Origin: Candidatus Poribacteria bacterium
GTDB lineage: Bacteria > Poribacteria > WGA-4E > PCPOR2b
Assembly (NCBI GenBank): GCA_022822005.1
Contig: JAJECO010000077.1
Coordinates: forward strand, 1-64,000
Reading direction: 5' to 3'
DNA length: 64,000 nucleotides
Positions within the stretch are counted from its first letter, which is position 1; every line of letters starts with the position of its first letter. A program made the position numbers and the translations under genes. Below, piece after piece: positions 1 to 64,000 of this stretch. The notes below the pieces were generated by a model. It saw only the letters and a program-made list of their open reading frames with translations. It made no database searches and was not told where the DNA came from.

Positions 1-343
1 CATCCTGCTGAACATCTGCCAATTTCTCAGTGGCGGTGTTGGACGAGTCCTGTGGTTGATTTTCTGGCAAATCTTCTCCACAATATCGGCATTTGATGGC
101 TGCCATTTTTATCAGTTCTGCGCAGTAAGGACACCGCTTCATCTCGCCACTCTGGATACTCTCATTGTCGATTGCTTCCTGATTTTTAGGAACGACCAAC
201 ACTAGAATGAGGCCAAATGGTCCAAGCAAGAATCCTAGTACAAACCAACCGCCACCGCTTCGCCCTTTATTTGTCGCAATCACAGCACACGCAATGCCAA
301 ATAGAACCCAAGTAAAAATGACTGATATTATTAATACTTCCAT
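1..343 (-). CDS. Membrane protein with C-terminal zinc ribbon (3' end outside window)
   Basis: The reading frame opens at an ATG at 343 and stays open for 114 codons to the window edge, so the C terminus is missing. Residues 1-22 and about 30-50 are hydrophobic and form two likely membrane segments joined by a short Gly-rich loop (GRSGGGW). They are followed by a double CxxC zinc ribbon, CPYCAELIKMAAIKCRYCGE, and then a polar tail. This layout is common in small bacterial inner-membrane proteins of unknown function. A GAAGGGA Shine-Dalgarno lies about 12 nt upstream. The two CxxC pairs and the hydrophobic segments make this the coding strand; the opposite-strand frame here has no recognisable features. 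No function can be assigned. Confidence 0.75.
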   Translation of the reverse strand, partial: MEVLIISVIFTWVLFGIACAVIATNKGRSGGGWFVLGFLLGPFGLILVLVVPKNQEAIDNESIQSGEMKRCPYCAELIKMAAIKCRYCGEDLPENQPQDSSNTATEKLADVQQD

Positions 344-579
344 TTGTGTTGTCTTCCCTTCCTTATTGATACTCCCTTTTGGTTCTTTGTTGACTGGAAG
401 CTTCCTAATCCTAGATCCTACCACAATTCGTTCGCGTTGTTGACAAAATAGGCTGACGACATGAATGAGTCAATCTATTTTGTGTGTGCTATTATATCAG
501 ATTCTCAGGGGGCTGTAAATCAGAATAACAGGGTCTGAAAAATGTGTGGTAAGGCTTTGTCTCCAAACGTGCTTTAACC

Positions 580-1029
580 CTACCGAAGGCTTTTCCGAAA
601 AAACACCTCACCGGCTCCGTCATTAATGCCAGCGATAAACCCACATTCTTCAAACCCCACATGCCGATGCCACGCTTGGGGTTCAGGTTCGTCAGCTTGC
701 GACGAACTGTAGAGTGCTTCGTTGCCCGTGTCCCGGAGGAAGGTTTCCAGAAACCGAAGCAAGGCTTTTCCAATCCCCTGCCGCCGAAAATCGGGTAATA
801 CCTGTATCAGAGAGATATACGGCACAATTGACCACAAATACTCAAGGCGCACATACCCCACCCGTTTGCCATTTCGTTCGGCAATTAGAATATCTTCAAT
901 GCGATCAGGATTCAGAACTGACGGTGCTTCAATTTTTCGCTTCAGTACTTCGCCGGGAATGTACCCATCCTGATACGCGAAATCCAAATCATCAAGCCGC
1001 GCAAAGCGTATCACTACCTCGCCAGACAC
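580..1029 (-). CDS. GNAT family N-acetyltransferase
   Basis: A 149-residue single-domain acetyltransferase of the Gcn5-related (GNAT) superfamily, which moves an acetyl group from acetyl-CoA to an amine. The acetyl-CoA-binding motif A is clear as RRQGIGKALL, about residues 82-91, and is preceded by the usual beta-4 strand (YISLIQVLPD). The C-terminal part (WHRHVGFEECGF) matches the motif-B region. The start is GTG at 1029 with an AGGAGGG Shine-Dalgarno 7 nt upstream; a nearby ATG is out of frame. The substrate cannot be predicted. It stands alone, convergent with nothing close, and about 450 bp from the next gene. Confidence 0.85.
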   Translation of the reverse strand: MSGEVVIRFARLDDLDFAYQDGYIPGEVLKRKIEAPSVLNPDRIEDILIAERNGKRVGYVRLEYLWSIVPYISLIQVLPDFRRQGIGKALLRFLETFLRDTGNEALYSSSQADEPEPQAWHRHVGFEECGFIAGINDGAGEVFFRKSLR

Positions 1030-1474
1030 CCATATCCCTCCTCTGTTGATTCTTGCAGTTTATATCACAGGGCGGGCGACGTGTCAATCCTATACCTGTA
1101 AAAAAAGAAACTCATGGAGGATAAGGTTATTTATGTCGGGATTCGGAGATCCCTCCTACAGGAGAACTATGGTAGATTTTAGAATTACTTGACGCTCCCA
1201 ATGGACAGCTAACCCCCTAAATCCCGAAATACCCACACGGTTCTAAGCTCAATGAGCTTAGCATTGACTGGCAACTCACCGGGTATTTGGGGACTCTCGT
1301 CTTTTAATCTGTGCAATCCGCTCAATCCGTTTTAATCCGCGATTCAGACAATGCGGTTACAATCTCCCTATATGAAAAACGGGATACGACAGAGTAGAAA
1401 CTGGATTGACTACAGGGACGGTATCGTGCTACAATGCAGACGCATTGATAGCCGATAGGATCGAGGAACATACA
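1030..1474. other. Structured gene-free region with short inverted repeats
   Basis: No gene is supported in this 445-bp gap. It holds three kinds of structure. First, a hairpin GGGAT/ATCCC at 1138-1153 inside the string GTCGGGATTCGGAGATCCC. Second, a perfect 9-bp palindrome CTAAGCTCA-A-TGAGCTTAG at 1243-1261, nested between AAATACCC (1227-1234) and GGGTATTT (1281-1288). Third, an iterated AATCYGY/AATCCG string near 1308-1345. Both flanking genes have their starts facing this gap, so promoters for the divergent pair must also lie here, but none stands out. Confidence 0.5.
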
Positions 1475-2557
1475 ATGACAACAGAAACAGTGCAGTTAAA
1501 AACTGGTGAACAACTTGTCATCAAGACGCTACTGCCACCACTCCATGACTACGTTAGCAAAGTCGGTTGCTGGACTGATTTGCGCGACGATCTGCTCAAC
1601 GGGGAGCTCACCGAATGGCTTTTCACGCCGTACTTCGTGGGCGAAATTGACGGCGAAGTTGTCGGAAGTATGAGCTACTATACACCATCGGACACACGCG
1701 ATGTCGGCGTTGTTGAGTTTGTACGAACAGAGGAGGAGCATCGGAGCAAAGGCATAGCATCGGCACTTATGGATTGTCTGATCCAACGGTTCCGTGTCGA
1801 TAACGGGATAGCACTCTACCTCTGCACCACCAATCCAATCGCCGGCAGTTTGTACGAGAAGTATCGGTTCTGGTATCATGTGGGTGATGGAATGCGTTAT
1901 CTCGCACCGGATGCGGGCGACTTTGACCGGACCTATCTCGCGCATTGCGGACCTGCGCGAATCCGCGATGCCACGTGGGCGGACCTACCTCGTGCCTCCG
2001 TCCTCTACAATCACCCGGAACCGCGCTGGCTTCTCAAGGAATATTTCACCCAGACCTTCCGTGAGACCCGTTTTGAAAGCCATTTCGTGAGATTGATGCG
2101 ACAGATCGAAGATCGAAACGGCGCGTTTGTGGTATTGGAAAACCGCGCACAACGCATCGTCGGGACAGCAGTCCTGAACCGGTTTGACACCTTCCAAGAA
2201 CAGCATATCGCTACGCTTAGTTTTCGTGTTTGTCCAAGCTACTTTGAACAAGGCGCTGAACTATTGACAGCTGCTGCAGAAAAAGCAAAAGCCCTCTCAA
2301 TTCAAGGGTTACAGATCTATGTCGCTGACTTCGACGAGGGCCAAAAAGAGATGCTGAAAGCCGCAGGATTTGTCGAAGAAGCGCGTTTGCAGAATCGACT
2401 TTACGACGGAAAAACGTCGATAGACATGCTTGTCTACACCTTGTGGCTGGCTGATGTTAACCCATTGCGAACTGAAGAGGATTATTACGGCAACAGGAAA
2501 CGGTGGCAGGAAGAGCGGGTTGCTGCTGGCCACAATAAACCTAAGAATTCCAACTAA
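1475..2557 (+). CDS. Tandem GNAT-domain acetyltransferase
   Basis: About 360 residues with two GNAT folds in series. The N-terminal half carries a good motif A (RTEEEHRSKGIASALMD, near residue 85-100) and a following NPIAGSLYEKYRFW segment typical of motif B. The C-terminal half has a weaker second domain (residues about 200-340), with an ending resembling AAGFVEEARLQNRLYDGK. Paired GNAT domains often leave one catalytic and one structural; here the first looks catalytic. The ATG at 1475 is preferred over upstream in-frame codons because GAGGA lies about 7 nt before it. The stop codon overlaps the Shine-Dalgarno of the oxidoreductase gene at 2572, so the two are probably co-transcribed. Substrate unknown. 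Confidence 0.8.
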   Translation: MTTETVQLKTGEQLVIKTLLPPLHDYVSKVGCWTDLRDDLLNGELTEWLFTPYFVGEIDGEVVGSMSYYTPSDTRDVGVVEFVRTEEEHRSKGIASALMDCLIQRFRVDNGIALYLCTTNPIAGSLYEKYRFWYHVGDGMRYLAPDAGDFDRTYLAHCGPARIRDATWADLPRASVLYNHPEPRWLLKEYFTQTFRETRFESHFVRLMRQIEDRNGAFVVLENRAQRIVGTAVLNRFDTFQEQHIATLSFRVCPSYFEQGAELLTAAAEKAKALSIQGLQIYVADFDEGQKEMLKAAGFVEEARLQNRLYDGKTSIDMLVYTLWLADVNPLRTEEDYYGNRKRWQEERVAAGHNKPKNSN

Positions 2558-2571
2558 GGAGGATTATCTCA

Positions 2572-3609
2572 GTGTCAGAATCGAAAATCAGAGTTGGTAT
2601 CGTCGGTGCCGGTGGTGTTGGAGGACTTGGGGGAAGAGAAAACTCCCATGCCGGTGGATATCGGCGGTGTGAAGAGGTTGAACTCGCAGCTGTTGCTGAT
2701 ATCAATGATGAACGCTTACAACAGTTTGGGGACGAATGGGATATCGCACCAGAGCAGCGCTACGCTACCGCACAGGAGATGTACGAAAAAGCCAATCTGG
2801 ACATCGTGAGCGTGACCACCCATAACTTCCACCATCACGAGCCGGTCATCGAAGCTGCGGAAGCAGGGATGAAAGTCGTAATGGTGGAGAAACCACTCGC
2901 TATCAGTGTGGAGTGGGGACGGAAAATGGTTGAGGCATGCGAAGCGAACGGGTGTCGGTTGGCTGTAGATCACACACGGCGCTTTCTGCCGCATTACCGG
3001 CAACTAAAAAAAATGGTGGACGACGGCGCAGTGGGGGATGTACGGACTATTACCTACTCCGGTGCCCGACCTTTGCTCCATAACGGCACCCATACGGTGG
3101 ACTACGCCTTCTACTTCACATCGGCGGAGCCCAAACTGGTATCGGGTTTTCTTAGCGACGAACCGGTTGCCGATCCAGGCGGTGGAGGGATGGTTGTTTG
3201 CGAGGGCGGCGTCGTTATCTTCATCAACTGCATCCCAACGCGCAAGGAATCTCTCAGCGATGTCATTATTGGCGGCACCGAGGGACAGATCCATTTCTGT
3301 GAGCTGCGCGGTATTTGGGAATACGGTCCCCTTGTTGAAGCAAGCCAAGGTTACGGTGCACGATACGACTACCAACCGCTCCCCGATATGCCCGACACCC
3401 TTATCCTCGACGACTATTTCTACAGTGCGGCGCGGGAAGCAGTTGATTGTCTGTTAGAGGATCGGGAGAGCGTTTCAACCGGGCGTGACGGACTGAAGGC
3501 ACTGGAAGTTATCACCGCCATGCACATCTCGCATAAGACAGGGACACAAGTGCCTTTGCCGTTGGAAGAAGGGCTCGATAATGTGGAAATCAGGTCAACA
3601 GGTCAGTAA
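2572..3609 (+). CDS. Gfo/Idh/MocA family NAD(P)-dependent oxidoreductase
   Basis: A 345-residue protein of the glucose-fructose oxidoreductase / inositol dehydrogenase family. These enzymes oxidise or epimerise cyclic polyols and sugars with bound NAD(P). The Rossmann signature GIVGAGGVGGLGG is at residues 9-21 and is slightly longer in its glycine loop than usual. The family EKP motif is present (MVEKPLAIS, about residue 105), followed by HTRRFLPHY, where the proton-relay residues usually lie. It begins with GTG, supported by AAGGAGG overlapping the previous stop codon. The downstream neighbour is convergent. The physiological substrate is not predictable from sequence. Confidence 0.88.
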   Translation: MSESKIRVGIVGAGGVGGLGGRENSHAGGYRRCEEVELAAVADINDERLQQFGDEWDIAPEQRYATAQEMYEKANLDIVSVTTHNFHHHEPVIEAAEAGMKVVMVEKPLAISVEWGRKMVEACEANGCRLAVDHTRRFLPHYRQLKKMVDDGAVGDVRTITYSGARPLLHNGTHTVDYAFYFTSAEPKLVSGFLSDEPVADPGGGGMVVCEGGVVIFINCIPTRKESLSDVIIGGTEGQIHFCELRGIWEYGPLVEASQGYGARYDYQPLPDMPDTLILDDYFYSAAREAVDCLLEDRESVSTGRDGLKALEVITAMHISHKTGTQVPLPLEEGLDNVEIRSTGQ

Positions 3610-3621
3610 AATATGGGGCGG

Positions 3622-4377
3622 CTACTCATACCAGTTATGGATGACATAAACTGGGTCCGACCCCTCCGCGAGACGGATGGTGGCACGACTCGCCCCCGCC
3701 ACAAACTCGTTCCGTAAGGCGTTCGTTTTGACAGGATCTACATGCAACCCCTCCAAGCCCCATCGAAGATTGGTGCTTTTTGCAACCCTAACCTCAGATT
3801 CTTCGGCTATAAGGGATACTCGCTGTATCCCATCATTTTTGCGCTCTAAAGTAATCTCCGAAACGACAAAGTGGATTGTTTGTAGTGGATCCCGCATCTC
3901 TGCATTCCAATTGCGCTCTGGATCAGCGTTTACCTGAGATAGTTGGGCACCCAAACGCATTAGCTGCAGGTTGCCGAGAAAGTGATCTATTTCGTAGTCA
4001 TCGGGACGAGGGAGGGCACCGTAGAGCAGAATCCGCTGGCATCCGTATTTTGCCATCGCGTAAGCAACGGCTAATTGTCCGTCTGTGTCATCCTTGTCCA
4101 CCTGCCCAATCCATTCGCGGATGATTCGGGTGCCGGACCGTTTCAACTTTTCGGTGGTATTCTTCGGCAGCCCCTCAAGGGAATCCAGATCGCCGATTAG
4201 AACGTCCGGGAAAACTTCGGTTGCGCAGATTCGATTTAGTTCGGTGAATATGCGGAGTCCCCCATCAGCGCAGATTACTGGATGACTATGTTCTGCCGCC
4301 CGTGTCATCGCATCCCTATAGAATTGGGAATAGCGAAAGTCATAATGCCCATTGAGAAAAATCAGAACAGAGTTCAT
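3622..4377 (-). CDS. Thiamine pyrophosphokinase family protein
   Basis: About 251 residues. The N-terminal catalytic domain of thiamine pyrophosphokinase, which transfers pyrophosphate from ATP to thiamine, is recognisable by ICADGGLR, PDVLIGDLDSL and the DKDDTDGQLAVAYA acidic motif that binds Mg-ATP. The C-terminal region is the expected beta-rich thiamine-binding part (LRWGLEGLHV is reminiscent of the family's LKWPL/LKYPL strand). The start is set at the ATG at 4377 because the fold begins immediately after it; an in-frame start nine codons upstream is possible, and no strong Shine-Dalgarno decides between them. No other thiamine gene lies nearby. The gene is convergent with the oxidoreductase, 12 bp away. 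Confidence 0.8.
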   Translation of the reverse strand: MNSVLIFLNGHYDFRYSQFYRDAMTRAAEHSHPVICADGGLRIFTELNRICATEVFPDVLIGDLDSLEGLPKNTTEKLKRSGTRIIREWIGQVDKDDTDGQLAVAYAMAKYGCQRILLYGALPRPDDYEIDHFLGNLQLMRLGAQLSQVNADPERNWNAEMRDPLQTIHFVVSEITLERKNDGIQRVSLIAEESEVRVAKSTNLRWGLEGLHVDPVKTNALRNEFVAGASRATIRLAEGSDPVYVIHNWYE

Positions 4378-4426
4378 AATATTGTGGTAGCGCCAAACCA
4401 ACAATGCCCTTTAGATCAGTGATTGG

Positions 4427-5338
4427 CTATGGGCGAAATAGATTATAAGATGGGAGCTGCTTGGCAGGACGATATGAGAGTTTCACACGTTTGAGGTTCT
4501 CTAAGCCGGAGTCGTCCATTGTGTTGATCCACCGATAAGCTGCCTGCTCTCGACAGAATTCTCGAAAGATAAACTGGGCGAGACCCCGTACTCGGAGATC
4601 GGTCACTTCAAAGAGAATACAGAAGATTCCGCTGTTCAATGGGTACCCGAAAGTGTATCCTTTTACCACGTCCCCAATCAAAACAACCCTGCCGATCAAT
4701 CCCAACTTTTCGTAGTTTATGAGTGCGGTGTGATGAGCGTGCCAAGAATCTTCTAACATCGCCCGATAAATCTCGTCATGGAATCGTTTCCGGCGCTCCT
4801 CTTGCCATGATTCATGAAGCGCCAGGCAACCTGTCAGGTGAGTGGACCGATACGGCTGGAGCTCAGCGGTAGGATGGTTGCGAATCAGATGGTTATAAGC
4901 AGCCCGTTTGCTCTTGTAACGATCTCCTTCGAGTTTGATTAGCGCGTCTGTTTCGTAAAGGTACTCCGTTTCCTTATGAATGCTGTGGAAACTCATCTCC
5001 TGCAAAACAGGAATCATTGATGGTGGAACATTCTCAATCCGGGCAATCTGCCTCGCGCTGTTCGCTTCCAAGGTGAACGAATACGCACGATGGATGGCTC
5101 TTTGACTCAGCGATGCACCCATCGGGAGGATTGGCATGAAGAAGTCACCCTCCTGATTAGCAAATAGACAGAATCGGTCATCGATCATTGCCCAGAAAAA
5201 GTCGAAAAAGTTTCGCCAGATAAAGTGCGGTGCGAATGCGTATCGCGATAATTCCGCCGGTGTCTGACTGGCATAGCGATCAAAAAGGGTTCTATCCTTG
5301 ACTGTGAGTGGCTGTAGGTGCTTTAATAAATCAGGCAA
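4427..5338 (-). CDS. DUF2156 / LPG-synthetase C-terminal-like acyl transferase
   Basis: A 303-residue soluble protein resembling DUF2156, the GNAT-like catalytic domain of phosphatidylglycerol lysyltransferases (MprF). Typical segments are YLYETDALIKLEGDRYKSKR (about residues 125-144), which matches the family's kinase-like basic patch, and the closing DDSGLENLKRVKLSYRP. It lacks the membrane flippase domain of MprF, so it is a stand-alone domain of unknown acceptor. It starts directly downstream of the ABC ATPase gene on the same strand, with a gap of about 3 bp, implying co-transcription and perhaps translational coupling. Confidence 0.75.
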   Translation of the reverse strand: MPDLLKHLQPLTVKDRTLFDRYASQTPAELSRYAFAPHFIWRNFFDFFWAMIDDRFCLFANQEGDFFMPILPMGASLSQRAIHRAYSFTLEANSARQIARIENVPPSMIPVLQEMSFHSIHKETEYLYETDALIKLEGDRYKSKRAAYNHLIRNHPTAELQPYRSTHLTGCLALHESWQEERRKRFHDEIYRAMLEDSWHAHHTALINYEKLGLIGRVVLIGDVVKGYTFGYPLNSGIFCILFEVTDLRVRGLAQFIFREFCREQAAYRWINTMDDSGLENLKRVKLSYRPAKQLPSYNLFRP

Positions 5339-5341
5339 TTT

Positions 5342-6478
5342 TCAAGCAATCACTCGTTCGGTGTGACGATCGAATAAATGAACTTGGTTGGGATCAAAGT
5401 CAAACCAAATGGACTGCCCCGCATCTGCGCGGAATGCGGGATGTGTCCGGGCTCTGAGAATAATCAGATCTCCAGTCTCTCGGTTTTCGCCCAGTAATAT
5501 GTCGATAATATTGACTGATCCCAACGCTTCTACAAGGTGCACGGTGGCCGAGGTTCCCTGTTCAATGGGCTCATTCGAGACAATAATATGTTCCGGTCTA
5601 ATGCCAAGGATGAGCTCATCCAACAGGCCAAGACGCGAGATTTTCTCGGCTGACAGTTTGAACCGGACATCTGTGTCCGTCAGATGTAGGACAGCTTCGG
5701 GTGTGTCCCCGGAATCAAGAGCCAAATCGGTCTGTGACTGAAGTTTGCCAGTAATCAGATTCATTGCTGGGCTGCCCATGAATTGGGCGACGAAAACCGT
5801 CTGCGGTTGGTTATATACCTCTTGGGGTGTCCCGACCTGCTGTAGGCTCCCCTGGTGCATGATGACGATCCGATCCGCCATAGACATTGCTTCTACCTGA
5901 TCGTGGGTCACAAAAATCGTTGTCGCTCCAAGTCTACGCTGGAGGCGTTTCAACTCCGTCCGCATGTCTACTCTCAACTTCGCATCGAGGTTAGACATCG
6001 GTTCATCCATCAAGAACGCTTTCGGGCGGCGAACCATTGCCCGCCCTAACGCGACGCGCTGCATCTCGCCGCCGCTCAGATGACTCGGTTTGCGATCCAG
6101 CATCCCCTGAATTTGCAAAATATCCGCAACCTCTGTGACCCGTTCCTGAATCTCGGACTTTGCCGCTTTTACTGCTTTGAGCGGAAACGCGATGTTATCA
6201 TAAACGGTTAGGTGAGGATAAAGTGCGTAAAATTGAAACACAAACGCAACGTCCCGATCGGCAGGAGATAGGGTATTGACTCGATTTCCATCGACGAAGA
6301 TATCACCTTCATCAGGCTGTTCCAATCCGGCTATGGCGCGTAGCGTGGTTGTTTTCCCACAGCCGGACGGACCGAGAAAAACAACAAACTCCTGATTATG
6401 GATTTCAAGGTTCATATCGTTAACTGCAACGACATCCCCAAAGCGTTTAGTAACGTGTTCAAGTCTAATCTCTGCCAT
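5342..6478 (-). CDS. Sugar-type ABC transporter ATP-binding protein (UgpC/MalK-like)
   Basis: A 378-residue ATPase that would power import through a membrane permease pair. Visible motifs are Walker A GPSGCGKTT (near residue 37), Q-loop region FVFQFYALYPH, signature LSGGEMQRVALGRAMVRRP, Walker B AFLMDEPMSNLD and H-loop FVTHDQ. The C-terminal third has the TOBE-type regulatory fold (LGIRPEHI) found in MalK, UgpC and MsmK. The ATG at 6478 begins the canonical strand MAEIRLEHVTKRFG; a longer form has no family support. No permease or binding-protein gene is in the window, so this may be a shared ATPase serving several importers. It is divergent from alr. Confidence 0.9.
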   Translation of the reverse strand: MAEIRLEHVTKRFGDVVAVNDMNLEIHNQEFVVFLGPSGCGKTTTLRAIAGLEQPDEGDIFVDGNRVNTLSPADRDVAFVFQFYALYPHLTVYDNIAFPLKAVKAAKSEIQERVTEVADILQIQGMLDRKPSHLSGGEMQRVALGRAMVRRPKAFLMDEPMSNLDAKLRVDMRTELKRLQRRLGATTIFVTHDQVEAMSMADRIVIMHQGSLQQVGTPQEVYNQPQTVFVAQFMGSPAMNLITGKLQSQTDLALDSGDTPEAVLHLTDTDVRFKLSAEKISRLGLLDELILGIRPEHIIVSNEPIEQGTSATVHLVEALGSVNIIDILLGENRETGDLIILRARTHPAFRADAGQSIWFDFDPNQVHLFDRHTERVIA

Positions 6479-6519
6479 TCCGTGTATTTTAGCACATGTA
6501 AATGGATATTTAAATAAAA

Positions 6520-7662
6520 ATGGAAATGACAACTTGGACGGAGGTGGATCTCTCCGCAATCCAATCTAATGCGCGTGGCATCAAAGCGTATGCCCAAGGC
6601 AAACCGTTGATTGCCGTAATTAAGGCAGACGGCTACGGACACGGTGCTATTTCGGTCGCTGAGGCGTTGCACGAGGAGGCGACTATGTACGCTGTCGCTA
6701 CCGTCACGGAAGCCGTAGAATTGCGAGCCGCGGGCATCAAGAAGCCAGTCTTGGTACTATTCAATGCACTGCCATTCCAGGTGGAGACGATTGTTGATTA
6801 TCAACTGACGCCATCTGTCTATGAACCTACCCTGTGCGAAGCACTATCCCGTACAGCGCAGCAGAAGGGGAAAACGGTTACAGTACACCTCGACGTGGAT
6901 ACGGGCATGAATCGTGGCGGAATATGGCATACGGAGGCAGTCGCATTCCTGAAGTGGCTGACATCGCTGAAGAGTATAGAGATTGAGGGAATCTTCACCC
7001 ACTTCGCGACGGCTGACGAAGCCGACAAGGGCCATGTCCATCTTCAGCTAAAACGGTTCAACTCGATCCTTTCCATTCTTTCTACACTGAACCTTCGTCC
7101 CCGGATCGCCCATGCCGCCAACAGCGCCGCCGCATTAACCCTTCCGGAGGCACGTTTTGATGCACTCAGGCCCGGCTTGAGCCTATACGGTGTCTATCCA
7201 TCACCTGAAGTGAGGCGAGAGAGTCCTGTGCCCTTGCGTCCTGCGCTCAGTTGGAAAGCACATGTCATCTGTGTGCGCCAAGCAGCAGGAGGGGAGGGAA
7301 TCAGCTACGGTCGTACCTACACGGTTGGCGAACCTACATGGCTGGCCACGCTGCCTATAGGCTATGCTGATGGTTATTCACGCTCCTTATCAAATCGTGG
7401 CGGTGCTCTGATTGGCGGCACAAGGTGTCGTCAGGTCGGTCTGGTATGCATGGATGGTACAGTTTTTCAGATTCCGCTTCCTGAAGCGGGGGACACAGAT
7501 AAACTCCCGCGCATTGGGGATGAAGCCGTACTGATTGGAACACAGGGGAATCTGCAGATCACCGTCGATCAGGTTGCGCAAGCGGCAGGAACTATTCCGT
7601 ATGAGATTCTAACAAACATTGGAGCGCGAGGCTCTCGCGTCTACCTGAGTTCGGAGGCATAA
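6520..7662 (+). CDS. alr: Alanine racemase
   Basis: A 380-residue PLP enzyme that interconverts L- and D-alanine, supplying D-Ala for peptidoglycan. The PLP lysine sits in AVIKADGYGHG (Lys35). The catalytic tyrosine of the other half-site is in GISYGRTYTV (about residue 268). RPGLSLYGVYP and the C-terminal MDGTVFQIP/IGDEAVLIG strands complete the family pattern. The start could be the ATG at 6520 or 6526; both fall just before the conserved TWTEVDLSAI. The gene is divergent from the ABC ATPase (41 bp between starts), so promoters for both lie in a very short AT-rich stretch. Confidence 0.95.
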   Translation: MEMTTWTEVDLSAIQSNARGIKAYAQGKPLIAVIKADGYGHGAISVAEALHEEATMYAVATVTEAVELRAAGIKKPVLVLFNALPFQVETIVDYQLTPSVYEPTLCEALSRTAQQKGKTVTVHLDVDTGMNRGGIWHTEAVAFLKWLTSLKSIEIEGIFTHFATADEADKGHVHLQLKRFNSILSILSTLNLRPRIAHAANSAAALTLPEARFDALRPGLSLYGVYPSPEVRRESPVPLRPALSWKAHVICVRQAAGGEGISYGRTYTVGEPTWLATLPIGYADGYSRSLSNRGGALIGGTRCRQVGLVCMDGTVFQIPLPEAGDTDKLPRIGDEAVLIGTQGNLQITVDQVAQAAGTIPYEILTNIGARGSRVYLSSEA

Positions 7663-7666
7663 CCGT

Positions 7667-7695
7667 TTGACATCAGGGCGGAAGGATGATACACT
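7667..7695 (+). promoter_or_regulatory. Sigma-70-type promoter before the small ORF and rph
   Basis: TTGACA at 7667-7672 and TACACT at 7690-7695 are separated by exactly 17 bp. A perfect -35 with optimal spacing, placed about 50 nt before the next ribosome-binding site, makes this a credible start for the unit 7743-9372. Confidence 0.5.
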
Positions 7696-7742
7696 GAAAC
7701 GCAGAATTCATCGCAGATTACATCATACAGTAGGAGAAAGCC

Positions 7743-7964
7743 ATGACAACAGAACAAGCAACAAGCCTTAAAGTAACTTTAGAATCGATGTTTGATCATA
7801 TTGCCCAAAAAGAGAGTATAGTCGACGACCTCGAACAGATTGAACGTCTACAACAGGAGTTTGGAGCAACTGTTCCAACTCAGCTGCGCCACTACCTGCA
7901 ACGTCGAAGTTATACTAAAGCGCTCGATTTCTTGAATGAAGACTTCGTTTCTGATTCCGATTGA
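7743..7964 (+). CDS. Small hypothetical protein
   Basis: A 73-residue acidic, helix-rich protein with no recognised domain, Cys or membrane segment. The sequence is largely amphipathic helix (KVTLESMFDHIAQKESIVDD, then EQIERLQQEFG). Coding is supported by a good Shine-Dalgarno (AGGAGA, 5 nt before the ATG) and a consensus promoter about 50 nt upstream. It lies 78 bp before rph on the same strand. No function is proposed. Confidence 0.6.
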   Translation: MTTEQATSLKVTLESMFDHIAQKESIVDDLEQIERLQQEFGATVPTQLRHYLQRRSYTKALDFLNEDFVSDSD

Positions 7965-8042
7965 CACTATCTGATTGCGGCAACACACTCAAAGCGATTC
8001 TGCCACACAGAGCAAGAATCAACCGAAAAAAGAGGCACTAAA

Positions 8043-8804
8043 ATGGCAAGAGAAGATGGGCGTAAGCCAAACCAGATGCGTCCTACCTGCATAACTCGGA
8101 ACTACATTAAACACCCGGAGGGGTCCGTCCTGATTGCTGTTGGTGATACCAAAGTTGTTTGTACGGCTTCGGTGGAAGAATCACAGCCACGTTTCATGCG
8201 TGAGCAGCACCTCCGCAATCGCGGCTGGGTAACCGCGGAATATTCAATGTTGCCCCGGTCCACGTCTGACCGGATGCGGCGCGAAGTTACCCGTGGATCA
8301 CCTGGCGGAAGAACACAGGAAATCCAACGACTTATTGGCAGATCTTTGAGAGCTGTTGTAGATCTCAAGGTCCTTGGTGAACGTACTGTCTGGATTGACT
8401 GTGATGTTATCCAGGCAGATGGTGGCACACGGACTGCATCAATAACTGGCGCATTCGTGGCGCTGTGGGATGCCTGTCAATGGCTGATGGATCGGAAACT
8501 GATAACATCAATTCCAATCATAGATCATGTAGCCGCGACCAGTGTCGGTATTATTGATGGAGTGCCCATGCTAGATCTGTGCTATACGGAAGACTCAAGT
8601 GCCGATGTGGATATGAACGTTGTTATGACCGGCGCGGGTAAATTCGTCGAGATTCAAGGTACTGCTGAAGAAACCCCCTTCTCAAAGGAGGAAACGGATC
8701 AGATGCTCGGACTAGCCGTCGATGGAATTGAGCAGCTCATCCGTCTTCAAAAACAGATGATTATTGAGAATAGAGATGAAGTTGGTATTGGCGACCCGAA
8801 ATAG
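8043..8804 (+). CDS. rph: Ribonuclease PH
   Basis: A 253-residue phosphorolytic 3'-5' exoribonuclease that trims tRNA 3' ends. Family markers are [12 protein letters not shown] at the N terminus, the phosphate-site region [14 protein letters not shown], the [20 protein letters not shown] helix and [19 protein letters not shown]. The length is close to the usual 240-260. The coding region overlaps the rdgB start by 29 bp, an arrangement frequently seen for rph-rdgB and consistent with translational coupling. Confidence 0.96.
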
Positions 8805-9372
8805 CGGGAAAGTTCGTGAAATCAGTGAAATGCTTGAAGGCGACACTGGGATTGAACTCTTATCCCTTCACAACTACCCGAATGCGCCAGATGTTGTCGA
8901 AGATGGTACAACCTATGAGTATAACGCTATAAAGAAAGCCTCTATGTTGGCTGAGTACACAGGACTTCTGACCATTGCCGATGATTCTGGTCTGGAGGTA
9001 GACGCGCTTCACGGCGCACCAGGAGTCCATTCCGCCCGCTATGCCGGGGAGCATGCCTCAGACGACGACCGTATTGCGAAACTACTGGACGCACTTCAAG
9101 ACATCCCCGATGACCGGCGATTCGCCCGTTTCGTTTGTGTCGTGGCTATTGCGAGACCTTTAGCTCAATCGGAGACTGTTCGCGGTGTCTGCGAGGGACA
9201 CATTATTCACGCGCCGCGGGGCGAAGCTGGCTTTGGGTATGATCCGGTTTTTGTCCCCACAGGCTATGAGAGGACTTTTGCGGAGTTGGGAGACGAAATC
9301 AAAAACAGACTCAGCCACCGTGCGAGGGCGTTGGATAAAGCGAGGAAATTATTAAGCGAGATGTACTCCTAA
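8776..9372 (+). CDS. rdgB: XTP/dITP diphosphatase (RdgB/HAM1 family)
   Basis: A 198-residue nucleotide-pool sanitiser that hydrolyses non-canonical purine triphosphates (dITP, XTP) to monophosphates. It begins [16 protein letters not shown], the canonical N terminus with the SGK substrate loop. It also has [20 protein letters not shown] (metal-binding acidic loop and GAPGV), [10 protein letters not shown] and [10 protein letters not shown]. The ATG at 8776 is chosen over a TTG four codons earlier because it coincides with the conserved N terminus. The start lies inside rph. Confidence 0.96.
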
Positions 9373-9394
9373 AACTTTTCGCCAGTATCGCCCT

Positions 9395-10660
9395 ATGAAA
9401 CCAACCCCCACGGACACTCAAACCCGCAAAACCCCCATACTAATTCCCGTTCTAATTCTCATTCCACTGATAGCACTTGGGTTCTACATAGGTCCCAATC
9501 TGCTCGATACTACGCCACCGGCTCTAACAGTGAGTGGGTTGGATAGGGATCAACACTATCGAGGTTCTCTGACACTGCGCATCACTGCTACGGACGAAAA
9601 CCCCGGTTTGGCTTCTTTGACGATAAAGGTCGATGATGCGCTTCCAACTGCATTGAACTTTGATGATGACGAGCCCATCTCTTGGACACTCCCAACCGCC
9701 TCATTTGCTGATGGCCCACACACATTTTCCTTGATGGCGGTGGATAGGTCGTTTCACAGAAACCAGACGCAGCACACGTTTCCGTTTTACATCGACAATA
9801 CCCCACCCACACTACAGGTGCCCCCGGAAACTCTCCACGTTGGACAAGGTAAAACGCTCGCACTCTTTCTCCAGACGGACGAGCCACTCTCAGAAGTGAC
9901 AGGGGAGCTTTTTAATAAAGCAATTGCGTTCTATCCGACTGATCTAAAAAACCTATACCGCAGTTTTATGGGTATAAGCGTAACATATCCTATCGAAAAG
10001 TACCCACTTACCGTTACAGCAACAGATTTGGCTGGCAACGAAGGTGTGAAAATCTTTCAGATCAGGGTCACTAAAACATCCTTTGCGCGCGGCGGTTACA
10101 TCACCCTCTCTCCTCAAAAACAGCGGATTATGATGGATAAATCTAAAGGCAGGGAGGACAATGCAAAGCGCGGTGAAGCTTACGCAAAAGCGGACCAAGA
10201 ATCCAGACAACTCTGGGAAGGAAAATTCATCCGTCCCACTGAGGGAAGACTGACATCACCTTTCGGGAAATATCGCGAATATAATACCGGCGTACGCCGT
10301 CATCACTACGGCACAGATATCGCAAATGTTGTGGGAACACCGGTCTACGCGTCGAATCACGGAATTGTTACCCTCGCTGAGAAACTTCATATCTATGGAA
10401 ACGCAGTGATTCTCAACCACGGGCAAGGGGTTTCGACCAGTTATAACCATCTCAGTGAAATTCATGTGACCGCTGGTGAGCGTGTCGAGAAAGGAGAGCG
10501 CATCGGGCTCATGGGAGCCACCGGACAAGCCACGGGATCCCATCTCCACTGGGGCATGGTAGTCAAGGGGGTAGCGGTTGCGCCAGAAGAGTGGACGGAA
10601 CGAGATTTTTCATCTCTGGCAAGTGTGGGTTTATCCCTTCCAAATGGAGGACAGAGATGA
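9395..10660 (+). CDS. M23 family peptidoglycan metallopeptidase with Ig-like N-terminal region
   Basis: A 421-residue envelope protein. Residues about 15-35 form an N-terminal membrane anchor or signal segment (LIPVLILIPLIALGFYIG). Two beta-rich Ig-like segments follow (about 40-130 and 135-235; the first has DGPHTFSLMAVD). A C-terminal LytM/M23 domain (about 280-400) has the metal ligands in HHYGTDI and GSHLHWGM. M23 enzymes cleave peptidoglycan cross-bridges, or, if degenerate, activate amidases; here both zinc motifs are intact, so activity is expected. The first seven codons follow rdgB by 22 bp. The stop overlaps the next gene's start (ATGA). Confidence 0.88.
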   Translation: MKPTPTDTQTRKTPILIPVLILIPLIALGFYIGPNLLDTTPPALTVSGLDRDQHYRGSLTLRITATDENPGLASLTIKVDDALPTALNFDDDEPISWTLPTASFADGPHTFSLMAVDRSFHRNQTQHTFPFYIDNTPPTLQVPPETLHVGQGKTLALFLQTDEPLSEVTGELFNKAIAFYPTDLKNLYRSFMGISVTYPIEKYPLTVTATDLAGNEGVKIFQIRVTKTSFARGGYITLSPQKQRIMMDKSKGREDNAKRGEAYAKADQESRQLWEGKFIRPTEGRLTSPFGKYREYNTGVRRHHYGTDIANVVGTPVYASNHGIVTLAEKLHIYGNAVILNHGQGVSTSYNHLSEIHVTAGERVEKGERIGLMGATGQATGSHLHWGMVVKGVAVAPEEWTERDFSSLASVGLSLPNGGQR

Positions 10661-11211
10661 ATCAGTTGATTCCGCTCGATCAGATTATACCCAGTAGAGT
10701 CTGCTTGTCATGCGATGTTTGCTGCCGCTTCCTGGAACAAGACAGTCCGCTCGCGCCTATCTTCACCGAGACGGAGATGGAAAGTGCAATCACGAACGGG
10801 GTCCATGCTGATCTCTTCCGTCCAACCTCGGATGGGAAAAGCGTACAGATTCAACTCATACGCAGTGAGGATATGTACATCTGCCCCTGCTTTAATCCTG
10901 AAACGAGTGAGTGCACCATTTACCCCGTTCGTCCGCTGGATTGCCAAATCTATCCCTTTGCCCTGATGTACAGCCAAGATCGTACGCAAGTTGTACTGGG
11001 CATCGACATGATCTGTCCTTATGGTGAAGCCGAAATCCGGGCAGAGTCATTCCAACACTATATTGAGTATATGGTGGATTATCTGGAATCGGATTCGGTC
11101 GTTGAAACTATTGCTACAAATTGGCAGCTCATCGGTTTATATCAGGAAACAGTGGTAATTGTCCGTACCTTGGAAAAGTTGACGGCGGCGAGATTGAAAA
11201 ACGAATATTGA
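10657..11211 (+). CDS. YkgJ-type cysteine cluster protein
   Basis: A 184-residue protein of the YkgJ/UPF0153 cysteine-cluster family, thought to chelate zinc or iron. Visible cysteines are CLSCDVCCRF near residue 16, then CPCFNPETSECTIYPVRPLDC, then a later MICPYG. The ATG at 10657 overlaps the preceding stop as ATGA with GGAGG 6 nt upstream, so it is translationally coupled to the M23 peptidase gene. The role of the family is unresolved, and no catalytic reaction is claimed. Confidence 0.82.
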   Translation: MNQLIPLDQIIPSRVCLSCDVCCRFLEQDSPLAPIFTETEMESAITNGVHADLFRPTSDGKSVQIQLIRSEDMYICPCFNPETSECTIYPVRPLDCQIYPFALMYSQDRTQVVLGIDMICPYGEAEIRAESFQHYIEYMVDYLESDSVVETIATNWQLIGLYQETVVIVRTLEKLTAARLKNEY

Positions 11212-11238
11212 ATAACCCAGATTTAAAAGGAGAAAAAT

Positions 11239-12042
11239 ATGGCAAAGGTGCCGTGCCGGTTGGCGGCGTTGGATTTAGATGGAACGCTGCTCAATGATGA
11301 GCATATTGTGACGGATCGAAGCTGCAACGCTCTCCGAAAATTATCAGCGCAAGGCGTTGTGGTGGTACTAATTTCAGGAAGGATGCACCGCGCTATCAAG
11401 CCAATCAGCGATCAAATTGGCTTGGACAATCCGATAATTTCGTATAACGGTGGAATGGTCAAACACCCTCGAACGGAGGAAGTCATCCACCATACCCCCA
11501 TCCCGGCAGTGGAGGCAACAGCGTTGGTTGAATATGGAAATGAGAAGGGGCTCCATCTTAACTTCTGTTTGAATGATCAGTTGTTCATCAGAGAATATAA
11601 CCAGTGGAGTGAACTATATGAAACGAGAACAGGCGTTCCGGCAACGGCAGTCGGCGATCTCCATAAGCTAGATGGACGGGAACCGACGAAAATGCAGATT
11701 TTAGACGCACCCGAGAAAATCGATTTACTCCTCTCGGAATGCAAAGCGGAATTTGGCGGGCGGTTGTATGTAACGCAGACCCAAGCTGAATATATTGAGT
11801 TCATGAATCTGCAGGTGTCGAAGGGGCGGGCGCTACAAGCTCTCGCTGACCAACTCGATATCACCAACGATCTGATCGTCACGTTTGGAGATGGATACAA
11901 CGATGAGAGCATGATGGAAATTGCCGGTTTTCGAGTGGCTATGGGCAATTCCGTTGATGAAATTAAAGCCATCGCCGATCATACTACAGACACTAATCAG
12001 AAAGACGGAGTCGCACTAGCAGTCGAGCAACTGTTGCTTTAA
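11239..12042 (+). CDS. Cof-type HAD-IIB phosphatase
   Basis: A 267-residue haloacid-dehalogenase-superfamily hydrolase of the Cof/YidA group, which dephosphorylates sugar phosphates or small phosphorylated metabolites. Motif I is LDLDGTLLND (nucleophile Asp16). Motif II is VLISGRM. The IIB cap lies between, and motif IV is FGDGYNDESMM. A late KDGVALAVEQLL helix is typical of the family end. AAAGGAG precedes the ATG at an ideal distance. Its stop is 26 bp from the convergent minE gene. The substrate is not predictable. Confidence 0.9.
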   Translation: MAKVPCRLAALDLDGTLLNDEHIVTDRSCNALRKLSAQGVVVVLISGRMHRAIKPISDQIGLDNPIISYNGGMVKHPRTEEVIHHTPIPAVEATALVEYGNEKGLHLNFCLNDQLFIREYNQWSELYETRTGVPATAVGDLHKLDGREPTKMQILDAPEKIDLLLSECKAEFGGRLYVTQTQAEYIEFMNLQVSKGRALQALADQLDITNDLIVTFGDGYNDESMMEIAGFRVAMGNSVDEIKAIADHTTDTNQKDGVALAVEQLLL

Positions 12043-12068
12043 AGGTGGTCAGAGGTACATTCGTCCAA

Positions 12069-12344
12069 CTACGCTTCTACGGGATGGCGGACCTTCGTTC
12101 CAAGAACCGGGATATTCGCCACGAGTGCCATCGAGTCTTGTTCACGTTCGAGTTCGACTTCGACTTGCTCGCGCTCAAGTATAAAATACTTCGACAAAAC
12201 TTCGGTCAGCTCTGTTTGCAGGCTTTCCATAATCTCTTCATCAATTCCAGTACGATCTTGGACCAAGATGAGCTGCAGTCGACTCTTCGCGACGCTCTTG
12301 CTTTTCTGCTCCCGATTTAGTAACTGCATTAACCGTCTGAACAT
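12069..12344 (-). CDS. minE: Cell division topological specificity factor MinE
   Basis: A 91-residue MinE. The N-terminal anti-MinCD helix region (residues about 3-30, including KSKSVAKSRLQLILVQDR) leads into the dimerisation domain (DEEIMESLQTELTEVLSKYF). MinE stimulates MinD ATPase to set up pole-to-pole oscillation. The start at 12344 is supported by GGAGAG about 8 nt upstream. It lies 13 bp downstream of minD on the same strand. A longer frame extending into the end of minD has no family support. Confidence 0.93.
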   Translation of the reverse strand: MFRRLMQLLNREQKSKSVAKSRLQLILVQDRTGIDEEIMESLQTELTEVLSKYFILEREQVEVELEREQDSMALVANIPVLGTKVRHPVEA

Positions 12345-12357
12345 CAGTTCTCTCCTT

Positions 12358-13146
12358 TTAGCCCTTAAACAGTTTGCCAACCCAGCCGGCAAAACCTCCT
12401 GATTTAAACTCTGGGATCGGTACATCTTCCCCTTCAAGCCTTTGCGCGATGCGCTTGTATGCCTGTCCGGCATCCGACTTATGATTATATGTGGTCGGCA
12501 TACCTCGGTTCGTCGAAACCACAATTTCCTTATCTTCTGGAATTACGCCGATAAGATCGATGGACAGAATGTCTATGATATCCGTCGGCTCCATCATATC
12601 GCCGGTCTTAACCATTTCCGGCGAGAGTCGATTGATAATCAGCGTCAGATTGTTAATAGCCATATTTTGCAATAAACCGATGATCCGATCCGCATCCCGG
12701 ACCGCTGCTACCTCTGGCGTTGTCACGACTAGGGCATCATCAGCCCCCGCCGCTGCGTTTTGGAACCCTTGCTCAATACCGGCAGGTGAATCGACCAGAA
12801 CATAATCATGCGTCTCCTTCAGCTCTAGACACAGTTTCTTCATTTGTTCCGGTTGAATATCGTTCTTGTTGTTCTTCTGCGAAGCTGCAAGCAGATAAAG
12901 ATCTTTCGTTCGCCGATCTTTCACCAATGCCTGCTCAAGTTCACAAACGCCTTCGAGAACATCCATGGATGTGTAGACAACGCGACTTTCTAATCCCATA
13001 ATAACGTCAAGATTTCTCAATCCAACGTCCGCATCAACAACAGCGACCTTCTTGCCAAGGACGGCTAAGGCCGTTCCGAGATTCGCCGTGGACGTACTTT
13101 TACCGACCCCGCCTTTGCCAGACGTAACGACGATCACTTTTCCCAT
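12358..13146 (-). CDS. minD: Septum site-determining protein MinD
   Basis: A 262-residue deviant-Walker ParA/MinD ATPase that binds the membrane and recruits MinC. The P-loop is VTSGKGGVGKSTSTANL at residues 7-23. The switch regions are present as VVDADVGLRNLD and VLVDSPAGIEQG. The C terminus ends in an amphipathic targeting helix (FAGWVGKLFKG). The ATG at 13146 matches the conserved MGKVIVVTSGKGG start; upstream in-frame codons run into untranslated leader. There is a 257-bp gap to minC, which contains a possible internal promoter. Confidence 0.96.
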   Translation of the reverse strand: MGKVIVVTSGKGGVGKSTSTANLGTALAVLGKKVAVVDADVGLRNLDVIMGLESRVVYTSMDVLEGVCELEQALVKDRRTKDLYLLAASQKNNKNDIQPEQMKKLCLELKETHDYVLVDSPAGIEQGFQNAAAGADDALVVTTPEVAAVRDADRIIGLLQNMAINNLTLIINRLSPEMVKTGDMMEPTDIIDILSIDLIGVIPEDKEIVVSTNRGMPTTYNHKSDAGQAYKRIAQRLEGEDVPIPEFKSGGFAGWVGKLFKG

Positions 13147-13316
13147 TTTTGCACTATCCTTCCTTATAAAGATACTAAAATCAGGTTTGCACTGATTGGT
13201 AACTGTACTCAAATACTTATTGATCGGGATGGCTTCGCTTGGAATAGTAATCACTCCATACTGTCAGATGGCGAAGAGCCTCGACATCCAAAGAGATGCA
13301 GCCAGGGAGTGATGAC

Positions 13317-13344
13317 ATTTTATCATGATAAGAAAATTGGTAAA
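13317..13344 (-). promoter_or_regulatory. Possible minD-proximal promoter
   Basis: Read on the minus strand, TTTACC (13344-13339) and TAAAAT (13322-13317) are 16 bp apart, about 170 nt before the minD start. They lie within the unusually wide minC-minD gap, which would let minDE be expressed separately from larA-minC. The -35 is only a partial match. Confidence 0.3.
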
Positions 13345-13403
13345 ACTTGAAGATGGTGTGGGGGAATCTTTACATGTCTGGATCGTGGTAACTCGGACTG
13401 GGG

Positions 13404-14087
13404 TCAATCGTATTCTTCGACGATAATCGCATCGTCCAGGACGCGTGCAATCTCTGTTCTTTGCCGCCGGCGTTGTTCAGCGGGTGCACGGGTAATGAAA
13501 CGACCGATTCTCAGTTGAGTGGGTAGCAGATTCAACGCGAAAATTACTGATGAGGTATTACCAAGCGCACCAGCATGGGCAACGCCCCGTAACGCACCAA
13601 GGACAATGACGTCTCCTGCTGCGACCACCTCTGCCCCAGGGTTGACATCGCCTAAGATAACCATGTTTCCTTCTAAAGCACGCTCGATCTGTCCCGAACG
13701 TAATGTGTGACGAATAAACCGTGTCTCTTCATTCGCCGGAACAAACTGATCGTAGACACGCTCATTGCCATGGAGCGCTGGCACCCCTGCTATCTGGTGC
13801 GACTCGGTTCTGCCTGGATCATCTTCGGAATCCCCAATGATTTGCTTAACTTCCAGTCCATAATTTTCGTTCAGCAAGTTCTTGAGATGTATTAATTCTT
13901 CATCGTTTAACACTCGGCTTCCGAGATCGAGATTCATCGTCAGACCTGATAGCGAATCCCCTAGGTTTGTCATTCGTTCCATAATTGCCGATTCGATCTG
14001 ATCCATCGAGGCTTCTGGGTCAATGATGAGGCGCATACCATCCCGGAAGCCCTTAAGCTCAACGGTCGGACGTGGTTCGTTCTGCAT
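13404..14087 (-). CDS. minC: Septum site-determining protein MinC
   Basis: A 227-residue FtsZ assembly inhibitor. The N-terminal domain (residues about 1-95) is followed by a long, charged linker. The C-terminal right-handed beta-helix domain (about 125-215) is recognisable by GNMVILGDVNPGAEVVAAGD and VLGALRGVAHAG, which mediates dimerisation and MinD binding. The N-terminal domain is poorly conserved, as is usual. It starts 33 bp downstream of larA, with GAGGA as ribosome-binding site, so it probably shares the larA transcript. Confidence 0.92.
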   Translation of the reverse strand: MQNEPRPTVELKGFRDGMRLIIDPEASMDQIESAIMERMTNLGDSLSGLTMNLDLGSRVLNDEELIHLKNLLNENYGLEVKQIIGDSEDDPGRTESHQIAGVPALHGNERVYDQFVPANEETRFIRHTLRSGQIERALEGNMVILGDVNPGAEVVAAGDVIVLGALRGVAHAGALGNTSSVIFALNLLPTQLRIGRFITRAPAEQRRRQRTEIARVLDDAIIVEEYD

Positions 14088-14120
14088 GTCATTCCTCTTA
14101 TGAAATTACGTTCCTATAAA

Positions 14121-15395
14121 TTAATTCGCCACTTTTGCTAGTACGTAGGGACCATCAGGAAGCACAGCGATTTGGGCTTTGTCTCCGTGTTTGGAAAGAA
14201 CCCGTTTGATTCCTTCTTCAGGGGTTCGGATCGGCTGCACAAATAGGTCTTTCAGCTGGTCATAAGGGATGCCATCAGCATAGCAGTATATTTCGGCTTT
14301 TCTAACGGCTTTTGCTAACTCCTCCAGCTGCCATTGATCAATGACGAAGTTCGCGGGATCGTGAATATCGTGGATGAATTGCTTCAAGTCCTTTGTTTTT
14401 AAGATTAAGTCGGTGAAAGGTCCGCTCCCAATTCCTTCGCTACATTCTGCTACCAGAATAATACTCCCATTCGGCTTAACAATTTCCACCGCTGCAAGAA
14501 CACCCTTGACTGCTTGATAAAAGGTAGTATCAAGTGGATAACCTGCACTTGATACGAGGACAGCGTCCATGGGCTTCGGCACTGTAGCCATTACCTGTTT
14601 TTCGACAGACTTGACACCTGCCAAGTGGGATTCGACGATATCACCAGCAAATATGCCCGTTAGTCGACGCTGGTCATCAATTGTGACATTCACGTTAAAA
14701 TCTACCCCCGCCATCAGCGCAATCTCCGTGGCTTCAATATGGAGTGGATTGCCTTCAAGGACACCGACGCAAGCCTTCGGATGCTCGAGTATTTCGGGGC
14801 CGTGCAACACTTTCATCGTTTCGATTGAAGCTAGTCCTGGACAGATTGATTTGCGTCCACCAGAATATCCCGCCATCAGATGGGGTTCAATCAGAGCAGT
14901 CGTGACCTTCAAATCCGATTCCAAATAGGTCTTATCGATATAAACCGGAGCACCACCTTGCGTTAAACCGAGATATTTATGCGTCTCGATCCTTTGAGAA
15001 AAATGGTTGACGATCCGATAGCTATTCATAATTTCGGTGCCGACCATTTCCTCTAGCTCTTTACCTTCGTTGGGGCGGTGGATACCTGTTGCAATCAAGA
15101 TAGTAATTTTTTCGCGTGGAATGCCATTTGACTCCAGGGTCTGTAGGATTGGTGGTAGGATCAGTTTATTTGGTACAGGTCGTGTTATGTCCGAGATGAC
15201 AACACATGCAGAAGTCCTATTCTTTGCCAGGGTGGCTAGTGGTGCGGAGTGAATTGGTAATTGAATCGCGTCCCAAACTGCATGCTCTGGATCCTCAATT
15301 GGGACAGATTTCTGGAGGGTCAGGATCCCTGCCAGATTCCGCTCAGGAATCTCGACTTCCAGCAAATTCCGTCCATATTTCATGCCAACGCGCAT
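14121..15395 (-). CDS. larA: Nickel-dependent lactate racemase family protein (LarA-like)
   Basis: A 424-residue protein of the LarA family, which racemises or epimerises 2-hydroxyacids with the nickel-pincer nucleotide cofactor. The key residues of Lactiplantibacillus LarA (His108, His174, Lys184, His200) map with a constant offset of two to His106 (ATGIHRP), His172 (IEPHLMAGYSGG), Lys182 (GGRKSICPG) and His198 (VLHGP). Metal binding and the Lys-cofactor thioamide link are therefore predicted intact. The natural substrate may not be lactate; many LarA homologues act on other hydroxyacids. The cofactor-synthesis genes larB, larC and larE are not in the window. Upstream lies a candidate promoter with 21-bp repeats. 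Confidence 0.88.
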   Translation of the reverse strand: MRVGMKYGRNLLEVEIPERNLAGILTLQKSVPIEDPEHAVWDAIQLPIHSAPLATLAKNRTSACVVISDITRPVPNKLILPPILQTLESNGIPREKITILIATGIHRPNEGKELEEMVGTEIMNSYRIVNHFSQRIETHKYLGLTQGGAPVYIDKTYLESDLKVTTALIEPHLMAGYSGGRKSICPGLASIETMKVLHGPEILEHPKACVGVLEGNPLHIEATEIALMAGVDFNVNVTIDDQRRLTGIFAGDIVESHLAGVKSVEKQVMATVPKPMDAVLVSSAGYPLDTTFYQAVKGVLAAVEIVKPNGSIILVAECSEGIGSGPFTDLILKTKDLKQFIHDIHDPANFVIDQWQLEELAKAVRKAEIYCYADGIPYDQLKDLFVQPIRTPEEGIKRVLSKHGDKAQIAVLPDGPYVLAKVAN

Positions 15396-15455
15396 TAGAA
15401 CTCACCTCAGTTTGCTGCCCTCTACGGTTGGAGGAGCATAAACATCTAAACATTT

Positions 15456-15510
15456 TAACATTATTAACGAAACCTGTAACATTATAAACGAGACCTTCGG
15501 TTTCATGCAA
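15456..15510 (-). promoter_or_regulatory. larA promoter with two 21-bp direct repeats
   Basis: On the minus strand, TTGCAT (15510-15505), an 18-bp spacer and TATAAT (15486-15481) form a promoter reading into larA. On the plus strand, two consecutive 21-bp units start at 15456 (TAACATTATTAACGAAACC) and 15477 (TAACATTATAAACGAGACC). They differ at 2 of the first 19 positions, and the second overlaps the -10 box. A spacing of exactly two helical turns is what a repressor or activator bound in tandem would show. Confidence 0.45.
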
Positions 15511-15629
15511 GTCTTTTTTGCGGTAAAAAGTGGAAAAATCCCTTGCTGTGCTTGATTTTAGAATCGGGGTGACGGTTAAGTTCGCTCCATGAAATGGGAC
15601 ACAGGGCGATTGCTCAATAAAATTGAGAC

Positions 15630-15659
15630 TTGACGAATTAAGGGTTTGTGTGGAATAAT
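15630..15659 (+). promoter_or_regulatory. gap promoter
   Basis: TTGACG (15630-15635) and AATAAT (15654-15659) are separated by 18 bp, about 38 nt before the gap start codon. Both hexamers match consensus at five of six positions. It lies in the divergent larA-gap interval. Confidence 0.5.
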
Positions 15660-15696
15660 TTTAAGCTTGTGTTAAGAATATGGAGGATGATTGAAT

Positions 15697-16695
15697 ATGT
15701 TAAGAGTTGGAATTAATGGCTTCGGTCGAATCGGACGTAACGCATTAAGAGCCGCACTAAAGAATAAAAATATTGCTCTCGACCTTGTAGCAATTAACGA
15801 TTTAACAGATCCGGAAACACTCGCGCATTTGCTCAAATACGATTCAGTGCTTGGGGAGCTTGATGCTGACGTCGAACCAACAAATAACGGGCTTATTATC
15901 AACGAGAAAAAAATACTTGCGTTTTCTGAACGAGATCCGGCTGCACTCCCCTGGAACACCTTGGGTATTGACGTTGTCATTGAATCGACCGGGTTCTTTA
16001 CGGATGCGAACGATGCAGCGAAGCATCTGGATGCAGGCGCAAAAAAAGTGATTATCTCTGCACCCGCCAAGAACGAAGACATCACTGTGGTGATAGGTGT
16101 TAATGACGATAAATACGATAAGGAAAAGCACCATGTCATCTCTAACGCTTCGTGCACGACAAACTGTCTTGCGCCGCTTGCAAAGGTGCTATTGGAAAAC
16201 TTTGGTATCCAAAGCGGTCTGATGACCACCATCCATTCCTATACGAACGATCAGCAAGTTCTGGATCTGCCACATGAGGATATACGGAGAGCGCGCGCAG
16301 CCGCCCTGTCAATGATTCCCACTTCTACGGGAGCTGCAAGCGCAATTTCGCTGGTTATTCCTGAACTTGATGGCAAATTTGACGGTATGGCAATTCGGGT
16401 TCCAACCCCGAATGTATCTGTTGTGGATCTTACCGTTGATCTGGAGCAGAAAGCAAGTGTAGAAGAGATTAATGCGGCTGTGAAAAATGCCGCCGAAGGC
16501 AAACAGCGAGGCATTTTAAGTTACTCCGAATTGCCACTTGTATCAGTTGATTTCAAGGGGAACCCTCATTCATCAATTTTCGACGCGGAATTTACAAGGG
16601 TTATCGACGGCGAGTTGGTCAAGGTCCTTTCATGGTATGACAACGAATGGGGATACTCAAATCGTTTGGTTGAGTTGGCCGCAAGAGTCCTGTGA
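15697..16695 (+). CDS. gap: Glyceraldehyde-3-phosphate dehydrogenase, type I
   Basis: A 332-residue glycolytic enzyme converting glyceraldehyde-3-phosphate, phosphate and NAD+ to 1,3-bisphosphoglycerate. It has the Rossmann motif GINGFGRIGRN at 5-15, Asp35 after VAIN (favouring NAD over NADP), active-site SNASCTTNCLAP with Cys153, and the C-terminal WYDNEWGYSNR. The ATG at 15697 is preferred over a TTG two codons earlier because GGAGGA lies 9 nt upstream. It precedes tpiA by about 140 bp; no pgk gene intervenes, unlike many gap-pgk-tpi operons. Confidence 0.97.
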   Translation: MLRVGINGFGRIGRNALRAALKNKNIALDLVAINDLTDPETLAHLLKYDSVLGELDADVEPTNNGLIINEKKILAFSERDPAALPWNTLGIDVVIESTGFFTDANDAAKHLDAGAKKVIISAPAKNEDITVVIGVNDDKYDKEKHHVISNASCTTNCLAPLAKVLLENFGIQSGLMTTIHSYTNDQQVLDLPHEDIRRARAAALSMIPTSTGAASAISLVIPELDGKFDGMAIRVPTPNVSVVDLTVDLEQKASVEEINAAVKNAAEGKQRGILSYSELPLVSVDFKGNPHSSIFDAEFTRVIDGELVKVLSWYDNEWGYSNRLVELAARVL

Positions 16696-16762
16696 TACCC
16701 AGGCGACTGGCAAGATCGCTTCGGCCTGATGGACATATCCAAGCTACCTTCGCAGATGTGGT

Positions 16763-16780
16763 GGGGATTGGCAAATCCCC
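16763..16780. repeat. Short hairpin between gap and tpiA
   Basis: A perfect 7-bp stem GGGGATT/AATCCCC (16763-16769 and 16774-16780) with a GGCA loop. There is no following T-tract, so it is not a classical terminator. It resembles the GGGATT-ATCCC hairpin at 1138-1153. Confidence 0.45.
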
Positions 16781-16838
16781 CAGTGGTGAGCGATCCGCTT
16801 TCTTTTATATGCGGAAGCGTGAGTTAAGATAGGAAAAT

Positions 16839-17603
16839 ATGCGAACACCAATCATTGCCGGCAACTGGAAACTCAACAAGACCATCCATGAAGCAGTCGC
16901 ACTCATCGCATCGCTTCGATGTATGGTCGACGGTGTTAGCAACGTCGAGATCGTTGTCGCTCCTGTTTTCACTGCACTTGCTACCTCCGCAGAGGCACTT
17001 GCGGGCGGAAACATTCGACTCGCAGCACAGGATGTCTTCTGGGAGGATAACGGCGCATTCACGGGCGAAGTGTCACCGAGGATGCTCAAAGATGTTGGTT
17101 GTGACTATGTGATCATCGGTCACTCCGAACGCCGACAGTATTTCGGTGAAACGAACGAAAATGTTAATTGTAAAGTCAAGGCCTCGCACGCACACGGCCT
17201 GATACCGATTATCTGCACCGGTGAGAGCTTGGAGCAGCGTGAGGCTGGCAGGACCGAGGCGGTGGTAAAGGACCACCTTCTCAACGGTATTGCCGGGTTG
17301 TCCGCAGCTCAAATTATCTCTACGGTAATTGCCTATGAACCTGTCTGGGCAATTGGGACGGGACGCAATGCAACTCCAGATCAAGCGCAAGAAGTTCATG
17401 CACTTATCAGGTCGCTTATATCGGATATCTATTCGGACGATGTGGCGTTGAAAGTCCGGATTCAGTACGGTGGAAGCGTCAAGCCGGACAATGCTGGCGC
17501 GTTGCTCGCGCAGCCCGACGTTGATGGTGCACTGGTCGGCACAGCGAGCTGGGATGCGGAATCATTTGCCCAAATCATCAAAGCTGCAGACAACGCTTTT
17601 TGA
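16839..17603 (+). CDS. tpiA: Triosephosphate isomerase
   Basis: A 254-residue TIM-barrel enzyme interconverting dihydroxyacetone phosphate and glyceraldehyde-3-phosphate. It shows the substrate-binding NWKLNK (Asn10/Lys12 region), electrophilic His in IIGHSERRQYFGE, catalytic Glu in AYEPVWAIGTG (loop 6 follows) and the phosphate-binding YGGSVKPDN and DGALVGTAS loops. Full length. It sits between gap and secG on the same strand, with secG starting 43 bp downstream, a common arrangement in bacteria. Confidence 0.97.
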   Translation: MRTPIIAGNWKLNKTIHEAVALIASLRCMVDGVSNVEIVVAPVFTALATSAEALAGGNIRLAAQDVFWEDNGAFTGEVSPRMLKDVGCDYVIIGHSERRQYFGETNENVNCKVKASHAHGLIPIICTGESLEQREAGRTEAVVKDHLLNGIAGLSAAQIISTVIAYEPVWAIGTGRNATPDQAQEVHALIRSLISDIYSDDVALKVRIQYGGSVKPDNAGALLAQPDVDGALVGTASWDAESFAQIIKAADNAF

Positions 17604-17646
17604 ATCAATTAGAAATAAACAATTATTACGAAAGTGAGGAACTATC

Positions 17647-18060
17647 ATGGAAATTATTGTTGGTTTTATTCTTGTTCTTTTTGTGCCTGCTTGTATCTTG
17701 CTGCCAATCATCATTCTGTTGCAAGATAGCAAAGGAGAGGGGCTTTCATCAAGTGCCTTTGGTGGTGCTGGCGGCAGCATGCAATCTGTTTTAGGGGGGC
17801 AGGGTGCTGCAACTTTCCTTTCCAAGGTTACAACGTGGCTAGCTATTGGATTCATGGCAATGGCACTTTTTCTGATGCGTTTCTACGGTGAAACAGGTGG
17901 CGAGTTAAAGCCGCTCCAAGAAGAAGCTGCACAGAGTGAGGTCATGATTGCGCCTTCAGATGAGACAACGGAAACGAGTGAAGCGTCCGACCTCACCGGA
18001 ACGGAGGGGAATGATACGTCAACCTCTGGTAATTCAGATGGGGAAGGTGTTGGCAAGTAA
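17647..18060 (+). CDS. secG: Protein-export membrane protein SecG
   Basis: A 137-residue subunit of the SecYEG translocon. Two transmembrane helices (residues about 3-24 and 57-78) flank the conserved cytoplasmic loop LQDSKGEGLSSSAFGGAGGS. The C-terminal tail after residue 80 is long, acidic and Ser/Thr-rich, unlike compact SecG forms of 75-80 residues, though such tails occur. A Shine-Dalgarno (GTGAGGA) precedes the ATG. It follows tpiA closely. Confidence 0.92.
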   Translation: MEIIVGFILVLFVPACILLPIIILLQDSKGEGLSSSAFGGAGGSMQSVLGGQGAATFLSKVTTWLAIGFMAMALFLMRFYGETGGELKPLQEEAAQSEVMIAPSDETTETSEASDLTGTEGNDTSTSGNSDGEGVGK

Positions 18061-18261
18061 GAAGGTTGCAAGCAAAGCTGGGTAAGTATGCCTGCGTAGA
18101 CCGTAGTTGAAGTATACTATTGCCAATTTTTCGCCTGTTTTGATCATTGGGACACGGAGAAGTGATGCTTAAATCGCACACCCCAACGAGTGCTATCTCA
18201 AGAAATAGATAGCGCGTACAAACACAGCGCATCGAGCTCTGCTCACCCTGTTTATTCGCCA

Positions 18262-18678
18262 ATGTCTGATCAGTCCACCCCTCAATTGACCTGGAAGGTT
18301 CATCCCTTACGCGAAAACTGGAGGCGATCGGTCCTGCTCCTACTCTTTCTCCTTCTTCTTTTCTCATGCATTTACTGGCTTTTCCAATCGGCTTTTGTCA
18401 CCCTCCTCTCAGCAGTCTTTGTAACCGGTTCGCTCAACCGGTATTTTCTCCCGTTCCGGTATGAACTCTACGAGCATCAGTTCATCGTTGCGGCACCATT
18501 TTATCGCATAACGAAGTCCTGGACGGTGTTCCGTAGCTGCTACCCTGACAAGAACGGAGTGTTGCTTAGTCCATTTGCCAAACCTTCGCGGCTTGAGAAT
18601 TTCCGCGGGGTTTACGTTCGGTTCGGCGCGAATCAAGCTGAAGCCCTTGACTTCATCAGGAACAAAATTTCGAGTTAA
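18262..18678 (+). CDS. Two-helix membrane protein of unknown function
   Basis: About 138 residues from the ATG at 18262. After a short polar N terminus (MSDQSTPQLTWKVHPLRENW) two hydrophobic helices are seen at about residues 23-43 and 45-60. They are followed by a basic cytoplasmic-type domain of about 75 residues with beta-strand character (YELYEHQFIVAAPFYRITKSW), which resembles the pleckstrin-like folds of small bacterial membrane proteins. An upstream in-frame start at 18190 would add 24 polar residues. No function is assigned. It lies between secG and tgt on the same strand. Confidence 0.65.
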   Translation: MSDQSTPQLTWKVHPLRENWRRSVLLLLFLLLLFSCIYWLFQSAFVTLLSAVFVTGSLNRYFLPFRYELYEHQFIVAAPFYRITKSWTVFRSCYPDKNGVLLSPFAKPSRLENFRGVYVRFGANQAEALDFIRNKISS

Positions 18679-18742
18679 AACGGGACTTACAGAAAAATCA
18701 CTCCCGGATCGCGCGAGTCCGGTTGCCTTTTCATCTGAATGA

Positions 18743-20026
<1,284 letters not shown>

Positions 20027-20071
20027 ACACGCTATTTCCGTTGTATCACAATCCAAAGGAGAATTGGTAGA

Positions 20072-20638
20072 ATGCACAAGAAACACTGGCTTATCGCAAT
20101 TGCGATCTCTTCAACTATAATATTCATCCTGCTCTGCTTGAATTATGCAGAAAGTCAGAGTGATTTAGTCAAACGTGGCAAGTATCTTGTGGATGCCGTA
20201 GGGGCTTGCGGTCAATGCCACACGCCGCGCAAAGGTGCAGAGATGGATATGAGCATGTATCTTGCGGGTCATCCTGCAAACGCACCGTATCCTAAATTCG
20301 ACATGACTATGATGCAACGCGGGGTTTTTATGCTCGCAGCGCCGACACTCGCGGCGTTTTCAATGCCCTTTGGAACAACCTTTGCAGCAAACCTCACGCC
20401 TGACAAAGAAACGGGGCTCGGCGAGTGGACAGAAAAAATATTCGTTGACACCATGCGAACTGGACACCATCAGGGCGTTCCAAGCAACCGAAAACTCCTC
20501 CCACCCATGCCGATTACGAATGCTTACGCGAACATCAGTGACGAAGATCTCAAAGCGATGTGGGCTTACCTGAAATCTATCAAGCCGGTTAGGAACGAAG
20601 TTCCACCAGCCCTCAACCGTATGGGCAGACCTTTTTAG
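20072..20638 (+). CDS. Monohaem cytochrome c family protein
   Basis: A 188-residue exported cytochrome. An N-terminal hydrophobic segment (residues about 5-24) serves as signal or anchor, followed by KRGKYLVDAVGACGQCHTPR, which contains the CxxCH haem site at about residues 46-50. Candidate distal Met ligands lie in the MPITNAYANISDEDLKAMW region; the sequence resembles cytochrome c subunits of alcohol- or gluconate-type dehydrogenases. No partner dehydrogenase is adjacent. AAAGGAGA precedes the ATG. The acceptor and donor are unknown. Confidence 0.82.
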   Translation: MHKKHWLIAIAISSTIIFILLCLNYAESQSDLVKRGKYLVDAVGACGQCHTPRKGAEMDMSMYLAGHPANAPYPKFDMTMMQRGVFMLAAPTLAAFSMPFGTTFAANLTPDKETGLGEWTEKIFVDTMRTGHHQGVPSNRKLLPPMPITNAYANISDEDLKAMWAYLKSIKPVRNEVPPALNRMGRPF

Positions 20639-20745
20639 TCCTGGACATAAATCTTTCGCGATCACGTATGGTAGGAACGCAGATCAGCGTCCTCTATGTC
20701 TGACCGGAACTTCGTTCTATGGAGATGATAAACGAGGCATTACCT

Positions 20746-22113
20746 ATGGAAGATCTAACGATCATCGGCGGCGGATTAGCTGGCAGCGAAGCCGCATGGC
20801 AAGCAGCCGAGCGCGGAGTCCAAGTGTATCTTCACGAAATGCGTCCCCGTACCTCGACGGGTGCCCACCTCACTCCTAACCTTGGTGAGTTAGTCTGCTC
20901 AAATTCCCTTGGATCTGATCTGCCAGATCGTGCCTCCGGGGTTCTCAAGACGGAGCTGCGCCGCTTGGGATCCATGCTGCTGGATTGCGCCTATAAAACA
21001 GCGTTGCCCGCGGGAAGTGCGTTGGCGGTAGATCGTGAGGCTTTCTCTCACCTCATAACAGAGCGAATCTCAAATCATCCTAAGATTGAAGTAGTGCGCC
21101 AAGAGGTTGCCTCCCTCCCTGACGGAGCTACCATCGTCGCTTCTGGACCGTTGACATCTCCAAGTCTCTCAAATGCTATTGCTGCCCTGAGTGGTCAGGA
21201 GCATCTTTACTTTTTTGACGCTATCGCGCCGATTGTGAGCGTAGAGTCAGTTGATCTAAAGACGGCTTTTCGTGCCTCGCGGTATGGCCACGGTGAACAG
21301 ACAGAGGGTGATTACATCAACTGCCCAATGAACCGTGATGAATACGCTGGCTTCGTGGCAGCATTGATCGGTGCGGAGCGCATTAAGTTGGAATCTTTCG
21401 AGCGGGAGTTAGAGCAGGGCGTAAGAGCGGGGTGGCATCAATTCTTTGAAGGGTGTTTGCCTGTAGAGATTTTAGCGGGGCGTGGGCATGAAAGTTTGGC
21501 TTTCGGTCCGATGCGTCCCGTGGGGTTAACCGACCCGCGTACCGGGAAGCGTCCTTACGCCGTAGTACAATTACGGCAAGATAACCTCGCCGGTACGTTG
21601 TTTAACATGGTCGGTTTTCAAACGAATTTGAAGTTTCCTGAACAGAAGCGGGTTTTCCGCACGATCCCTGGACTCGAAAAAGCTGAGTTCGTGCGGTATG
21701 GGCAGATGCACCGCAACACCTTTATTGATGCACCAACACTACTCTATCCGACGCTTCAGTTCCGCGAGCGGGAAAATCTCTTTTTCGCAGGACAAATCAC
21801 GGGTGTTGAAAGCTACATGGGAAACATCGCAACAGGTTTGCTCGCTGGCTGGAACGCCGCACGTCTAATCCATGGTCAAACACCATTAGCGCTTCCGACA
21901 ACCACAATCCTCGGTTCGCTTTGCCACTACGTAACCCACGCCAGTCCCGCCGATTTTCAACCGATGAAGGCAAATTTTGGCATCTTACCGTCCTTGAATA
22001 CAAGCGAACGGCTTAACAAACGGAAACGCGCTGCCGCTTATGCAGAACGGGCATTGGGGGATCTGGAGGCTTTTCTGCTAAAGCTTGAAGATGCGATTTA
22101 TAGTGCATTCTAA
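20746..22113 (+). CDS. trmFO: Methylenetetrahydrofolate-tRNA (uracil-5)-methyltransferase
   Basis: About 455 residues. This folate- and FAD-dependent enzyme makes m5U54 in tRNA. The FAD-binding motif [19 protein letters not shown] lies at residues 6-24. [16 protein letters not shown] and [19 protein letters not shown] are diagnostic of TrmFO and distinguish it from GidA/MnmG. The ATG at 20746, right before the Rossmann strand, is preferred over a start nine codons upstream. The gene follows the cytochrome by about 110 bp. Confidence 0.95.
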
Positions 22114-22285
22114 AAATAAATTGAGGAACGAAGCCATTACGTCAGGATCTATAAACATAGATGGTTCTGGAGTTCAAACTGGACTCACTGTCGTTCACAC
22201 AGACATTCTATTGCCTTGGTGTTTTGGTACACAGTGCTTTGTGGTCTGAGTGGTGGTGGATAATTAAAAGGAGGAGGTTTGTCCG

Positions 22286-23614
22286 GTGTTAAAGCACCGT
22301 TTTATGCCTTATATTGTTGGTGGTTGTGTTCTGGTGCTGCTTGGCGTGGCGTATCTGTCTTATGTCACCTCTAAAGCGAACCAAAACCATAAGGAATGGG
22401 TTGCCGAGATGGATGCGCTTCAACACGAACATTCTTCGCGCCTGCACATTCATCAGGGCAGAGGAGAATCCATTACAGCAAGAATTGAAACGACTGAGCA
22501 TGCAGGGGATAATCCCGCCTTCGTGGGAATGACGCCAGACGGCGAATATTCTTATGATATAGCCGGTCGCCTCTGCATTTCTGAAGAGCCGATGAGCCAG
22601 AGGGAGATAGACGTAAACAAGTATTTGCTAACCGGGGAAATGACGCCCTTGGTAGAAGAGGCAATACGGGAGACTCAAGAGATCTACGCCAGGCGTTTTG
22701 AGGATAAGGTCATCCAGACGGTTTTAGCTCCTGATGGTCAACTGTATCAAGTGCTTGTCCCGAGGTGGGAAACGTATGAGGAGGGGGATCTGATTTTAAA
22801 ATCAGAGATAAACAATCCCTTGCTTAAAGAGATTGCGGATTCGGAAACCAGAACGCCGGGGCGTAGAATCATAACAGAGGAGGGCGAAGTTCATTCTCTT
22901 CCTGCGGAATATTATGCGATAGAGGATCCGCATGAACAGGAGGAGTATTTTAAGAAATTTGACCAGTCAATCCAATTAGGCACCTCTATCGCTGGGATAG
23001 AGCAAATGATTGCTGCGGGCAAGTTAGACCTGTCATTGACTGAAACAGAGAAAGAAATAGTAGACCTGGAGCAAGCTGCACTTGAAAGGCGCCGTGCATT
23101 CTCACCGGGGACTACTCCTCCGCTCTTGGATAAGCCGCCGGTAAAAGTGGGTTTTCTACCAGATGATGACGACATGGTGGGTTGGGTACGAAAACACAAC
23201 CCACGGACAGGAAGTGGCGAGGCAGCAGGGGCGACATATTCAGAAGCAGACACCTTTTCTGAGGGAAGTATCAAAGCAGATGCCAGTGGTACCCCGGTTC
23301 GCTCTGATGTTCCTATCTCTCCATTGGATTTACCTGATATGGTCGAGCCTCAGTTCCCTCCAAGTGTGGCGGACATCGAAACACAGTTGACGCCACAGGG
23401 GATTGAAAACGAGTTGACCGAAGGGCTATCCCCTAGTCGTTTTGATAAGGCGCAACAGTTGATAGACCAGTACGGCACGGAGGAGGGGCTTCGTCGGCTG
23501 CGGGCGTCTGACCCTGAAGCGGCCCGCCAATTTGAGTCCGTTCCGAGACCAGGGCGGGAGCAACGCAACCCTCCTGCCCGTGACACATCGGAGGATGCAG
23601 CCTCGACACAGTAA
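22286..23614 (+). CDS. Membrane-anchored protein of unknown function
   Basis: A 442-residue protein starting with GTG; AAGGAGGAGG about 9 nt upstream supports the start. One N-terminal membrane helix (residues about 9-28) is followed by a long hydrophilic, strongly acidic domain with no recognised family. Residues about 265-385 are Pro/Ser/Thr/Gly-rich and probably disordered; a final helical part (about 385-420: FDKAQQLIDQYGTEEGLRRL) is followed by a charged tail. Its topology fits an envelope or periplasmic anchored protein. A strong terminator follows 27 bp after the stop, so this is the last gene of its unit. Confidence 0.7.
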   Translation: MLKHRFMPYIVGGCVLVLLGVAYLSYVTSKANQNHKEWVAEMDALQHEHSSRLHIHQGRGESITARIETTEHAGDNPAFVGMTPDGEYSYDIAGRLCISEEPMSQREIDVNKYLLTGEMTPLVEEAIRETQEIYARRFEDKVIQTVLAPDGQLYQVLVPRWETYEEGDLILKSEINNPLLKEIADSETRTPGRRIITEEGEVHSLPAEYYAIEDPHEQEEYFKKFDQSIQLGTSIAGIEQMIAAGKLDLSLTETEKEIVDLEQAALERRRAFSPGTTPPLLDKPPVKVGFLPDDDDMVGWVRKHNPRTGSGEAAGATYSEADTFSEGSIKADASGTPVRSDVPISPLDLPDMVEPQFPPSVADIETQLTPQGIENELTEGLSPSRFDKAQQLIDQYGTEEGLRRLRASDPEAARQFESVPRPGREQRNPPARDTSEDAASTQ

Positions 23615-23640
23615 AGTTGTGTCTAAGATTCACACTGTAA

Positions 23641-23680
23641 GTGGTATCACGCCCCAAAAAGGGCGTGATACCGCTTTTTT
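23641..23680 (+). terminator. Strong intrinsic terminator
   Basis: A 14-bp stem (23641-23654 with 23661-23674, one G-T pair, otherwise perfect) closes a CAAAAA loop and is followed at once by six T residues. It terminates the unit ending with the gene at 22286-23614. Confidence 0.9.
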
Positions 23681-23717
23681 ATTTATTTCTTAGAAAAGGG
23701 TCAGGGACTAGCTTTCT

Positions 23718-24419
23718 TTACACTGTAATCTTCGTCACCCAACCAGAGGTAGCATCGCAGTAGAGGAAATCATTCCCATAGATCGACAGACCGTGCGGTT
23801 CCGGCTCATCCTCTGGCACCTCGATCCGATCCAGCTCATCGCCGCTCTCCAAATCGAGTTTGACGATTACTCGGTCGGAGGTGTGTACAACCCAAACCCC
23901 GTCCTCTACCCGCACAACGCCGTGTCCCCGTCCGTAGGGTAGCGGAATCGAGTGCTGCACAGACCAATCCGAAATCCGCACTTTGTGCAGAATCTGGTTC
24001 TTCAACGTTTCGACCCAGAGATACCCCTCCTCATAATGGTCGTATTCCACGCCATGTGTGCCACCGCCGTCCGGTATCGGATACCGCGCGAGGCATTCTC
24101 CGGTATGTGGATCGGTCTTAATGATTTCACCCATCCCCGGTTTGGCGTCGCTTGCACGTGGGGGACGCCAGCGTTCGCCAGGACCATTTGCTGCCAGCCA
24201 GAGCGCTCCATCGCCGTAAGCCATTCCACTGGTATTGGAGCAATCGCTCGGAATATCTCGAATCATCTTCGTTACTCCATAATCGGAGACATCGCTCGTT
24301 TCAACCAAGGCTACCCGATCCGTGATCTGGTCTGCGATCCACAACCCCTCATCTGTTACCTGCAAGCCGTTGGGTACGCCATATGGTGAACGAAATAACT
24401 TCTCAATTTTTCTGCCCAT
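23718..24419 (-). CDS. Beta-propeller (SMP-30/NHL-like) protein
   Basis: A 233-residue soluble protein built of repeated beta-sheet blades. Repeated motifs of the type GLWIAD, ALWLAANG, YLWVETLKNQI and VWVVHTSD occur every 40-50 residues, and DGGGTHGVEYD resembles a propeller metal or substrate loop. Related families include SMP-30/gluconolactonase and Vgb-type lyase propellers; catalytic residues cannot be placed with confidence. The ATG at 24419 is preceded by AAGGAGAAACTG. No signal peptide is visible, suggesting a cytoplasmic location. Confidence 0.7.
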   Translation of the reverse strand: MGRKIEKLFRSPYGVPNGLQVTDEGLWIADQITDRVALVETSDVSDYGVTKMIRDIPSDCSNTSGMAYGDGALWLAANGPGERWRPPRASDAKPGMGEIIKTDPHTGECLARYPIPDGGGTHGVEYDHYEEGYLWVETLKNQILHKVRISDWSVQHSIPLPYGRGHGVVRVEDGVWVVHTSDRVIVKLDLESGDELDRIEVPEDEPEPHGLSIYGNDFLYCDATSGWVTKITV

Positions 24420-24552
24420 CAGTTTCTCCTTCCTCTATAATTGAACTGTTATAGCAATAGCCTCTGAAAATTATAGCACGCTTTCCCAAAAATACAACAA
24501 ATTTCCTGAAATCCATTACAATACGTCGTTGTGTGTTTTTATTTAAAACTGA

Positions 24553-24767
24553 CTGCAGAGGCACAGGGTGCACAGAGTTTTTTATTTTTGAAAGAACTAG
24601 GAAACAAGGGAGCGTATCCCGGCAAAGCCGAGGATCCCGAGAATTGGGAGCAGTGTATGAACACTCGCTATCTCGTCCCCTCACTTCCTCTGATTCTTCT
24701 CTGTATTTCTCCGCGTTCCTCCGATTTATCGGAGTCCTCGATGTATCGGGATCTGTGTCTCTGTGGT
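24553..24767. repeat. Degenerate inverted-repeat element in a 529-bp gene-free gap
   Basis: The gap 24420-24948 has no supported gene. Its outer arms are inverted copies of a purine-rich string: CTGCAGAGGCACAG at 24553 and, on the other strand, CCACAGAGACACAG ending near 24767 (12 of 15 positions when one flanking base is included). Inside lies a clear hairpin CTCCGAT-TT-ATCGGAG at 24719-24734, next to a second imperfect one. The layout resembles a decayed non-autonomous repeat rather than coding DNA. Several short open frames cross it but show no domain or ribosome-binding site. Confidence 0.45.
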
Positions 24768-24828
24768 AAAGTGTTTTCGGGTAGGATTGAAATTCAAATT
24801 ACATATTTCTTGCGATTTGGGAAAACGG

Positions 24829-24857
24829 TTGCGTTTATTTTTGAAACAAGGTAAAAT
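24829..24857 (+). promoter_or_regulatory. Candidate promoter of the pyr operon
   Basis: TTGCGT (24829-24834), a 17-bp spacer and TAAAAT (24852-24857), about 92 nt before pyrK. The spacing is optimal and the -10 is one base from consensus; the -35 is weaker. Confidence 0.4.
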
Positions 24858-24948
24858 TATCGACACCCTTCATACCGGTTGGCTTAACTCACTCTAGTTA
24901 CGCGTAGTACCTGGCGCTTTAGGTTTGACTTGGAACGACATAAATCCC

Positions 24949-25752
24949 ATGCCGAATCCCACGCAAAAATTTGATCTTCCTACAGAGGTCATTTCTAACG
25001 AATTAATCGCTGAAAATCATTATCTATTGCGCTGCTCGTGTCCGGAGGTCGCTGCAAGGGCACTACCCGGACAGTTCATCCATGTTCTCATCTCACAAGG
25101 TAGTGGATTGCTACTTCGCCGGCCGTTTACAGTCTACACTATTGACGACGACCAGATCACTATGCTGTATCAACTCATCGGCGAAGGTACAAATGTGCTA
25201 TCCGGTTTGAAGTTTGGGGATTCAATTCGGGTGTTGGGACCACTTGGAAACACTTTTGACTTTTCGGTAACCCCCAATCCCGCGATAATCGTCGGTGGCG
25301 GGGCAGGAATTGCGTCGCTGATGTTGCTTGCTACTGCGTTACGAGACGCAGACGTACACACACTTGCACTAGTCGGATCGATGAACCAAGCACGGTTATT
25401 GAGCGTAAAAGACTTGCAAGCGATCGGTGTTGATACACATATCGCTACCGATGACGGAAGTGTGGGGCATCACGGATTCGTCACCGAACTGCTCACCCAC
25501 CTCCTACAAACCCATGACCTGCAGAATCCTGTAATCTACGCTTGTGGGCCTGATGGGATGTTGCGCACCGTTACAAAAATCGCCCTTGACTCTGGTATTC
25601 CTACACAGTTGGCGATGGAAAACCGCATGGGATGCGCTTTGGGAGTCTGTCTTGGTTGTGTCTGCAAAGTGCAACTGTCCGAAGGCGGATTCGAATATCA
25701 GCGGGTCTGCACAGAAGGTCCCGTGTTTAATGCTGAGGACATCATTTGGTAG
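24949..25752 (+). CDS. pyrK: Dihydroorotate dehydrogenase electron-transfer subunit
   Basis: About 267 residues. PyrK passes electrons from PyrD (class 1B) to NAD+ through FAD and a 2Fe-2S cluster. The FAD-binding region has [11 protein letters not shown]; the NAD-binding part has [14 protein letters not shown]. The cluster cysteines are in [16 protein letters not shown] with a later RVCTEGPVF. The start is the ATG at 24949. It is followed 29 bp later by the pterin dehydratase gene and then pyrD, so pyrK and pyrD are separated by an unrelated gene. Confidence 0.93.
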
Positions 25753-25781
25753 AACGCGAAGAACTTGAAAGGAGATTTATA

Positions 25782-26123
25782 ATGGGTATATTAACCTCAA
25801 TGAAATGCGTCGCTTGTCGTCGAGATGCACCAAAGGTTACGGACACAGAGATCGTAGAATACCACCCACAGGTTTCCGATTGGGAACTGATTGAGCGGGA
25901 TGAGATCAAGCGACTGGAACGTCTCTTCCAGTTTGACGGTTTTGCCGAGGCATTGGCATTCACAAACCGCGTGGGCGATTTAGCAGAGGAAGAAGGACAC
26001 CATCCTGCTCTTCTGACCGAATGGGGAAGAGTAACCGTTACCTGGTGGACGCACAAAATCAGGGGGCTCCATCGCAACGACTTCATCATGGCAGCAAAAA
26101 CTGATGCGCTATACATGGAGTGA
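25782..26123 (+). CDS. 4a-hydroxytetrahydrobiopterin dehydratase (pterin carbinolamine dehydratase)
   Basis: A 113-residue enzyme that dehydrates 4a-hydroxytetrahydropterin in the recycling of the pterin cofactor of aromatic amino-acid hydroxylases. The family active-site block [20 protein letters not shown] and the [14 protein letters not shown] helix are intact. A short N-terminal stretch ([11 protein letters not shown]) with a CxxC pair is typical of many bacterial members. The start at 25782 has AAGGAGA 7 nt upstream. No hydroxylase gene is in the window. It lies between pyrK and pyrD with gaps of 29 and 10 bp, so it is inside the pyrimidine operon. Confidence 0.9.
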
Positions 26124-26133
26124 GGACGAAACA

Positions 26134-27060
26134 ATGAGTGATACCCACCCATCGTTGCAAGTTAGTGTTGCCGATATCCGGATGAGAAACCCCGTCATGA
26201 CGGCGTCGGGGACCTTTGGATACGGCAGCGAATACGTGGACTTCATTGATCTAAATCAAATTGGTGCCGTTGTTGTCAAAGGTATTACCAGTGTGCCATG
26301 GGCGGGCAATGCTATGCCCCGTATCTTTGAGACCCCGTCGGGTATGCTCAACGCTATCGGCTTGCAAAATGTGGGGATCGATGGATTCATCGATAAAAAG
26401 CTGCCCTACCTGCGCAACTTCGATGTCCCTGTCATTGTTAACGTCTGTGGAGAGCAAGTGGAAGAATATCTTGACGTCACAGAGAAATTGGACGCCGCCG
26501 ATGGGGTTGCTGCAATTGAGCTCAACATCTCCTGCCCAAATCTCCATTGTGGTGGGATGAGTTTTGGGGTTGATCCCAAACTCACCGATGAGCTTGTTAA
26601 AGGGGTTAGGAAGAAGACAACCCTTCCATTGTTGGTCAAACTCTCACCAAACGTTACTGATATAACCGTGATCGCCCGTGCTGCTGAGGATGCCGGTGCC
26701 GATGGACTTTCTGTAATCAATACCGCACTCGGTATGGCAATCGACATCAATACACGGCGTCCGCAGCTTGCCAATATCACAGGTGGACTTTCTGGTCCGG
26801 CAATCAAACCGATTGCCATCCGCATGGTCTGGCAAGTCTACAACGCTGTCAGCATCCCAATCATCGGCATGGGTGGCATCATGACCGGTGATGATGCTAT
26901 CGAATTTTTTATCGCGGGGGCTTCCGCCGTTGCCGTTGGCACAGCAAATTTCGTTAATCCGCGCGCCTCCCTAGACGTAGTGGACGGCATCGAGGAATAT
27001 CTCGAACGACATAGGATGCATTCAATTGCAGAATTGGTGGGTAGTTTAGAAGTCCCATAG
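26134..27060 (+). CDS. pyrD: Dihydroorotate dehydrogenase, class 1B catalytic subunit
   Basis: A 308-residue FMN TIM-barrel enzyme that oxidises dihydroorotate to orotate. [16 protein letters not shown] at the N terminus, [11 protein letters not shown] with the catalytic Cys, and [15 protein letters not shown] with the FMN phosphate loop all match the class 1B family, and the pyrK gene nearby supports NAD coupling. The ATG at 26134, 10 bp after the preceding stop, is used with a GAGG motif upstream; a start ten codons earlier would overlap the previous gene. Confidence 0.95.
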
Positions 27061-27112
27061 AGAAACCGATATACCTACATGCCGCTATCCATATCATCAG
27101 TGAGGATTGCTT

Positions 27113-28192
27113 ATGAGACACCTCATCACGCTTGATGACCTGTCCAACTTTGAAATTGAACAGATTTTCCGGCTCGCAGATCAGATGCGGACGGAACTTG
27201 CTACATGGTCTGGTTTTTGTAAAGGCAAGCTGTTGGCAACGCTGTTTTACGAGCCGAGCACACGAACACGGCTGTCCTTTGAGAGCGCAATCGGCCGTCT
27301 TGATGGACGCGCACTCGGATTTGCTGATCCGGACGCTGCTTCAGTCGCAAAGGGCGAGACGATTGCGGACACAGCACGTATGGTCACTAACTACTCAGAC
27401 CTGATCGTGGTCCGGCATAGTTGGGCTGGTGCCGCTCATGTTATGGCTCGCTATTCCAACATCCCTGTGATTAATGGCGGTGATGGTACCCATAGGCATC
27501 CCACGCAAGCACTCACAGACCTGTATACTATTCTTCAGCGTAAAGCGCGAATAGAGGGGCTGACGGTTGGCATTTGTGGTGATCTGCGTTACGGACGAGC
27601 CGCACATTCGCTCGCGCTCGGCGTTGCACGATTTGGTGGAAAGCTCATCCATATCTCACCTGATGGATTCCAAATGCCTGACTGGATCACCGCCCGTCTG
27701 AAACAGCTCTACGGCCAAGAGCCATCCGAGACCAACCAACTCAGAGACGTAATCGGTGAACTGGACGTGATCTATGTCAACCGTCTTCAAGAGGAGCGGT
27801 TGCCGCCTGAGATTTCACCCGAAGATGCGCGGGGGAGCTATCTTGTGGATGTTGCAATAATGGATGAAGCTAAACCCGATGCAATCATTATGCACCCTTT
27901 ACCGCGTGTCAACGAATTGGCTTATGAGCTTGATGATGATGAACGTGCGGCGTATTTTCAGCAGTCAGCGAACGCTGTCCCTATTCGAATGGCGCTGGTC
28001 GCCAGTTTGCTGGGTCTTGAACAGTTAGTTTTAACACAACCGCCCCCGAGACAGATTGTATCCGATTCACGACCCTGTGAGAATCCCAATTGCGTTACCA
28101 ATCATGAACGCTACTTAGACCCCGAAACGGAGATAGTCACTGCTTCAACTTCGATTTCTTCCTGTGCTTACTGTGGCGCTCTCAGAGCTTGA
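27113..28192 (+). CDS. pyrB: Aspartate carbamoyltransferase with C-terminal PyrI-like zinc ribbon
   Basis: About 359 residues. The catalytic chain joins carbamoyl phosphate and aspartate in pyrimidine synthesis. Carbamoyl-phosphate motif YEPSTRTRLSFESA (about residue 50), HPTQALTDL, and MHPLPRVNELAYELDDDERA with the aspartate-binding residues are intact. After the normal end (about residue 310) a tail carries CENPNC and, 26 residues later, CAYC. The C-x4-C and C-x2-C pattern is that of the zinc domain of PyrI, the separate regulatory chain of the E. coli enzyme, without the PyrI allosteric domain. TGAGGA precedes the ATG at 27113. Last gene of the pyr unit. Confidence 0.93.
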   Translation: MRHLITLDDLSNFEIEQIFRLADQMRTELATWSGFCKGKLLATLFYEPSTRTRLSFESAIGRLDGRALGFADPDAASVAKGETIADTARMVTNYSDLIVVRHSWAGAAHVMARYSNIPVINGGDGTHRHPTQALTDLYTILQRKARIEGLTVGICGDLRYGRAAHSLALGVARFGGKLIHISPDGFQMPDWITARLKQLYGQEPSETNQLRDVIGELDVIYVNRLQEERLPPEISPEDARGSYLVDVAIMDEAKPDAIIMHPLPRVNELAYELDDDERAAYFQQSANAVPIRMALVASLLGLEQLVLTQPPPRQIVSDSRPCENPNCVTNHERYLDPETEIVTASTSISSCAYCGALRA

Positions 28193-28219
28193 TAGGTATC
28201 CTGAACGAGAGGAGAATCC

Positions 28220-29452
28220 ATGAGCAATCTAAAAATTCGTGATGTTCGCGTCATCGTGACGCAGCCGACAGCGAATCTCAACATAGTAAAAATAGAGACC
28301 AACGAGCCCGACCTTTACGGTTTAGGTTGTGCTACCTTTACGCAACGCGCACTTGTTGTTGAAACCGCCGTCAACGACTATCTGCGTCCTTTTCTCATTG
28401 GAAAAGATCCCGCTGATATCGAAGACATCTGGCAATCATGCAATGTGTCTCCATACTGGCGGAACGGACCGATTCTCAACAATGCCATAAGCGGCGTAGA
28501 CCAAGCCCTGTGGGACATCAAAGGGAAAGTAGCAGGAATGCCCGTCTACGACCTATTTGGTGGGAAGTCGCGGGAGGCAGCTGCGGTATACATTGTACCG
28601 GGTGGGCAGGATCTCAAAGAGTACGAGGAAAATGTGTGGGCATTTATCGAAGATGGCTTTCGCTATTTCAAACTTGGCGGCACCGACCGTTTTTTTTCTG
28701 AGGATACTCCGCATAGTGACAAACCGGTCATCACGGACAAGGTTTCCGAATCAGTCGGCAGCATCTATGACCCCGTGAAATCAGTTCAGGCTATCGTTCG
28801 CGCTTTTGAACACTTCCGTTCCACTTTTGGCTGGGATGTCGAGGTAATTTACGATGTCCATGAACGTCTCCCACCTATTTTGGGGCTTGGCTTGGCGAAA
28901 GAGCTTGAACCGTTCCGGCTCTTTTTCTTGGAAGACCTCTTTGCACCGGAGGATAACGACTACTTCCGCTTGGTGCGAGAGCAGACCAGTACGCCGATCG
29001 CAATGGGTGAGTTGTACAATAATCCGCACGAGATTATTCCAATGGTCAAAGACCGACTGCTCGATTTTATGCGCGTTCACGTCTCTCAGATCGGTGGGCT
29101 GACACCAGCGCGAAAGTTGGCTGCACTCTGCGAGGCATTCAACGTCCGAACTGCGTGGCACGGACCCACGGATGTATCACCGGTAGGTCACGCCGCCCAA
29201 CTGATGTTGGACCTGAATGTGTGGAATTTCGGCATACAGGAAGCAGGCCCCTACCAAACCGACCTCCTCAAAGAGGTGTTCCCGGGAACACCTGAAGTCC
29301 GAAACGGGTATATGTGGGCTAATGGCAAGCCAGGATTAGGCATAGATATCGACGAGGAACTGGCGGCGAAATATCCCATCACGGACCCAGCACGTTCCAA
29401 CTGGTCGTGGGGTAATGTCCGCCTAGCAGATGGTACCATAATTCGACCGTAA
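28220..29452 (+). CDS. Enolase-superfamily acid-sugar dehydratase (RspA/mannonate dehydratase-like)
   Basis: A 410-residue member of the enolase superfamily, similar to the D-mannonate/D-gluconate dehydratase (RspA) group. The N-terminal capping domain runs to about residue 120, followed by a TIM barrel. Metal-ligand positions are suggested by VIYDVHERLPP, FFLEDLFAPED and AMGELYNNPHE, and the late motif is AWHGPTDVSPVGHAA. In mannonate dehydratases the motif at this place reads HGATDLSPV, so the substrate is probably an acid sugar; the exact one is not predictable. GAGAGGAG precedes the ATG. It begins a three-gene run with a Gfo/Idh/MocA gene and an M14 peptidase. Confidence 0.85.
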   Translation: MSNLKIRDVRVIVTQPTANLNIVKIETNEPDLYGLGCATFTQRALVVETAVNDYLRPFLIGKDPADIEDIWQSCNVSPYWRNGPILNNAISGVDQALWDIKGKVAGMPVYDLFGGKSREAAAVYIVPGGQDLKEYEENVWAFIEDGFRYFKLGGTDRFFSEDTPHSDKPVITDKVSESVGSIYDPVKSVQAIVRAFEHFRSTFGWDVEVIYDVHERLPPILGLGLAKELEPFRLFFLEDLFAPEDNDYFRLVREQTSTPIAMGELYNNPHEIIPMVKDRLLDFMRVHVSQIGGLTPARKLAALCEAFNVRTAWHGPTDVSPVGHAAQLMLDLNVWNFGIQEAGPYQTDLLKEVFPGTPEVRNGYMWANGKPGLGIDIDEELAAKYPITDPARSNWSWGNVRLADGTIIRP

Positions 29453-29553
29453 CACCTTTCTTTCCTGAGGATACGTGAGGAATCATCGTTACAGATTACG
29501 CACTATCTCAAAACCTCAGAACGAGTTGCTTCTAATTGGATAAAGGATGAATT

Positions 29554-30723
29554 ATGCCAGATCGAATCAAAATGGGCTTAATAGGTTGTGGGGGCATGTC
29601 CGGTGCACACATGCGGGGGTATCAAGAGCTTTGGTCGAAAGGGGTTAAGACCTTCGATATCATTGCTGCGTGTGATATTGATGCTAACCGGGCAGAAGAA
29701 CGGGCAAACCAGGCACATGAATTTCAGGGCGGCCCAAAACCAGCTGTCTATACAGATGTTGAAGATATGCTCACCAAGCATTCAGAACTTAACTGCGTGG
29801 ACATCTGCGCCCTCCACAGTGCACACCACACGCTTGCAGTTGCTGCGTTAGAGGCGGGAATGCACGTCATCATCGAAAAGCCGCTCGGTATCACCATGCG
29901 CGCTTGTAAACTTATCCTTGAAGCAGCCGAGAAGAACCAGCGTATCCTTTCTGTCGCAGAAAATTATCGTTTAGCTCGCGACCAGCGTGCGCGACGATGG
30001 GCCGTTCGTCAAGGACGAATAGGTGATCCACGGATGTTCTTTTGGATAGAGGTCGGTGAGGGGTTAGGTAAATGGAGTTGGCGAAATTTCAAGATGGAGG
30101 CCGGCGGTGGCTGGGTGCTTGACGGTGGTGTGCACTTTACGGATCTTATGCGTTTCATCCTCGACAAGGAGGCGATAGAGGTCTATGCTATCAATAAGGC
30201 TTACGAACCTTACCGCTATGATGATCCTGCAGCAAGGCAAGGTGGCTACGATGTTGACGTTGAGGATGCGATGATATCCGCGATTAAGTTTGAAGATGGG
30301 GTGAGTGCACAGTGGACATGGGTCGGATCGGGACCAGGGGAGGGCATCAGTCGCAGAACCGTTTACGGCAGCGAAGGCAGCTTGGATTTCGCGACCGGGC
30401 TGACCCTCCGAAACGGAGAAAACACCAGCAACGAAGCATTGGTCAGTGAATTTCTCGCCCACATCAGTGATGAGGAACGCGAATATTACTTCCCAAGTGG
30501 TATTGAGGATACCGTTGCTATCGAGCTCAAGTATTTCGCGGACGCTATCTTGACGGGGGGTAAACCGGAGGTCGATGGAGTTGAGGGCATGAAGTCGGAG
30601 GGGATCTGCATGGCGGTTTATGAATCCGGGTGGCATGGTCGCCCGGTTACACTCGCAGAGATCGAGAGCTGCGAATTGGAAGGTTATCAAGTCGAGATTA
30701 ACGAGAAGCTGGGAATTGCATAA
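29554..30723 (+). CDS. Gfo/Idh/MocA family NAD(P)-dependent oxidoreductase
   Basis: A 389-residue paralogue of the protein at 2572-3609 with low overall similarity. The Rossmann signature is LIGCGGMSGAHMRGY. It also has VIIEKPLGITMRA with the family EKP, and the following AENYRLARDQRARRW. The region VLDGGVHFTDLMRFI corresponds to the conserved active-site His segment (GGVHxxD). AAAGGA precedes the ATG. Downstream of an acid-sugar dehydratase it may oxidise a sugar or polyol of the same pathway. Confidence 0.9.
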   Translation: MPDRIKMGLIGCGGMSGAHMRGYQELWSKGVKTFDIIAACDIDANRAEERANQAHEFQGGPKPAVYTDVEDMLTKHSELNCVDICALHSAHHTLAVAALEAGMHVIIEKPLGITMRACKLILEAAEKNQRILSVAENYRLARDQRARRWAVRQGRIGDPRMFFWIEVGEGLGKWSWRNFKMEAGGGWVLDGGVHFTDLMRFILDKEAIEVYAINKAYEPYRYDDPAARQGGYDVDVEDAMISAIKFEDGVSAQWTWVGSGPGEGISRRTVYGSEGSLDFATGLTLRNGENTSNEALVSEFLAHISDEEREYYFPSGIEDTVAIELKYFADAILTGGKPEVDGVEGMKSEGICMAVYESGWHGRPVTLAEIESCELEGYQVEINEKLGIA

Positions 30724-30762
30724 AGATTAGATGCTTCACTAATACCGAAACGGGAGATAAGC

Positions 30763-33318
30763 ATGAATCAACAGATAACGTCCCCAGAAGCGTTTTTCGG
30801 ATTCCAAATCGGGAGCGATTTGAAGATGGCACGGTGGGACCAGATTGTAGCCTACTTTCGATTGTTGGAACGACAAAGCGGCAAGATTCAAGTCATTGAT
30901 ATGGGACCCTCTACCGAGGGACATCCGTTCCTATTTGTGATTATCTCCTCACCCGAAAATCTGGAAAATTTGGCGCGCCTTCGCGAGGTGAACGCTCAAA
31001 TCAAAGATCCGCGTGGGATATCGGAGGGAACGATAAACTCGCTGACCGGTGAAGGGAAGGCGATTATCCTCCAATCTATGGGGCTGCATGCAACAGAAAT
31101 TGGCAGTACGCAGATGGTCTCTGAATTGGCGTATGATCAGATCACGCGGAACGACGACGAAGCATTGCGTATTCTGGACAACGTTATCTCGCTGATGGTT
31201 CCTTGTTTCAACCCGGATGGTCAGATTATGGTCACCGACTGGTACAACAGATATGTCGGTACCGAGTATGAAGGGTCTACGCCCCCGTGGTTGTATCACA
31301 AGTATGCTGGACATGACAATAACCGTGACGCTTTCATGTTTAACTTGGTCGAATCCCAATATATGGCGCAAATCATGTATCAGGAATGGCAACCCCACGC
31401 CTATCAAGACCATCACGAGATGGGGTCATACGGCGCCCGTTTATGGATATGTCCCTATTCGGAGCCGCTGCATCCGCACGGCGATCCACTGGTTTGGCGG
31501 GAGATCAGCTGGTATGGTGCCCACATGGCATATAAATTGGAGGAAGCGGGCAAAACCGGTGTTCTTAATGCCTCGTTATTTCCAGCATGGAGTCACCTCG
31601 GTTTCCACTGGATGGGCAACTATCACAACATCGCCAGTATGCTGACGGAATCAGCACACGCTAAGTTGGCGACGCCGATGTACATCCACAGGAGTCAACT
31701 GAAAGGTGAAGACGACAGGAAACAGCTGCTTGATGAGGGTGGCGACACACTAAGGGCATTTCCTCACTACAAACCCCAGACAAACTTCCCGCACCCTTGG
31801 GAGGGCGGTTGGTGGGGCGTGCGCGACATCGTGGAACAGCAGAAAATTGCAGCGTGGGGATTGCTTGACATGGCAGCGCGGAATAAGGACACAATTCTGC
31901 GAAACGCTTATCTGAAGGCAAAACGACAAACTGAACTTGGTGCCTCCAGCGCACCTGCCGCATACCTCATCCGCCCAGACCAGCACGATCCGTTGACCGT
32001 TATATGCACGATTAACAAACTGCTGGTTCAGGGGATAGACATTCAGAAAGCGGCACAAACCTTTACCGTCAACGGTTCAAACTACCCGGCGGGCACCTAT
32101 TGCATCCCTCTCAATCAACCGAAGATGGGAGTTATCAAAACGCTGTTGGGACGCACCTTATATCCGGACGACGCTTGGACACGACAACCAGATGGCACGC
32201 CTCAGCGCCCTTATGATTCCGCAACGGATACTATGGCGGAGTTTATGGGGGTGGTTGCCGTGCCGGTACAGGGCGATATTGACGGGAATTTTGAGATTAT
32301 TGCAGCACCTGAACCCCTTACTGGAGCAATGGTCGGCACCTCGCAGGTTGGTTATCTTTTTGATGGTAGGTTAAACGACAGTTTCAAAGCTCTCAATCGG
32401 TCGTTTGATCAGGGTGTAGAAGTTACCCGACTTCAAGGAACGGTGTCGGTGGGAGACGAAACATTTCCGGCGGGGGCGTTTGTGGCTGCTGCTGGATCTG
32501 AAGAGTTACTCGCAAAGATTGCCCAAGATTGTGGTGTTACCTTTTACGCGCTTGAAGGGAACATAGAAACGGAACAGAGTGAAATCCAGCGAGCACGAAT
32601 CGGTATGTATCAGCGATATTGGGGCGGGAATATGGATGAGGGCTGGACACGGTTGGTCTTGGAGCAGTTTGGGTTCCCATACGAAACCCTGAGAGATGAG
32701 GAGATTGAAACTGGCAACCTAAATCAACGGATTGACGTCCTCATACTCCCGGATGACTCCACTGACATGATGGCTGGCAACAATGCGGAGGATCGGCTCA
32801 GAGAAAATCCCATCCCACCAGAATACCGGAGTGGTATTGGAGAGAAAGGGATTGAAGCAATACGAGAATTTGTAACGGCTGGTGGAAGGTTAGTAGCACT
32901 CAACCAAGCTTGTAACTTTGTTATTGAGGAATTGGGATTGCCAATCACAAATGTCGTCGCGGGGAAATCCGCGAAGCAGTTTTACTGTCCCGGCTCCACA
33001 CTACACGCCAATATCGATACGACACATCCCCTGGCTTACGGTATGCCCGACGAGGCACTTGTCTTTTTCTGGAGCGGTCCGACCTTCCGCGTTCAACCCT
33101 CTTTTTCCAATGAAAAATGCGAGATTCTCGTTCAATACCCTGAGAGGGATATTTTGCAGAGTGGATGGCTCGTGGGTGAGGAACAGATAGCCGGAACAGT
33201 GGGCATGATTTCAGCACAGTACGGCAAAGGTTCGGTTGTCCTCTTCGGATTCAGACCTCAGCATCGAGCGCAGACGCACGGGACGTTCAAGCTGTTTTTC
33301 AATACCCTCCTTGGTTAG
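30763..33318 (+). CDS. Large M14 family zinc carboxypeptidase-like protein
   Basis: An 851-residue protein. The N-terminal half has the M14 zinc motif LHATEIGS (HxxE) near residue 110, then LMVPCFNPDGQIMVTDWY and AGHDNNRDAFMFN, and the third zinc ligand in AYQDHHEMGSYG (about residue 218). The C-terminal half (from about 600) is a class-I glutamine-amidotransferase-like fold with LILPDDSTDMM and VTAGGRLVALNQ, possibly a carbohydrate-binding or structural module. No signal peptide is visible at the N terminus, which is unusual for M14 enzymes. Substrate unknown. It is 39 bp after the Gfo/Idh/MocA gene. Confidence 0.82.
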   Translation: MNQQITSPEAFFGFQIGSDLKMARWDQIVAYFRLLERQSGKIQVIDMGPSTEGHPFLFVIISSPENLENLARLREVNAQIKDPRGISEGTINSLTGEGKAIILQSMGLHATEIGSTQMVSELAYDQITRNDDEALRILDNVISLMVPCFNPDGQIMVTDWYNRYVGTEYEGSTPPWLYHKYAGHDNNRDAFMFNLVESQYMAQIMYQEWQPHAYQDHHEMGSYGARLWICPYSEPLHPHGDPLVWREISWYGAHMAYKLEEAGKTGVLNASLFPAWSHLGFHWMGNYHNIASMLTESAHAKLATPMYIHRSQLKGEDDRKQLLDEGGDTLRAFPHYKPQTNFPHPWEGGWWGVRDIVEQQKIAAWGLLDMAARNKDTILRNAYLKAKRQTELGASSAPAAYLIRPDQHDPLTVICTINKLLVQGIDIQKAAQTFTVNGSNYPAGTYCIPLNQPKMGVIKTLLGRTLYPDDAWTRQPDGTPQRPYDSATDTMAEFMGVVAVPVQGDIDGNFEIIAAPEPLTGAMVGTSQVGYLFDGRLNDSFKALNRSFDQGVEVTRLQGTVSVGDETFPAGAFVAAAGSEELLAKIAQDCGVTFYALEGNIETEQSEIQRARIGMYQRYWGGNMDEGWTRLVLEQFGFPYETLRDEEIETGNLNQRIDVLILPDDSTDMMAGNNAEDRLRENPIPPEYRSGIGEKGIEAIREFVTAGGRLVALNQACNFVIEELGLPITNVVAGKSAKQFYCPGSTLHANIDTTHPLAYGMPDEALVFFWSGPTFRVQPSFSNEKCEILVQYPERDILQSGWLVGEEQIAGTVGMISAQYGKGSVVLFGFRPQHRAQTHGTFKLFFNTLLG

Positions 33319-33375
33319 CACTGACCGTGTGTAAATAATTTATACAAAGGAATCAATAATATAGGAGATTGCGTT

Positions 33376-33972
33376 ATGCTGCCGGGTAAGATGAGGATTG
33401 GACGCGCAGATTTCAGCGGTCAAATTCACGCTGGGTTGGCGTTTATCTTTCTCGCATTCACACCGTTTATTTTAACGTCGTGCGGAGATATACCGGTTGA
33501 ACTGATTACTGAAGAAAATGAGGGGTTTGAATCGCTGAGTGTAGTGGAGGAGGCTGAGATAAAGGTGGCGTTGAATGATCGGTCGTTCCGTCAGTTTGAT
33601 CCTGATGTCGACGCCAGTCCGAGAAAAGGGGTTATTCTCGATTTCTTTAACGGGATCAGTCTCTGGGCACAATACGCCGAAGGCAATTATGCAATCCACG
33701 AATGGGAGGCACACGCAAACGATTATCGCGTTGAAAGGGCAATCAACGATTCAGAAATCAGAATTCACTTCATCCAACCGAGTACTCAGAGAATACTTCC
33801 GGATCAGTGTGAAAATTGTATTGAAACGGCGGGGATCTCTATTTCGATCAGGAATGTCTTCGATAGCAAAAGAATAAATTTCAAACTGAATGATCCTGAT
33901 AATAGCTTGCCTTCGCCGTTTCCTGTATTTCAGTCGTGGACAAAATTTCGGGAAGATGAATATTTCGACTGA
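33376..33972 (+). CDS. Putative lipoprotein of unknown function
   Basis: A 198-residue protein with a long n-region, hydrophobic core and the lipobox LTSC at about residue 35, so cleavage before Cys would leave a lipid-anchored protein starting CGDIPVELI. No known domain is seen in the mature part, which is acidic with an ISLWAQYAEGNYAIHEWEAH stretch. AGGAG precedes the ATG. The start may alternatively be the second Met (MRIGRAD). It is convergent with another lipoprotein gene only 29 bp away. Confidence 0.7.
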   Translation: MLPGKMRIGRADFSGQIHAGLAFIFLAFTPFILTSCGDIPVELITEENEGFESLSVVEEAEIKVALNDRSFRQFDPDVDASPRKGVILDFFNGISLWAQYAEGNYAIHEWEAHANDYRVERAINDSEIRIHFIQPSTQRILPDQCENCIETAGISISIRNVFDSKRINFKLNDPDNSLPSPFPVFQSWTKFREDEYFD

Positions 33973-34001
33973 GAGGTGGTTTGACTGACATTTCAGACTA
34001 T

Positions 34002-34592
34002 CTATAACTTCTGTAGAACTGTCGAGCCATCAGCTTCGTCTGGATTCAATACAAGCGTGTCCCCAGTTCGCTGCCATGTCCCCGTTTCCACCTCATCAAA
34101 ATCAAAGATCTCCGTTGTGTAAGCGGAACCAACCAAAAAGTAGCTACCCGGTATTTGATCCTTACCAACGAGTACCCCCTGAGTATTTCCCACCTTCAAC
34201 TCCAATCGAATCACAATCTCTATCTCCATGACTCCGGCTTCAGAAAATGTATAAGTGATGCTCCCATCATAACCGGTAACACCATCACCAGACCAAAACG
34301 CTGCGATCGCCTGTTCCAGAAGATCTCCTGCCACAGCTGAACCGTCAGCATCCAAAAAAGTCCAGTCCTCATCGTCATAATCGTCATACTCGGCAAGGGT
34401 TTCTAGCAAACTGAGTCCCTGATAACTTTCAAGTGCCCATGCCCCCAGCCACCCATTATCCTCAGGTTCAATCGTATCAGGATCCGTGAGATCAATAATC
34501 AATACGTCAATGTCACCGCAGCCGAGGATGCCGATAAGTCCACAGATCGCAGCCACCGCTAACAACATGCCACAAATCACTTGCTTAAACAT
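34002..34592 (-). CDS. Putative lipoprotein of unknown function
   Basis: A 196-residue protein. The signal peptide ends in the lipobox ILGC at residues 22-25, giving a mature CGDIDVLIIDL start. The mature domain is acidic with a beta-rich region (GSITYTFSEAGVMEIEIVIR) that could be lipocalin-like, but no family is recognised. AAAGGAG-type sequence precedes the ATG. It is convergent with the other CGDI-lipoprotein at 33376. The similarity between the two is limited to the anchor region. Confidence 0.7.
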   Translation of the reverse strand: MFKQVICGMLLAVAAICGLIGILGCGDIDVLIIDLTDPDTIEPEDNGWLGAWALESYQGLSLLETLAEYDDYDDEDWTFLDADGSAVAGDLLEQAIAAFWSGDGVTGYDGSITYTFSEAGVMEIEIVIRLELKVGNTQGVLVGKDQIPGSYFLVGSAYTTEIFDFDEVETGTWQRTGDTLVLNPDEADGSTVLQKL

Positions 34593-34700
34593 TTTGAGCT
34601 CCTTTCTGAGTATGCTTTATATCCAATTTATTTCACCAACCCCCCGGAGAGCACACTTAGGGATTAACCTTAGGGCAAGGAGCAGAGGGTGTCAAGGGAT

Positions 34701-35504
34701 TTACTCGCTATCTTCTCCCAACGTTGTGCGCCCGGTACGATGTGGCGGTTCGTAGATTGCCAGTTCCTCCGGCGTCGGATCAGGGATCGGGCATTCCGCA
34801 TGCGGCGAACCCCATGAGAGGAACCCGGGGGAGCACTTGAATAGAATAGAACGGCGTTCACGGTCAGTCGGCTGCCAGGGGAGTGTGCCGTGCACCAATG
34901 CTTCGTTGAAGATTACGACCGACCCTGGACCGGCAACAACCTGTTGGATGCAACCCATCCCATCCTCTGTGGACAAGACATGGTGAGGCGGACGGTAGTT
35001 TGATTTGTGACTGCCGGGTACACATGCAAATCCACCATCGCCTTCGCGTACCTCAGTCAGTTGCCATGCAGCAACGCAGAGTCCACACTGCATCCGACCG
35101 TGCTCAAATCGGTGATATTGACTCGGATCGAAGGTCATTCCACCGTGCAGCCAGTGTCCCTCCGTTCCCTTAACCATCTGAATGAGTCCGGGTCCGTGAT
35201 CCAACCGAAAACCGTGCCCCAATACCTCGTTGAAGATGTCAATGACTCTTGGATGTGTCAACATCCGTCGAAACGGTTCGCACCAAGGCCGATCAAACGT
35301 CAACGGGTTTTGATGAAACTCTCCGCGCCCTGTAGCCCCTTCCAGATGTTTAGATCCGTGCGACAGCCCCGGATCACGGTTGGCAATCAGATGTGCGTGG
35401 CGGTCAACGGCTTCATTGGCTAACGCCACTTCGTCTGACGTAAGTACGTCCTCAACTACGACATAACCCCAAAGGTCGAACAGAAATTTTTCATTATCGG
35501 TCAT
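34701..35504 (-). CDS. Phytanoyl-CoA dioxygenase (PhyH) family protein
   Basis: A 267-residue Fe(II)/2-oxoglutarate-dependent dioxygenase. The likely His-x-Asp/Glu metal pair is in the WLHGGMTFDPSQY region, with the distal His and 2-oxoglutarate-binding Arg in VHGTLPWQPTDRERRSILF (about residue 218-235). The N terminus begins FLFDLWGYVVVEDVL, typical of PhyH. PhyH proteins in this type of lineage are numerous and their substrates are mostly unknown; a hydroxylation is expected. It is divergent from the cupin gene. Confidence 0.87.
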   Translation of the reverse strand: MTDNEKFLFDLWGYVVVEDVLTSDEVALANEAVDRHAHLIANRDPGLSHGSKHLEGATGRGEFHQNPLTFDRPWCEPFRRMLTHPRVIDIFNEVLGHGFRLDHGPGLIQMVKGTEGHWLHGGMTFDPSQYHRFEHGRMQCGLCVAAWQLTEVREGDGGFACVPGSHKSNYRPPHHVLSTEDGMGCIQQVVAGPGSVVIFNEALVHGTLPWQPTDRERRSILFKCSPGFLSWGSPHAECPIPDPTPEELAIYEPPHRTGRTTLGEDSE

Positions 35505-35661
35505 ACGTATCAGCCTTCCCTTTCTTGTAATTAAGTTATGGACATTGATGCGGCAAGGGCACTATAATGTAGGAGAATATGCTATGCGCAAGGAGTCAAC
35601 GTTTCTTGCTTGGCATTGCGTCTTACGTACTATTTTAACATAATTTGAAGGAGAATGAACC

Positions 35662-36060
35662 ATGAGTGGAAAATTTATCCCCGCAGCGGAAGCAGAACGT
35701 GAACAACTGGATTGGGGCGGATTGGCCTGGTTGAGTCGCCCCCAAACAACGGACGCAAAAGACTTAGTCGTCATAGAAGTAAGTCTATCACCCGGCGGAG
35801 GGCACAACTTCCACAAACATCCGGAACAGGAAGAGGTAATTTACGTCATTGACGGGACGGTCGAACAGTGGCTCCGCGACGAGAAACGGATGCTGAGTTC
35901 AGGCGATTCAATATTCATCCCCGCTGACGCCGTACACGCTTCGTTCAATACCTCCGCCACCTCGGCAAAACTACTTGCCATTTTAGGGCCATGTGTTGGC
36001 GATGAAGGGTATCAGTTGATCGATGTTGCCGATACGGCACCATGGAACACACTGCGCTAA
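35662..36060 (+). CDS. Cupin-domain protein
   Basis: A 132-residue single beta-barrel cupin. The first motif is PGGGHNFHKHPEQEEVIYVIDG, with the His-x-His-x4-Glu metal ligands in it, and the second motif is the IFIPADAVHASFN region. The isolated fold can be an enzyme, sugar binder or metal-dependent isomerase; the sequence does not say which. GAAGGAG precedes the ATG. It is divergent from PhyH, about 157 bp away. Confidence 0.82.
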   Translation: MSGKFIPAAEAEREQLDWGGLAWLSRPQTTDAKDLVVIEVSLSPGGGHNFHKHPEQEEVIYVIDGTVEQWLRDEKRMLSSGDSIFIPADAVHASFNTSATSAKLLAILGPCVGDEGYQLIDVADTAPWNTLR

Positions 36061-36091
36061 ATTTCTGCGGGTTCCACCACGCCAGATAAAT

Positions 36092-37915
36092 CTACTCGAC
36101 GGTGACGCTTTTCGCCAAGTTCCGGGGTTGGTCTACATCGCAGCCGCGATGCACAGCGGTATAGTAGGCGAGTAGTTGGAGTGGCAGAGCGACAAGCAGC
36201 GGGGAAAGCTCCTCTGCAATATCGGGGATATAGAGTACTTCGTGGGCATACGCTTTGATTTCTGTATTCCCCTCGGTTGCAATGGCAATCACAACGCCAT
36301 TCCGGGCACGGATCTCTTGGATAGCGCTCACAATTTTAGGATAAATGCTGCCGTTGGTAGCAATACACACGACCGGTACATCCTCGTTAATCAGCGCGAT
36401 TGGACCGTGCTTTAATTCGCCTGCTGGATGTCCCGCTGCATGAATGTACGAGATCTCCTTGAGTTTCAAGGCACCCTCAAGGGCGTTGGGATAGTTGTAG
36501 CTACGCCCTATAAACATGAATGCGCCGACATCGCTATATTTCTCCGCACATGCATAGATCCGTTCCTGCTGAATGGCTCGTTCCACAAGAGACGGTACGG
36601 TTTTGAGAGTTTGCAGAAACTCCTGTATCTCTCCGGGTGCCAATATTCCCTTTAGCCTACCTAAGTGCATTGCAAGCAACCCAAGCACCGCGATCTGTGC
36701 GGTATAAGCTTTGGTAGAGGCGACGCCGATTTCGAGTCCAGCATGAAGTTCGATGACCGCATCCGCCTCTCGTGCAATCGTGCTGTTAATGGCATTACAC
36801 AGTGCTAACACGCGCATGAACTTACTCTTTGCCTTGCGCAGTCCCTCCAGTGTATCGGCTGTCTCACCAGATTGAGAGATAGCAATGACTAACGTATCTC
36901 CCTCCAAAACTGGGTTGCGGTAGCGAAACTCTGAGGAGATATCCACTTCGGTATGGATGTGTGCATATTGTTCCAGCAAGTACTTGCCGATAAGGCCAGC
37001 GTGCCATGACGTGCCACATGCTTGAATAACAATCCGGTTCACGCGGGCGAGAAATCCGTCGTCCAAGCCCGATTCTCCAAAATCAACCTCCATCTCATCG
37101 GTCACATAGATATTATATAAACGCCGCAAGACATTCGGTTGCTCGTGGATCTCCTTGAGCATGAAATGTGGATAGTCGCCTTTATCTGCGATGTCTGGGC
37201 TCAGACCGATGTGATGGATACGTGGTTCGATCTCTTCTCCTTCCACCGTTTGAAGCGCGACCTCGTCCCGTGTAAGCACTGCAATCTGATCGTCCTCAAG
37301 ATAAACCATCTGCTGCGTATGTGGAAGTAGCGCTGGCACGTCCGAAGCCACAAAATTCTCTCCCTCCCCAAGACCCAAGATGAGTGGGCTACCGCGTCTT
37401 GCGACTACAATGCGATCCGGCGACTGATGGTGGATAAAGGCCGCCGAGAATGTCCCCTCCACTTGCTGGAGTGCATCCGAAACCGCGCTGACTAAATCTC
37501 CATCCATGACTTCTTCAACGAGGTGTGCCAGTACCTCTGTATCCGTATCCGATTCAAATAGGTGTCCCCGTCCTTGCAAGTCACGCTTGAGTGGAAGATA
37601 GTTCTCAATGATGCCGTTATGTACGACCGCCAAGGTCTTGCCTTCGTCGGTGTGTGGATGGGCATTGCGTTCACTCGGTTCTCCATGTGTTGCCCAGCGA
37701 GTATGACCGATACCAATCGCACCCCGCATCGGATTCTGGCGGAGGCTTTCGTCCAACTCGCGTAGTTTTCCTGCCCGTTTCCTCAAATCTATCTCCCCAT
37801 CGCTGATGACAGCCATACCGGCTGAATCATAACCCCGGTACTGAAGTCGTTCCAATCCTGTCCATAAGACTGAGTCAGCGTATTTGTCTCCGATGTATGC
37901 GACAATTCCACACAT
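36092..37915 (-). CDS. glmS: Glutamine-fructose-6-phosphate aminotransferase (isomerising)
   Basis: A 607-residue enzyme making glucosamine-6-phosphate from fructose-6-phosphate and glutamine, the first step to UDP-GlcNAc. The N terminus is MCGIVAYIG with the Cys2 nucleophile, followed by GHTRWATHGEPSERNAHPH and the double SIS isomerase half (SQSGETADTLEGL, GPIALINEDVPV). The C terminus is QPRNLAKSVTVE. AGGAAAGGA precedes the ATG. It is the last gene of a cluster with glmM and yvcK. No glmS ribozyme fits in the 74-bp leader to yvcK. Confidence 0.97.
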   Translation of the reverse strand: MCGIVAYIGDKYADSVLWTGLERLQYRGYDSAGMAVISDGEIDLRKRAGKLRELDESLRQNPMRGAIGIGHTRWATHGEPSERNAHPHTDEGKTLAVVHNGIIENYLPLKRDLQGRGHLFESDTDTEVLAHLVEEVMDGDLVSAVSDALQQVEGTFSAAFIHHQSPDRIVVARRGSPLILGLGEGENFVASDVPALLPHTQQMVYLEDDQIAVLTRDEVALQTVEGEEIEPRIHHIGLSPDIADKGDYPHFMLKEIHEQPNVLRRLYNIYVTDEMEVDFGESGLDDGFLARVNRIVIQACGTSWHAGLIGKYLLEQYAHIHTEVDISSEFRYRNPVLEGDTLVIAISQSGETADTLEGLRKAKSKFMRVLALCNAINSTIAREADAVIELHAGLEIGVASTKAYTAQIAVLGLLAMHLGRLKGILAPGEIQEFLQTLKTVPSLVERAIQQERIYACAEKYSDVGAFMFIGRSYNYPNALEGALKLKEISYIHAAGHPAGELKHGPIALINEDVPVVCIATNGSIYPKIVSAIQEIRARNGVVIAIATEGNTEIKAYAHEVLYIPDIAEELSPLLVALPLQLLAYYTAVHRGCDVDQPRNLAKSVTVE

Positions 37916-37989
37916 AGTTTTTCCTTTCCTAAGTTCTTTATCAAGGGAGTATTTGGGTGGGGTGCAAATGAAAAAAGGCAGTACTTACG

Positions 37990-39225
37990 TCACGAAACGG
38001 ATTCGTGGAACCTGGGGTGATCGCTCAATACCTTGACTAATGTCTGCGCGAGTTTCTCAGGATGGTGGCGGATGACGGGCTGGGATTCCCCGCTATCTAT
38101 GAGCTCGACTTCCCGAATAAGTTCTGCCTCTACGATCCGTGTGTCACCCAGATTATCACGTCGCCGATCATAGAAGATTTGCACATTGGCTGGTCCCGCG
38201 AGCTGCTTCGCTTCATTGGACAGCTGAGAGATGTCTTCAGTCAGATTTAACACAAAATCTATGATCTCTTCCTGCTCCTGTTCCAACATAGATAGGCCTT
38301 TTTCGGCGTTCAGCTTGATCTGTGCGAGCCGGTTCAACAATCCCTTCTGACTATACCGCTCGATAATTTTCTCCGGCGCCGGTTGATTGTTGACGATGAC
38401 GTAATCGAGCGATATCCCGGGGGCGTGAGCCAAGATCGCTTCGACGTGGTTGGTAACGGAGTATCCATCCGTTTCGCCCGGCTGTGACATCACATTACAG
38501 ATATAGATTTTCATCGCCTGTGACGAATGAATTGTGTCGGCGATTTCCTTAATTACAAGGTTGGGCATAATACTGGTGTATAAACTTCCAGGCCCAATGA
38601 TGACAGCATCTGCATTGGCAATGGCCTCAACAGCCTCCGTATGTGCAGCACACTCATAAGGTTCATCGTGATGCTGCTTGCCATTCTCACGCGGCTTCAG
38701 AAAGACCCGTTGAATTAGTTCTCTATTGGATCTCTCTGGGATGTTGGACTCACCACACACAATATCACCACCAGTCAACTCAGCACACAGTATGGTGCCA
38801 TCTAGGCTAACTGGGATTATCCTTCCTCGCGTGGAAAGCAACTTGGACGCTTCCTGAATCGCCTTTGGAAAGCTGCCGTTATTTAACTCGGTGAGTGCAA
38901 TTAGGAGGAGATTTCCAACTGTATGGCCTCCGAGATCTCCATCACTCGAAAAACGATATCCAAAAAGTCTGGCCAGTAACCCGTGGTCGTTGGAGAGGGC
39001 GACCAGTAGCTGACGAATATCTCCCGGCGGAATTACATCGAACTCCTCCACCAACCGCCCAGAGCTGCCACCGTCGTCAGATACTGAGACAATCGCCGCC
39101 AGATTATCCATATCGATAATCTCCGAGCCGGGGAGCCTGTTGCTTGTGTGCTGTTTAATGCCACTCAATAGGGAAGATAGCCCTGTCCCACCGCCTATGC
39201 AGACCAGTTTTAGTGCATCTACCAT
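37990..39225 (-). CDS. yvcK: YvcK/GlmR-type gluconeogenesis factor (CofD-like)
   Basis: A 411-residue protein of the YvcK family, related to CofD. The N-terminal nucleotide/UDP-sugar-binding part is clear: CIGGGTGLSSLLSGIKQ, then SVSDDGGSSGRLVEEF and PPGDIRQLLVALS, with IIGPGSLYTSIMPNL later. In Bacillus this protein (renamed GlmR) binds UDP-GlcNAc and stimulates GlmS. Here it sits directly between glmM and glmS on the same strand, which fits that role. GGAGG precedes the ATG. It could be involved in wall precursor homeostasis as well as carbon metabolism. Confidence 0.9.
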   Translation of the reverse strand: MVDALKLVCIGGGTGLSSLLSGIKQHTSNRLPGSEIIDMDNLAAIVSVSDDGGSSGRLVEEFDVIPPGDIRQLLVALSNDHGLLARLFGYRFSSDGDLGGHTVGNLLLIALTELNNGSFPKAIQEASKLLSTRGRIIPVSLDGTILCAELTGGDIVCGESNIPERSNRELIQRVFLKPRENGKQHHDEPYECAAHTEAVEAIANADAVIIGPGSLYTSIMPNLVIKEIADTIHSSQAMKIYICNVMSQPGETDGYSVTNHVEAILAHAPGISLDYVIVNNQPAPEKIIERYSQKGLLNRLAQIKLNAEKGLSMLEQEQEEIIDFVLNLTEDISQLSNEAKQLAGPANVQIFYDRRRDNLGDTRIVEAELIREVELIDSGESQPVIRHHPEKLAQTLVKVLSDHPRFHESVS

Positions 39226-39346
39226 GATAAACCTCCATTAAGAGCTCACAACACTGATATATTAAAGTTGACGTTTGGGTTGCGTTTGCGTTTCAAGAAA
39301 AATTGTGCGATGTCAAATCCTTTAACGCAGAAAAAGAGCTTAGCGA

Positions 39347-40747
39347 TTAGTTGTGAATCCGCTCCATTAAAGATCTCAGTGTGTTAAGAGTTGAATCGCA
39401 TAGATCCTGTGCCTCTTCAGGAGTCTGTGCCTCGCTAAAAACACGAATAATCGGCTCCGTGCCGGACTTGCGAATATTGACCCATCGATCGTCCCATATC
39501 CGCTTCACCCCGTCAGCCAAATCCAGTGTCTCATCTGAATAGGTGTCGACTGCAAGCCGAAGAACAGCATCAGCGATCTGCTGGGAAGGCACTTCCAGCT
39601 TCTCCTTGCAAATTGCGTAACTTGGAACAGACGCGATAACCTCCGAGATCGTTGAACCGCTCGATTCGGCAAGAAGTTGCATAATTGTGGCAACTGAGGC
39701 GATGCCATCAGTTGTATATTGGAGTTCAGGATAAATCACGCCCCCTGTTCCTTCGCCTCCGATAGTTGCCCCTGTTTCTCGCATCTTCTCGACAACAAAC
39801 CCCACTCCCACGGGCGTCCTGTGCAGCTTTACACCCTGTCGATCTGCGACATCATCCAACATCCGACTGGTCGATACGGTGGCGACGATATCACCTTTCT
39901 GTTTCGTCAGCAAAAACTCCGCTGCAAGGGCGAATGTGTACTCACTACTCAAGGGTGTACCCTTCTCGGTAACGAGGACTAAGCGGTCCGCATCCCCATC
40001 ATGTGCAAAGCCGAGGTCCGCGCGCTCCGCTTTGACAGTTGAACAGAGTTGATCCAACGCATCAGGAGTTGGTTCGGCCGATCGAGGAAAGTAGCCATCC
40101 GGTTCGCAATTCAGTTCAACCACTTCGCAGCCCAACTTCCTCAATAAGCGAGGGGTAATCACGCTGCCTGCACCATTTCCACTGTCGATGACAACCTTCA
40201 TGGCGTGGTGATGTATCTGATCCGGTACAATCCAGTCACAGTTAAGGACACTCTCTATATGTCGATCAATCGCCGTATCAATTACCTCAACCGTGCCCTG
40301 TTTATCCCATGCAGCGAACTTGACGCCCCCTGATTCGTAGATATCCAGCAGACGTACGCGTTCTTCCTCTGCCAAAAGCCTGCCGGATTCGAGGGCAAAT
40401 TCGATGCCATTCCAGTCTTTCGGGTTATGGCTTGCTGTGATCACGAGACTTCCACCGGCATTCACTGATTTTGACATGAGCAGAACTGTCGGGGTCGGAC
40501 AAACTCCAACATCGATTACTCGGCATCCGGTTGCAAGAAGCCCTGCCAGAACCGCATGGTATGCCATTGGACCGGAAGTCCGTGTATCTCTCCCGATCAC
40601 CACTGTCTGCCCGTTAATTAATGTCCCAAATGCGGATGCAAATTGGGTTAATAAACTCGGATCCAACGCGCTACCGACTGTGCCTCTCACACCGGAAACG
40701 CTGATAATTAAATCGCTTGCGGAGGTATGCTTTTTTTTTCTATTCAC
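39347..40747 (-). CDS. glmM: Phosphoglucosamine mutase
   Basis: A 466-residue alpha-D-phosphohexomutase. The phosphoserine motif is VITASHNPKDWNGIEF (about residue 100-115), the metal loop is AHDGDADR, and the C-terminal phosphate-binding loop is IRKSGTEPIIRV. It converts glucosamine-6-phosphate to glucosamine-1-phosphate. Phosphomannomutases share these motifs, but proximity to glmS favours GlmM. The start is GTG with GTAGGAG about 8 nt upstream and a run of lysines at residues 4-6. It is 27 bp downstream of a membrane-protein gene. Confidence 0.88.
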   Translation of the reverse strand: MNRKKKHTSASDLIISVSGVRGTVGSALDPSLLTQFASAFGTLINGQTVVIGRDTRTSGPMAYHAVLAGLLATGCRVIDVGVCPTPTVLLMSKSVNAGGSLVITASHNPKDWNGIEFALESGRLLAEEERVRLLDIYESGGVKFAAWDKQGTVEVIDTAIDRHIESVLNCDWIVPDQIHHHAMKVVIDSGNGAGSVITPRLLRKLGCEVVELNCEPDGYFPRSAEPTPDALDQLCSTVKAERADLGFAHDGDADRLVLVTEKGTPLSSEYTFALAAEFLLTKQKGDIVATVSTSRMLDDVADRQGVKLHRTPVGVGFVVEKMRETGATIGGEGTGGVIYPELQYTTDGIASVATIMQLLAESSGSTISEVIASVPSYAICKEKLEVPSQQIADAVLRLAVDTYSDETLDLADGVKRIWDDRWVNIRKSGTEPIIRVFSEAQTPEEAQDLCDSTLNTLRSLMERIHN

Positions 40748-40774
40748 CGTATAGACTCCTACCGGAAGGAAAAA

Positions 40775-41563
40775 TTAGATGTGTTGCCACCGTCCCAGCG
40801 TAACGCAACAGATTCCAATCAGTATCTGCCAGATGCAAACAATGTGCCATGGGGGATAGACAACCCTGTATGATGGAATTGGGGTTAGCTCGTACAAGTG
40901 TGGTGTTCTAAACACATCAATTTCAAGCAGGTGACACACGGCACTCAGTGGATTTAGATGCAGAAAGGGTGGGATGATGGGTTCAAGAGTGTCTATAACG
41001 CGATCTAAGGGACCTAGCAGAAATACCCCTCCAATCAGTAGAATCCAGCCAAGATATGTTACTTCTGTTGCGTAGATTTCATGGCGAAAAACACGCCACC
41101 ACAACCCACCAACTGAAGCTGCAACTACGATGTAGACCACAATAACCAACTGCAGCTGAACCACTTTAAGATAGGTGATTGTACTGATTGATGGTATGAG
41201 AATGAGAAAGATGAGGGTTGCGAAACCGAGGAAGCAGAAAGTGTATACTTGACTCCCTAACACGATGCTCACCCAACTCCGTCGCGGGTCTAACCGAGCC
41301 AAGCGCCAAAGATCGGTTGACACGAGCGGTGGGAGAAATTTATTGAGTCCGCTACACGCCAGATAGGGAGCGATAGTCAAAGCAAGCAGCGCTTCTGACA
41401 GAAAAATTAGATCAGTGAACTGCCCTAATTTTGCGAGAAGTAGTAGTTGGCAAACAACCAGTAACAAAAGGGTCTGTAAAAGCACGGCACAACAGATCTT
41501 ACCAACTTTCCACTGTGGGTTTACCACATGGCCGAGGATTAGATTTTCAAAACGGCCTATCAT
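40775..41563 (-). CDS. Polytopic membrane protein, possible ABC-2-type subunit
   Basis: A 262-residue protein with about six hydrophobic helices (first at about 26-45, others near 65, 110, 135, 165 and 245). No clear family motif is seen. The fold and length resemble ABC-2-type permease components, but no ATPase is adjacent, so no transport function is claimed. It is 8 bp from the HEAT/TPR gene upstream and 27 bp from glmM downstream, so the three may be co-transcribed. Alternative explanations include an envelope or polysaccharide-linked membrane protein. Confidence 0.62.
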   Translation of the reverse strand: MIGRFENLILGHVVNPQWKVGKICCAVLLQTLLLLVVCQLLLLAKLGQFTDLIFLSEALLALTIAPYLACSGLNKFLPPLVSTDLWRLARLDPRRSWVSIVLGSQVYTFCFLGFATLIFLILIPSISTITYLKVVQLQLVIVVYIVVAASVGGLWWRVFRHEIYATEVTYLGWILLIGGVFLLGPLDRVIDTLEPIIPPFLHLNPLSAVCHLLEIDVFRTPHLYELTPIPSYRVVYPPWHIVCIWQILIGICCVTLGRWQHI

Positions 41564-41571
41564 CTTATTTC

Positions 41572-42243
41572 CTAACGCCTATTTCTCTGCTCCTGCAACG
41601 CCTCTTGGATCTGCAGAATGGCCTGCGCCACACCATATAGGCTTGGATGAATCTCCAATGCTCGTTGGAAAGCCTTTAGCGCCTCGCGGAGATTTCCCAG
41701 CCGTAGATGACACTGTCCCATTCCAGCATATGCTCCAAAATGGGCAGGATTTAGCGCAACCACTTTTTTGCAGTCATCGATAGACTGTTCCCACTCCTCT
41801 AACATAAAATACGCGATTGCTCTTTGGTTGTATCCTTCGGCGAATTCAGGTGCTGTATGAATTACTTCTGTCAAGAGATCAACGGCTTCCGCGTACTGTT
41901 CTTGCTTGATATATCCAGCACCTTTTTGAAGCATGTCATCGAGCGACTTGTTGCCAGAGCGAAACCAGATGGACCACAACGCTTGCTCTGCATTGGATCG
42001 TAAATCTGGATCGTTGTGTCGAAGTGCCTTCACTAGTGCGGAGATCGCTTCCACGTTGCCAATTATACCGAGTGCGTAGGCTGCTGCCTGCCGCGTTGGG
42101 GCAACTTCATGTGCTAAGTAATCAATGAGGTTTTCTTGTGTGTAATTCTGTCGTAAGAGCTTAGTCAGTTGTTCTCTCTGTCCAAGGGCAGGGTAGCGAA
42201 CTAGCAGCTTTGCAAGTTCTGAGAACCCATTGCGTTTTGCCAT
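41572..42243 (-). CDS. HEAT-repeat/TPR protein
   Basis: A 223-residue soluble repeat protein. Residues about 30-95 carry HEAT-like repeats (RQAAAYALGIIGNVEAISAL). Residues about 105-205 carry three tetratricopeptide repeats (e.g. AEGYNQRAIAYFMLEEWEQS, then GAYAGMGQCHLRLGNLREAL). Such scaffolds mediate protein-protein contacts. The ATG at 42243 is used, with GAGGA about 9 nt upstream; a start 19 codons earlier would reach into a leader with no repeat signal. First gene of the glm cluster on this strand. Partner unknown. Confidence 0.8.
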   Translation of the reverse strand: MAKRNGFSELAKLLVRYPALGQREQLTKLLRQNYTQENLIDYLAHEVAPTRQAAAYALGIIGNVEAISALVKALRHNDPDLRSNAEQALWSIWFRSGNKSLDDMLQKGAGYIKQEQYAEAVDLLTEVIHTAPEFAEGYNQRAIAYFMLEEWEQSIDDCKKVVALNPAHFGAYAGMGQCHLRLGNLREALKAFQRALEIHPSLYGVAQAILQIQEALQEQRNRR

Positions 42244-42396
42244 GACCGGTTCCTCGATTGGCTGTTCGGCTTGATAAGCGTGGTTCTCCCATCTTATCAC
42301 ACGATGAGCGTAATGACAAGGGAAAAACTTGGAAGAATGCGGGTTGCCATTATGATCTTGCGGTACTTGAGGATTGCTGTCGGCACACTACACCAC

Positions 42397-42425
42397 TTGC
42401 GTAATATACCAACTTCAGATATAAT
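42397..42425 (+). promoter_or_regulatory. Possible promoter in a 395-bp gene-free gap
   Basis: TTGCGT (42397-42402), 17-bp spacer, perfect TATAAT (42420-42425), reading toward the DUF1080 gene with a leader of about 210 nt. The gap 42244-42638 otherwise contains nothing I can support; a short open frame that crosses it lacks a ribosome-binding site and recognisable sequence. Confidence 0.35.
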
Positions 42426-42638
42426 GGAGTACATGCTCCGCCAAAATCATTGGACAGATACATGGTCATATCACAATTCAAAACCAATTGAACGATAATA
42501 AATTCAGGTAAGGTTTCTGCTTGGGATAACCTCTACCTTTTGACTGTCAACATCGCAACTGCTATTCCAATCCTTTAAACTCTACAGAGATACAAGGTAC
42601 TATTTTAGGTATACATCATCATATAAGGAGACTCAAAT

Positions 42639-43376
42639 ATGGCGCAAGGATCATCGGGGCACACAGCTCCTATCGGTTATGACGACACACCACTGATACC
42701 CGGAACAGAATGGCACGTCCATGATGGAACACGACCGCAACCACGTGTAATTACGCCGGGTTCTGGGAATTCCCAGAACGAACCGCCCTCGGATGCAACC
42801 GTCCTCTTCGATGGAAGTGATTTAGCACAATGGGTTGGGAGCGATGGGCAAGCTGGGTGGAAAGTCGAAAACGGTTACATGGAGGTCACGCGCACTGGGA
42901 ACATTCAGACCCAAGAACACTTCAGTGACTGCCAACTACATCTTGAATGGGCAGCACCAGCAGAAGTGGAAGGCGACAGTCAGGGGCGGGGTAACAGCGG
43001 TGTGTTCTTAATGGGTAACTATGAAATTCAGGTGCTTGACGGTTACAACAATCCCACCTATGCGGATGGAATCACCGGTGCAATTTATGGGCAGTATCCT
43101 CCACTGGTTAATGCCTGCCGCAAACCCGGCGAATGGCAGACATATGACATTTTCTTCACGGCGCCACGCTTTGGGGGGCAGAAACTCATCAGTCCAGCTT
43201 ACATCACTGTGGTTCATAACGGCGTGTTGGTGCAAAACCACCGAGCGGCTATGGGTCCAACAGGACACAAGCGGGCTCCCTCGTATGACGAACCGCATCC
43301 CGCCAAAGGACCGATAATGCTTCAAGACCACGGTGATCCCGTTCGATATCGTAACATTTGGATCCGTGCTCTCTAA
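42639..43376 (+). CDS. DUF1080 (3-keto-disaccharide hydrolase-like) protein
   Basis: A 245-residue protein whose core (residues about 45-240) is the concanavalin-like DUF1080 fold. Matching motifs are ATVLFDGSDLAQWVG, HLEWAAP, GRGNSGVFLMGNYEIQVLD, GAIYGQYPPLVNA and CRKPGEWQTYDIFF. DUF1080 members in Planctomycetes and related phyla act on carbohydrates; a 3-keto-disaccharide hydrolase activity has been reported for the family. The N-terminal 30 residues lack a signal peptide. AAGGAG precedes the ATG. Confidence 0.87.
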   Translation: MAQGSSGHTAPIGYDDTPLIPGTEWHVHDGTRPQPRVITPGSGNSQNEPPSDATVLFDGSDLAQWVGSDGQAGWKVENGYMEVTRTGNIQTQEHFSDCQLHLEWAAPAEVEGDSQGRGNSGVFLMGNYEIQVLDGYNNPTYADGITGAIYGQYPPLVNACRKPGEWQTYDIFFTAPRFGGQKLISPAYITVVHNGVLVQNHRAAMGPTGHKRAPSYDEPHPAKGPIMLQDHGDPVRYRNIWIRAL

Positions 43377-43438
43377 GGGATTGCGCGGTCCATACAATCT
43401 GTATTGACAAATTCTACCTTACTCCGATTTCTACCATC

Positions 43439-45457
43439 ATGGTTGAACGTATTCGCCAAATCCTCTTTCGAACGTGTACAGTGATCCTCGGCTTATTTAT
43501 TTTGGCTGAGGTAAATCACCCCCGCCTTACCCCTCAAGCCCAACTGGCAATCTTCGCTATGTTGGGCTTGCTCCTCGTTTTCCTTAAGTATCCGATTCAC
43601 CGTCGCTTTGAAGGATATTTCGTTTTCCAGATTCTTGACTTCGTTTTTGGTCTCGCTGTTGTAATCTGTTTCGGTTATATCCTCATTCAAACGGAACCTG
43701 TGTTCAAACGGTTTTGGGTTGATGGCCAGCAACTTGGGGATCGGGCCGGAATAGGGACCACCACGGATTACGTCATCGGATTATTGGGACTTCTCCTTGT
43801 ATTGGAAGCGACCCGCCGCGCTATCGGTTTGACCCTATGCATCCTCTCCCTGGCTTTCTTGGCGTATGCCGCTTTCGGTCAGTCCATGCCCGATTGGCTA
43901 TTTCCTCATAGGGGATACTCTTGGGAACGCATTGTCAGCCAAACCTTTCTACATAGTCAGGGAGTATTTGGCATCGCTTTGAAGGTGATGTTCACCTATG
44001 TGTTTCTTTTTGTTTTATTTGGAGCTTTATTGGAGAAAACTGGAGCCACTGGTTATATTATCAACGCTACACGACGCCTGTTCCGTTCCGGTGTAGGTGC
44101 TCCTGCTAAGGTTGCCGTCGTCAGCAGTGGGGCGATGGGCTCGCTCTCTGGCAGCGCTGTTGCCAATACCGCCACGACCGGAACGTTCACTATTCCTATG
44201 ATGCGGAGTGCCGGTTTTAAGCCGACGATTGCTGGTGCGATAGAGGCCGCAGCGAGCTCGGGCGGCGCACTGGTTCCGCCGATTATGGGTGCAGGAGCCT
44301 ATATGATGCTCGAAATTGTCGAGCCTGCGGTTACTTATCTGGAAATAATCAAAGCTGCGTTGATTCCTGCAATCCTTTATTACACGGCGCTACTCTTGAC
44401 CGTTCACTTTTATGCTAGGCGTGTCGGAGCATCCGCCGAAATAACCGCAGAAAGTACCAGCGAAACCTCTTATACAGAAACTGGAACCGAGGGATTAGTC
44501 TTTTTGGTGGCTTTTGTCACGCTTATCGTTTTTCTGCTGCTCGGATACACGCCGTTTAGAGCGGTTAGCCTTAGTTTATTGCTGGTTGTGATACTAATAG
44601 GCATTCGTGGCATGTGGAATGCAATGAGACAAGTGCCCGGCAGTGCCGTCTCGTCACCACGAGAGCGGATCGAGTACAGATTACTAATTCTCGCAAGACA
44701 GCTTCGCAACGGGATCACAGGAATCCTTGACGCAATGGAAAAGGCGGCACATGGTGGTGTCTCGTTGATCGCGGCGGCTGCGTGCGTGGGAATAATTCTC
44801 GGTGTGGTCACTTTGACCGGAATTGGGTCGAAATTACCAGGGACGATTGTACCGCTTGCGGAAAACAGTCGCATCCTGGCGCTGATGCTCTTGATGGTTT
44901 CAACAATCATTCTTGGGATGGGACTACCGTCATCGGTATGTTATCTGCTGATGGCAACCTTGGTGGGACCGGTATTGACTGAGTTGGGGTTGGTTCCCCT
45001 CTCTGTCCATCTTTTCATCTTCTATTTTGGCATGATGGCAATGGTGACGCCACCCGTTGCTCTGGCGGCGTATACCGCCGCTGCCATTGCAGGAAGCGGT
45101 ATCATGCAGACGGGGATTGCTGCCTTTCGTTTTGCACTGGTAGGATTCGCACTACCCTACGCCTTCGTCCTGAAGCCGGAGTTACTACTTCTATCTCCAG
45201 ATGGTGGAGCCGCAAATTTCTTCGGAGTTACCGCAAGCCTTGCAGTTGCTATCCTCGGAATCGTTGCGCTGGCTGCGAGTGTTTCCGGTCACTGGTTCGC
45301 TCCGCTTAATTTCTGGATACGAGCAGGGTTGCTCGCTGGTGCTGCGGTTTTTTTTCTCACGCAGTCAGGGTGGGTGCAGTTAGCTGTATTTATTGCTATT
45401 GTGACCATCGGTTTTTTCAATTGGCGCTCCAGAATTTCTGTATTGGAATACCAGTAG
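43439..45457 (+). CDS. Fused TRAP transporter permease (4TM/12TM, DctM type)
   Basis: A 672-residue polytopic membrane protein with a fused small (DctQ-like) and large (DctM-like) TRAP permease. Signature segments are GSLSGSAVANTATTGTFTIP, AAASSGGALVPPIMGAGAYM and MVTPPVALAAYTAAAIAGSG. Such fused permeases usually work with a TAXI-type periplasmic binding protein to import solutes using the sodium gradient. No binding-protein gene is in the window. The ATG at 43439 is the first that lies directly before the membrane part. It follows DUF1080 by 62 bp. Solute unknown. Confidence 0.9.
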   Translation: MVERIRQILFRTCTVILGLFILAEVNHPRLTPQAQLAIFAMLGLLLVFLKYPIHRRFEGYFVFQILDFVFGLAVVICFGYILIQTEPVFKRFWVDGQQLGDRAGIGTTTDYVIGLLGLLLVLEATRRAIGLTLCILSLAFLAYAAFGQSMPDWLFPHRGYSWERIVSQTFLHSQGVFGIALKVMFTYVFLFVLFGALLEKTGATGYIINATRRLFRSGVGAPAKVAVVSSGAMGSLSGSAVANTATTGTFTIPMMRSAGFKPTIAGAIEAAASSGGALVPPIMGAGAYMMLEIVEPAVTYLEIIKAALIPAILYYTALLLTVHFYARRVGASAEITAESTSETSYTETGTEGLVFLVAFVTLIVFLLLGYTPFRAVSLSLLLVVILIGIRGMWNAMRQVPGSAVSSPRERIEYRLLILARQLRNGITGILDAMEKAAHGGVSLIAAAACVGIILGVVTLTGIGSKLPGTIVPLAENSRILALMLLMVSTIILGMGLPSSVCYLLMATLVGPVLTELGLVPLSVHLFIFYFGMMAMVTPPVALAAYTAAAIAGSGIMQTGIAAFRFALVGFALPYAFVLKPELLLLSPDGGAANFFGVTASLAVAILGIVALAASVSGHWFAPLNFWIRAGLLAGAAVFFLTQSGWVQLAVFIAIVTIGFFNWRSRISVLEYQ

Positions 45458-45550
45458 TACCTCACCTGTAAAACTAGCAAAGTAGTTTGGATATATCCTA
45501 TACGCTCGACGCGAGTTTCTGGAAGTCATTGCATAAATTGCGGGAAAAAG

Positions 45551-46378
45551 ATGGTCTGCCCTATGATTAACTACCCACGCATTGCCGAAGGAGGAACAGC
45601 CGAAATTTTCGCATGGGATGAGGATACAATTCTCAAACTGTATTATGAGGAGACCTCACCGGGGGAAGCGGAGGAAGAAGCTATCCGTGCATCCATCGCC
45701 TATGAGGCGGGCGTGAACACACCTGCTGTCATTGATACCATCACCGTTGAAGCTCGCCAAGGTATCATTTTTGAGAGAGTGTACGGTATAACCATGGTGG
45801 ACGCCATAATTGCTAATCCTCAGAAGCTTATTCCATACGCCCATCTCCTCGCAGAACTACAGGCTAATGTACATATTTACACTGCATCTACGCTACCCTT
45901 ACAGCGCCAACGGTTACAGGAGCAAATCCAAAACGCCTGCGGATTACCAGCAAAGACTAAAGCAGCCATCTTAGCCGATTTAGATCGACTTCAGGATGAC
46001 ATCGCCATCTGCCACGGTGATTTTCACCCAGAGAATATCTTGATAACGGATGAAGAACCTGTTATCATTGACTGGGTAGACGCCACCCAAGGATCCCCAT
46101 TGGTCGATGTTGCTCGCACAAGCTTAATCCTTCGAGTCAGCGAATTACCGCCCAGCGCGAACGAGAGACGCCGCCAAAAAATTTCCGAGGTGCGTCATCT
46201 GTTCTATGAAGCCTATCTGGAACACTACACGCGAATCCAGTCAATCTCGCGCGAAGCGATTGCTCGCTGGGAACTCCCTATTGCTACGGCTCGCCTATCA
46301 GAAAGAGTCGGTACACATGAGAAAACTGAGCTGCTAAAAGTTATTAAATCCTCATTGCCACAAGACTTGGGGGACTAA
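45551..46378 (+). CDS. Aminoglycoside-phosphotransferase-fold kinase-like protein
   Basis: A 275-residue protein of the phosphotransferase (APH/choline kinase-like) fold. The catalytic block CHGDFHPENILITDE (about residue 155-169) with the metal loop VIIDWVDATQGSP is intact. The N-terminal lobe has an ATP-site lysine in ILKLYYEE. The family phosphorylates small molecules including antibiotics, choline and sugars; the substrate is not predictable, and resistance is not implied. Either of two near ATGs (45551 or 45563) is possible. It precedes a DUF3311 gene, which starts immediately after its stop. Confidence 0.78.
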   Translation: MVCPMINYPRIAEGGTAEIFAWDEDTILKLYYEETSPGEAEEEAIRASIAYEAGVNTPAVIDTITVEARQGIIFERVYGITMVDAIIANPQKLIPYAHLLAELQANVHIYTASTLPLQRQRLQEQIQNACGLPAKTKAAILADLDRLQDDIAICHGDFHPENILITDEEPVIIDWVDATQGSPLVDVARTSLILRVSELPPSANERRRQKISEVRHLFYEAYLEHYTRIQSISREAIARWELPIATARLSERVGTHEKTELLKVIKSSLPQDLGD

Positions 46379-46600
46379 GTGAGAAAAACTTTATCCAAAT
46401 GGATTCTTTACGTTGCGCTGGTAGTGTTGTTTCTGCTGCACAATGATTTCTGGCTCTGGAACAACCCAAAAGTGGTGCTGGGATTGCCGGTTGGATTGCT
46501 TTATCACATTGGATTCTGCATCGCAGCATCCATATTGATGGTGCTGACAATTAGCCATGCCTGGCCCGGTTACCTTCAAAACGAAGATACAGATGAGTAG
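46379..46600 (+). CDS. DUF3311 small membrane partner of an SSS symporter
   Basis: A 73-residue two-helix protein (helices about 8-26 and 38-60) with the motif NNPKVVLGLPVGLLYHIGF, matching DUF3311. These short proteins usually lie next to a sodium:solute symporter and may be a subunit of it, similar to YhdT/PanF pairs. The start is GTG immediately after the previous stop, with GGGGGA about 6 nt upstream. The SSS gene starts 9 bp downstream, supporting a linked pair. Confidence 0.8.
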   Translation: MRKTLSKWILYVALVVLFLLHNDFWLWNNPKVVLGLPVGLLYHIGFCIAASILMVLTISHAWPGYLQNEDTDE

Positions 46601-46609
46601 AGACTTATA

Positions 46610-48100
46610 ATGATAGTTATCGTCGTTATCTTTGCATATTTGGGGCTTGTACTGATTGTTGGCACAGTGAGCCACAAATTCTTTCGCGGTACGGGTGAGG
46701 ATTATTTCGTTGCTAGCCGAACTATTGGACCCTTCGTGCTCCTGATGTCCCTGTTTGGCACGAATATGACCGCTTTCTCCATTCTTGGTGCTTCCGGTGA
46801 AGCCTACCACAGAGGCATCGGTGTTTTCGCCTTGATGGCTTCTTCGACTGCCTTAGTTGCTCCGTGTATCTTCTTTTTTGTCGGCACCCGATTGTGGGTA
46901 ATTGGAAAACGACACGGATATTTTACGCAGGTTCAATACTTCAGAGAACGATGGAACAACGATGGGTTTGGATTGCTACTTTTTTTCGTCATTGTTGCGC
47001 TCATCGTTCCGTATCTACTGATTGGCGTAATGGGCGGTGGCATCACGTTGCATCAGATTACGAACGAACAGATTCCACAATGGTTGGGTGGACTTGTAGT
47101 TTGCACTGTAGTTTTCATTTATGTTTGTTATGGTGGTGTGCGTGGAACCGCCTGGGCAAACACTTTTCAAACGCTTGTTTTCATGACGCTCGGTGGAGCA
47201 ACGTTTTTTTTCATTGTGCATAAAATGGGTGGATTCTCCGCAAGCTTGGCACAGGTGGCTCCAGATCTATTAGTGCGCGGGAATCATGTCGAGCCACTGG
47301 AGCTGCTGACCTACACCTGCATCCCTCTATCAGTGGGAATGTTTCCTCATATATTTATGCACTGGCTCACAGCAAAAAGTGCAAGGACGTTTCGTTATCC
47401 TGTGATGTGGTATCCGATCTGTGTTGCGATCGTGTGGGTTCCGAGTGTATTACTCGGTATTTTAGGAAGCGTAGAGGTTCCGGGACTCAAGGGACCTGAA
47501 GCCAATTCGGTTTTGGTCCAGATGATTCAGCGTCATGCACCCGGGGTTCTCGCAGGCTTTTTGGGTGCGGGCGTCTTTGCAGCAATTATGTCTTCTCTCG
47601 ACTCTCAGTCACTTTCTATTGGAAGCATGTTTACACACGATATTATCCGTCATTACAGAGTCAGTTTTGATCCTGCGACACGAGAATTGAGCGAAAGGGG
47701 ACAAGTCTTGGTCGGGCGACTTTTTGTATTCGGAATACTTTGCCTAACCTATCTGCTTTCCCTTGTTCTCAACCGGAGTATCTTCAAACTTGCTGTCTGG
47801 TCTTTTACCGGATTTGCAGCACTTTTCCCGATTATCATCGCAGCACTCTTTTGGAAACGTAGCACCAAATATGGTGCCTTCGCTTCTATTATCAGTGTCA
47901 TGGTGTTGTGGATATATTTCTTCATTCAAGGATGGGAGACACCCGGTTACACGGTAGGTGGTACCGGAATCATGCCCGTAGCAGTTATTTTCGCTGTCTC
48001 CACTGTAGCGATGATCATCGGCTCCCTGATAAGCAAACCGCCAGATTCAGATGTAGTCCAAAAATTCTTTTCGACGGGAGTAGAGCAAACCGAGTCATAG
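46610..48100 (+). CDS. Sodium:solute symporter (SSS family)
   Basis: A 496-residue membrane transporter with about 13 helices. Family features are FVASRTIGPFVLLMSLFGTN near the N terminus (helix 1-2), LVAPCIFFFVGTRLW, the MSSLDSQSLSIGSMFTHDI block in helix 8-9 (Na+ site region), and SFTGFAALFPIIIAAL. It would import a solute with Na+. The immediately upstream DUF3311 gene suggests a PanF-type pair. Substrate is not predictable. Confidence 0.92.
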   Translation: MIVIVVIFAYLGLVLIVGTVSHKFFRGTGEDYFVASRTIGPFVLLMSLFGTNMTAFSILGASGEAYHRGIGVFALMASSTALVAPCIFFFVGTRLWVIGKRHGYFTQVQYFRERWNNDGFGLLLFFVIVALIVPYLLIGVMGGGITLHQITNEQIPQWLGGLVVCTVVFIYVCYGGVRGTAWANTFQTLVFMTLGGATFFFIVHKMGGFSASLAQVAPDLLVRGNHVEPLELLTYTCIPLSVGMFPHIFMHWLTAKSARTFRYPVMWYPICVAIVWVPSVLLGILGSVEVPGLKGPEANSVLVQMIQRHAPGVLAGFLGAGVFAAIMSSLDSQSLSIGSMFTHDIIRHYRVSFDPATRELSERGQVLVGRLFVFGILCLTYLLSLVLNRSIFKLAVWSFTGFAALFPIIIAALFWKRSTKYGAFASIISVMVLWIYFFIQGWETPGYTVGGTGIMPVAVIFAVSTVAMIIGSLISKPPDSDVVQKFFSTGVEQTES

Positions 48101-48151
48101 ATCTATGAGTGCATTTACCTTTCACGCTTCACGTTTCGCCTTGGACCCATC

Positions 48152-49441
48152 ATGAAAATCGCTTATATCGCCGCAGGTGCAGCGGGAATGTATTGCGGCA
48201 CCTGTATTCATGATAATACGCTCGCTGCCACGCTCCAAAGAAAAGGGCATGACGTCGCCCTTATTCCAACCTATACGCCCATCCGTACTGACGAAACCGA
48301 TGTGAGCATGGATCGAGTTTTTTACGGCGGGATTAATGTATATCTCCAGCAGAAGTCTTCGCTATTCCGTCATACCCCTTGGCTGTTGGATCGTCTACTC
48401 GATAGTCCTTCGTTGCTCAACGGATTATCCCGTTTCAGTGGGTCAACCAGTGCAAAAGATCTCGGTTCACTTACTGTTTCCGTGCTTCAGGGAGAGGAAG
48501 GGCAGCAGAGAAAAGAACTGGCGAAGTTGGTTAAATGGCTGAAAAATTCTTATCAGCCCGATCTGGTTCAACTCACCAACTCCATGTTCGTGGGATTCGC
48601 ACGAGAGATGAAGAAAACGTTAGGCGTTCCAATTCTCTGTGCCCTTCAGGGTGAAGATATTTTTCTCGAAGCGCTTATCGAGCCATATAAAGCACGAGCC
48701 CTGAAACTGCTCCGAGCGCGAGCTTCGGAGGTAGATGGATACATTGCCCCTTGCCAATACTATGCTGATTTCATGGCTGATTATTTAGGCGTCCCGCCGA
48801 GCAAAATTGATGTCGTCCCTCTCGGCTTGAATCTGAGTGAGCACGGAGTAGATCATAAGGACCTCCCCGAAACACCCTTTATCATCGGATATCTTGCCCG
48901 CATCTGCCCTGAGAAAGGGCTTCATCTACTGGTTGATGTGTTTTACCGCTTGACAGATCGGCTCGGGCCGGACAAAGTCCAACTCAAGGTCGCCGGTTAC
49001 CTTGGTAAAACAGATGAACCGTACCTTGAGGAATTGATTGAACAGATCGATGCGTGGGGTCTGTCAGATGCCTTCGATTATTGGGGCGAAGTTGATCGGC
49101 ATCAAAAAATTGATTTTCTCAACGGTCTCCACGCCTTATCAGTGCCGACTACGTATAAAGAATCGAAGGGGCTTTTCATTCTGGAGGCACTTGCCAACGG
49201 TGTTCCCGTTGTTCAGCCACGACACGGCAACTTCCCTGAACTGATAACAGCGACGGGTGGTGGCGTATTGGTCGATGCGGAATCGCCCGATGCACTTGCG
49301 GAAGGGATACTTCAACTCATTGATAATCCAGACTACAGGGAAGCACTGGGACAGCAGGGCAAGGAAACAGTCCATCGTGAGTTTAGCGACGATGTGATGG
49401 CGGAAGCAACACTTGCAGTTTATAGAAAGTATATCAGTTGA
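48152..49441 (+). CDS. GT4-family glycosyltransferase
   Basis: A 429-residue GT-B glycosyltransferase. The N-terminal domain starts MKIAYIAAGAAGMYCGTCI with a Gly-rich donor loop. The C-terminal nucleotide-sugar domain has IIGYLARICPEKGLHLL and the retaining E-x7-E motif in YKESKGLFILEALANG (about residue 335-349). It likely transfers a sugar to a lipid, protein or polysaccharide acceptor that cannot be predicted. It follows the symporter on the same strand by 51 bp; the ribosome-binding site is weak. Confidence 0.88.
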   Translation: MKIAYIAAGAAGMYCGTCIHDNTLAATLQRKGHDVALIPTYTPIRTDETDVSMDRVFYGGINVYLQQKSSLFRHTPWLLDRLLDSPSLLNGLSRFSGSTSAKDLGSLTVSVLQGEEGQQRKELAKLVKWLKNSYQPDLVQLTNSMFVGFAREMKKTLGVPILCALQGEDIFLEALIEPYKARALKLLRARASEVDGYIAPCQYYADFMADYLGVPPSKIDVVPLGLNLSEHGVDHKDLPETPFIIGYLARICPEKGLHLLVDVFYRLTDRLGPDKVQLKVAGYLGKTDEPYLEELIEQIDAWGLSDAFDYWGEVDRHQKIDFLNGLHALSVPTTYKESKGLFILEALANGVPVVQPRHGNFPELITATGGGVLVDAESPDALAEGILQLIDNPDYREALGQQGKETVHREFSDDVMAEATLAVYRKYIS

Positions 49442-49461
49442 TAGGAGGATTTTAGGTATAC

Positions 49462-49926
49462 ATGACTTGGTTGGTATTTACGCTTATAGCGACGATAGCG
49501 TCCGGGACTTTCGGCGTTCTTACCCATGCAGGGCAAAAAGCGATGCGGGATTCGGCTAATGGCCAATACAAAGCACTTCTTTTTGCAGGAATTGGCTATT
49601 CATTAATAGCAAGTGTCGGGTCGGGCGTGATGTTGGCCGCCAATGGTGCCCAATGGAGTTTTCCGATGAAAGGGTTGGGCTTGGGAATCTTGGCAGGGAT
49701 AGCCGTTGTTGGGGTAATTTTCTGTAACCTTTTGGCATTTGCAGCGCACGGCTCTCCGGTTGTTGTTGTATCCATCGGCGCCGCAGGCGCACCTATTCTC
49801 AATGCAGCCATCGCTATAACACTGTATCCGCCGGCTCCGGGAAGTTTGCGATGGGAGTTTATCTTCGGCATCGCGGCAGCAGCGATTGGCGGTTGTATGG
49901 TGACAGTTTATCGACCCGGGACATAG
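49462..49926 (+). CDS. Half-size DMT/EamA-like membrane protein, copy 1 of 3
   Basis: A 154-residue protein with about five transmembrane helices, close in length to half of an EamA/DMT transporter. The Gly-rich hydrophobic repeats and final KIVYRPGT-like end (MVTVYRPGT here) match copies 2 and 3, which follow in tandem. Two half-units often assemble as a dimer to make a full carrier. AGGAGG precedes the ATG. The gene starts 20 bp after the glycosyltransferase. No solute is predicted. Paralogy is visible in the shared motif NGAQW-F-KG in the third helix of each copy. Confidence 0.75.
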   Translation: MTWLVFTLIATIASGTFGVLTHAGQKAMRDSANGQYKALLFAGIGYSLIASVGSGVMLAANGAQWSFPMKGLGLGILAGIAVVGVIFCNLLAFAAHGSPVVVVSIGAAGAPILNAAIAITLYPPAPGSLRWEFIFGIAAAAIGGCMVTVYRPGT

Positions 49927-49937
49927 GAGGAGGATAG

Positions 49938-50432
49938 ATGCGTTATCAACGTTTGTTAATATTTCGTAGACCTTGGTTACTGTTTTCATTGATGAAGGTT
50001 GGGGTACTTGGAGTCTAAGGTATCCTGCTCCACGCGAGCCGGATAGCGATGGCAGATCCGACCCAAGCGCCATACAAGACACTTTTTTTTGCTGGGGTTG
50101 GCTATTCACTGGTGGCGATCGTCGGATCTGCGCTGATATTAAAGTCCAAAGAAATCCAATGGCGTTTTCCTCTGAAAGGGATGATCTTGGCGACTTTGGC
50201 GGGAGCTGCCAGCGCAACGACTGCGTTGGGCATCCTCTTGGCGTTCGAGGCGGCAGGAACGCCGGCGGTAGTCATGACTATCCTTTTCACCGGTGCGTCG
50301 CTCATCAATGCGGTTGTTGCTTTGGTGTTAGATACACCGCAAGCGGGGGGCTTGCGATGGCAGTTTCTCATCGGCATCCAGTTAGTAATATTGGGCATCT
50401 GTATGGTAACAATTTATCGGCCAGAGATGTAG
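49938..50432 (+). pseudogene. Half-size DMT-like membrane protein, copy 2 of 3, broken by nonsense codon
   Basis: The ATG at 49938 (with GGAGGAGG) is in frame with the rest of the gene but codon 27 is TAA (50016-50018). Alignment with copy 3 places it inside the conserved first helix: WLLFSLMKVGVLGV-stop-GILLH against WLIFALMTVASWGLYGVLLH. Downstream, from codon 38 on, the frame is intact for 127 residues (AMADPTQAPYKTLFFAGVGY through the MVTIYRPEM end). This is a single nonsense change, not a frameshift. Restart at the ATG at 50049 could yield an N-terminally truncated protein without helix 1. A sequencing or assembly error is an alternative. Confidence 0.7.
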
Positions 50433-50480
50433 CAAGACGTTCCCAACATAACCACGCGATGGGAATATAGGAGGGTTTTA

Positions 50481-50957
50481 ATGCGTATGACTTGGTTAAT
50501 ATTTGCACTTATGACGGTTGCATCATGGGGACTCTACGGTGTCTTGTTGCATACAGGACAGATATCTATGAGTGATCCGGTGCACGGGCGGTACAAAGCG
50601 TTCTTGTTTGTTGGGATTGCCTACCTGTTGACAGCGGTCATCGGTTCAGCAATCATGCTGGCAGTCAATGGCGCCCAATGGAATTTTCCGGTGAAGGGGT
50701 TGGTCTGGTCAACACTTGCGGGGCTCGTTGGGGCGGTGGGAGCGTTCGGCGTCCTCTTAGCATTTGGGGCGAAGGGCACTCCACCTGTGGTGATGTCTAT
50801 TGTTTTCGCCGGTGCGCCAATCGTCAATGCGGTGGTGGCGACGGCATTGCATCCGCCCGCTGGTGGTTGGAGTGCCGTGCGATGGCCGTTTGTCCTCGGG
50901 ATCGTGTTAGCAGCGCTTGGCGGTTGCCTGGTAACGTTATTTCGGCCCGGCTCGTAG
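50481..50957 (+). CDS. Half-size DMT/EamA-like membrane protein, copy 3 of 3
   Basis: A 158-residue intact member of the tandem trio, with about five helices. It starts MRMTWLIFALMTVASWGLYG and ends LVTLFRPGS, and keeps NGAQWNFPVKGL found in copy 1. TAGGAGGG precedes the ATG at 50481 (or the second Met). It is convergent with the potassium channel gene 43 bp downstream. Its intact reading frame shows what copy 2 has lost. Confidence 0.78.
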   Translation: MRMTWLIFALMTVASWGLYGVLLHTGQISMSDPVHGRYKAFLFVGIAYLLTAVIGSAIMLAVNGAQWNFPVKGLVWSTLAGLVGAVGAFGVLLAFGAKGTPPVVMSIVFAGAPIVNAVVATALHPPAGGWSAVRWPFVLGIVLAALGGCLVTLFRPGS

Positions 50958-51000
50958 AAGGGTAAAAGCCGACATAGTGAATGCTGACATCGCTGTCCAG

Positions 51001-52101
51001 TTAGGCTGGCTGCTTGACACTTAACAACTGCTTGTGAATTTGCTCCCAGTCGCTCCGACGATTGCCGATAAGGATGAGCCGGTCTGATCGATGGATTTGA
51101 AGGTCTAACGATGGATTAATTATGTGTTCGCTGTTTCTGAGGATGCCCACCAAAATGACCTCCGCTTTCAATTGAAGAAGTAGGGATTGTAGCTCACCAA
51201 AATTTATCCCATCAATCTCAATAGCTTCGCTGTACAGTTCACTCCCTTCTGCATCAGTCAACAGTTCCCGGACCGCGAGCGCAAGTCCACGATCGCGCAC
51301 CTCTTGTGCCAACACCTTCGCGGCAATATTATTTGTGGGAATAACGGCATCACAGTGGAAAGACCGGAAAATTGCCAAGTGTTGAATACTAGTGCATTCC
51401 GCAATCGTCCGGATATTTGGATGGAGTGTTTCGATGAGTGAAATTGTCGATGCCGTGATCGCATCTGCCACGTGTTCTTCGGCTTCAGGCGCGAGGATGA
51501 GGACCGCGTACGCCCTCTCAATGTTTGCCCGTTGCCACGATTCTTCTTCTAATGGTGCACCTCGGACAAAGTAAACATCAGAACGGTTGAAACTCAATTC
51601 TTCCACGCCATTCGCCAAGATAACAATAGGGCGGTGTGCCGTTACTACATCCGATGAAAGCTGCTCTATTATTGAAGCTACTCTCAATTCAGAGGGGTAG
51701 TTGACGATGATGATATGACTTTCTACAAGGTCACGGCAATCAATCAACCCGCGACGGCGATCATTATTTCTTTCCACAGTAGTGTCCACAATCTGAGTAA
51801 TCACATAGGGGAATGTAGCCAATCCAACTCCGTATAGCAGGACCATTGTTGCTACCCTTCCCCCGACCGTTGATGCGGCGAGATCCCCATATCCAACAGT
51901 CGTGATGGTCGTAAAACTGAGCCAAACGGAATCCCAAACCGTTAATTCTGCCTTCACTGCCTTTTCAAAAAAGTAGAAACATGCAGCATTGAGGGCGATA
52001 GCACCTAAAACGATAAGTCCTGCCACCGTGATGCGTCGCATATGACGGTTACGGCTCACCCGGCGAAACCGGCGAAACCAGAATTTGAATAACATTGGCA
52101 T
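51001..52101 (-). CDS. Two-TM potassium channel with RCK/TrkA-N and TrkA-C domains
   Basis: A 366-residue channel subunit. Two helices (about 25-45 and 80-105) flank a pore loop with the selectivity filter TTVGYGD (about residue 67-73). The C-terminal cytoplasmic RCK domain (about 125-260) has SHIIIVNYPSELRV at the expected nucleotide-binding position and lacks the full GxGxxG pattern. A TrkA-C domain (about 280-360) follows. Such channels are gated by Ca2+ or nucleotide. The N terminus is very basic. AAGGAGAG precedes the ATG. It is downstream of nothing else on the same strand except the barrel gene. Confidence 0.88.
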   Translation of the reverse strand: MPMLFKFWFRRFRRVSRNRHMRRITVAGLIVLGAIALNAACFYFFEKAVKAELTVWDSVWLSFTTITTVGYGDLAASTVGGRVATMVLLYGVGLATFPYVITQIVDTTVERNNDRRRGLIDCRDLVESHIIIVNYPSELRVASIIEQLSSDVVTAHRPIVILANGVEELSFNRSDVYFVRGAPLEEESWQRANIERAYAVLILAPEAEEHVADAITASTISLIETLHPNIRTIAECTSIQHLAIFRSFHCDAVIPTNNIAAKVLAQEVRDRGLALAVRELLTDAEGSELYSEAIEIDGINFGELQSLLLQLKAEVILVGILRNSEHIINPSLDLQIHRSDRLILIGNRRSDWEQIHKQLLSVKQPA

Positions 52102-52146
52102 TTTCTCTCCTTTGAGCTTTCGAAGCAGGTCTATCCGCTGGTCTGG

Positions 52147-53142
52147 TTAAAACAGCAAGTCGTCTCCGCTCTCTTGCTTTGGAATGACATTTTCCTTACC
52201 ACCACCAACTGTGAGATAAAATTGAAAACCAGGTTCCGTTACATAACCAATATTAAAAGCTGCTGTATCGGAAAGCTTGTATCGAAAGCCGATGCTGATT
52301 AAATCATCGATTGTAATACCGCTAAAGGCACGTCTCCGCGAAAAATCGCCCACAAGCCAAAAACTGTCCGAAAGGGCAAATTCAGTTCCAAGCTGCCAGA
52401 TTAGCTGAAATGAATCCGTTGATTTGAGTGATTTGGAGGAGAGATAGCTGCCAATCGCGGCATGTATTCTCATGAATTGACCAAACCGCTGTGTCCCTAC
52501 CAAATAGGTGTTCACGCCCATAAAGGGAAAGCTGTCCGACGGTGAAACGTCGACGAATTCCTTGTCAGCGTTGAGCTGGTCATCCGCCGTAAATCCGATC
52601 TGTACGTCGCCCCCGATCGATATACTCGGAAGGCCGTCCTGTAAGTCTGGTTTGACGTTATGCTTCAATCCGACGACTGCATCAAAGATCGACTGGTCAT
52701 AAACACGTCGATCCTCTGTCGCATCCAACGGCCGATCCGTGTCGTACGCATCACCGATTCGATAAAAGTCGGGAACAATCTTTCGGGCGCCGCCGGTTGA
52801 AAAGGTCGCCCCTAAGAGCAGATCTAATCGCTTACCGATGCCGTAAGTCAATCGAGCGGGTATCAGGAAAGTATTAACATCAAACTCAACATTATGTAGA
52901 CCCTCAAAATTACCAATCACGACACGCTGCGGCTGCTCGGGCGTGATATCCAACTGTTTTCTATCGACTTGATACATCCCAAAAGAAGTCGTGTAGCCAC
53001 CTTTACCCAAAGTGTCGGCGGTTTCCATCACACCAAGCTGCGTGACCGGTGGGCCTTGTGCAAAGAGGGGTGTTCCGGCTATGACAAAAAAAACAGAAAT
53101 GACTAAGAAAATTCGCTGTTCGGTTATTTGGAGCGGGGACAT
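52147..53142 (-). CDS. Putative outer-membrane beta-barrel protein
   Basis: A 331-residue exported protein. A signal peptide (residues about 8-28, cleaved near LFAQG) is followed by alternating hydrophobic strands such as YTTSFGMYQVD, ARLTYGIGKRLDLLLGATFS and NIGYVTEPGFQFYLTVGGG, which give it the pattern of a porin-like barrel. No specific family is recognised. The ATG at 53142 is used because GAGGAG lies 5 nt upstream; a TTG four codons earlier is less likely. It lies downstream of an FN3 lipoprotein and a secreted protein on the same strand. Confidence 0.68.
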   Translation of the reverse strand: MSPLQITEQRIFLVISVFFVIAGTPLFAQGPPVTQLGVMETADTLGKGGYTTSFGMYQVDRKQLDITPEQPQRVVIGNFEGLHNVEFDVNTFLIPARLTYGIGKRLDLLLGATFSTGGARKIVPDFYRIGDAYDTDRPLDATEDRRVYDQSIFDAVVGLKHNVKPDLQDGLPSISIGGDVQIGFTADDQLNADKEFVDVSPSDSFPFMGVNTYLVGTQRFGQFMRIHAAIGSYLSSKSLKSTDSFQLIWQLGTEFALSDSFWLVGDFSRRRAFSGITIDDLISIGFRYKLSDTAAFNIGYVTEPGFQFYLTVGGGKENVIPKQESGDDLLF

Positions 53143-53279
53143 GTTTCTCCTCAATAAAGGGGCAATCTGCGAGAAATTGGTTCAATTGTCGGAGTCGTAT
53201 TTACAGGCTAAAGCGAGTGGTCTATCAATCTCATCAATGTTTACAGAGTACTGCATTGTGAATGGCATATTAACACGGT

Positions 53280-54407
53280 CTAACGCACTTCAACCATCTC
53301 GCTTTCGTCCCGGCGACCATTGGGTTGAGGTGTGTTATCGAACGCGGAAATAAAATATCGGCGCGGTACCTCTCTTTGCCCTTCTAAAAGAAACCCCTCG
53401 CCGGTGAAGGTTACGCTCGTCTCTTTTGCGTCTACTCTCCTCCGGTGAATCAAATCTTTCCCAACAACAAGCTCGCCTCCTGTTTCTTTAGTCGCGTAGA
53501 TTAGGTAGCCCTCAACGTCCGGTTCACTGTTCTTTGACCAAGCAATTCGGATATCATACCTGCCTCGTCGCAGTCCATAGCTCGCTCGGACATTTTTCGG
53601 CGGCGATGGTGGAAGGTTAGGTGAAGTGACTTGAATCACTTTTACCCCTTCAACGCCAAAGCGATCGACAGCAGCGATACGGTAAATTTTGATGGCATTA
53701 TCCCGATCAAATTCTCGATCAAAAAAATAAGGTTGATCTTCTGGCAGCTCCGCCCGAAGCCGAAATGGTAGGAATTCTCCGCTCAAACTACGTTGAGATA
53801 CAATCACACGAAAGCCTTCAAAATCGCTTGGTGTTTGATAATCCTGCCAAAAGAGTTTAACGGTGAGATCTTCCAAATCTTCGCCAACAATAACGTTGGG
53901 GGTGGGTGGAGCAACGCTCGGCGTTGCACTGGCTGTTTGCCACAATCGGCGTGGTACTTCCCCTTCGGACGGAGGGGTATTCGGGTCGGGAACTTCCACA
54001 CCATCTGCGTCAATATAGGAAATCCGGTAGATATAGCGGTGACGCGCCCCACTATCCTCATCAAATTGATCATTTTTAAGATCTTGCGTATCGATAAACT
54101 CTGTGGCTGGACGCTTACCGTTCTCTCCCAGAACCTCGCCAACAAAATCAAAGATCGGGTCTGGATCGCCGGTGAATCTACGATAAATTCGATACCCCAT
54201 AATACCATCGTGACCACTGTCTTCCCATGTAACGATTATCTGCTCATCGCCAGGGACCAGTTCCAAACCGATCGGTGATCCAGCGGTACGCAGGTTTTGA
54301 GGGTCAAGCGGATTAGAAAAATCCTCATTACCTGCACAACCGGCGGCAAAGCCCGCTGCGATGAAGAGCATAATAATCGATAGAAATCGAAACGAAGATG
54401 TTATCAT
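53280..54407 (-). CDS. Lipoprotein with fibronectin type III repeats
   Basis: A 375-residue lipoprotein. The signal peptide ends in AAGC (residues about 21-24), and the mature protein is CAGNEDFSNPLDP. Three FN3-like modules are visible: GLELVPGDEQIIVTWEDSG, then VGEDLEDLTVKLFWQDY, then VRASYGLRRGRYDIRIAWS. FN3 lipoproteins anchor to the outer membrane and often bind polysaccharide or partner proteins. The ATG at 54407 starts just after the stop of the upstream gene; a start 13 codons earlier would overlap it. It is part of a three-gene set with the secreted protein and barrel gene. Confidence 0.78.
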   Translation of the reverse strand: MITSSFRFLSIIMLFIAAGFAAGCAGNEDFSNPLDPQNLRTAGSPIGLELVPGDEQIIVTWEDSGHDGIMGYRIYRRFTGDPDPIFDFVGEVLGENGKRPATEFIDTQDLKNDQFDEDSGARHRYIYRISYIDADGVEVPDPNTPPSEGEVPRRLWQTASATPSVAPPTPNVIVGEDLEDLTVKLFWQDYQTPSDFEGFRVIVSQRSLSGEFLPFRLRAELPEDQPYFFDREFDRDNAIKIYRIAAVDRFGVEGVKVIQVTSPNLPPSPPKNVRASYGLRRGRYDIRIAWSKNSEPDVEGYLIYATKETGGELVVGKDLIHRRRVDAKETSVTFTGEGFLLEGQREVPRRYFISAFDNTPQPNGRRDESEMVEVR

Positions 54408-54411
54408 GGCT

Positions 54412-54855
54412 TCAAAATTTCCGTCGAAAGGTGAGGGCAGCGTCACCTGTTCGTGGATTATAACTCGGATTGAGATTTAACCGGACTAAACGGGCAGCAG
54501 ATGGTTTGGAGATAACATCCAATTGGTCAAAAACTGAGATGAGTACCGCAAGTCCAACAAATCCGACTCCTGCCCGGGACATCCCAAGACTCAGATCGCG
54601 CTTGGTTTTGTAGTCGTCCCGATGCTTTACAATATCCGCTTGGATTCCGGTGGATAGATACTGATCATAGGTGTCCTGCGCTGAGGTGGCAACGAAGGTG
54701 CTTCCAAATTTTAGGGCGACCCCCGAAGCGAACAGCCCAACCGTTAACACGCGCGACCGATCAACGGCTTGCGCAGGCGTCACAGTTGCCAGGACAGTCA
54801 CGATACAGCAAATCAGAATTTGCAACCTCAGCTTGTTATTTTGGCGTGATTGCAT
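54412..54855 (-). CDS. Secreted protein of unknown function
   Basis: A 147-residue protein with a cleavable signal peptide (residues about 8-30, AQAVDRS cut). The mature part has two hydrophobic helices (VLTVGLFASGVALKFGSTF and AGVGFVGLAVLISVFDQL) and a C-terminal beta-like tail. No family is recognised. It is the first gene of the set that continues with the FN3 lipoprotein at 4 bp. Co-expression with an FN3 lipoprotein and barrel suggests an envelope role, but none is proven. Confidence 0.65.
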   Translation of the reverse strand: MQSRQNNKLRLQILICCIVTVLATVTPAQAVDRSRVLTVGLFASGVALKFGSTFVATSAQDTYDQYLSTGIQADIVKHRDDYKTKRDLSLGMSRAGVGFVGLAVLISVFDQLDVISKPSAARLVRLNLNPSYNPRTGDAALTFRRKF

Positions 54856-55048
54856 TAGGGCGACTCTCCTTCCGGTTTAGGTGCTATGAGGGGACTGTGC
54901 TGCGTATGAATCTAACGGCTGATTATACCTGATCCGATTTCTCGTCGCAAGTTTTTTAGATGCTATTTGAAGAGGCCATCGATTATACGGTCAAACTGTG
55001 AAGACAGCGCAACCGTACGGGTGGGCACTACCGAGGTGAGTGACTGAG

Positions 55049-55096
55049 GAATAGCCTTGTCGGGAATGCAGATCCGCGCTCGCTGCAAGGCTATTC
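55049..55096. repeat. Inverted repeat with 11-bp perfect arms
   Basis: GAATAGCCTTG (55049-55059) and CAAGGCTATTC (55086-55096) flank a 26-nt loop. The loop begins with a string like that at 1135 (GTCGGGAATGCAGATCC, 55059-55075). No T-tract follows on either strand, so it is not a typical terminator. It lies after the stop of the enolase-superfamily gene read on the minus strand, in the 252-bp gap. Confidence 0.5.
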
Positions 55097-55107
55097 TAAC
55101 CCATGGA

Positions 55108-56244
55108 CTACGCTGCCCGAACATCAAACCCGTTTTCTTGAAGCGCGTGCGCGTAGATCTCTTCGTCCAAATTCAGACCAAAGCCGGGTGAATTGGGGAC
55201 GCTTACCAGACCATCAGAGATTGAATAGCCGGAATCGTCCAAACCGGGGGTGTCAGCTTGGTCCCATTCCGCAAATTCAAATCCTCTGATTGCAGCGGAC
55301 AGGTGGCACGACACATAGTTGCCATAATGTCCACCGTAGTGATGTGGAGCGGATCCAACGTTCCATTCGTCAAGTTGAGGTCCGAGTTCAAGCCAGCGGG
55401 TGAAGCCGGGGTGGAAGATGTCGTACTGGATAATATCGACCAAGCCTTCTTCCGCCCACTGGAGTAGATTAAGCGAAGCGCCGCCTTCCCCATCTGCGAT
55501 CTTGGTCTCTATGCCCTCCGAATTGAGCCACTCCTTAAGGTTGGCATAGAAACTCCCATCCTCGTGGAAAGCCTCCTCCATCCAATATACTTTGGCATCG
55601 GCGGTCTCACTCAACACCTGCTTGGTTAGATTCAAGTTGTAGCCGTTATTAGCGTCGATCAGGATGGTAGCATCGGGTCCGACTGCGTTCCGGACCGCAC
55701 GAATCACCAGAATGTCGCGATGTGTGCCCTGTTGGAGCGGCATATGCATCGCACCACGCCCGACTTTTATCTTGTACGCTTTGTGTCCTCGTGCTTTCCC
55801 TTCCAATGCCTCAGAAGCGATCAGTGCCGCAGCTTCATTGTCATCTGCTAAGTGCAAATCGTCGATGTACAATGATGTATCATAACAACGCGCACGGAAA
55901 ACTCCATCCGCATCGGGCTCTCCTCCAAGCATCTCATATACCGGTTTTCCAGCAAGTTTTCCAGCGAGATCCCAAAGTGGATATTCAAGCGCACGAAATC
56001 GATCACTGACACCGCTTTCCAGATCAAACGCCTCGCTCAAAGGTGCGCCGACCAAACTTGCAGCGTCTTCCTCAGACATGCGTGACATGCCGAAACCGGC
56101 AGCGCCGTCATCGGTGGTGATACGCGCAATAGGGGGTCTGACATGTAGCCCATGTACCTGTAGACGTGAGTTACAGCCTGCTTCCCGCGGACGTGTGCCG
56201 ATAAGTGAGACGCATTCAATCCGATCTATTTTTGAGTTGTCCAT
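55108..56244 (-). CDS. Enolase-superfamily (mandelate racemase/muconate lactonizing-like) enzyme
   Basis: A 378-residue TIM-barrel enzyme. The capping domain runs to about residue 110 and the barrel follows. It keeps the KIKVGRGAMHMP strand with a catalytic-type Lys (about residue 160), metal ligands in ILIDANNGYNL, WMEEAFHEDG and KIADGEGG, and a late HHYGGHYGNY segment. Unlike the gene at 28220, it is not of the RspA type. Proton abstraction from a carboxylate is the common reaction; the substrate is unknown. AAGGAG precedes the ATG. Confidence 0.83.
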   Translation of the reverse strand: MDNSKIDRIECVSLIGTRPREAGCNSRLQVHGLHVRPPIARITTDDGAAGFGMSRMSEEDAASLVGAPLSEAFDLESGVSDRFRALEYPLWDLAGKLAGKPVYEMLGGEPDADGVFRARCYDTSLYIDDLHLADDNEAAALIASEALEGKARGHKAYKIKVGRGAMHMPLQQGTHRDILVIRAVRNAVGPDATILIDANNGYNLNLTKQVLSETADAKVYWMEEAFHEDGSFYANLKEWLNSEGIETKIADGEGGASLNLLQWAEEGLVDIIQYDIFHPGFTRWLELGPQLDEWNVGSAPHHYGGHYGNYVSCHLSAAIRGFEFAEWDQADTPGLDDSGYSISDGLVSVPNSPGFGLNLDEEIYAHALQENGFDVRAA

Positions 56245-56346
56245 GTTTACTCCTTAGTGGGGTTGTAGATATGGCTTAATATTCGAGGTGAGTCATCAAG
56301 AATCTCTAGATCGTCTGCCAATTGTGGACAAAAGATTAGGAATTTG

Positions 56347-56913
56347 CTACCGAGATTTGGTACGTTCTTTTTGCGACTCCCAAAGTGGCTCCGACTCGTC
56401 TGAACGATGATTGACCACACGGGCAAGTACAAACAGCAGATCAGAGAGTCTGTTGAGGTAAATAACTACCTCTGGATTCACCGTTTCCTTCGCAGCCAGA
56501 CTGACAACACGTCGCTCAGCGCGGCGCGCTACGGTTCGAGCTAAGTGGAGGGCTGCACCATCAACCGAGCCACCGGGTAGGATGAATGCTTTTAGGGGTG
56601 GGAGTTGGGTATCCAAGCGGTCAATCTCGCTTTCCAATTTGGCAGTCAGGGTGGGCGGAATCCTTAAGTTTGCTGCTTTTGGGTGTGTATCCAATGTCGC
56701 GATATCCGCCCCAAGGTCAAACAGAGCGTTCTGAATTCCATGGAGAATCGCACTTATTTCCGCATCTCGAATCTGAGATCTCACAGACCCGATGCATGCG
56801 TTGAGCTCATCAATTGTTCCGCAAGCCTCCACGCGTATAGTGTCTTTAGCAACCCTTGTTCCACCGTAGAGTCCGGTCTCACCGGTGTCTCCAGTTCTGG
56901 TATAGATTTTCAT
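56347..56913 (-). CDS. PduO-type cob(I)alamin adenosyltransferase
   Basis: A 188-residue enzyme that transfers adenosyl from ATP to cob(I)alamin to make adenosylcobalamin. The N-terminal ATP-binding motif TRTGDTGETGLYGGTRVAK and the TIDELNACIGSVRSQI block are canonical, as is RRAERRVVSLA with the conserved Arg and the closing LNRLSDLLFVLARVVNH. It belongs to the PduO/MMAB type, not CobA. The C-terminal tail is slightly long. Upstream on the other strand is pepP. A B12-type radical SAM gene lies 1.6 kb away. Confidence 0.93.
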   Translation of the reverse strand: MKIYTRTGDTGETGLYGGTRVAKDTIRVEACGTIDELNACIGSVRSQIRDAEISAILHGIQNALFDLGADIATLDTHPKAANLRIPPTLTAKLESEIDRLDTQLPPLKAFILPGGSVDGAALHLARTVARRAERRVVSLAAKETVNPEVVIYLNRLSDLLFVLARVVNHRSDESEPLWESQKERTKSR

Positions 56914-57093
56914 ATTGTAGCCATGATCCCTTCTTCGGTCATTATAGCAGAATTGACGGAAACCTGCAACGCAAATTGGCTTATTAGTTCGTCAGTTGAT
57001 TGGTTCGAGCGGAAAACGAAGGAATGAGAAAACGAAACTGGATTATCCTTCTGGCTTTACGCTCTCTTTTTCATTCGGCTGTTTAGGGGATTA

Positions 57094-57102
57094 TGCTATA
57101 AT
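57094..57102 (+). promoter_or_regulatory. Extended -10 promoter before pepP
   Basis: TGCTATAAT at 57094-57102 is an extended -10 element with a perfect -10 hexamer, about 46 nt before the pepP start codon. No convincing -35 is seen, which is allowed for extended -10 promoters. Confidence 0.45.
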
Positions 57103-57148
57103 TTTGAGCAATTCGAATCAGAATTGTCCACAGAAGGAGAAAACAAAT

Positions 57149-58438
57149 ATGCATGAAGATAGGCGCGAAGCGTTTAAGAAAAAAATCGCAGGAGGTACTG
57201 CAATCCTGCCGAGTGCAGTACAGGCGATGCGTACCCATTCGACCGAATATAGATACCGCCAAGACGCAAATTTTTACTATTTAACGGGGTTCGACGAGCC
57301 AGAGGCGGTTTGCGTCATTGCGCCAGATCATCCTGAACATCAGTATATTTTATTTGTCCGTTCCCGCGTCCCGGAACAGGAGGTTTGGACTGGGAAGCGC
57401 GCCGGTGTTGAAGGTGCAAAGGAACGCTTCGGCGCAGATGCAGCCTATCCGATCGAAGAGTTCGATGAGAAGATCCCGGAATATATCGGCACTTCCGAAC
57501 GGCTCTACTACGGGTTCGGTATGAACGAGGCTTTTAATCAGAAGATTATCGCACTTCTCAAGGAATCCAGGCGAAACCGTTTACGCAATGGAACGGGCCC
57601 AACGACCTTAATTGATCCAACGGACATTCTTGCCGAAATGCGGCTGATGAAAGATGAAAAAGAACTTAAATGGATTCGCAAAGCGGTGGACATCAGTGTC
57701 GAAGCGCATATCGCAGCGATGCAGATGGCTCGTCCCGGGATGTATGAGTATGAGTTGGAAAGCCTAATAGACTCGATCTATCGGAAAAATGGCGGCACGG
57801 GGCCGGCGTTTCTCACCATTGTAGCGAGCAGTGTAAACGCTACGACGCTGCACTATACAACAAATGACCGTCAGATCGAGGATGGTGATCTGGTGCTCAT
57901 TGATGCAGGTTGTGAATATCAGTACTATTGTGGTGATATAACGCGGACATTTCCCGCAAACGGGGAGTTTACCGATGCCCAACGTGCAGTCTACCAAGGT
58001 GTGCTTGACGTCCAATGTGAGGTTATTGAGAGTATTCGCCCCGGCGTGTCAATCGGCGACCCTGTTCAAAAGGCGGTTGAGATGTTGACGGAAACAATGC
58101 TCGAATTGGGCTTGTTAGTAGGAGAGAAGGAGAAATTGATTGAGGAAGGGGAATATCGAAAGTTCTATATGCACAGTGTGGGGCACATGCTGGGGGTAGA
58201 AGTTCACGATGTAGCAAAGACAAGGGACGGTGAGGAGTACAAACTCTTTCAACCGGGCATGGTGATGACCATCGAGCCGGGCCTCTATATTGATCCTGAT
58301 AGCGAAAACGTCCCACCGGAATATCTGGGAATCGGCGTCCGAATCGAGGACAACATTCTGGTAACTGAATCCGGATGTGAAGTTCTGACAGCAGCCGTTC
58401 CCAAAACAATCGATGAGATTGAGAGGTTCATGGCGTAA
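57149..58438 (+). CDS. pepP: Xaa-Pro aminopeptidase (M24 family)
   Basis: A 429-residue M24B metallopeptidase that removes N-terminal residues before proline. The N-terminal domain (residues about 1-165) is the creatinase-N fold (YRQDANFYYLTGFDEPEAV). The catalytic domain has the dinuclear metal ligands in LIDAGCEYQYYCGDITRTF, the HSVGHMLGVEVHD segment, TIEPGLYI and GIGVRIEDNI. AAGGAGA precedes the ATG at 57149. It is convergent with the radical SAM gene; with readthrough of the TGA their stops are only six bp apart. Confidence 0.93.
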   Translation: MHEDRREAFKKKIAGGTAILPSAVQAMRTHSTEYRYRQDANFYYLTGFDEPEAVCVIAPDHPEHQYILFVRSRVPEQEVWTGKRAGVEGAKERFGADAAYPIEEFDEKIPEYIGTSERLYYGFGMNEAFNQKIIALLKESRRNRLRNGTGPTTLIDPTDILAEMRLMKDEKELKWIRKAVDISVEAHIAAMQMARPGMYEYELESLIDSIYRKNGGTGPAFLTIVASSVNATTLHYTTNDRQIEDGDLVLIDAGCEYQYYCGDITRTFPANGEFTDAQRAVYQGVLDVQCEVIESIRPGVSIGDPVQKAVEMLTETMLELGLLVGEKEKLIEEGEYRKFYMHSVGHMLGVEVHDVAKTRDGEEYKLFQPGMVMTIEPGLYIDPDSENVPPEYLGIGVRIEDNILVTESGCEVLTAAVPKTIDEIERFMA

Positions 58439-58444
58439 ACTGCA

Positions 58445-59950
58445 TTAGTGAAGCGGGTCCAACTGACCCTGCGTTGGCTCCGCTCAGCAAAACCAATCTT
58501 CAGTCAGCCGCGGTGGTCGTGTGCGATTAGGTTCGAAATCCATCGGAAGTGTGACAACAGATCCCTCTTCGCCGATTGCCGCATACGCAAGGTTTCGCAC
58601 TCGATGAAAGGTTATGAACGGATCCTCGCTTACCTGTGATGCACTCTCAACGGCGATTGTGACTGCCTTTTGCAGCTCGTCCATGCGCGGGTCGGGATGT
58701 CTCCATTGATGAGTGAAAGACTCCTGATCGAGTCCACCAAGGTAAGGTTGAATAGATTCTTGACAGAGCAAAGAGGACCCTGGCGGCACAAGCAGACGAA
58801 TTGTATATTGCACGGGATCGATGTAATCGATTAGTTGCTTATCCTCCACAGAGTTAAGAATATACAGATAGCTTTCAAGGGTTTCCCATGGTGTGAACGG
58901 GACAAGGGAGGGACGCAGGGCAATCCCGACCTCTTTCAACAGATCAGCTGCCGCAAAAACGTCTGCACGTGTGTGTCCCTTCTGTAAGTTTTTAAGCACT
59001 GTGTCATTGAGCGACTCCACCGCGGAGACGATAAAGATACAGCCACAGTCGCAGAGTTCATGCAGAATAGAACGGTGTTTTAGGAGATGTTCAATCTTGG
59101 TTGTGCAATCGAAGGTTAGGTTTGGAAACGCTTCGTGCATAGCTTGAACAACCCTGAGGGCATGTTTGGGGCCATTCAGGAAGTCAGGGTCACCAAATGT
59201 GATGTGAGTCGCACCAGCGTCAACTTGCGCCCGAATATCTTCCAGCACAGCTTCTTTTCGGACAACCGAAAATCTACCCTCATAAACCGGTGGGATAGGA
59301 CAATGGAAACAGAGATGTTTGCATCCACGGCTCGCCTCTACATACCCCGCGAGGTGAGCGATTCCCTCCCGTTCAAGATGTGCATACTTATCAAGTGGCG
59401 GTAATCCCGTCCGGCTCGGCACGGGAAGAACTTCGTTGTGCAAATCGCTGTGCCGCTGATGAAGGCTTACTTCGGCGTATGAAAGTCGCAGGAGAGGGTT
59501 GGATTGAGGACGGTCTTGCAGTGACACGAGACTTCCGCGTTGGAGTACACCCGTTATCTCAATATGCTTTCCGGCTCCGAGGGAATCAACCAAGTGAACC
59601 ATCGGTATCTCATACTCGCCTCCGATGACTGAATCCGCATGATTTTCAAGCAGATATTCGGCGTTCAACAAAGCGTAGAGGCCGTAGAAGCAGATGTGGC
59701 AGATCGGGTTGATCTCGCGGATACGGGTTGCAACATGTACACCCAGACGGAGAGCCGTGTGCATCGGTACACAAATTCCAACAAACTCTGCACAGGCAGC
59801 CTTTTCCAAATCTAAGGTTTCAACAGCGACATCGATTGCGTCTGGCGTATACCCAGCACGTTCAAGAAATCCAAGCGGCGAAGCGAGACCGATCGGCTGA
59901 TGCCCGAGTTCGTAGCAGGAAATAAGCAATATAGCCCCTGGATGTTTCAT
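58445..59950 (-). CDS. B12-type radical SAM protein with CUAEP tail; predicted selenoprotein (in-frame TGA = Sec)
   Basis: The apparent stop TGA at 58484-58486 is followed in the same frame by GCG GAG CCA, coding Ala-Glu-Pro, so the end reads LTEDWFC-[TGA]-AEP and then nine more residues to TAA at 58445-58447. This is the C-U-A-E-P tail of the family named in public databases CUAEP/CCAEP-tail radical SAM protein, in which the second tail residue is selenocysteine or Cys. Read this way the protein has 501 residues with Sec489. The N-terminal domain (about 1-120) is a B12-binding-like Rossmann fold (ILLISCYELGHQP), without a visible DxHxxG. The radical SAM domain has the 4Fe-4S motif C210-x3-C214-x2-C217 in RGCKHLCFHC. 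The ATG at 59950 starts the conserved part; an upstream in-frame ATG at 59992 lies inside a terminator. Reaction unknown. selA, selB, selC and selD are not in the window. If TGA were a stop, the product would lack the tail. Confidence 0.85.
58453..58472 (-). promoter_or_regulatory. Candidate bacterial SECIS hairpin after the TGA
   Basis: Read as RNA on the minus strand, GCAGGGUC (58472-58465), loop AGUUG (58464-58460) and GACCCGC (58459-58453) form a stem of five plus two base pairs with one bulged A. The loop begins 19 nt after the TGA and has G at its second position. A stem-loop with a G in the first two loop bases, roughly 16-37 nt after the codon, is the known bacterial SECIS layout, as I recall it. 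An alternative fold using AGCGG/CCGCU and CCAAC/GUUGG competes with it. Confidence 0.6.
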
Positions 59951-59966
59951 TGTCAATATAGCCCCT

Positions 59967-60000
59967 GAAAAAAAAGAGGCAGATCCACGCATCTGCCTCT
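59967..60000 (-). terminator. Intrinsic terminator just upstream of the radical SAM gene
   Basis: Perfect 10-bp stem AGAGGCAGAT/ATCTGCCTCT with a 6-nt loop, followed on the minus strand by eight T. It should end transcription of the gene at 60068-60808. The U-tract ends about 17 nt before the ATG of the radical SAM gene at 59950, leaving no room for a promoter after it. Confidence 0.85.
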
Positions 60001-60067
60001 ACGAGGCGTTACCTGCCGTTCGTTGTGCTACTGTTTTGTTATCGTTAAAAAATCATCAATGATATAT

Positions 60068-60808
60068 TTACTCTGGAATATGATGGTTGGTGGGTGGTGT
60101 TTCTGGTGTGAAAGTAGATCGAGGGATGTATGTTTGAATTGGCAGGGAGTCCTGCCATCCAGCTTCCTCAAGAAGCGTCTGGGCATGGTCAGCACCTCCT
60201 ACCAATTCTATCCAATCTTCGAGCAGCATTAAAGTTGTGCCATCTCGATCTATAATCATCGTCGCGATCAGTGGATATGACTTTGGGGGCGGATCTGGCG
60301 AATCGGGATCCACATCGCGGGGTGGAAAATGGCGATGAATATCGGGAGGAGCTTCGGGAATTGGGGGATTGCTTATGTATACTCCTTCTTGACCACCAAC
60401 TACACCTAGTTCTGGGAGTGCCTGTTCCTTCAACGCTCGAGCCCCGTGCCTGCTGTGATTAGGCATCTCAACTGCCTCAAACACAACGACGTCCACCTGT
60501 TGAAAAATAACCTTAATAGGACTGAAACGGTTGCTATCCCATTTCGCCGGCGTATACACCCATGCCGGAAGCTTCAGGGACGGAAATCGCTTTTCGATCT
60601 CTCTTGGCTGCTGGCTAACAAGTTCTGCTTGCCGCAAAAACGCCCGATCGGTCGCCGTAATTGCACTATTAGGATCAAACTGAGCCTGCTTTGCTATCGA
60701 TGTCGATAGCGCAGTTTCAACATGGGTAACGTAGAACCTATAACCCACATAGCCACTGAGAAGCACGGTCATAGCAATAAGGCACAAGTTGAGACAACGC
60801 TTGTTCAC
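60068..60808 (-). CDS. Membrane-anchored protein of unknown function
   Basis: A 246-residue protein starting with GTG; GGAGG lies 6 nt upstream. An N-terminal hydrophobic segment (residues about 7-27) is an anchor or uncleaved signal. The rest is extracytoplasmic, with a Pro-rich middle (residues about 150-180, PPIPEAPPDIHRHFPPRD) and a final part containing a TMIIDRDGTTLMLLEDW strand-helix unit. No family is recognised. It is followed by a strong terminator. On the same strand, 108 bp downstream of nfuA. Confidence 0.68.
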   Translation of the reverse strand: MNKRCLNLCLIAMTVLLSGYVGYRFYVTHVETALSTSIAKQAQFDPNSAITATDRAFLRQAELVSQQPREIEKRFPSLKLPAWVYTPAKWDSNRFSPIKVIFQQVDVVVFEAVEMPNHSRHGARALKEQALPELGVVGGQEGVYISNPPIPEAPPDIHRHFPPRDVDPDSPDPPPKSYPLIATMIIDRDGTTLMLLEDWIELVGGADHAQTLLEEAGWQDSLPIQTYIPRSTFTPETPPTNHHIPE

Positions 60809-60916
60809 GACAACCTCCGCAAACCAACAGAGATAGTTTGATACTCAGCAACTAAAGTCTTGGTGCGGGGCTTACATTCGAAGGACAGCCCGCTCGTCGA
60901 GAATCACACTACTTCT

Positions 60917-61549
60917 TTACCCCTTGCTTGGCTGGTAGTAGGGGTTATCCCCGGCTGCATGATCGGTGGTATCGATAATATTCTTGATTTCAGGAAAATG
61001 CTCTTGAATCATTCCCTCTATGCCGTGCTTCAAGGTGACATTTGCCATGCCACATCCCTGACAGCCACCACCCATGTGAATGTAGATAGAATCATCAGTA
61101 ACATCTAACAGATCAATCTGCCCACCATGCGATGCAACCGCAGGATTAATCCGTTCGTCAATGAGTTGCTGAATGGCTTGGGCTTTAGGATTATCCCAAG
61201 TAGGCGTGTTCGGATTATCAATCTTGAAGCCGCTTGAATTCAGATCTTCTACATAATCAACGGTTGCCCCCTTTAGGTTTTCGGCGCTTTCCGAGTCGAT
61301 GAAAACCTTGAATTCACCGCAGTCGATCACGATATCATCTGGATTTGGGTCAACTTCCAGACCTAATCCATACTCAAATGCTGAGGCAGAGCGTCCGCTG
61401 ATACTAATCCGCAATCCATCAACCTCCATCCCTTGGTCTTCAATCACCGATTGAATCTTTTGCTTGGCACCCTCAGTGACAGTCAGCAGCCCAGACGCCT
61501 CTACAGTTTGAGGTTGTTTCGGTTTTAATTTGTCCAATAGATTCTTCAT
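60917..61549 (-). CDS. nfuA: NfuA-type Fe-S scaffold/carrier protein
   Basis: A 210-residue two-domain Fe-S carrier. The N-terminal part (about 20-115) is an A-type (IscA-like) fold whose cluster cysteines are replaced (RISISGRSASAFEYGLGLEV), as in E. coli NfuA. The C-terminal NifU domain (about 120-200) keeps the cluster CxxC in GGGCQGCGMANVTLKHG. It delivers 4Fe-4S clusters to enzymes, including radical SAM proteins. TTAAGGAGAGG precedes the ATG. It is 25 bp downstream of the sigma factor gene on the same strand. Confidence 0.9.
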   Translation of the reverse strand: MKNLLDKLKPKQPQTVEASGLLTVTEGAKQKIQSVIEDQGMEVDGLRISISGRSASAFEYGLGLEVDPNPDDIVIDCGEFKVFIDSESAENLKGATVDYVEDLNSSGFKIDNPNTPTWDNPKAQAIQQLIDERINPAVASHGGQIDLLDVTDDSIYIHMGGGCQGCGMANVTLKHGIEGMIQEHFPEIKNIIDTTDHAAGDNPYYQPSKG

Positions 61550-61574
61550 TGCCTCTCCTTAATGTTGGTAGGTG

Positions 61575-62561
61575 CTACGCAGCTGGGCAACTTGGTGCTT
61601 CCGTAGTAATCCGAAGTTCACCGGTCTCATCGTACAGACGTTTAATCCGCGCGAGTGCCTCGATCTCCAATTGTCGAATCCTTTCCCGCGTAACATCCAT
61701 CTTTTCCCCAATTTCGCGCAGCGTCTTTTCTTCGCCATCTTCAAGGCCGAAGCGCATCTTGATCACTTTACGCTCACGCGCTTTCAATTTACTGAGAAGT
61801 GTGTCTACTAAATCCTCTTCAACCAAATCTGCAATTGGACCCGCTTCAGGATTTGCTTGGGGATCCTCAATTAGATCTCTCAAAGTCGTTGCATTTGTTT
61901 CGTCGTTAAGTGGTAGCTCTAACGAGACCGTACCTGAATTGAGCAATAGAAGATCTTCGATCTGTTTATCGGTCAAATCAAGCACTTCGGATAGTTCCTC
62001 AATAGTCGGTTCGCGATGGAGTGTTTGGCTGAGATGTGCATGAGCCGAATCGAATTTGGTCGCCTTTGCAACAACGTAAGATGGCAGCCGGATCGAGCGT
62101 GAGCAGTTATCGAGCGTTCTCATGATCGCCTGTCGAATCCACCATATAGCGTAGGTGCTAAATTTAAATCCCTTCCGATAGTCGAATTTACTTGCTGCGC
62201 GCATTAGCCCAATGTTGCCCTCTTGGATGAGATCTTCCAAAGGGACATTATGGCCTTGATATTTCATTGCAACTGAAACCACCAACCGCAAGTTAGCTTG
62301 AACCAGCTCATCACGCGCACCTTCATCACCTTCTTCAATCCGTTTGGCAAATTCAATCTCTTCCTCTCTGGACAAGAGACTGTGTTGTGCAACTTTTTGC
62401 AGCCAGGTGCTTAGTGCATCAATTTGGAGAGTTGGGGGCTCTTCCTCTGATGGCGTTGGCCATTCGCTACTGCCTTCATAGTTTTCAGTGTCGTCAATCG
62501 GTGTTTCAACGAGGTTCTGATTGAACACTCCACCGACCGTTGCATTTGCCCTTGTTGTCAT
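61575..62561 (-). CDS. RNA polymerase sigma factor, sigma-70 family (primary type)
   Basis: A 328-residue sigma factor. Region 1.2 has LSREEEIEFAKRIEEGD. Region 2 has ANLRLVVSVAMKY, LIQEGNIGLMRAASKFDYRKGF and the promoter-melting/-10 recognition KFSTYAIWWIRQAIMRT. Region 3 and a region 4 helix-turn-helix (TLREIGEKMDVTRERIRQLE) follow. It lacks region 1.1, so it could be the primary factor of a lineage with a short form or a group 2 factor. It likely recognises TTGACA/TATAAT-type promoters, which are seen in this window. AGGAG precedes the ATG. Confidence 0.93.
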   Translation of the reverse strand: MTTRANATVGGVFNQNLVETPIDDTENYEGSSEWPTPSEEEPPTLQIDALSTWLQKVAQHSLLSREEEIEFAKRIEEGDEGARDELVQANLRLVVSVAMKYQGHNVPLEDLIQEGNIGLMRAASKFDYRKGFKFSTYAIWWIRQAIMRTLDNCSRSIRLPSYVVAKATKFDSAHAHLSQTLHREPTIEELSEVLDLTDKQIEDLLLLNSGTVSLELPLNDETNATTLRDLIEDPQANPEAGPIADLVEEDLVDTLLSKLKARERKVIKMRFGLEDGEEKTLREIGEKMDVTRERIRQLEIEALARIKRLYDETGELRITTEAPSCPAA

Positions 62562-62628
62562 TTACCTCTTCTCCTAAAAGGCTGTTGGACTGTCTTACCG
62601 TACCAAGGTCTAGCATCGAATTGGCGGA

Positions 62629-62658
62629 ATGGTAACACGATATTTTATGTTTTGTCAA
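62629..62658 (-). promoter_or_regulatory. Promoter for the sigma factor gene
   Basis: On the minus strand, TTGACA (62658-62653), 18-bp spacer and TACCAT (62634-62629), about 70 nt before the sigma factor start. The -35 is perfect and the -10 is partial. Confidence 0.5.
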
Positions 62659-62686
62659 GTAAATAACTTAAAAAACCCATTTTCAC

Positions 62687-62715
62687 TTGTAAATGTGCTA
62701 TTTTTCTGATATAAT
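62687..62715 (+). promoter_or_regulatory. Promoter for the SufR-like regulator
   Basis: TTGTAA (62687-62692), 17-bp spacer and perfect TATAAT (62710-62715), about 125 nt before the regulator start. It is divergent from the sigma factor promoter. AT-rich inverted strings (AAGT-N5-ACTT at 62657) in the shared interval could hold a common operator. Confidence 0.5.
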
Positions 62716-62838
62716 CTCTATGGTATTATACAGGGGAAGGCCATCATCTGGTATTTCGGTCTGATCAAGGAATTGTGGAGAAATAGGGATGCGGGGAAGT
62801 TAAAGCGTATTCACTACCAAAGCCGGGAAGATAAAACG

Positions 62839-63501
62839 ATGAAATCAGTACCAAAGGACACGCGCGGCGCGATCGTCGAACTCTTGAAAAAAAATAACGG
62901 TATGACAGCTGGTGAAATTGCTGCAGAGTTGGATCTCCACTCAATGACAGTTCGTCAACATCTTGCGATCTTAGAGCGGGAGGGGCACATTCAACACTAT
63001 CGCGAAAAAATTAGCCGGGGCAGACCTGTTTATATCTATAAACTTACCCCTGAAGCCAAAGAAAGTCTATTTCCGAATGACTACCCACGATTCGCACTGG
63101 GGACTTTGGATGCTCTGGTAATGATTGACGGTGCTGAAAAAGTCAATCAACTCCTTGAATATCAGATGGAAGCGAAGATTGAGACGTGCCTCGACACTAT
63201 CGAGGGGAAAAGATTAGACGAAAAGATCAAAGTACTTGCTGCGTTCTTGGATGAAGAAGGCTATCAGGTTGAGATCACAGAGACACCCAATGCCTACATT
63301 CTTAAGGAACACAATTGTGCGCTTGAATCTATCGCACAGAAATATCCCCAACTGTGTCAGCTGGAGTTATCACTGTTACAGCGGCTACTCGACGTACCGG
63401 TCGAGCGAGAATGTCACATGCCTTCTGGGGATTCGATATGTAGTTATAAAGTCCTCAAAACTGGCACGGCTCCAGAATGTAGGGGACAGGATAGCCTGTA
63501 A
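62839..63501 (+). CDS. SufR-like iron-sulfur-cluster-responsive transcriptional regulator
   Basis: A 220-residue DeoR/ArsR-type winged-helix regulator. The N-terminal helix-turn-helix is GMTAGEIAAELDLHSMTVRQ (about residues 21-40), with REGHIQHYREKISRGRPVYIY as the wing. The C-terminal part has cysteines in LKEHNCALES, YPQLCQLELS, ERECHMPSG and DSICSYKV. The first pair is spaced C-x12-C as in SufR, but the later cysteines are shifted, so a cluster is likely but not certain. SufR represses Fe-S assembly genes; nfuA lies next door. The ATG at 62839 is preferred over a start 22 codons upstream because it precedes the HTH. Confidence 0.8.
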   Translation: MKSVPKDTRGAIVELLKKNNGMTAGEIAAELDLHSMTVRQHLAILEREGHIQHYREKISRGRPVYIYKLTPEAKESLFPNDYPRFALGTLDALVMIDGAEKVNQLLEYQMEAKIETCLDTIEGKRLDEKIKVLAAFLDEEGYQVEITETPNAYILKEHNCALESIAQKYPQLCQLELSLLQRLLDVPVERECHMPSGDSICSYKVLKTGTAPECRGQDSL

Positions 63502-63583
63502 TACCTACTTACATATCACCGACCCTCTGTCGTTTCCAACCGCTCACAAGTTGGTAGGATCGTACCGTCCCCTTACTCCTTGA

Positions 63584-64000
63584 TTAACTCAGTGCCTTTC
63601 TTATCCGATCCAACGCCTCGTCCAACCGATCATCAGGCACGGTCAAAACCAGTCGAAAATACCCTTCCCCATACTCGCCGTAAGATGCTCCGGGCGCAAT
63701 TACAACTGCTGCCTCCTCAAACATCAACGTTGCAAAATCCACAGAATTCATACCTTCAGGCGTTGGTAACCAGAGATAAAACGTTCCCTTTGGCACATCA
63801 TAGTCAGTCCAACCCAGTTCCTTGAAGGTGTTGACGACTCTTTCACGGCGATCGGTGTAGATAGGCATCATTTTCTCGATGTTATCTCGGCACTCTGTCA
63901 AGGCAGCGATCCCAGCGTATTGAATCGCGTTGAAAATTCCAGAGTCGGTGTTGCCTTTAACTTTCGCCATTCCCGTGATCAGTTCTGCATTCCCCATCGC
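63584..64000 (-). CDS. dapL: LL-diaminopimelate aminotransferase-like protein (N-terminal part outside window)
   Basis: The C-terminal 138 residues of a class I/II PLP aminotransferase enter from the window edge, including the codon before MGNAELITG. The stretch KVKGNTDSGIFNAIQYAGIAAL, then KGTFYLWLPTPEG and GEYGEGYFRLVLTVPDDRL, is typical of DapL-type enzymes, which make LL-diaminopimelate for lysine and peptidoglycan. The PLP lysine is outside the window, so the call rests on similarity of the tail. It is convergent with the SufR-like gene. Confidence 0.72.
   Translation of the reverse strand, partial: AMGNAELITGMAKVKGNTDSGIFNAIQYAGIAALTECRDNIEKMMPIYTDRRERVVNTFKELGWTDYDVPKGTFYLWLPTPEGMNSVDFATLMFEEAAVVIAPGASYGEYGEGYFRLVLTVPDDRLDEALDRIRKALS

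What the first reader, a model, noticed from the sequence alone, without database searches (positions are those of the whole stretch)
58445..59950. Radical SAM protein with a selenocysteine hidden at its apparent stop codon
Seen: after Cys488 the frame has TGA, then GCG GAG CCA (Ala-Glu-Pro) and a further nine codons to a TAA, ending 6 bp from the convergent pepP stop. The reading LTEDWFC-U-AEP recreates the CUAEP tail of a known radical SAM family. The chance of three codons after a stop giving AEP in register is very low. Known: the family is named CUAEP/CCAEP-tail radical SAM protein; no function has been established to my knowledge. Inferred: the TGA is Sec and the Cys-Sec pair forms a redox- or metal-active tail near the 4Fe-4S/B12 centre.
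Basis: partly seen in the sequence, partly recalled or inferred. Interest (0 to 1): 0.87.

Follow-up and report, generated by a model that had tools for sequence, protein, structure and literature searches.

The report
Selenocysteine-tailed radical SAM enzyme

Summary
On the minus strand, 59950..58445, a radical SAM frame reaches TGA after Cys488 and continues AEPTQGQLDPLH-TAA, 6 bp from the convergent pepP stop.

Independent evidence is very strong. All 48 intact Poribacteria homologues over the cut-off carry one in-frame TGA. In Chloroflexota, TGA and Cys codons alternate at this position (at least 7 supported switches). AEP follows in 94 of 94 distinct tails. A hairpin after TGA covaries; its second loop base is G in 66 of 66 TGA tails, and it decays in Cys forms. 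The genome has selA, selB, tRNA-Sec and selD; selD is itself a Sec gene with the same AGUU loop.

Function is open. The closest characterised relative is ArsL (arsinothricin synthesis). The Cys-Sec pair aligns with the CC of ArsL's RCCLKC tail in a global alignment, and both families sit near ATP-grasp ligases, but arsenic genes are nearly absent around CUAEP genes. I favour an ArsL-like enzyme of a small biosynthetic pathway with the Cys-Sec dyad at its active site (about 0.3).

The parts
58445..59950 (-). Complete selenoprotein CDS, 501 aa read through one TGA, ATG at 59950-59948, TAA at 58447-58445
   Evidence: translation; NF040546 676.5 bits, residues 7-498; homologues align from this ATG
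58484..58486 (-). In-frame TGA, Sec489
   Evidence: TGA in all 48 Poribacteria homologues over the cut-off; TGA or Cys codon in Chloroflexota
58445..58483 (-). Tail after Sec: AEPTQGQLDPLH and TAA
   Evidence: AEP invariant in 94 of 94 distinct tails, synonymous codon variation only
58455..58469 (-). Candidate bacterial SECIS hairpin GGGUC-AGUUG-GACCC; loop base 2 is G
   Evidence: covariation score 0.440 against 0.213 in shuffles, 0 of 500 as high; loop G 66 of 66 TGA forms
59300..59323 (-). CX3CX2C motif (Cys210, 214, 217) for the SAM-binding 4Fe-4S cluster
   Evidence: invariant in the family alignment
58913..59338 (-). Radical SAM domain, residues 205-346
   Evidence: PF04055, 50.8 bits, cut-off 29.5
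59591..59926 (-). N-terminal B12-binding-type domain, residues 9-120 (cobalamin use not shown)
   Evidence: PF02310 hit below cut-off; fold similar both to B12-using enzymes and to AprD4
60917..61549 (-). Context: NfuA-like Fe-S carrier (A-type plus NifU domains), a recurrent neighbour of the family
   Evidence: PF01106 and PF01521; NfuA-like near CUAEP in 12 of 51 groups
56996..58438 (+). Context: convergent Xaa-Pro aminopeptidase (pepP), ends 6 bp from the TAA

Best explanation
The gene encodes a selenoprotein of NCBIfam family NF040546 in a Candidatus Poribacteria genome. UGA489 is decoded as selenocysteine by the organism's SelA/SelB/SelC/SelD system, directed by a hairpin 15-30 nt after the UGA (sequence evidence, strongly supported). 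The protein has an N-terminal B12-type fold, a radical SAM core and a C-terminal tail with a Cys488-Sec489 dyad. Most likely chemistry (inferred, about 0.3): the tail folds to the radical SAM active site, as I presume the vicinal CC of the sister enzyme ArsL does; the thiol/selenol pair binds a soft substrate atom, or is cycled as a redox pair, during a SAM-derived radical reaction. In many lineages the product would feed a short biosynthetic pathway with an ATP-grasp amino-acid ligase and a formyltransferase-like enzyme. The substrate is unknown. The confidence given here is for identity and Sec decoding, not for the chemistry.
For: Family: 676.5 bits to NF040546, cut-off 500, through residue 498. 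Sec: one TGA in all 48 Poribacteria genes over the cut-off; TGA/Cys alternation with at least 7 forced switches; AEP invariant. SECIS: covariation 0.440 against 0.213, 0 of 500 shuffles as high; hairpin in 59 of 66 TGA and 6 of 28 Cys tails. Machinery: selA, selB, tRNA-Sec side by side on contig 78, selD on contig 66 with its own TGA and an AGUU-loop hairpin. Chemistry: invariant Cys 210/214/217 and 488/489 across CUAEP and ArsL rows; ArsL proposed to move the aminocarboxypropyl group of SAM to As(III) (PMC8552651); ATP-grasp neighbours in 20 of 51 CUAEP groups and in two ArsL loci.
Against: No protein data. Three Poribacteria drafts with the TGA gene show neither selA nor tRNA-Sec; they are 73, 81 and 96% complete. 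The 42-nt fold of the window's own tail prefers another hairpin. The independent-pairs test of hairpin against Sec is not significant. The match of the Cys-Sec tail to ArsL's CC comes from a global alignment; the local profile alignment stops before the tail. Arsenic genes are nearly absent around CUAEP genes.
Confidence: 0.93

Rival explanations
1. TGA is an ordinary stop. The protein ends at Cys488 and AEP downstream is chance or a fossil of an older Cys or Sec form.
For: TGA does end other frames in the window; no peptide data; three TGA-gene drafts lack detectable selA and tRNA-Sec.
Against: AEP in 66 of 66 distinct TGA tails with synonymous changes only; covarying hairpin; complete Sec machinery in this genome.
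Confidence: 0.03
2. It is a working ArsL orthologue: it joins the aminocarboxypropyl group of SAM to arsenite for an arsenic compound, with Cys-Sec binding As(III).
For: ArsL is the nearest characterised family: 311 bits to its model and a 405-column profile alignment at 36% identity. Vicinal Cys pair in both tails. ATP-grasp neighbours in both.
Against: Below the ArsL cut-off of 450 and no RCCLKC tail. No arsR, arsQ, arsC or arsH homologue in 83 CUAEP loci, one arsM-like hit, and an ArsB-like permease in only 3 of 51 groups.
Confidence: 0.12
3. It is a cobalamin-dependent radical SAM methyltransferase of a natural-product or cofactor pathway; the Sec tail only protects or reduces the centre.
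For: Cobalamin enzymes TsrM, OxsB, TokK and CysS are among the structural matches. A cobalamin adenosyltransferase gene lies at 56347-56913.
Against: B12-binding Pfam hit below its cut-off. The best structural match is AprD4, which to my knowledge does not use cobalamin. The nearest sequence family, ArsL, is not described as cobalamin-dependent in the paper I read.
Confidence: 0.25
4. It is an iron-sulfur or sulfur/selenium-transfer enzyme (MiaB- or lipoyl-synthase-like) that uses the Cys-Sec pair as a chalcogen relay and needs Fe-S resupply from its NfuA-like and YggX-like neighbours.
For: NfuA-like genes near it in 12 and YggX-like in 16 of 51 groups. MiaB is among the structural matches.
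Against: Only one set of three cluster cysteines is conserved; no second cluster motif. Fe-S carriers could serve any radical SAM enzyme.
Confidence: 0.12

Closest known systems
NCBIfam NF040546, CUAEP/CCAEP-tail radical SAM (seleno)protein
   Same: Everything measured: score over the cut-off, full-length match, CUAEP tail
   Different: Nothing that sets it apart; it is an ordinary Sec-form member with a 9-residue extension after UAEP
ArsL, arsinothricin biosynthesis radical SAM enzyme (NF040542; PMC8552651)
   Same: Sister family; shared CX3CX2C, WxHPDPRxD region and a Cys pair near the C-terminus; ATP-grasp gene nearby in some loci
   Different: Score 311 below the cut-off of 450; tail CUAEP, not RCCLKC; about 50 more residues before the tail; no arsenic operon
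AprD4, radical SAM diol dehydratase (PDB 6fd2)
   Same: Closest solved structure: TM-score 0.67/0.73
   Different: 17% identity in the structural alignment; different known chemistry; I know of no Cys-Sec tail there
Other radical SAM selenoproteins (TIGR04167 rSAM_SeCys; TrsS NF045646)
   Same: Radical SAM enzymes with predicted Sec (PMC13188914)
   Different: Neither is among the 13 NCBIfam matches of this protein

Membership tests
NF040546 CUAEP/CCAEP-tail radical SAM (seleno)protein | Score over curated cut-off (500 bits) | tested here: met
   676.5 bits, residues 7-498
NF040546 CUAEP/CCAEP-tail radical SAM (seleno)protein | C-terminal CUAEP or CCAEP | tested here: met
   FC-U-AEP after reading TGA; same column U or C in relatives
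NF040546 CUAEP/CCAEP-tail radical SAM (seleno)protein | CX3CX2C radical SAM motif | tested here: met
   Cys210, 214, 217 invariant; PF04055 over cut-off
Bacterial selenoprotein | Sec machinery in the genome (selA, selB, selC, selD) | tested here: met
Bacterial selenoprotein | SECIS hairpin just after UGA with a conserved loop G | tested here: met
   covariation, loop G 66 of 66; no Rfam family reached threshold in the window
Bacterial selenoprotein | Sec present in the protein | not testable with these tools
   needs mass spectrometry or 75Se labelling
ArsL (NF040542) | Score over curated cut-off (450 bits) | tested here: not met
   311.1 bits
ArsL (NF040542) | RCCLKC tail | tested here: not met
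   tail is FCUAEP...
ArsL (NF040542) | arsM/arsQ neighbours | tested here: not met
   no arsQ homologue and one arsM-like hit in 83 CUAEP loci
ArsL (NF040542) | aminocarboxypropyl transfer to As(III) | not testable with these tools
   needs enzyme assay
Cobalamin-dependent (class B) radical SAM enzymes | B12-binding domain that uses cobalamin | tested here: inconclusive
   PF02310 25.4 bits, cut-off 32.1; fold matches both B12 users and AprD4

The most novel reading that the evidence does not exclude
The CUAEP family is a selenocysteine-using relative of ArsL that forms a bond between carbon and a thiophilic element other than, or besides, arsenic. The Cys-Sec dyad would hold that element beside the 4Fe-4S cluster, and an ATP-grasp ligase would build the amino-acid-like product into a small compound.
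Probability: 0.22. Interest if true: 0.82.

Novelty: new member of a known kind. Interest (0 to 1): 0.42.

Why it matters
The family is common in Poribacteria (48 of 85 genomes over the cut-off) and Chloroflexota (93 of 400), yet a 2026 review table of prokaryotic selenoproteins names other radical SAM selenoproteins and does not hold NF040546. The Thermomicrobium roseum CDS in the public table ends at the TGA. A radical SAM enzyme whose Cys-Sec pair aligns with the Cys pair of an arsenic-carbon bond-forming enzyme, with natural Cys versions for comparison, makes it directly testable what selenium adds in radical SAM chemistry. The gene neighbourhoods give first leads on a pathway.

Tried and rejected
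(1) Rfam scan of the window: nothing reached threshold, so the SECIS rests on comparative evidence. (2) Single-sequence folding: weak in 111-nt context (z -1.34), and the 42-nt fold prefers another hairpin; not used as evidence. (3) selA linkage as a functional clue: selA is in 93 of 99 Chloroflexota with the family and 229 of 301 without (Fisher p 3e-5), but the background is high and completeness was not controlled; not relied on. (4) Arsenic pathway: tested, largely negative. (5) Independent-pairs test of hairpin against Sec: right direction, not significant. (7) Deltaproteobacterial homologue L030 shows an apparent internal TGA, and its CCAEP tail lies in another frame; I take this as draft-assembly frameshifts and left it out. 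(8) Literature: no paper in the library contains CUAEP or CCAEP; the two Haft selenoprotein papers were not held, so I could not check whether they discuss this family.

Full report
What is in the sequence. The gene lies on the minus strand. Reading TGA as U gives 501 residues ending LTEDWFC-U-AEPTQGQLDPLH, with TAA at 58447-58445. The pepP-like frame on the plus strand ends at 58438, so the gap is 6 bp. TGA is not generally reassigned: it ends 10 of the 48 longest non-overlapping frames of the window, and none of the other nine is followed by AEP.

Family. NCBIfam NF040546, 'CUAEP/CCAEP-tail radical SAM (seleno)protein', matches at 676.5 bits (cut-off 500) through residue 498, past the TGA. 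The second family is ArsL, NF040542, at 311 bits, under its cut-off of 450. Pfam gives Radical_SAM and a sub-threshold B12-binding hit. The family and its Sec option were therefore already in a public catalogue. In the library I could search, no paper contains CUAEP or CCAEP, and a 2026 review of prokaryotic selenoproteins lists other radical SAM selenoproteins but not NF040546 (PMC13188914).

Is TGA Sec? Comparative evidence. The close homologues come from Candidatus Poribacteria genomes. Across 85 genomes of the phylum, 48 have a homologue over the cut-off, and each of these carries exactly one in-frame TGA; in every locus I read it lies in FC-U-AEP. In Chloroflexota, 93 of 400 genomes have the gene over the cut-off, some with TGA and some with TGC/TGT at that codon. 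In 66 distinct TGA tails and 28 distinct Cys tails the next three residues are always AEP, with only synonymous codon changes. A tree of 50 CUAEP proteins with three ArsL proteins needs 9 Sec/Cys changes, at least 7 of them forced by well-supported branches.

SECIS. Counting from the T of TGA, positions 18-22 pair with 28-32 around a five-base loop (23-27). The second loop base is G in 66 of 66 TGA forms and in 18 of 28 Cys forms. On 51 TGA tails, for the stem 17-22/28-33, the covariation score is 0.440 against 0.213 for shuffles (0 of 500 as high), and slid registers give at most 0.193; pairs 20-30 and 21-29 change on both sides in 17 and 29 sequences. A hairpin test (at least 4 of 5 pairs plus the loop G) is met by 59 of 66 TGA and 6 of 28 Cys tails (Fisher p 2e-10, not corrected for kinship). 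The stricter independent-pairs test runs the same way, about 5 to 1, without reaching significance. In the window the stem is GGGUC-AGUUG-GACCC at 58469-58455; it forms in the fold of the wider region though not in a 42-nt fold.

Sec machinery. The window's genome (97.8% complete) carries tRNA-Sec, selB and selA side by side on contig 78, all over curated cut-offs, and ARAGORN independently calls tRNA-SeC with anticodon tca. selD is on contig 66. selD itself has an in-frame TGA (CG-U-AAK) followed by a hairpin CAGUCC-AGUU-GGACUG with the same AGUU loop, a useful internal control for what the local SelB probably recognises. Across the phylum 73 of 85 genomes have tRNA-Sec and 72 of 85 have selA. 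Three drafts with the TGA gene show neither (73, 81 and 96% complete); I cannot exclude a real loss in the last.

What it might do. The three cluster cysteines and the pair at 488/489 are invariant in an alignment of 44 CUAEP and 3 ArsL proteins; ArsL ends RCCLKC. Profile comparison aligns the two families over 405 columns at 36% identity but, being local, stops before the tail, so the match of the two tails is an inference from the global alignment. ArsL has been proposed to move the 3-amino-3-carboxypropyl group of SAM to As(III) (PMC8552651). The AlphaFold model, made with Cys in place of Sec, is confident (mean pLDDT 91.6; 88 for residues 481-490), but I had no coordinates to measure the distance from the tail to the cluster. 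Its nearest solved structure is AprD4, followed by TsrM and OxsB.

Neighbourhoods. In 83 loci forming 51 groups, recurrent neighbours are a formyltransferase-like protein (24 groups), an ATP-grasp protein with an L-amino-acid-ligase C-terminal domain (20), a YggX-like iron-trafficking protein (16), an NfuA-like iron-sulfur carrier (12, including 60917-61549 here), and DUF169 and an aminotransferase (6 each). ATP-grasp proteins also lie near ArsL in Alicyclobacillus and Priestia and are homologous to the CUAEP ones (26% identity). Arsenic genes are nearly absent around CUAEP genes. I therefore favour an ArsL-like enzyme in a small-molecule pathway with the Cys-Sec dyad at the active site (about 0.3), ahead of a plain B12 methyltransferase (0.25), an arsenic-specific ArsL orthologue (0.12) and a chalcogen-transfer enzyme (0.12).

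Verdict. Observation confirmed; the Sec interpretation is supported to the limit of sequence evidence. It is a new member of a known, functionally unassigned family. What this work adds is the covariation, the switch count, the machinery check with the selD control, the ArsL tail comparison and the neighbourhoods.

Noticed in passing
window 59975-60000 (-): Perfect 10-bp terminator-like hairpin followed by a T run, ending about 25 nt before the ATG of the finding. It may close the upstream gene or act as a leader attenuator; I saw no clear counterpart in one pairwise alignment with relative L163.
   Followed up: partly
window 59925-59970: The string CAGGGGCTATATTG occurs twice, on either side of the start codon of the finding (seen).
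   Followed up: no
L180:1528 (own genome, contig 66): selD of this genome is itself a selenoprotein gene, with an AGUU-loop hairpin like the one in the finding.
   Followed up: yes
L092:11953-13389 (Thermomicrobium roseum plasmid): The public CDS of the same family, WP_012643191.1, ends exactly at the TGA, so the Sec tail is missing from the record used here.
   Followed up: partly
window 60068-60808 (-): 246-aa protein without a Pfam or NCBIfam match, between the NfuA-like gene and the finding.
   Followed up: no
window 62773-63501 (+): Regulator resembling SufR (below that family's cut-off), near a sigma-70 factor gene and the NfuA-like gene.
   Followed up: no
L104, L105, L106 (Cys forms, Chloroflexota): Cys-form tails such as GGCCAGTTCGGCT keep parts of the hairpin and the loop G, as if a SECIS were decaying after a Sec-to-Cys change.
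   Followed up: partly
L097, L103, L104, L105, L106, about 3-4 kb upstream of the CUAEP gene: ArsB-like permease in 3 of 51 groups, nearly the only arsenic-type gene seen near the family.
   Followed up: no
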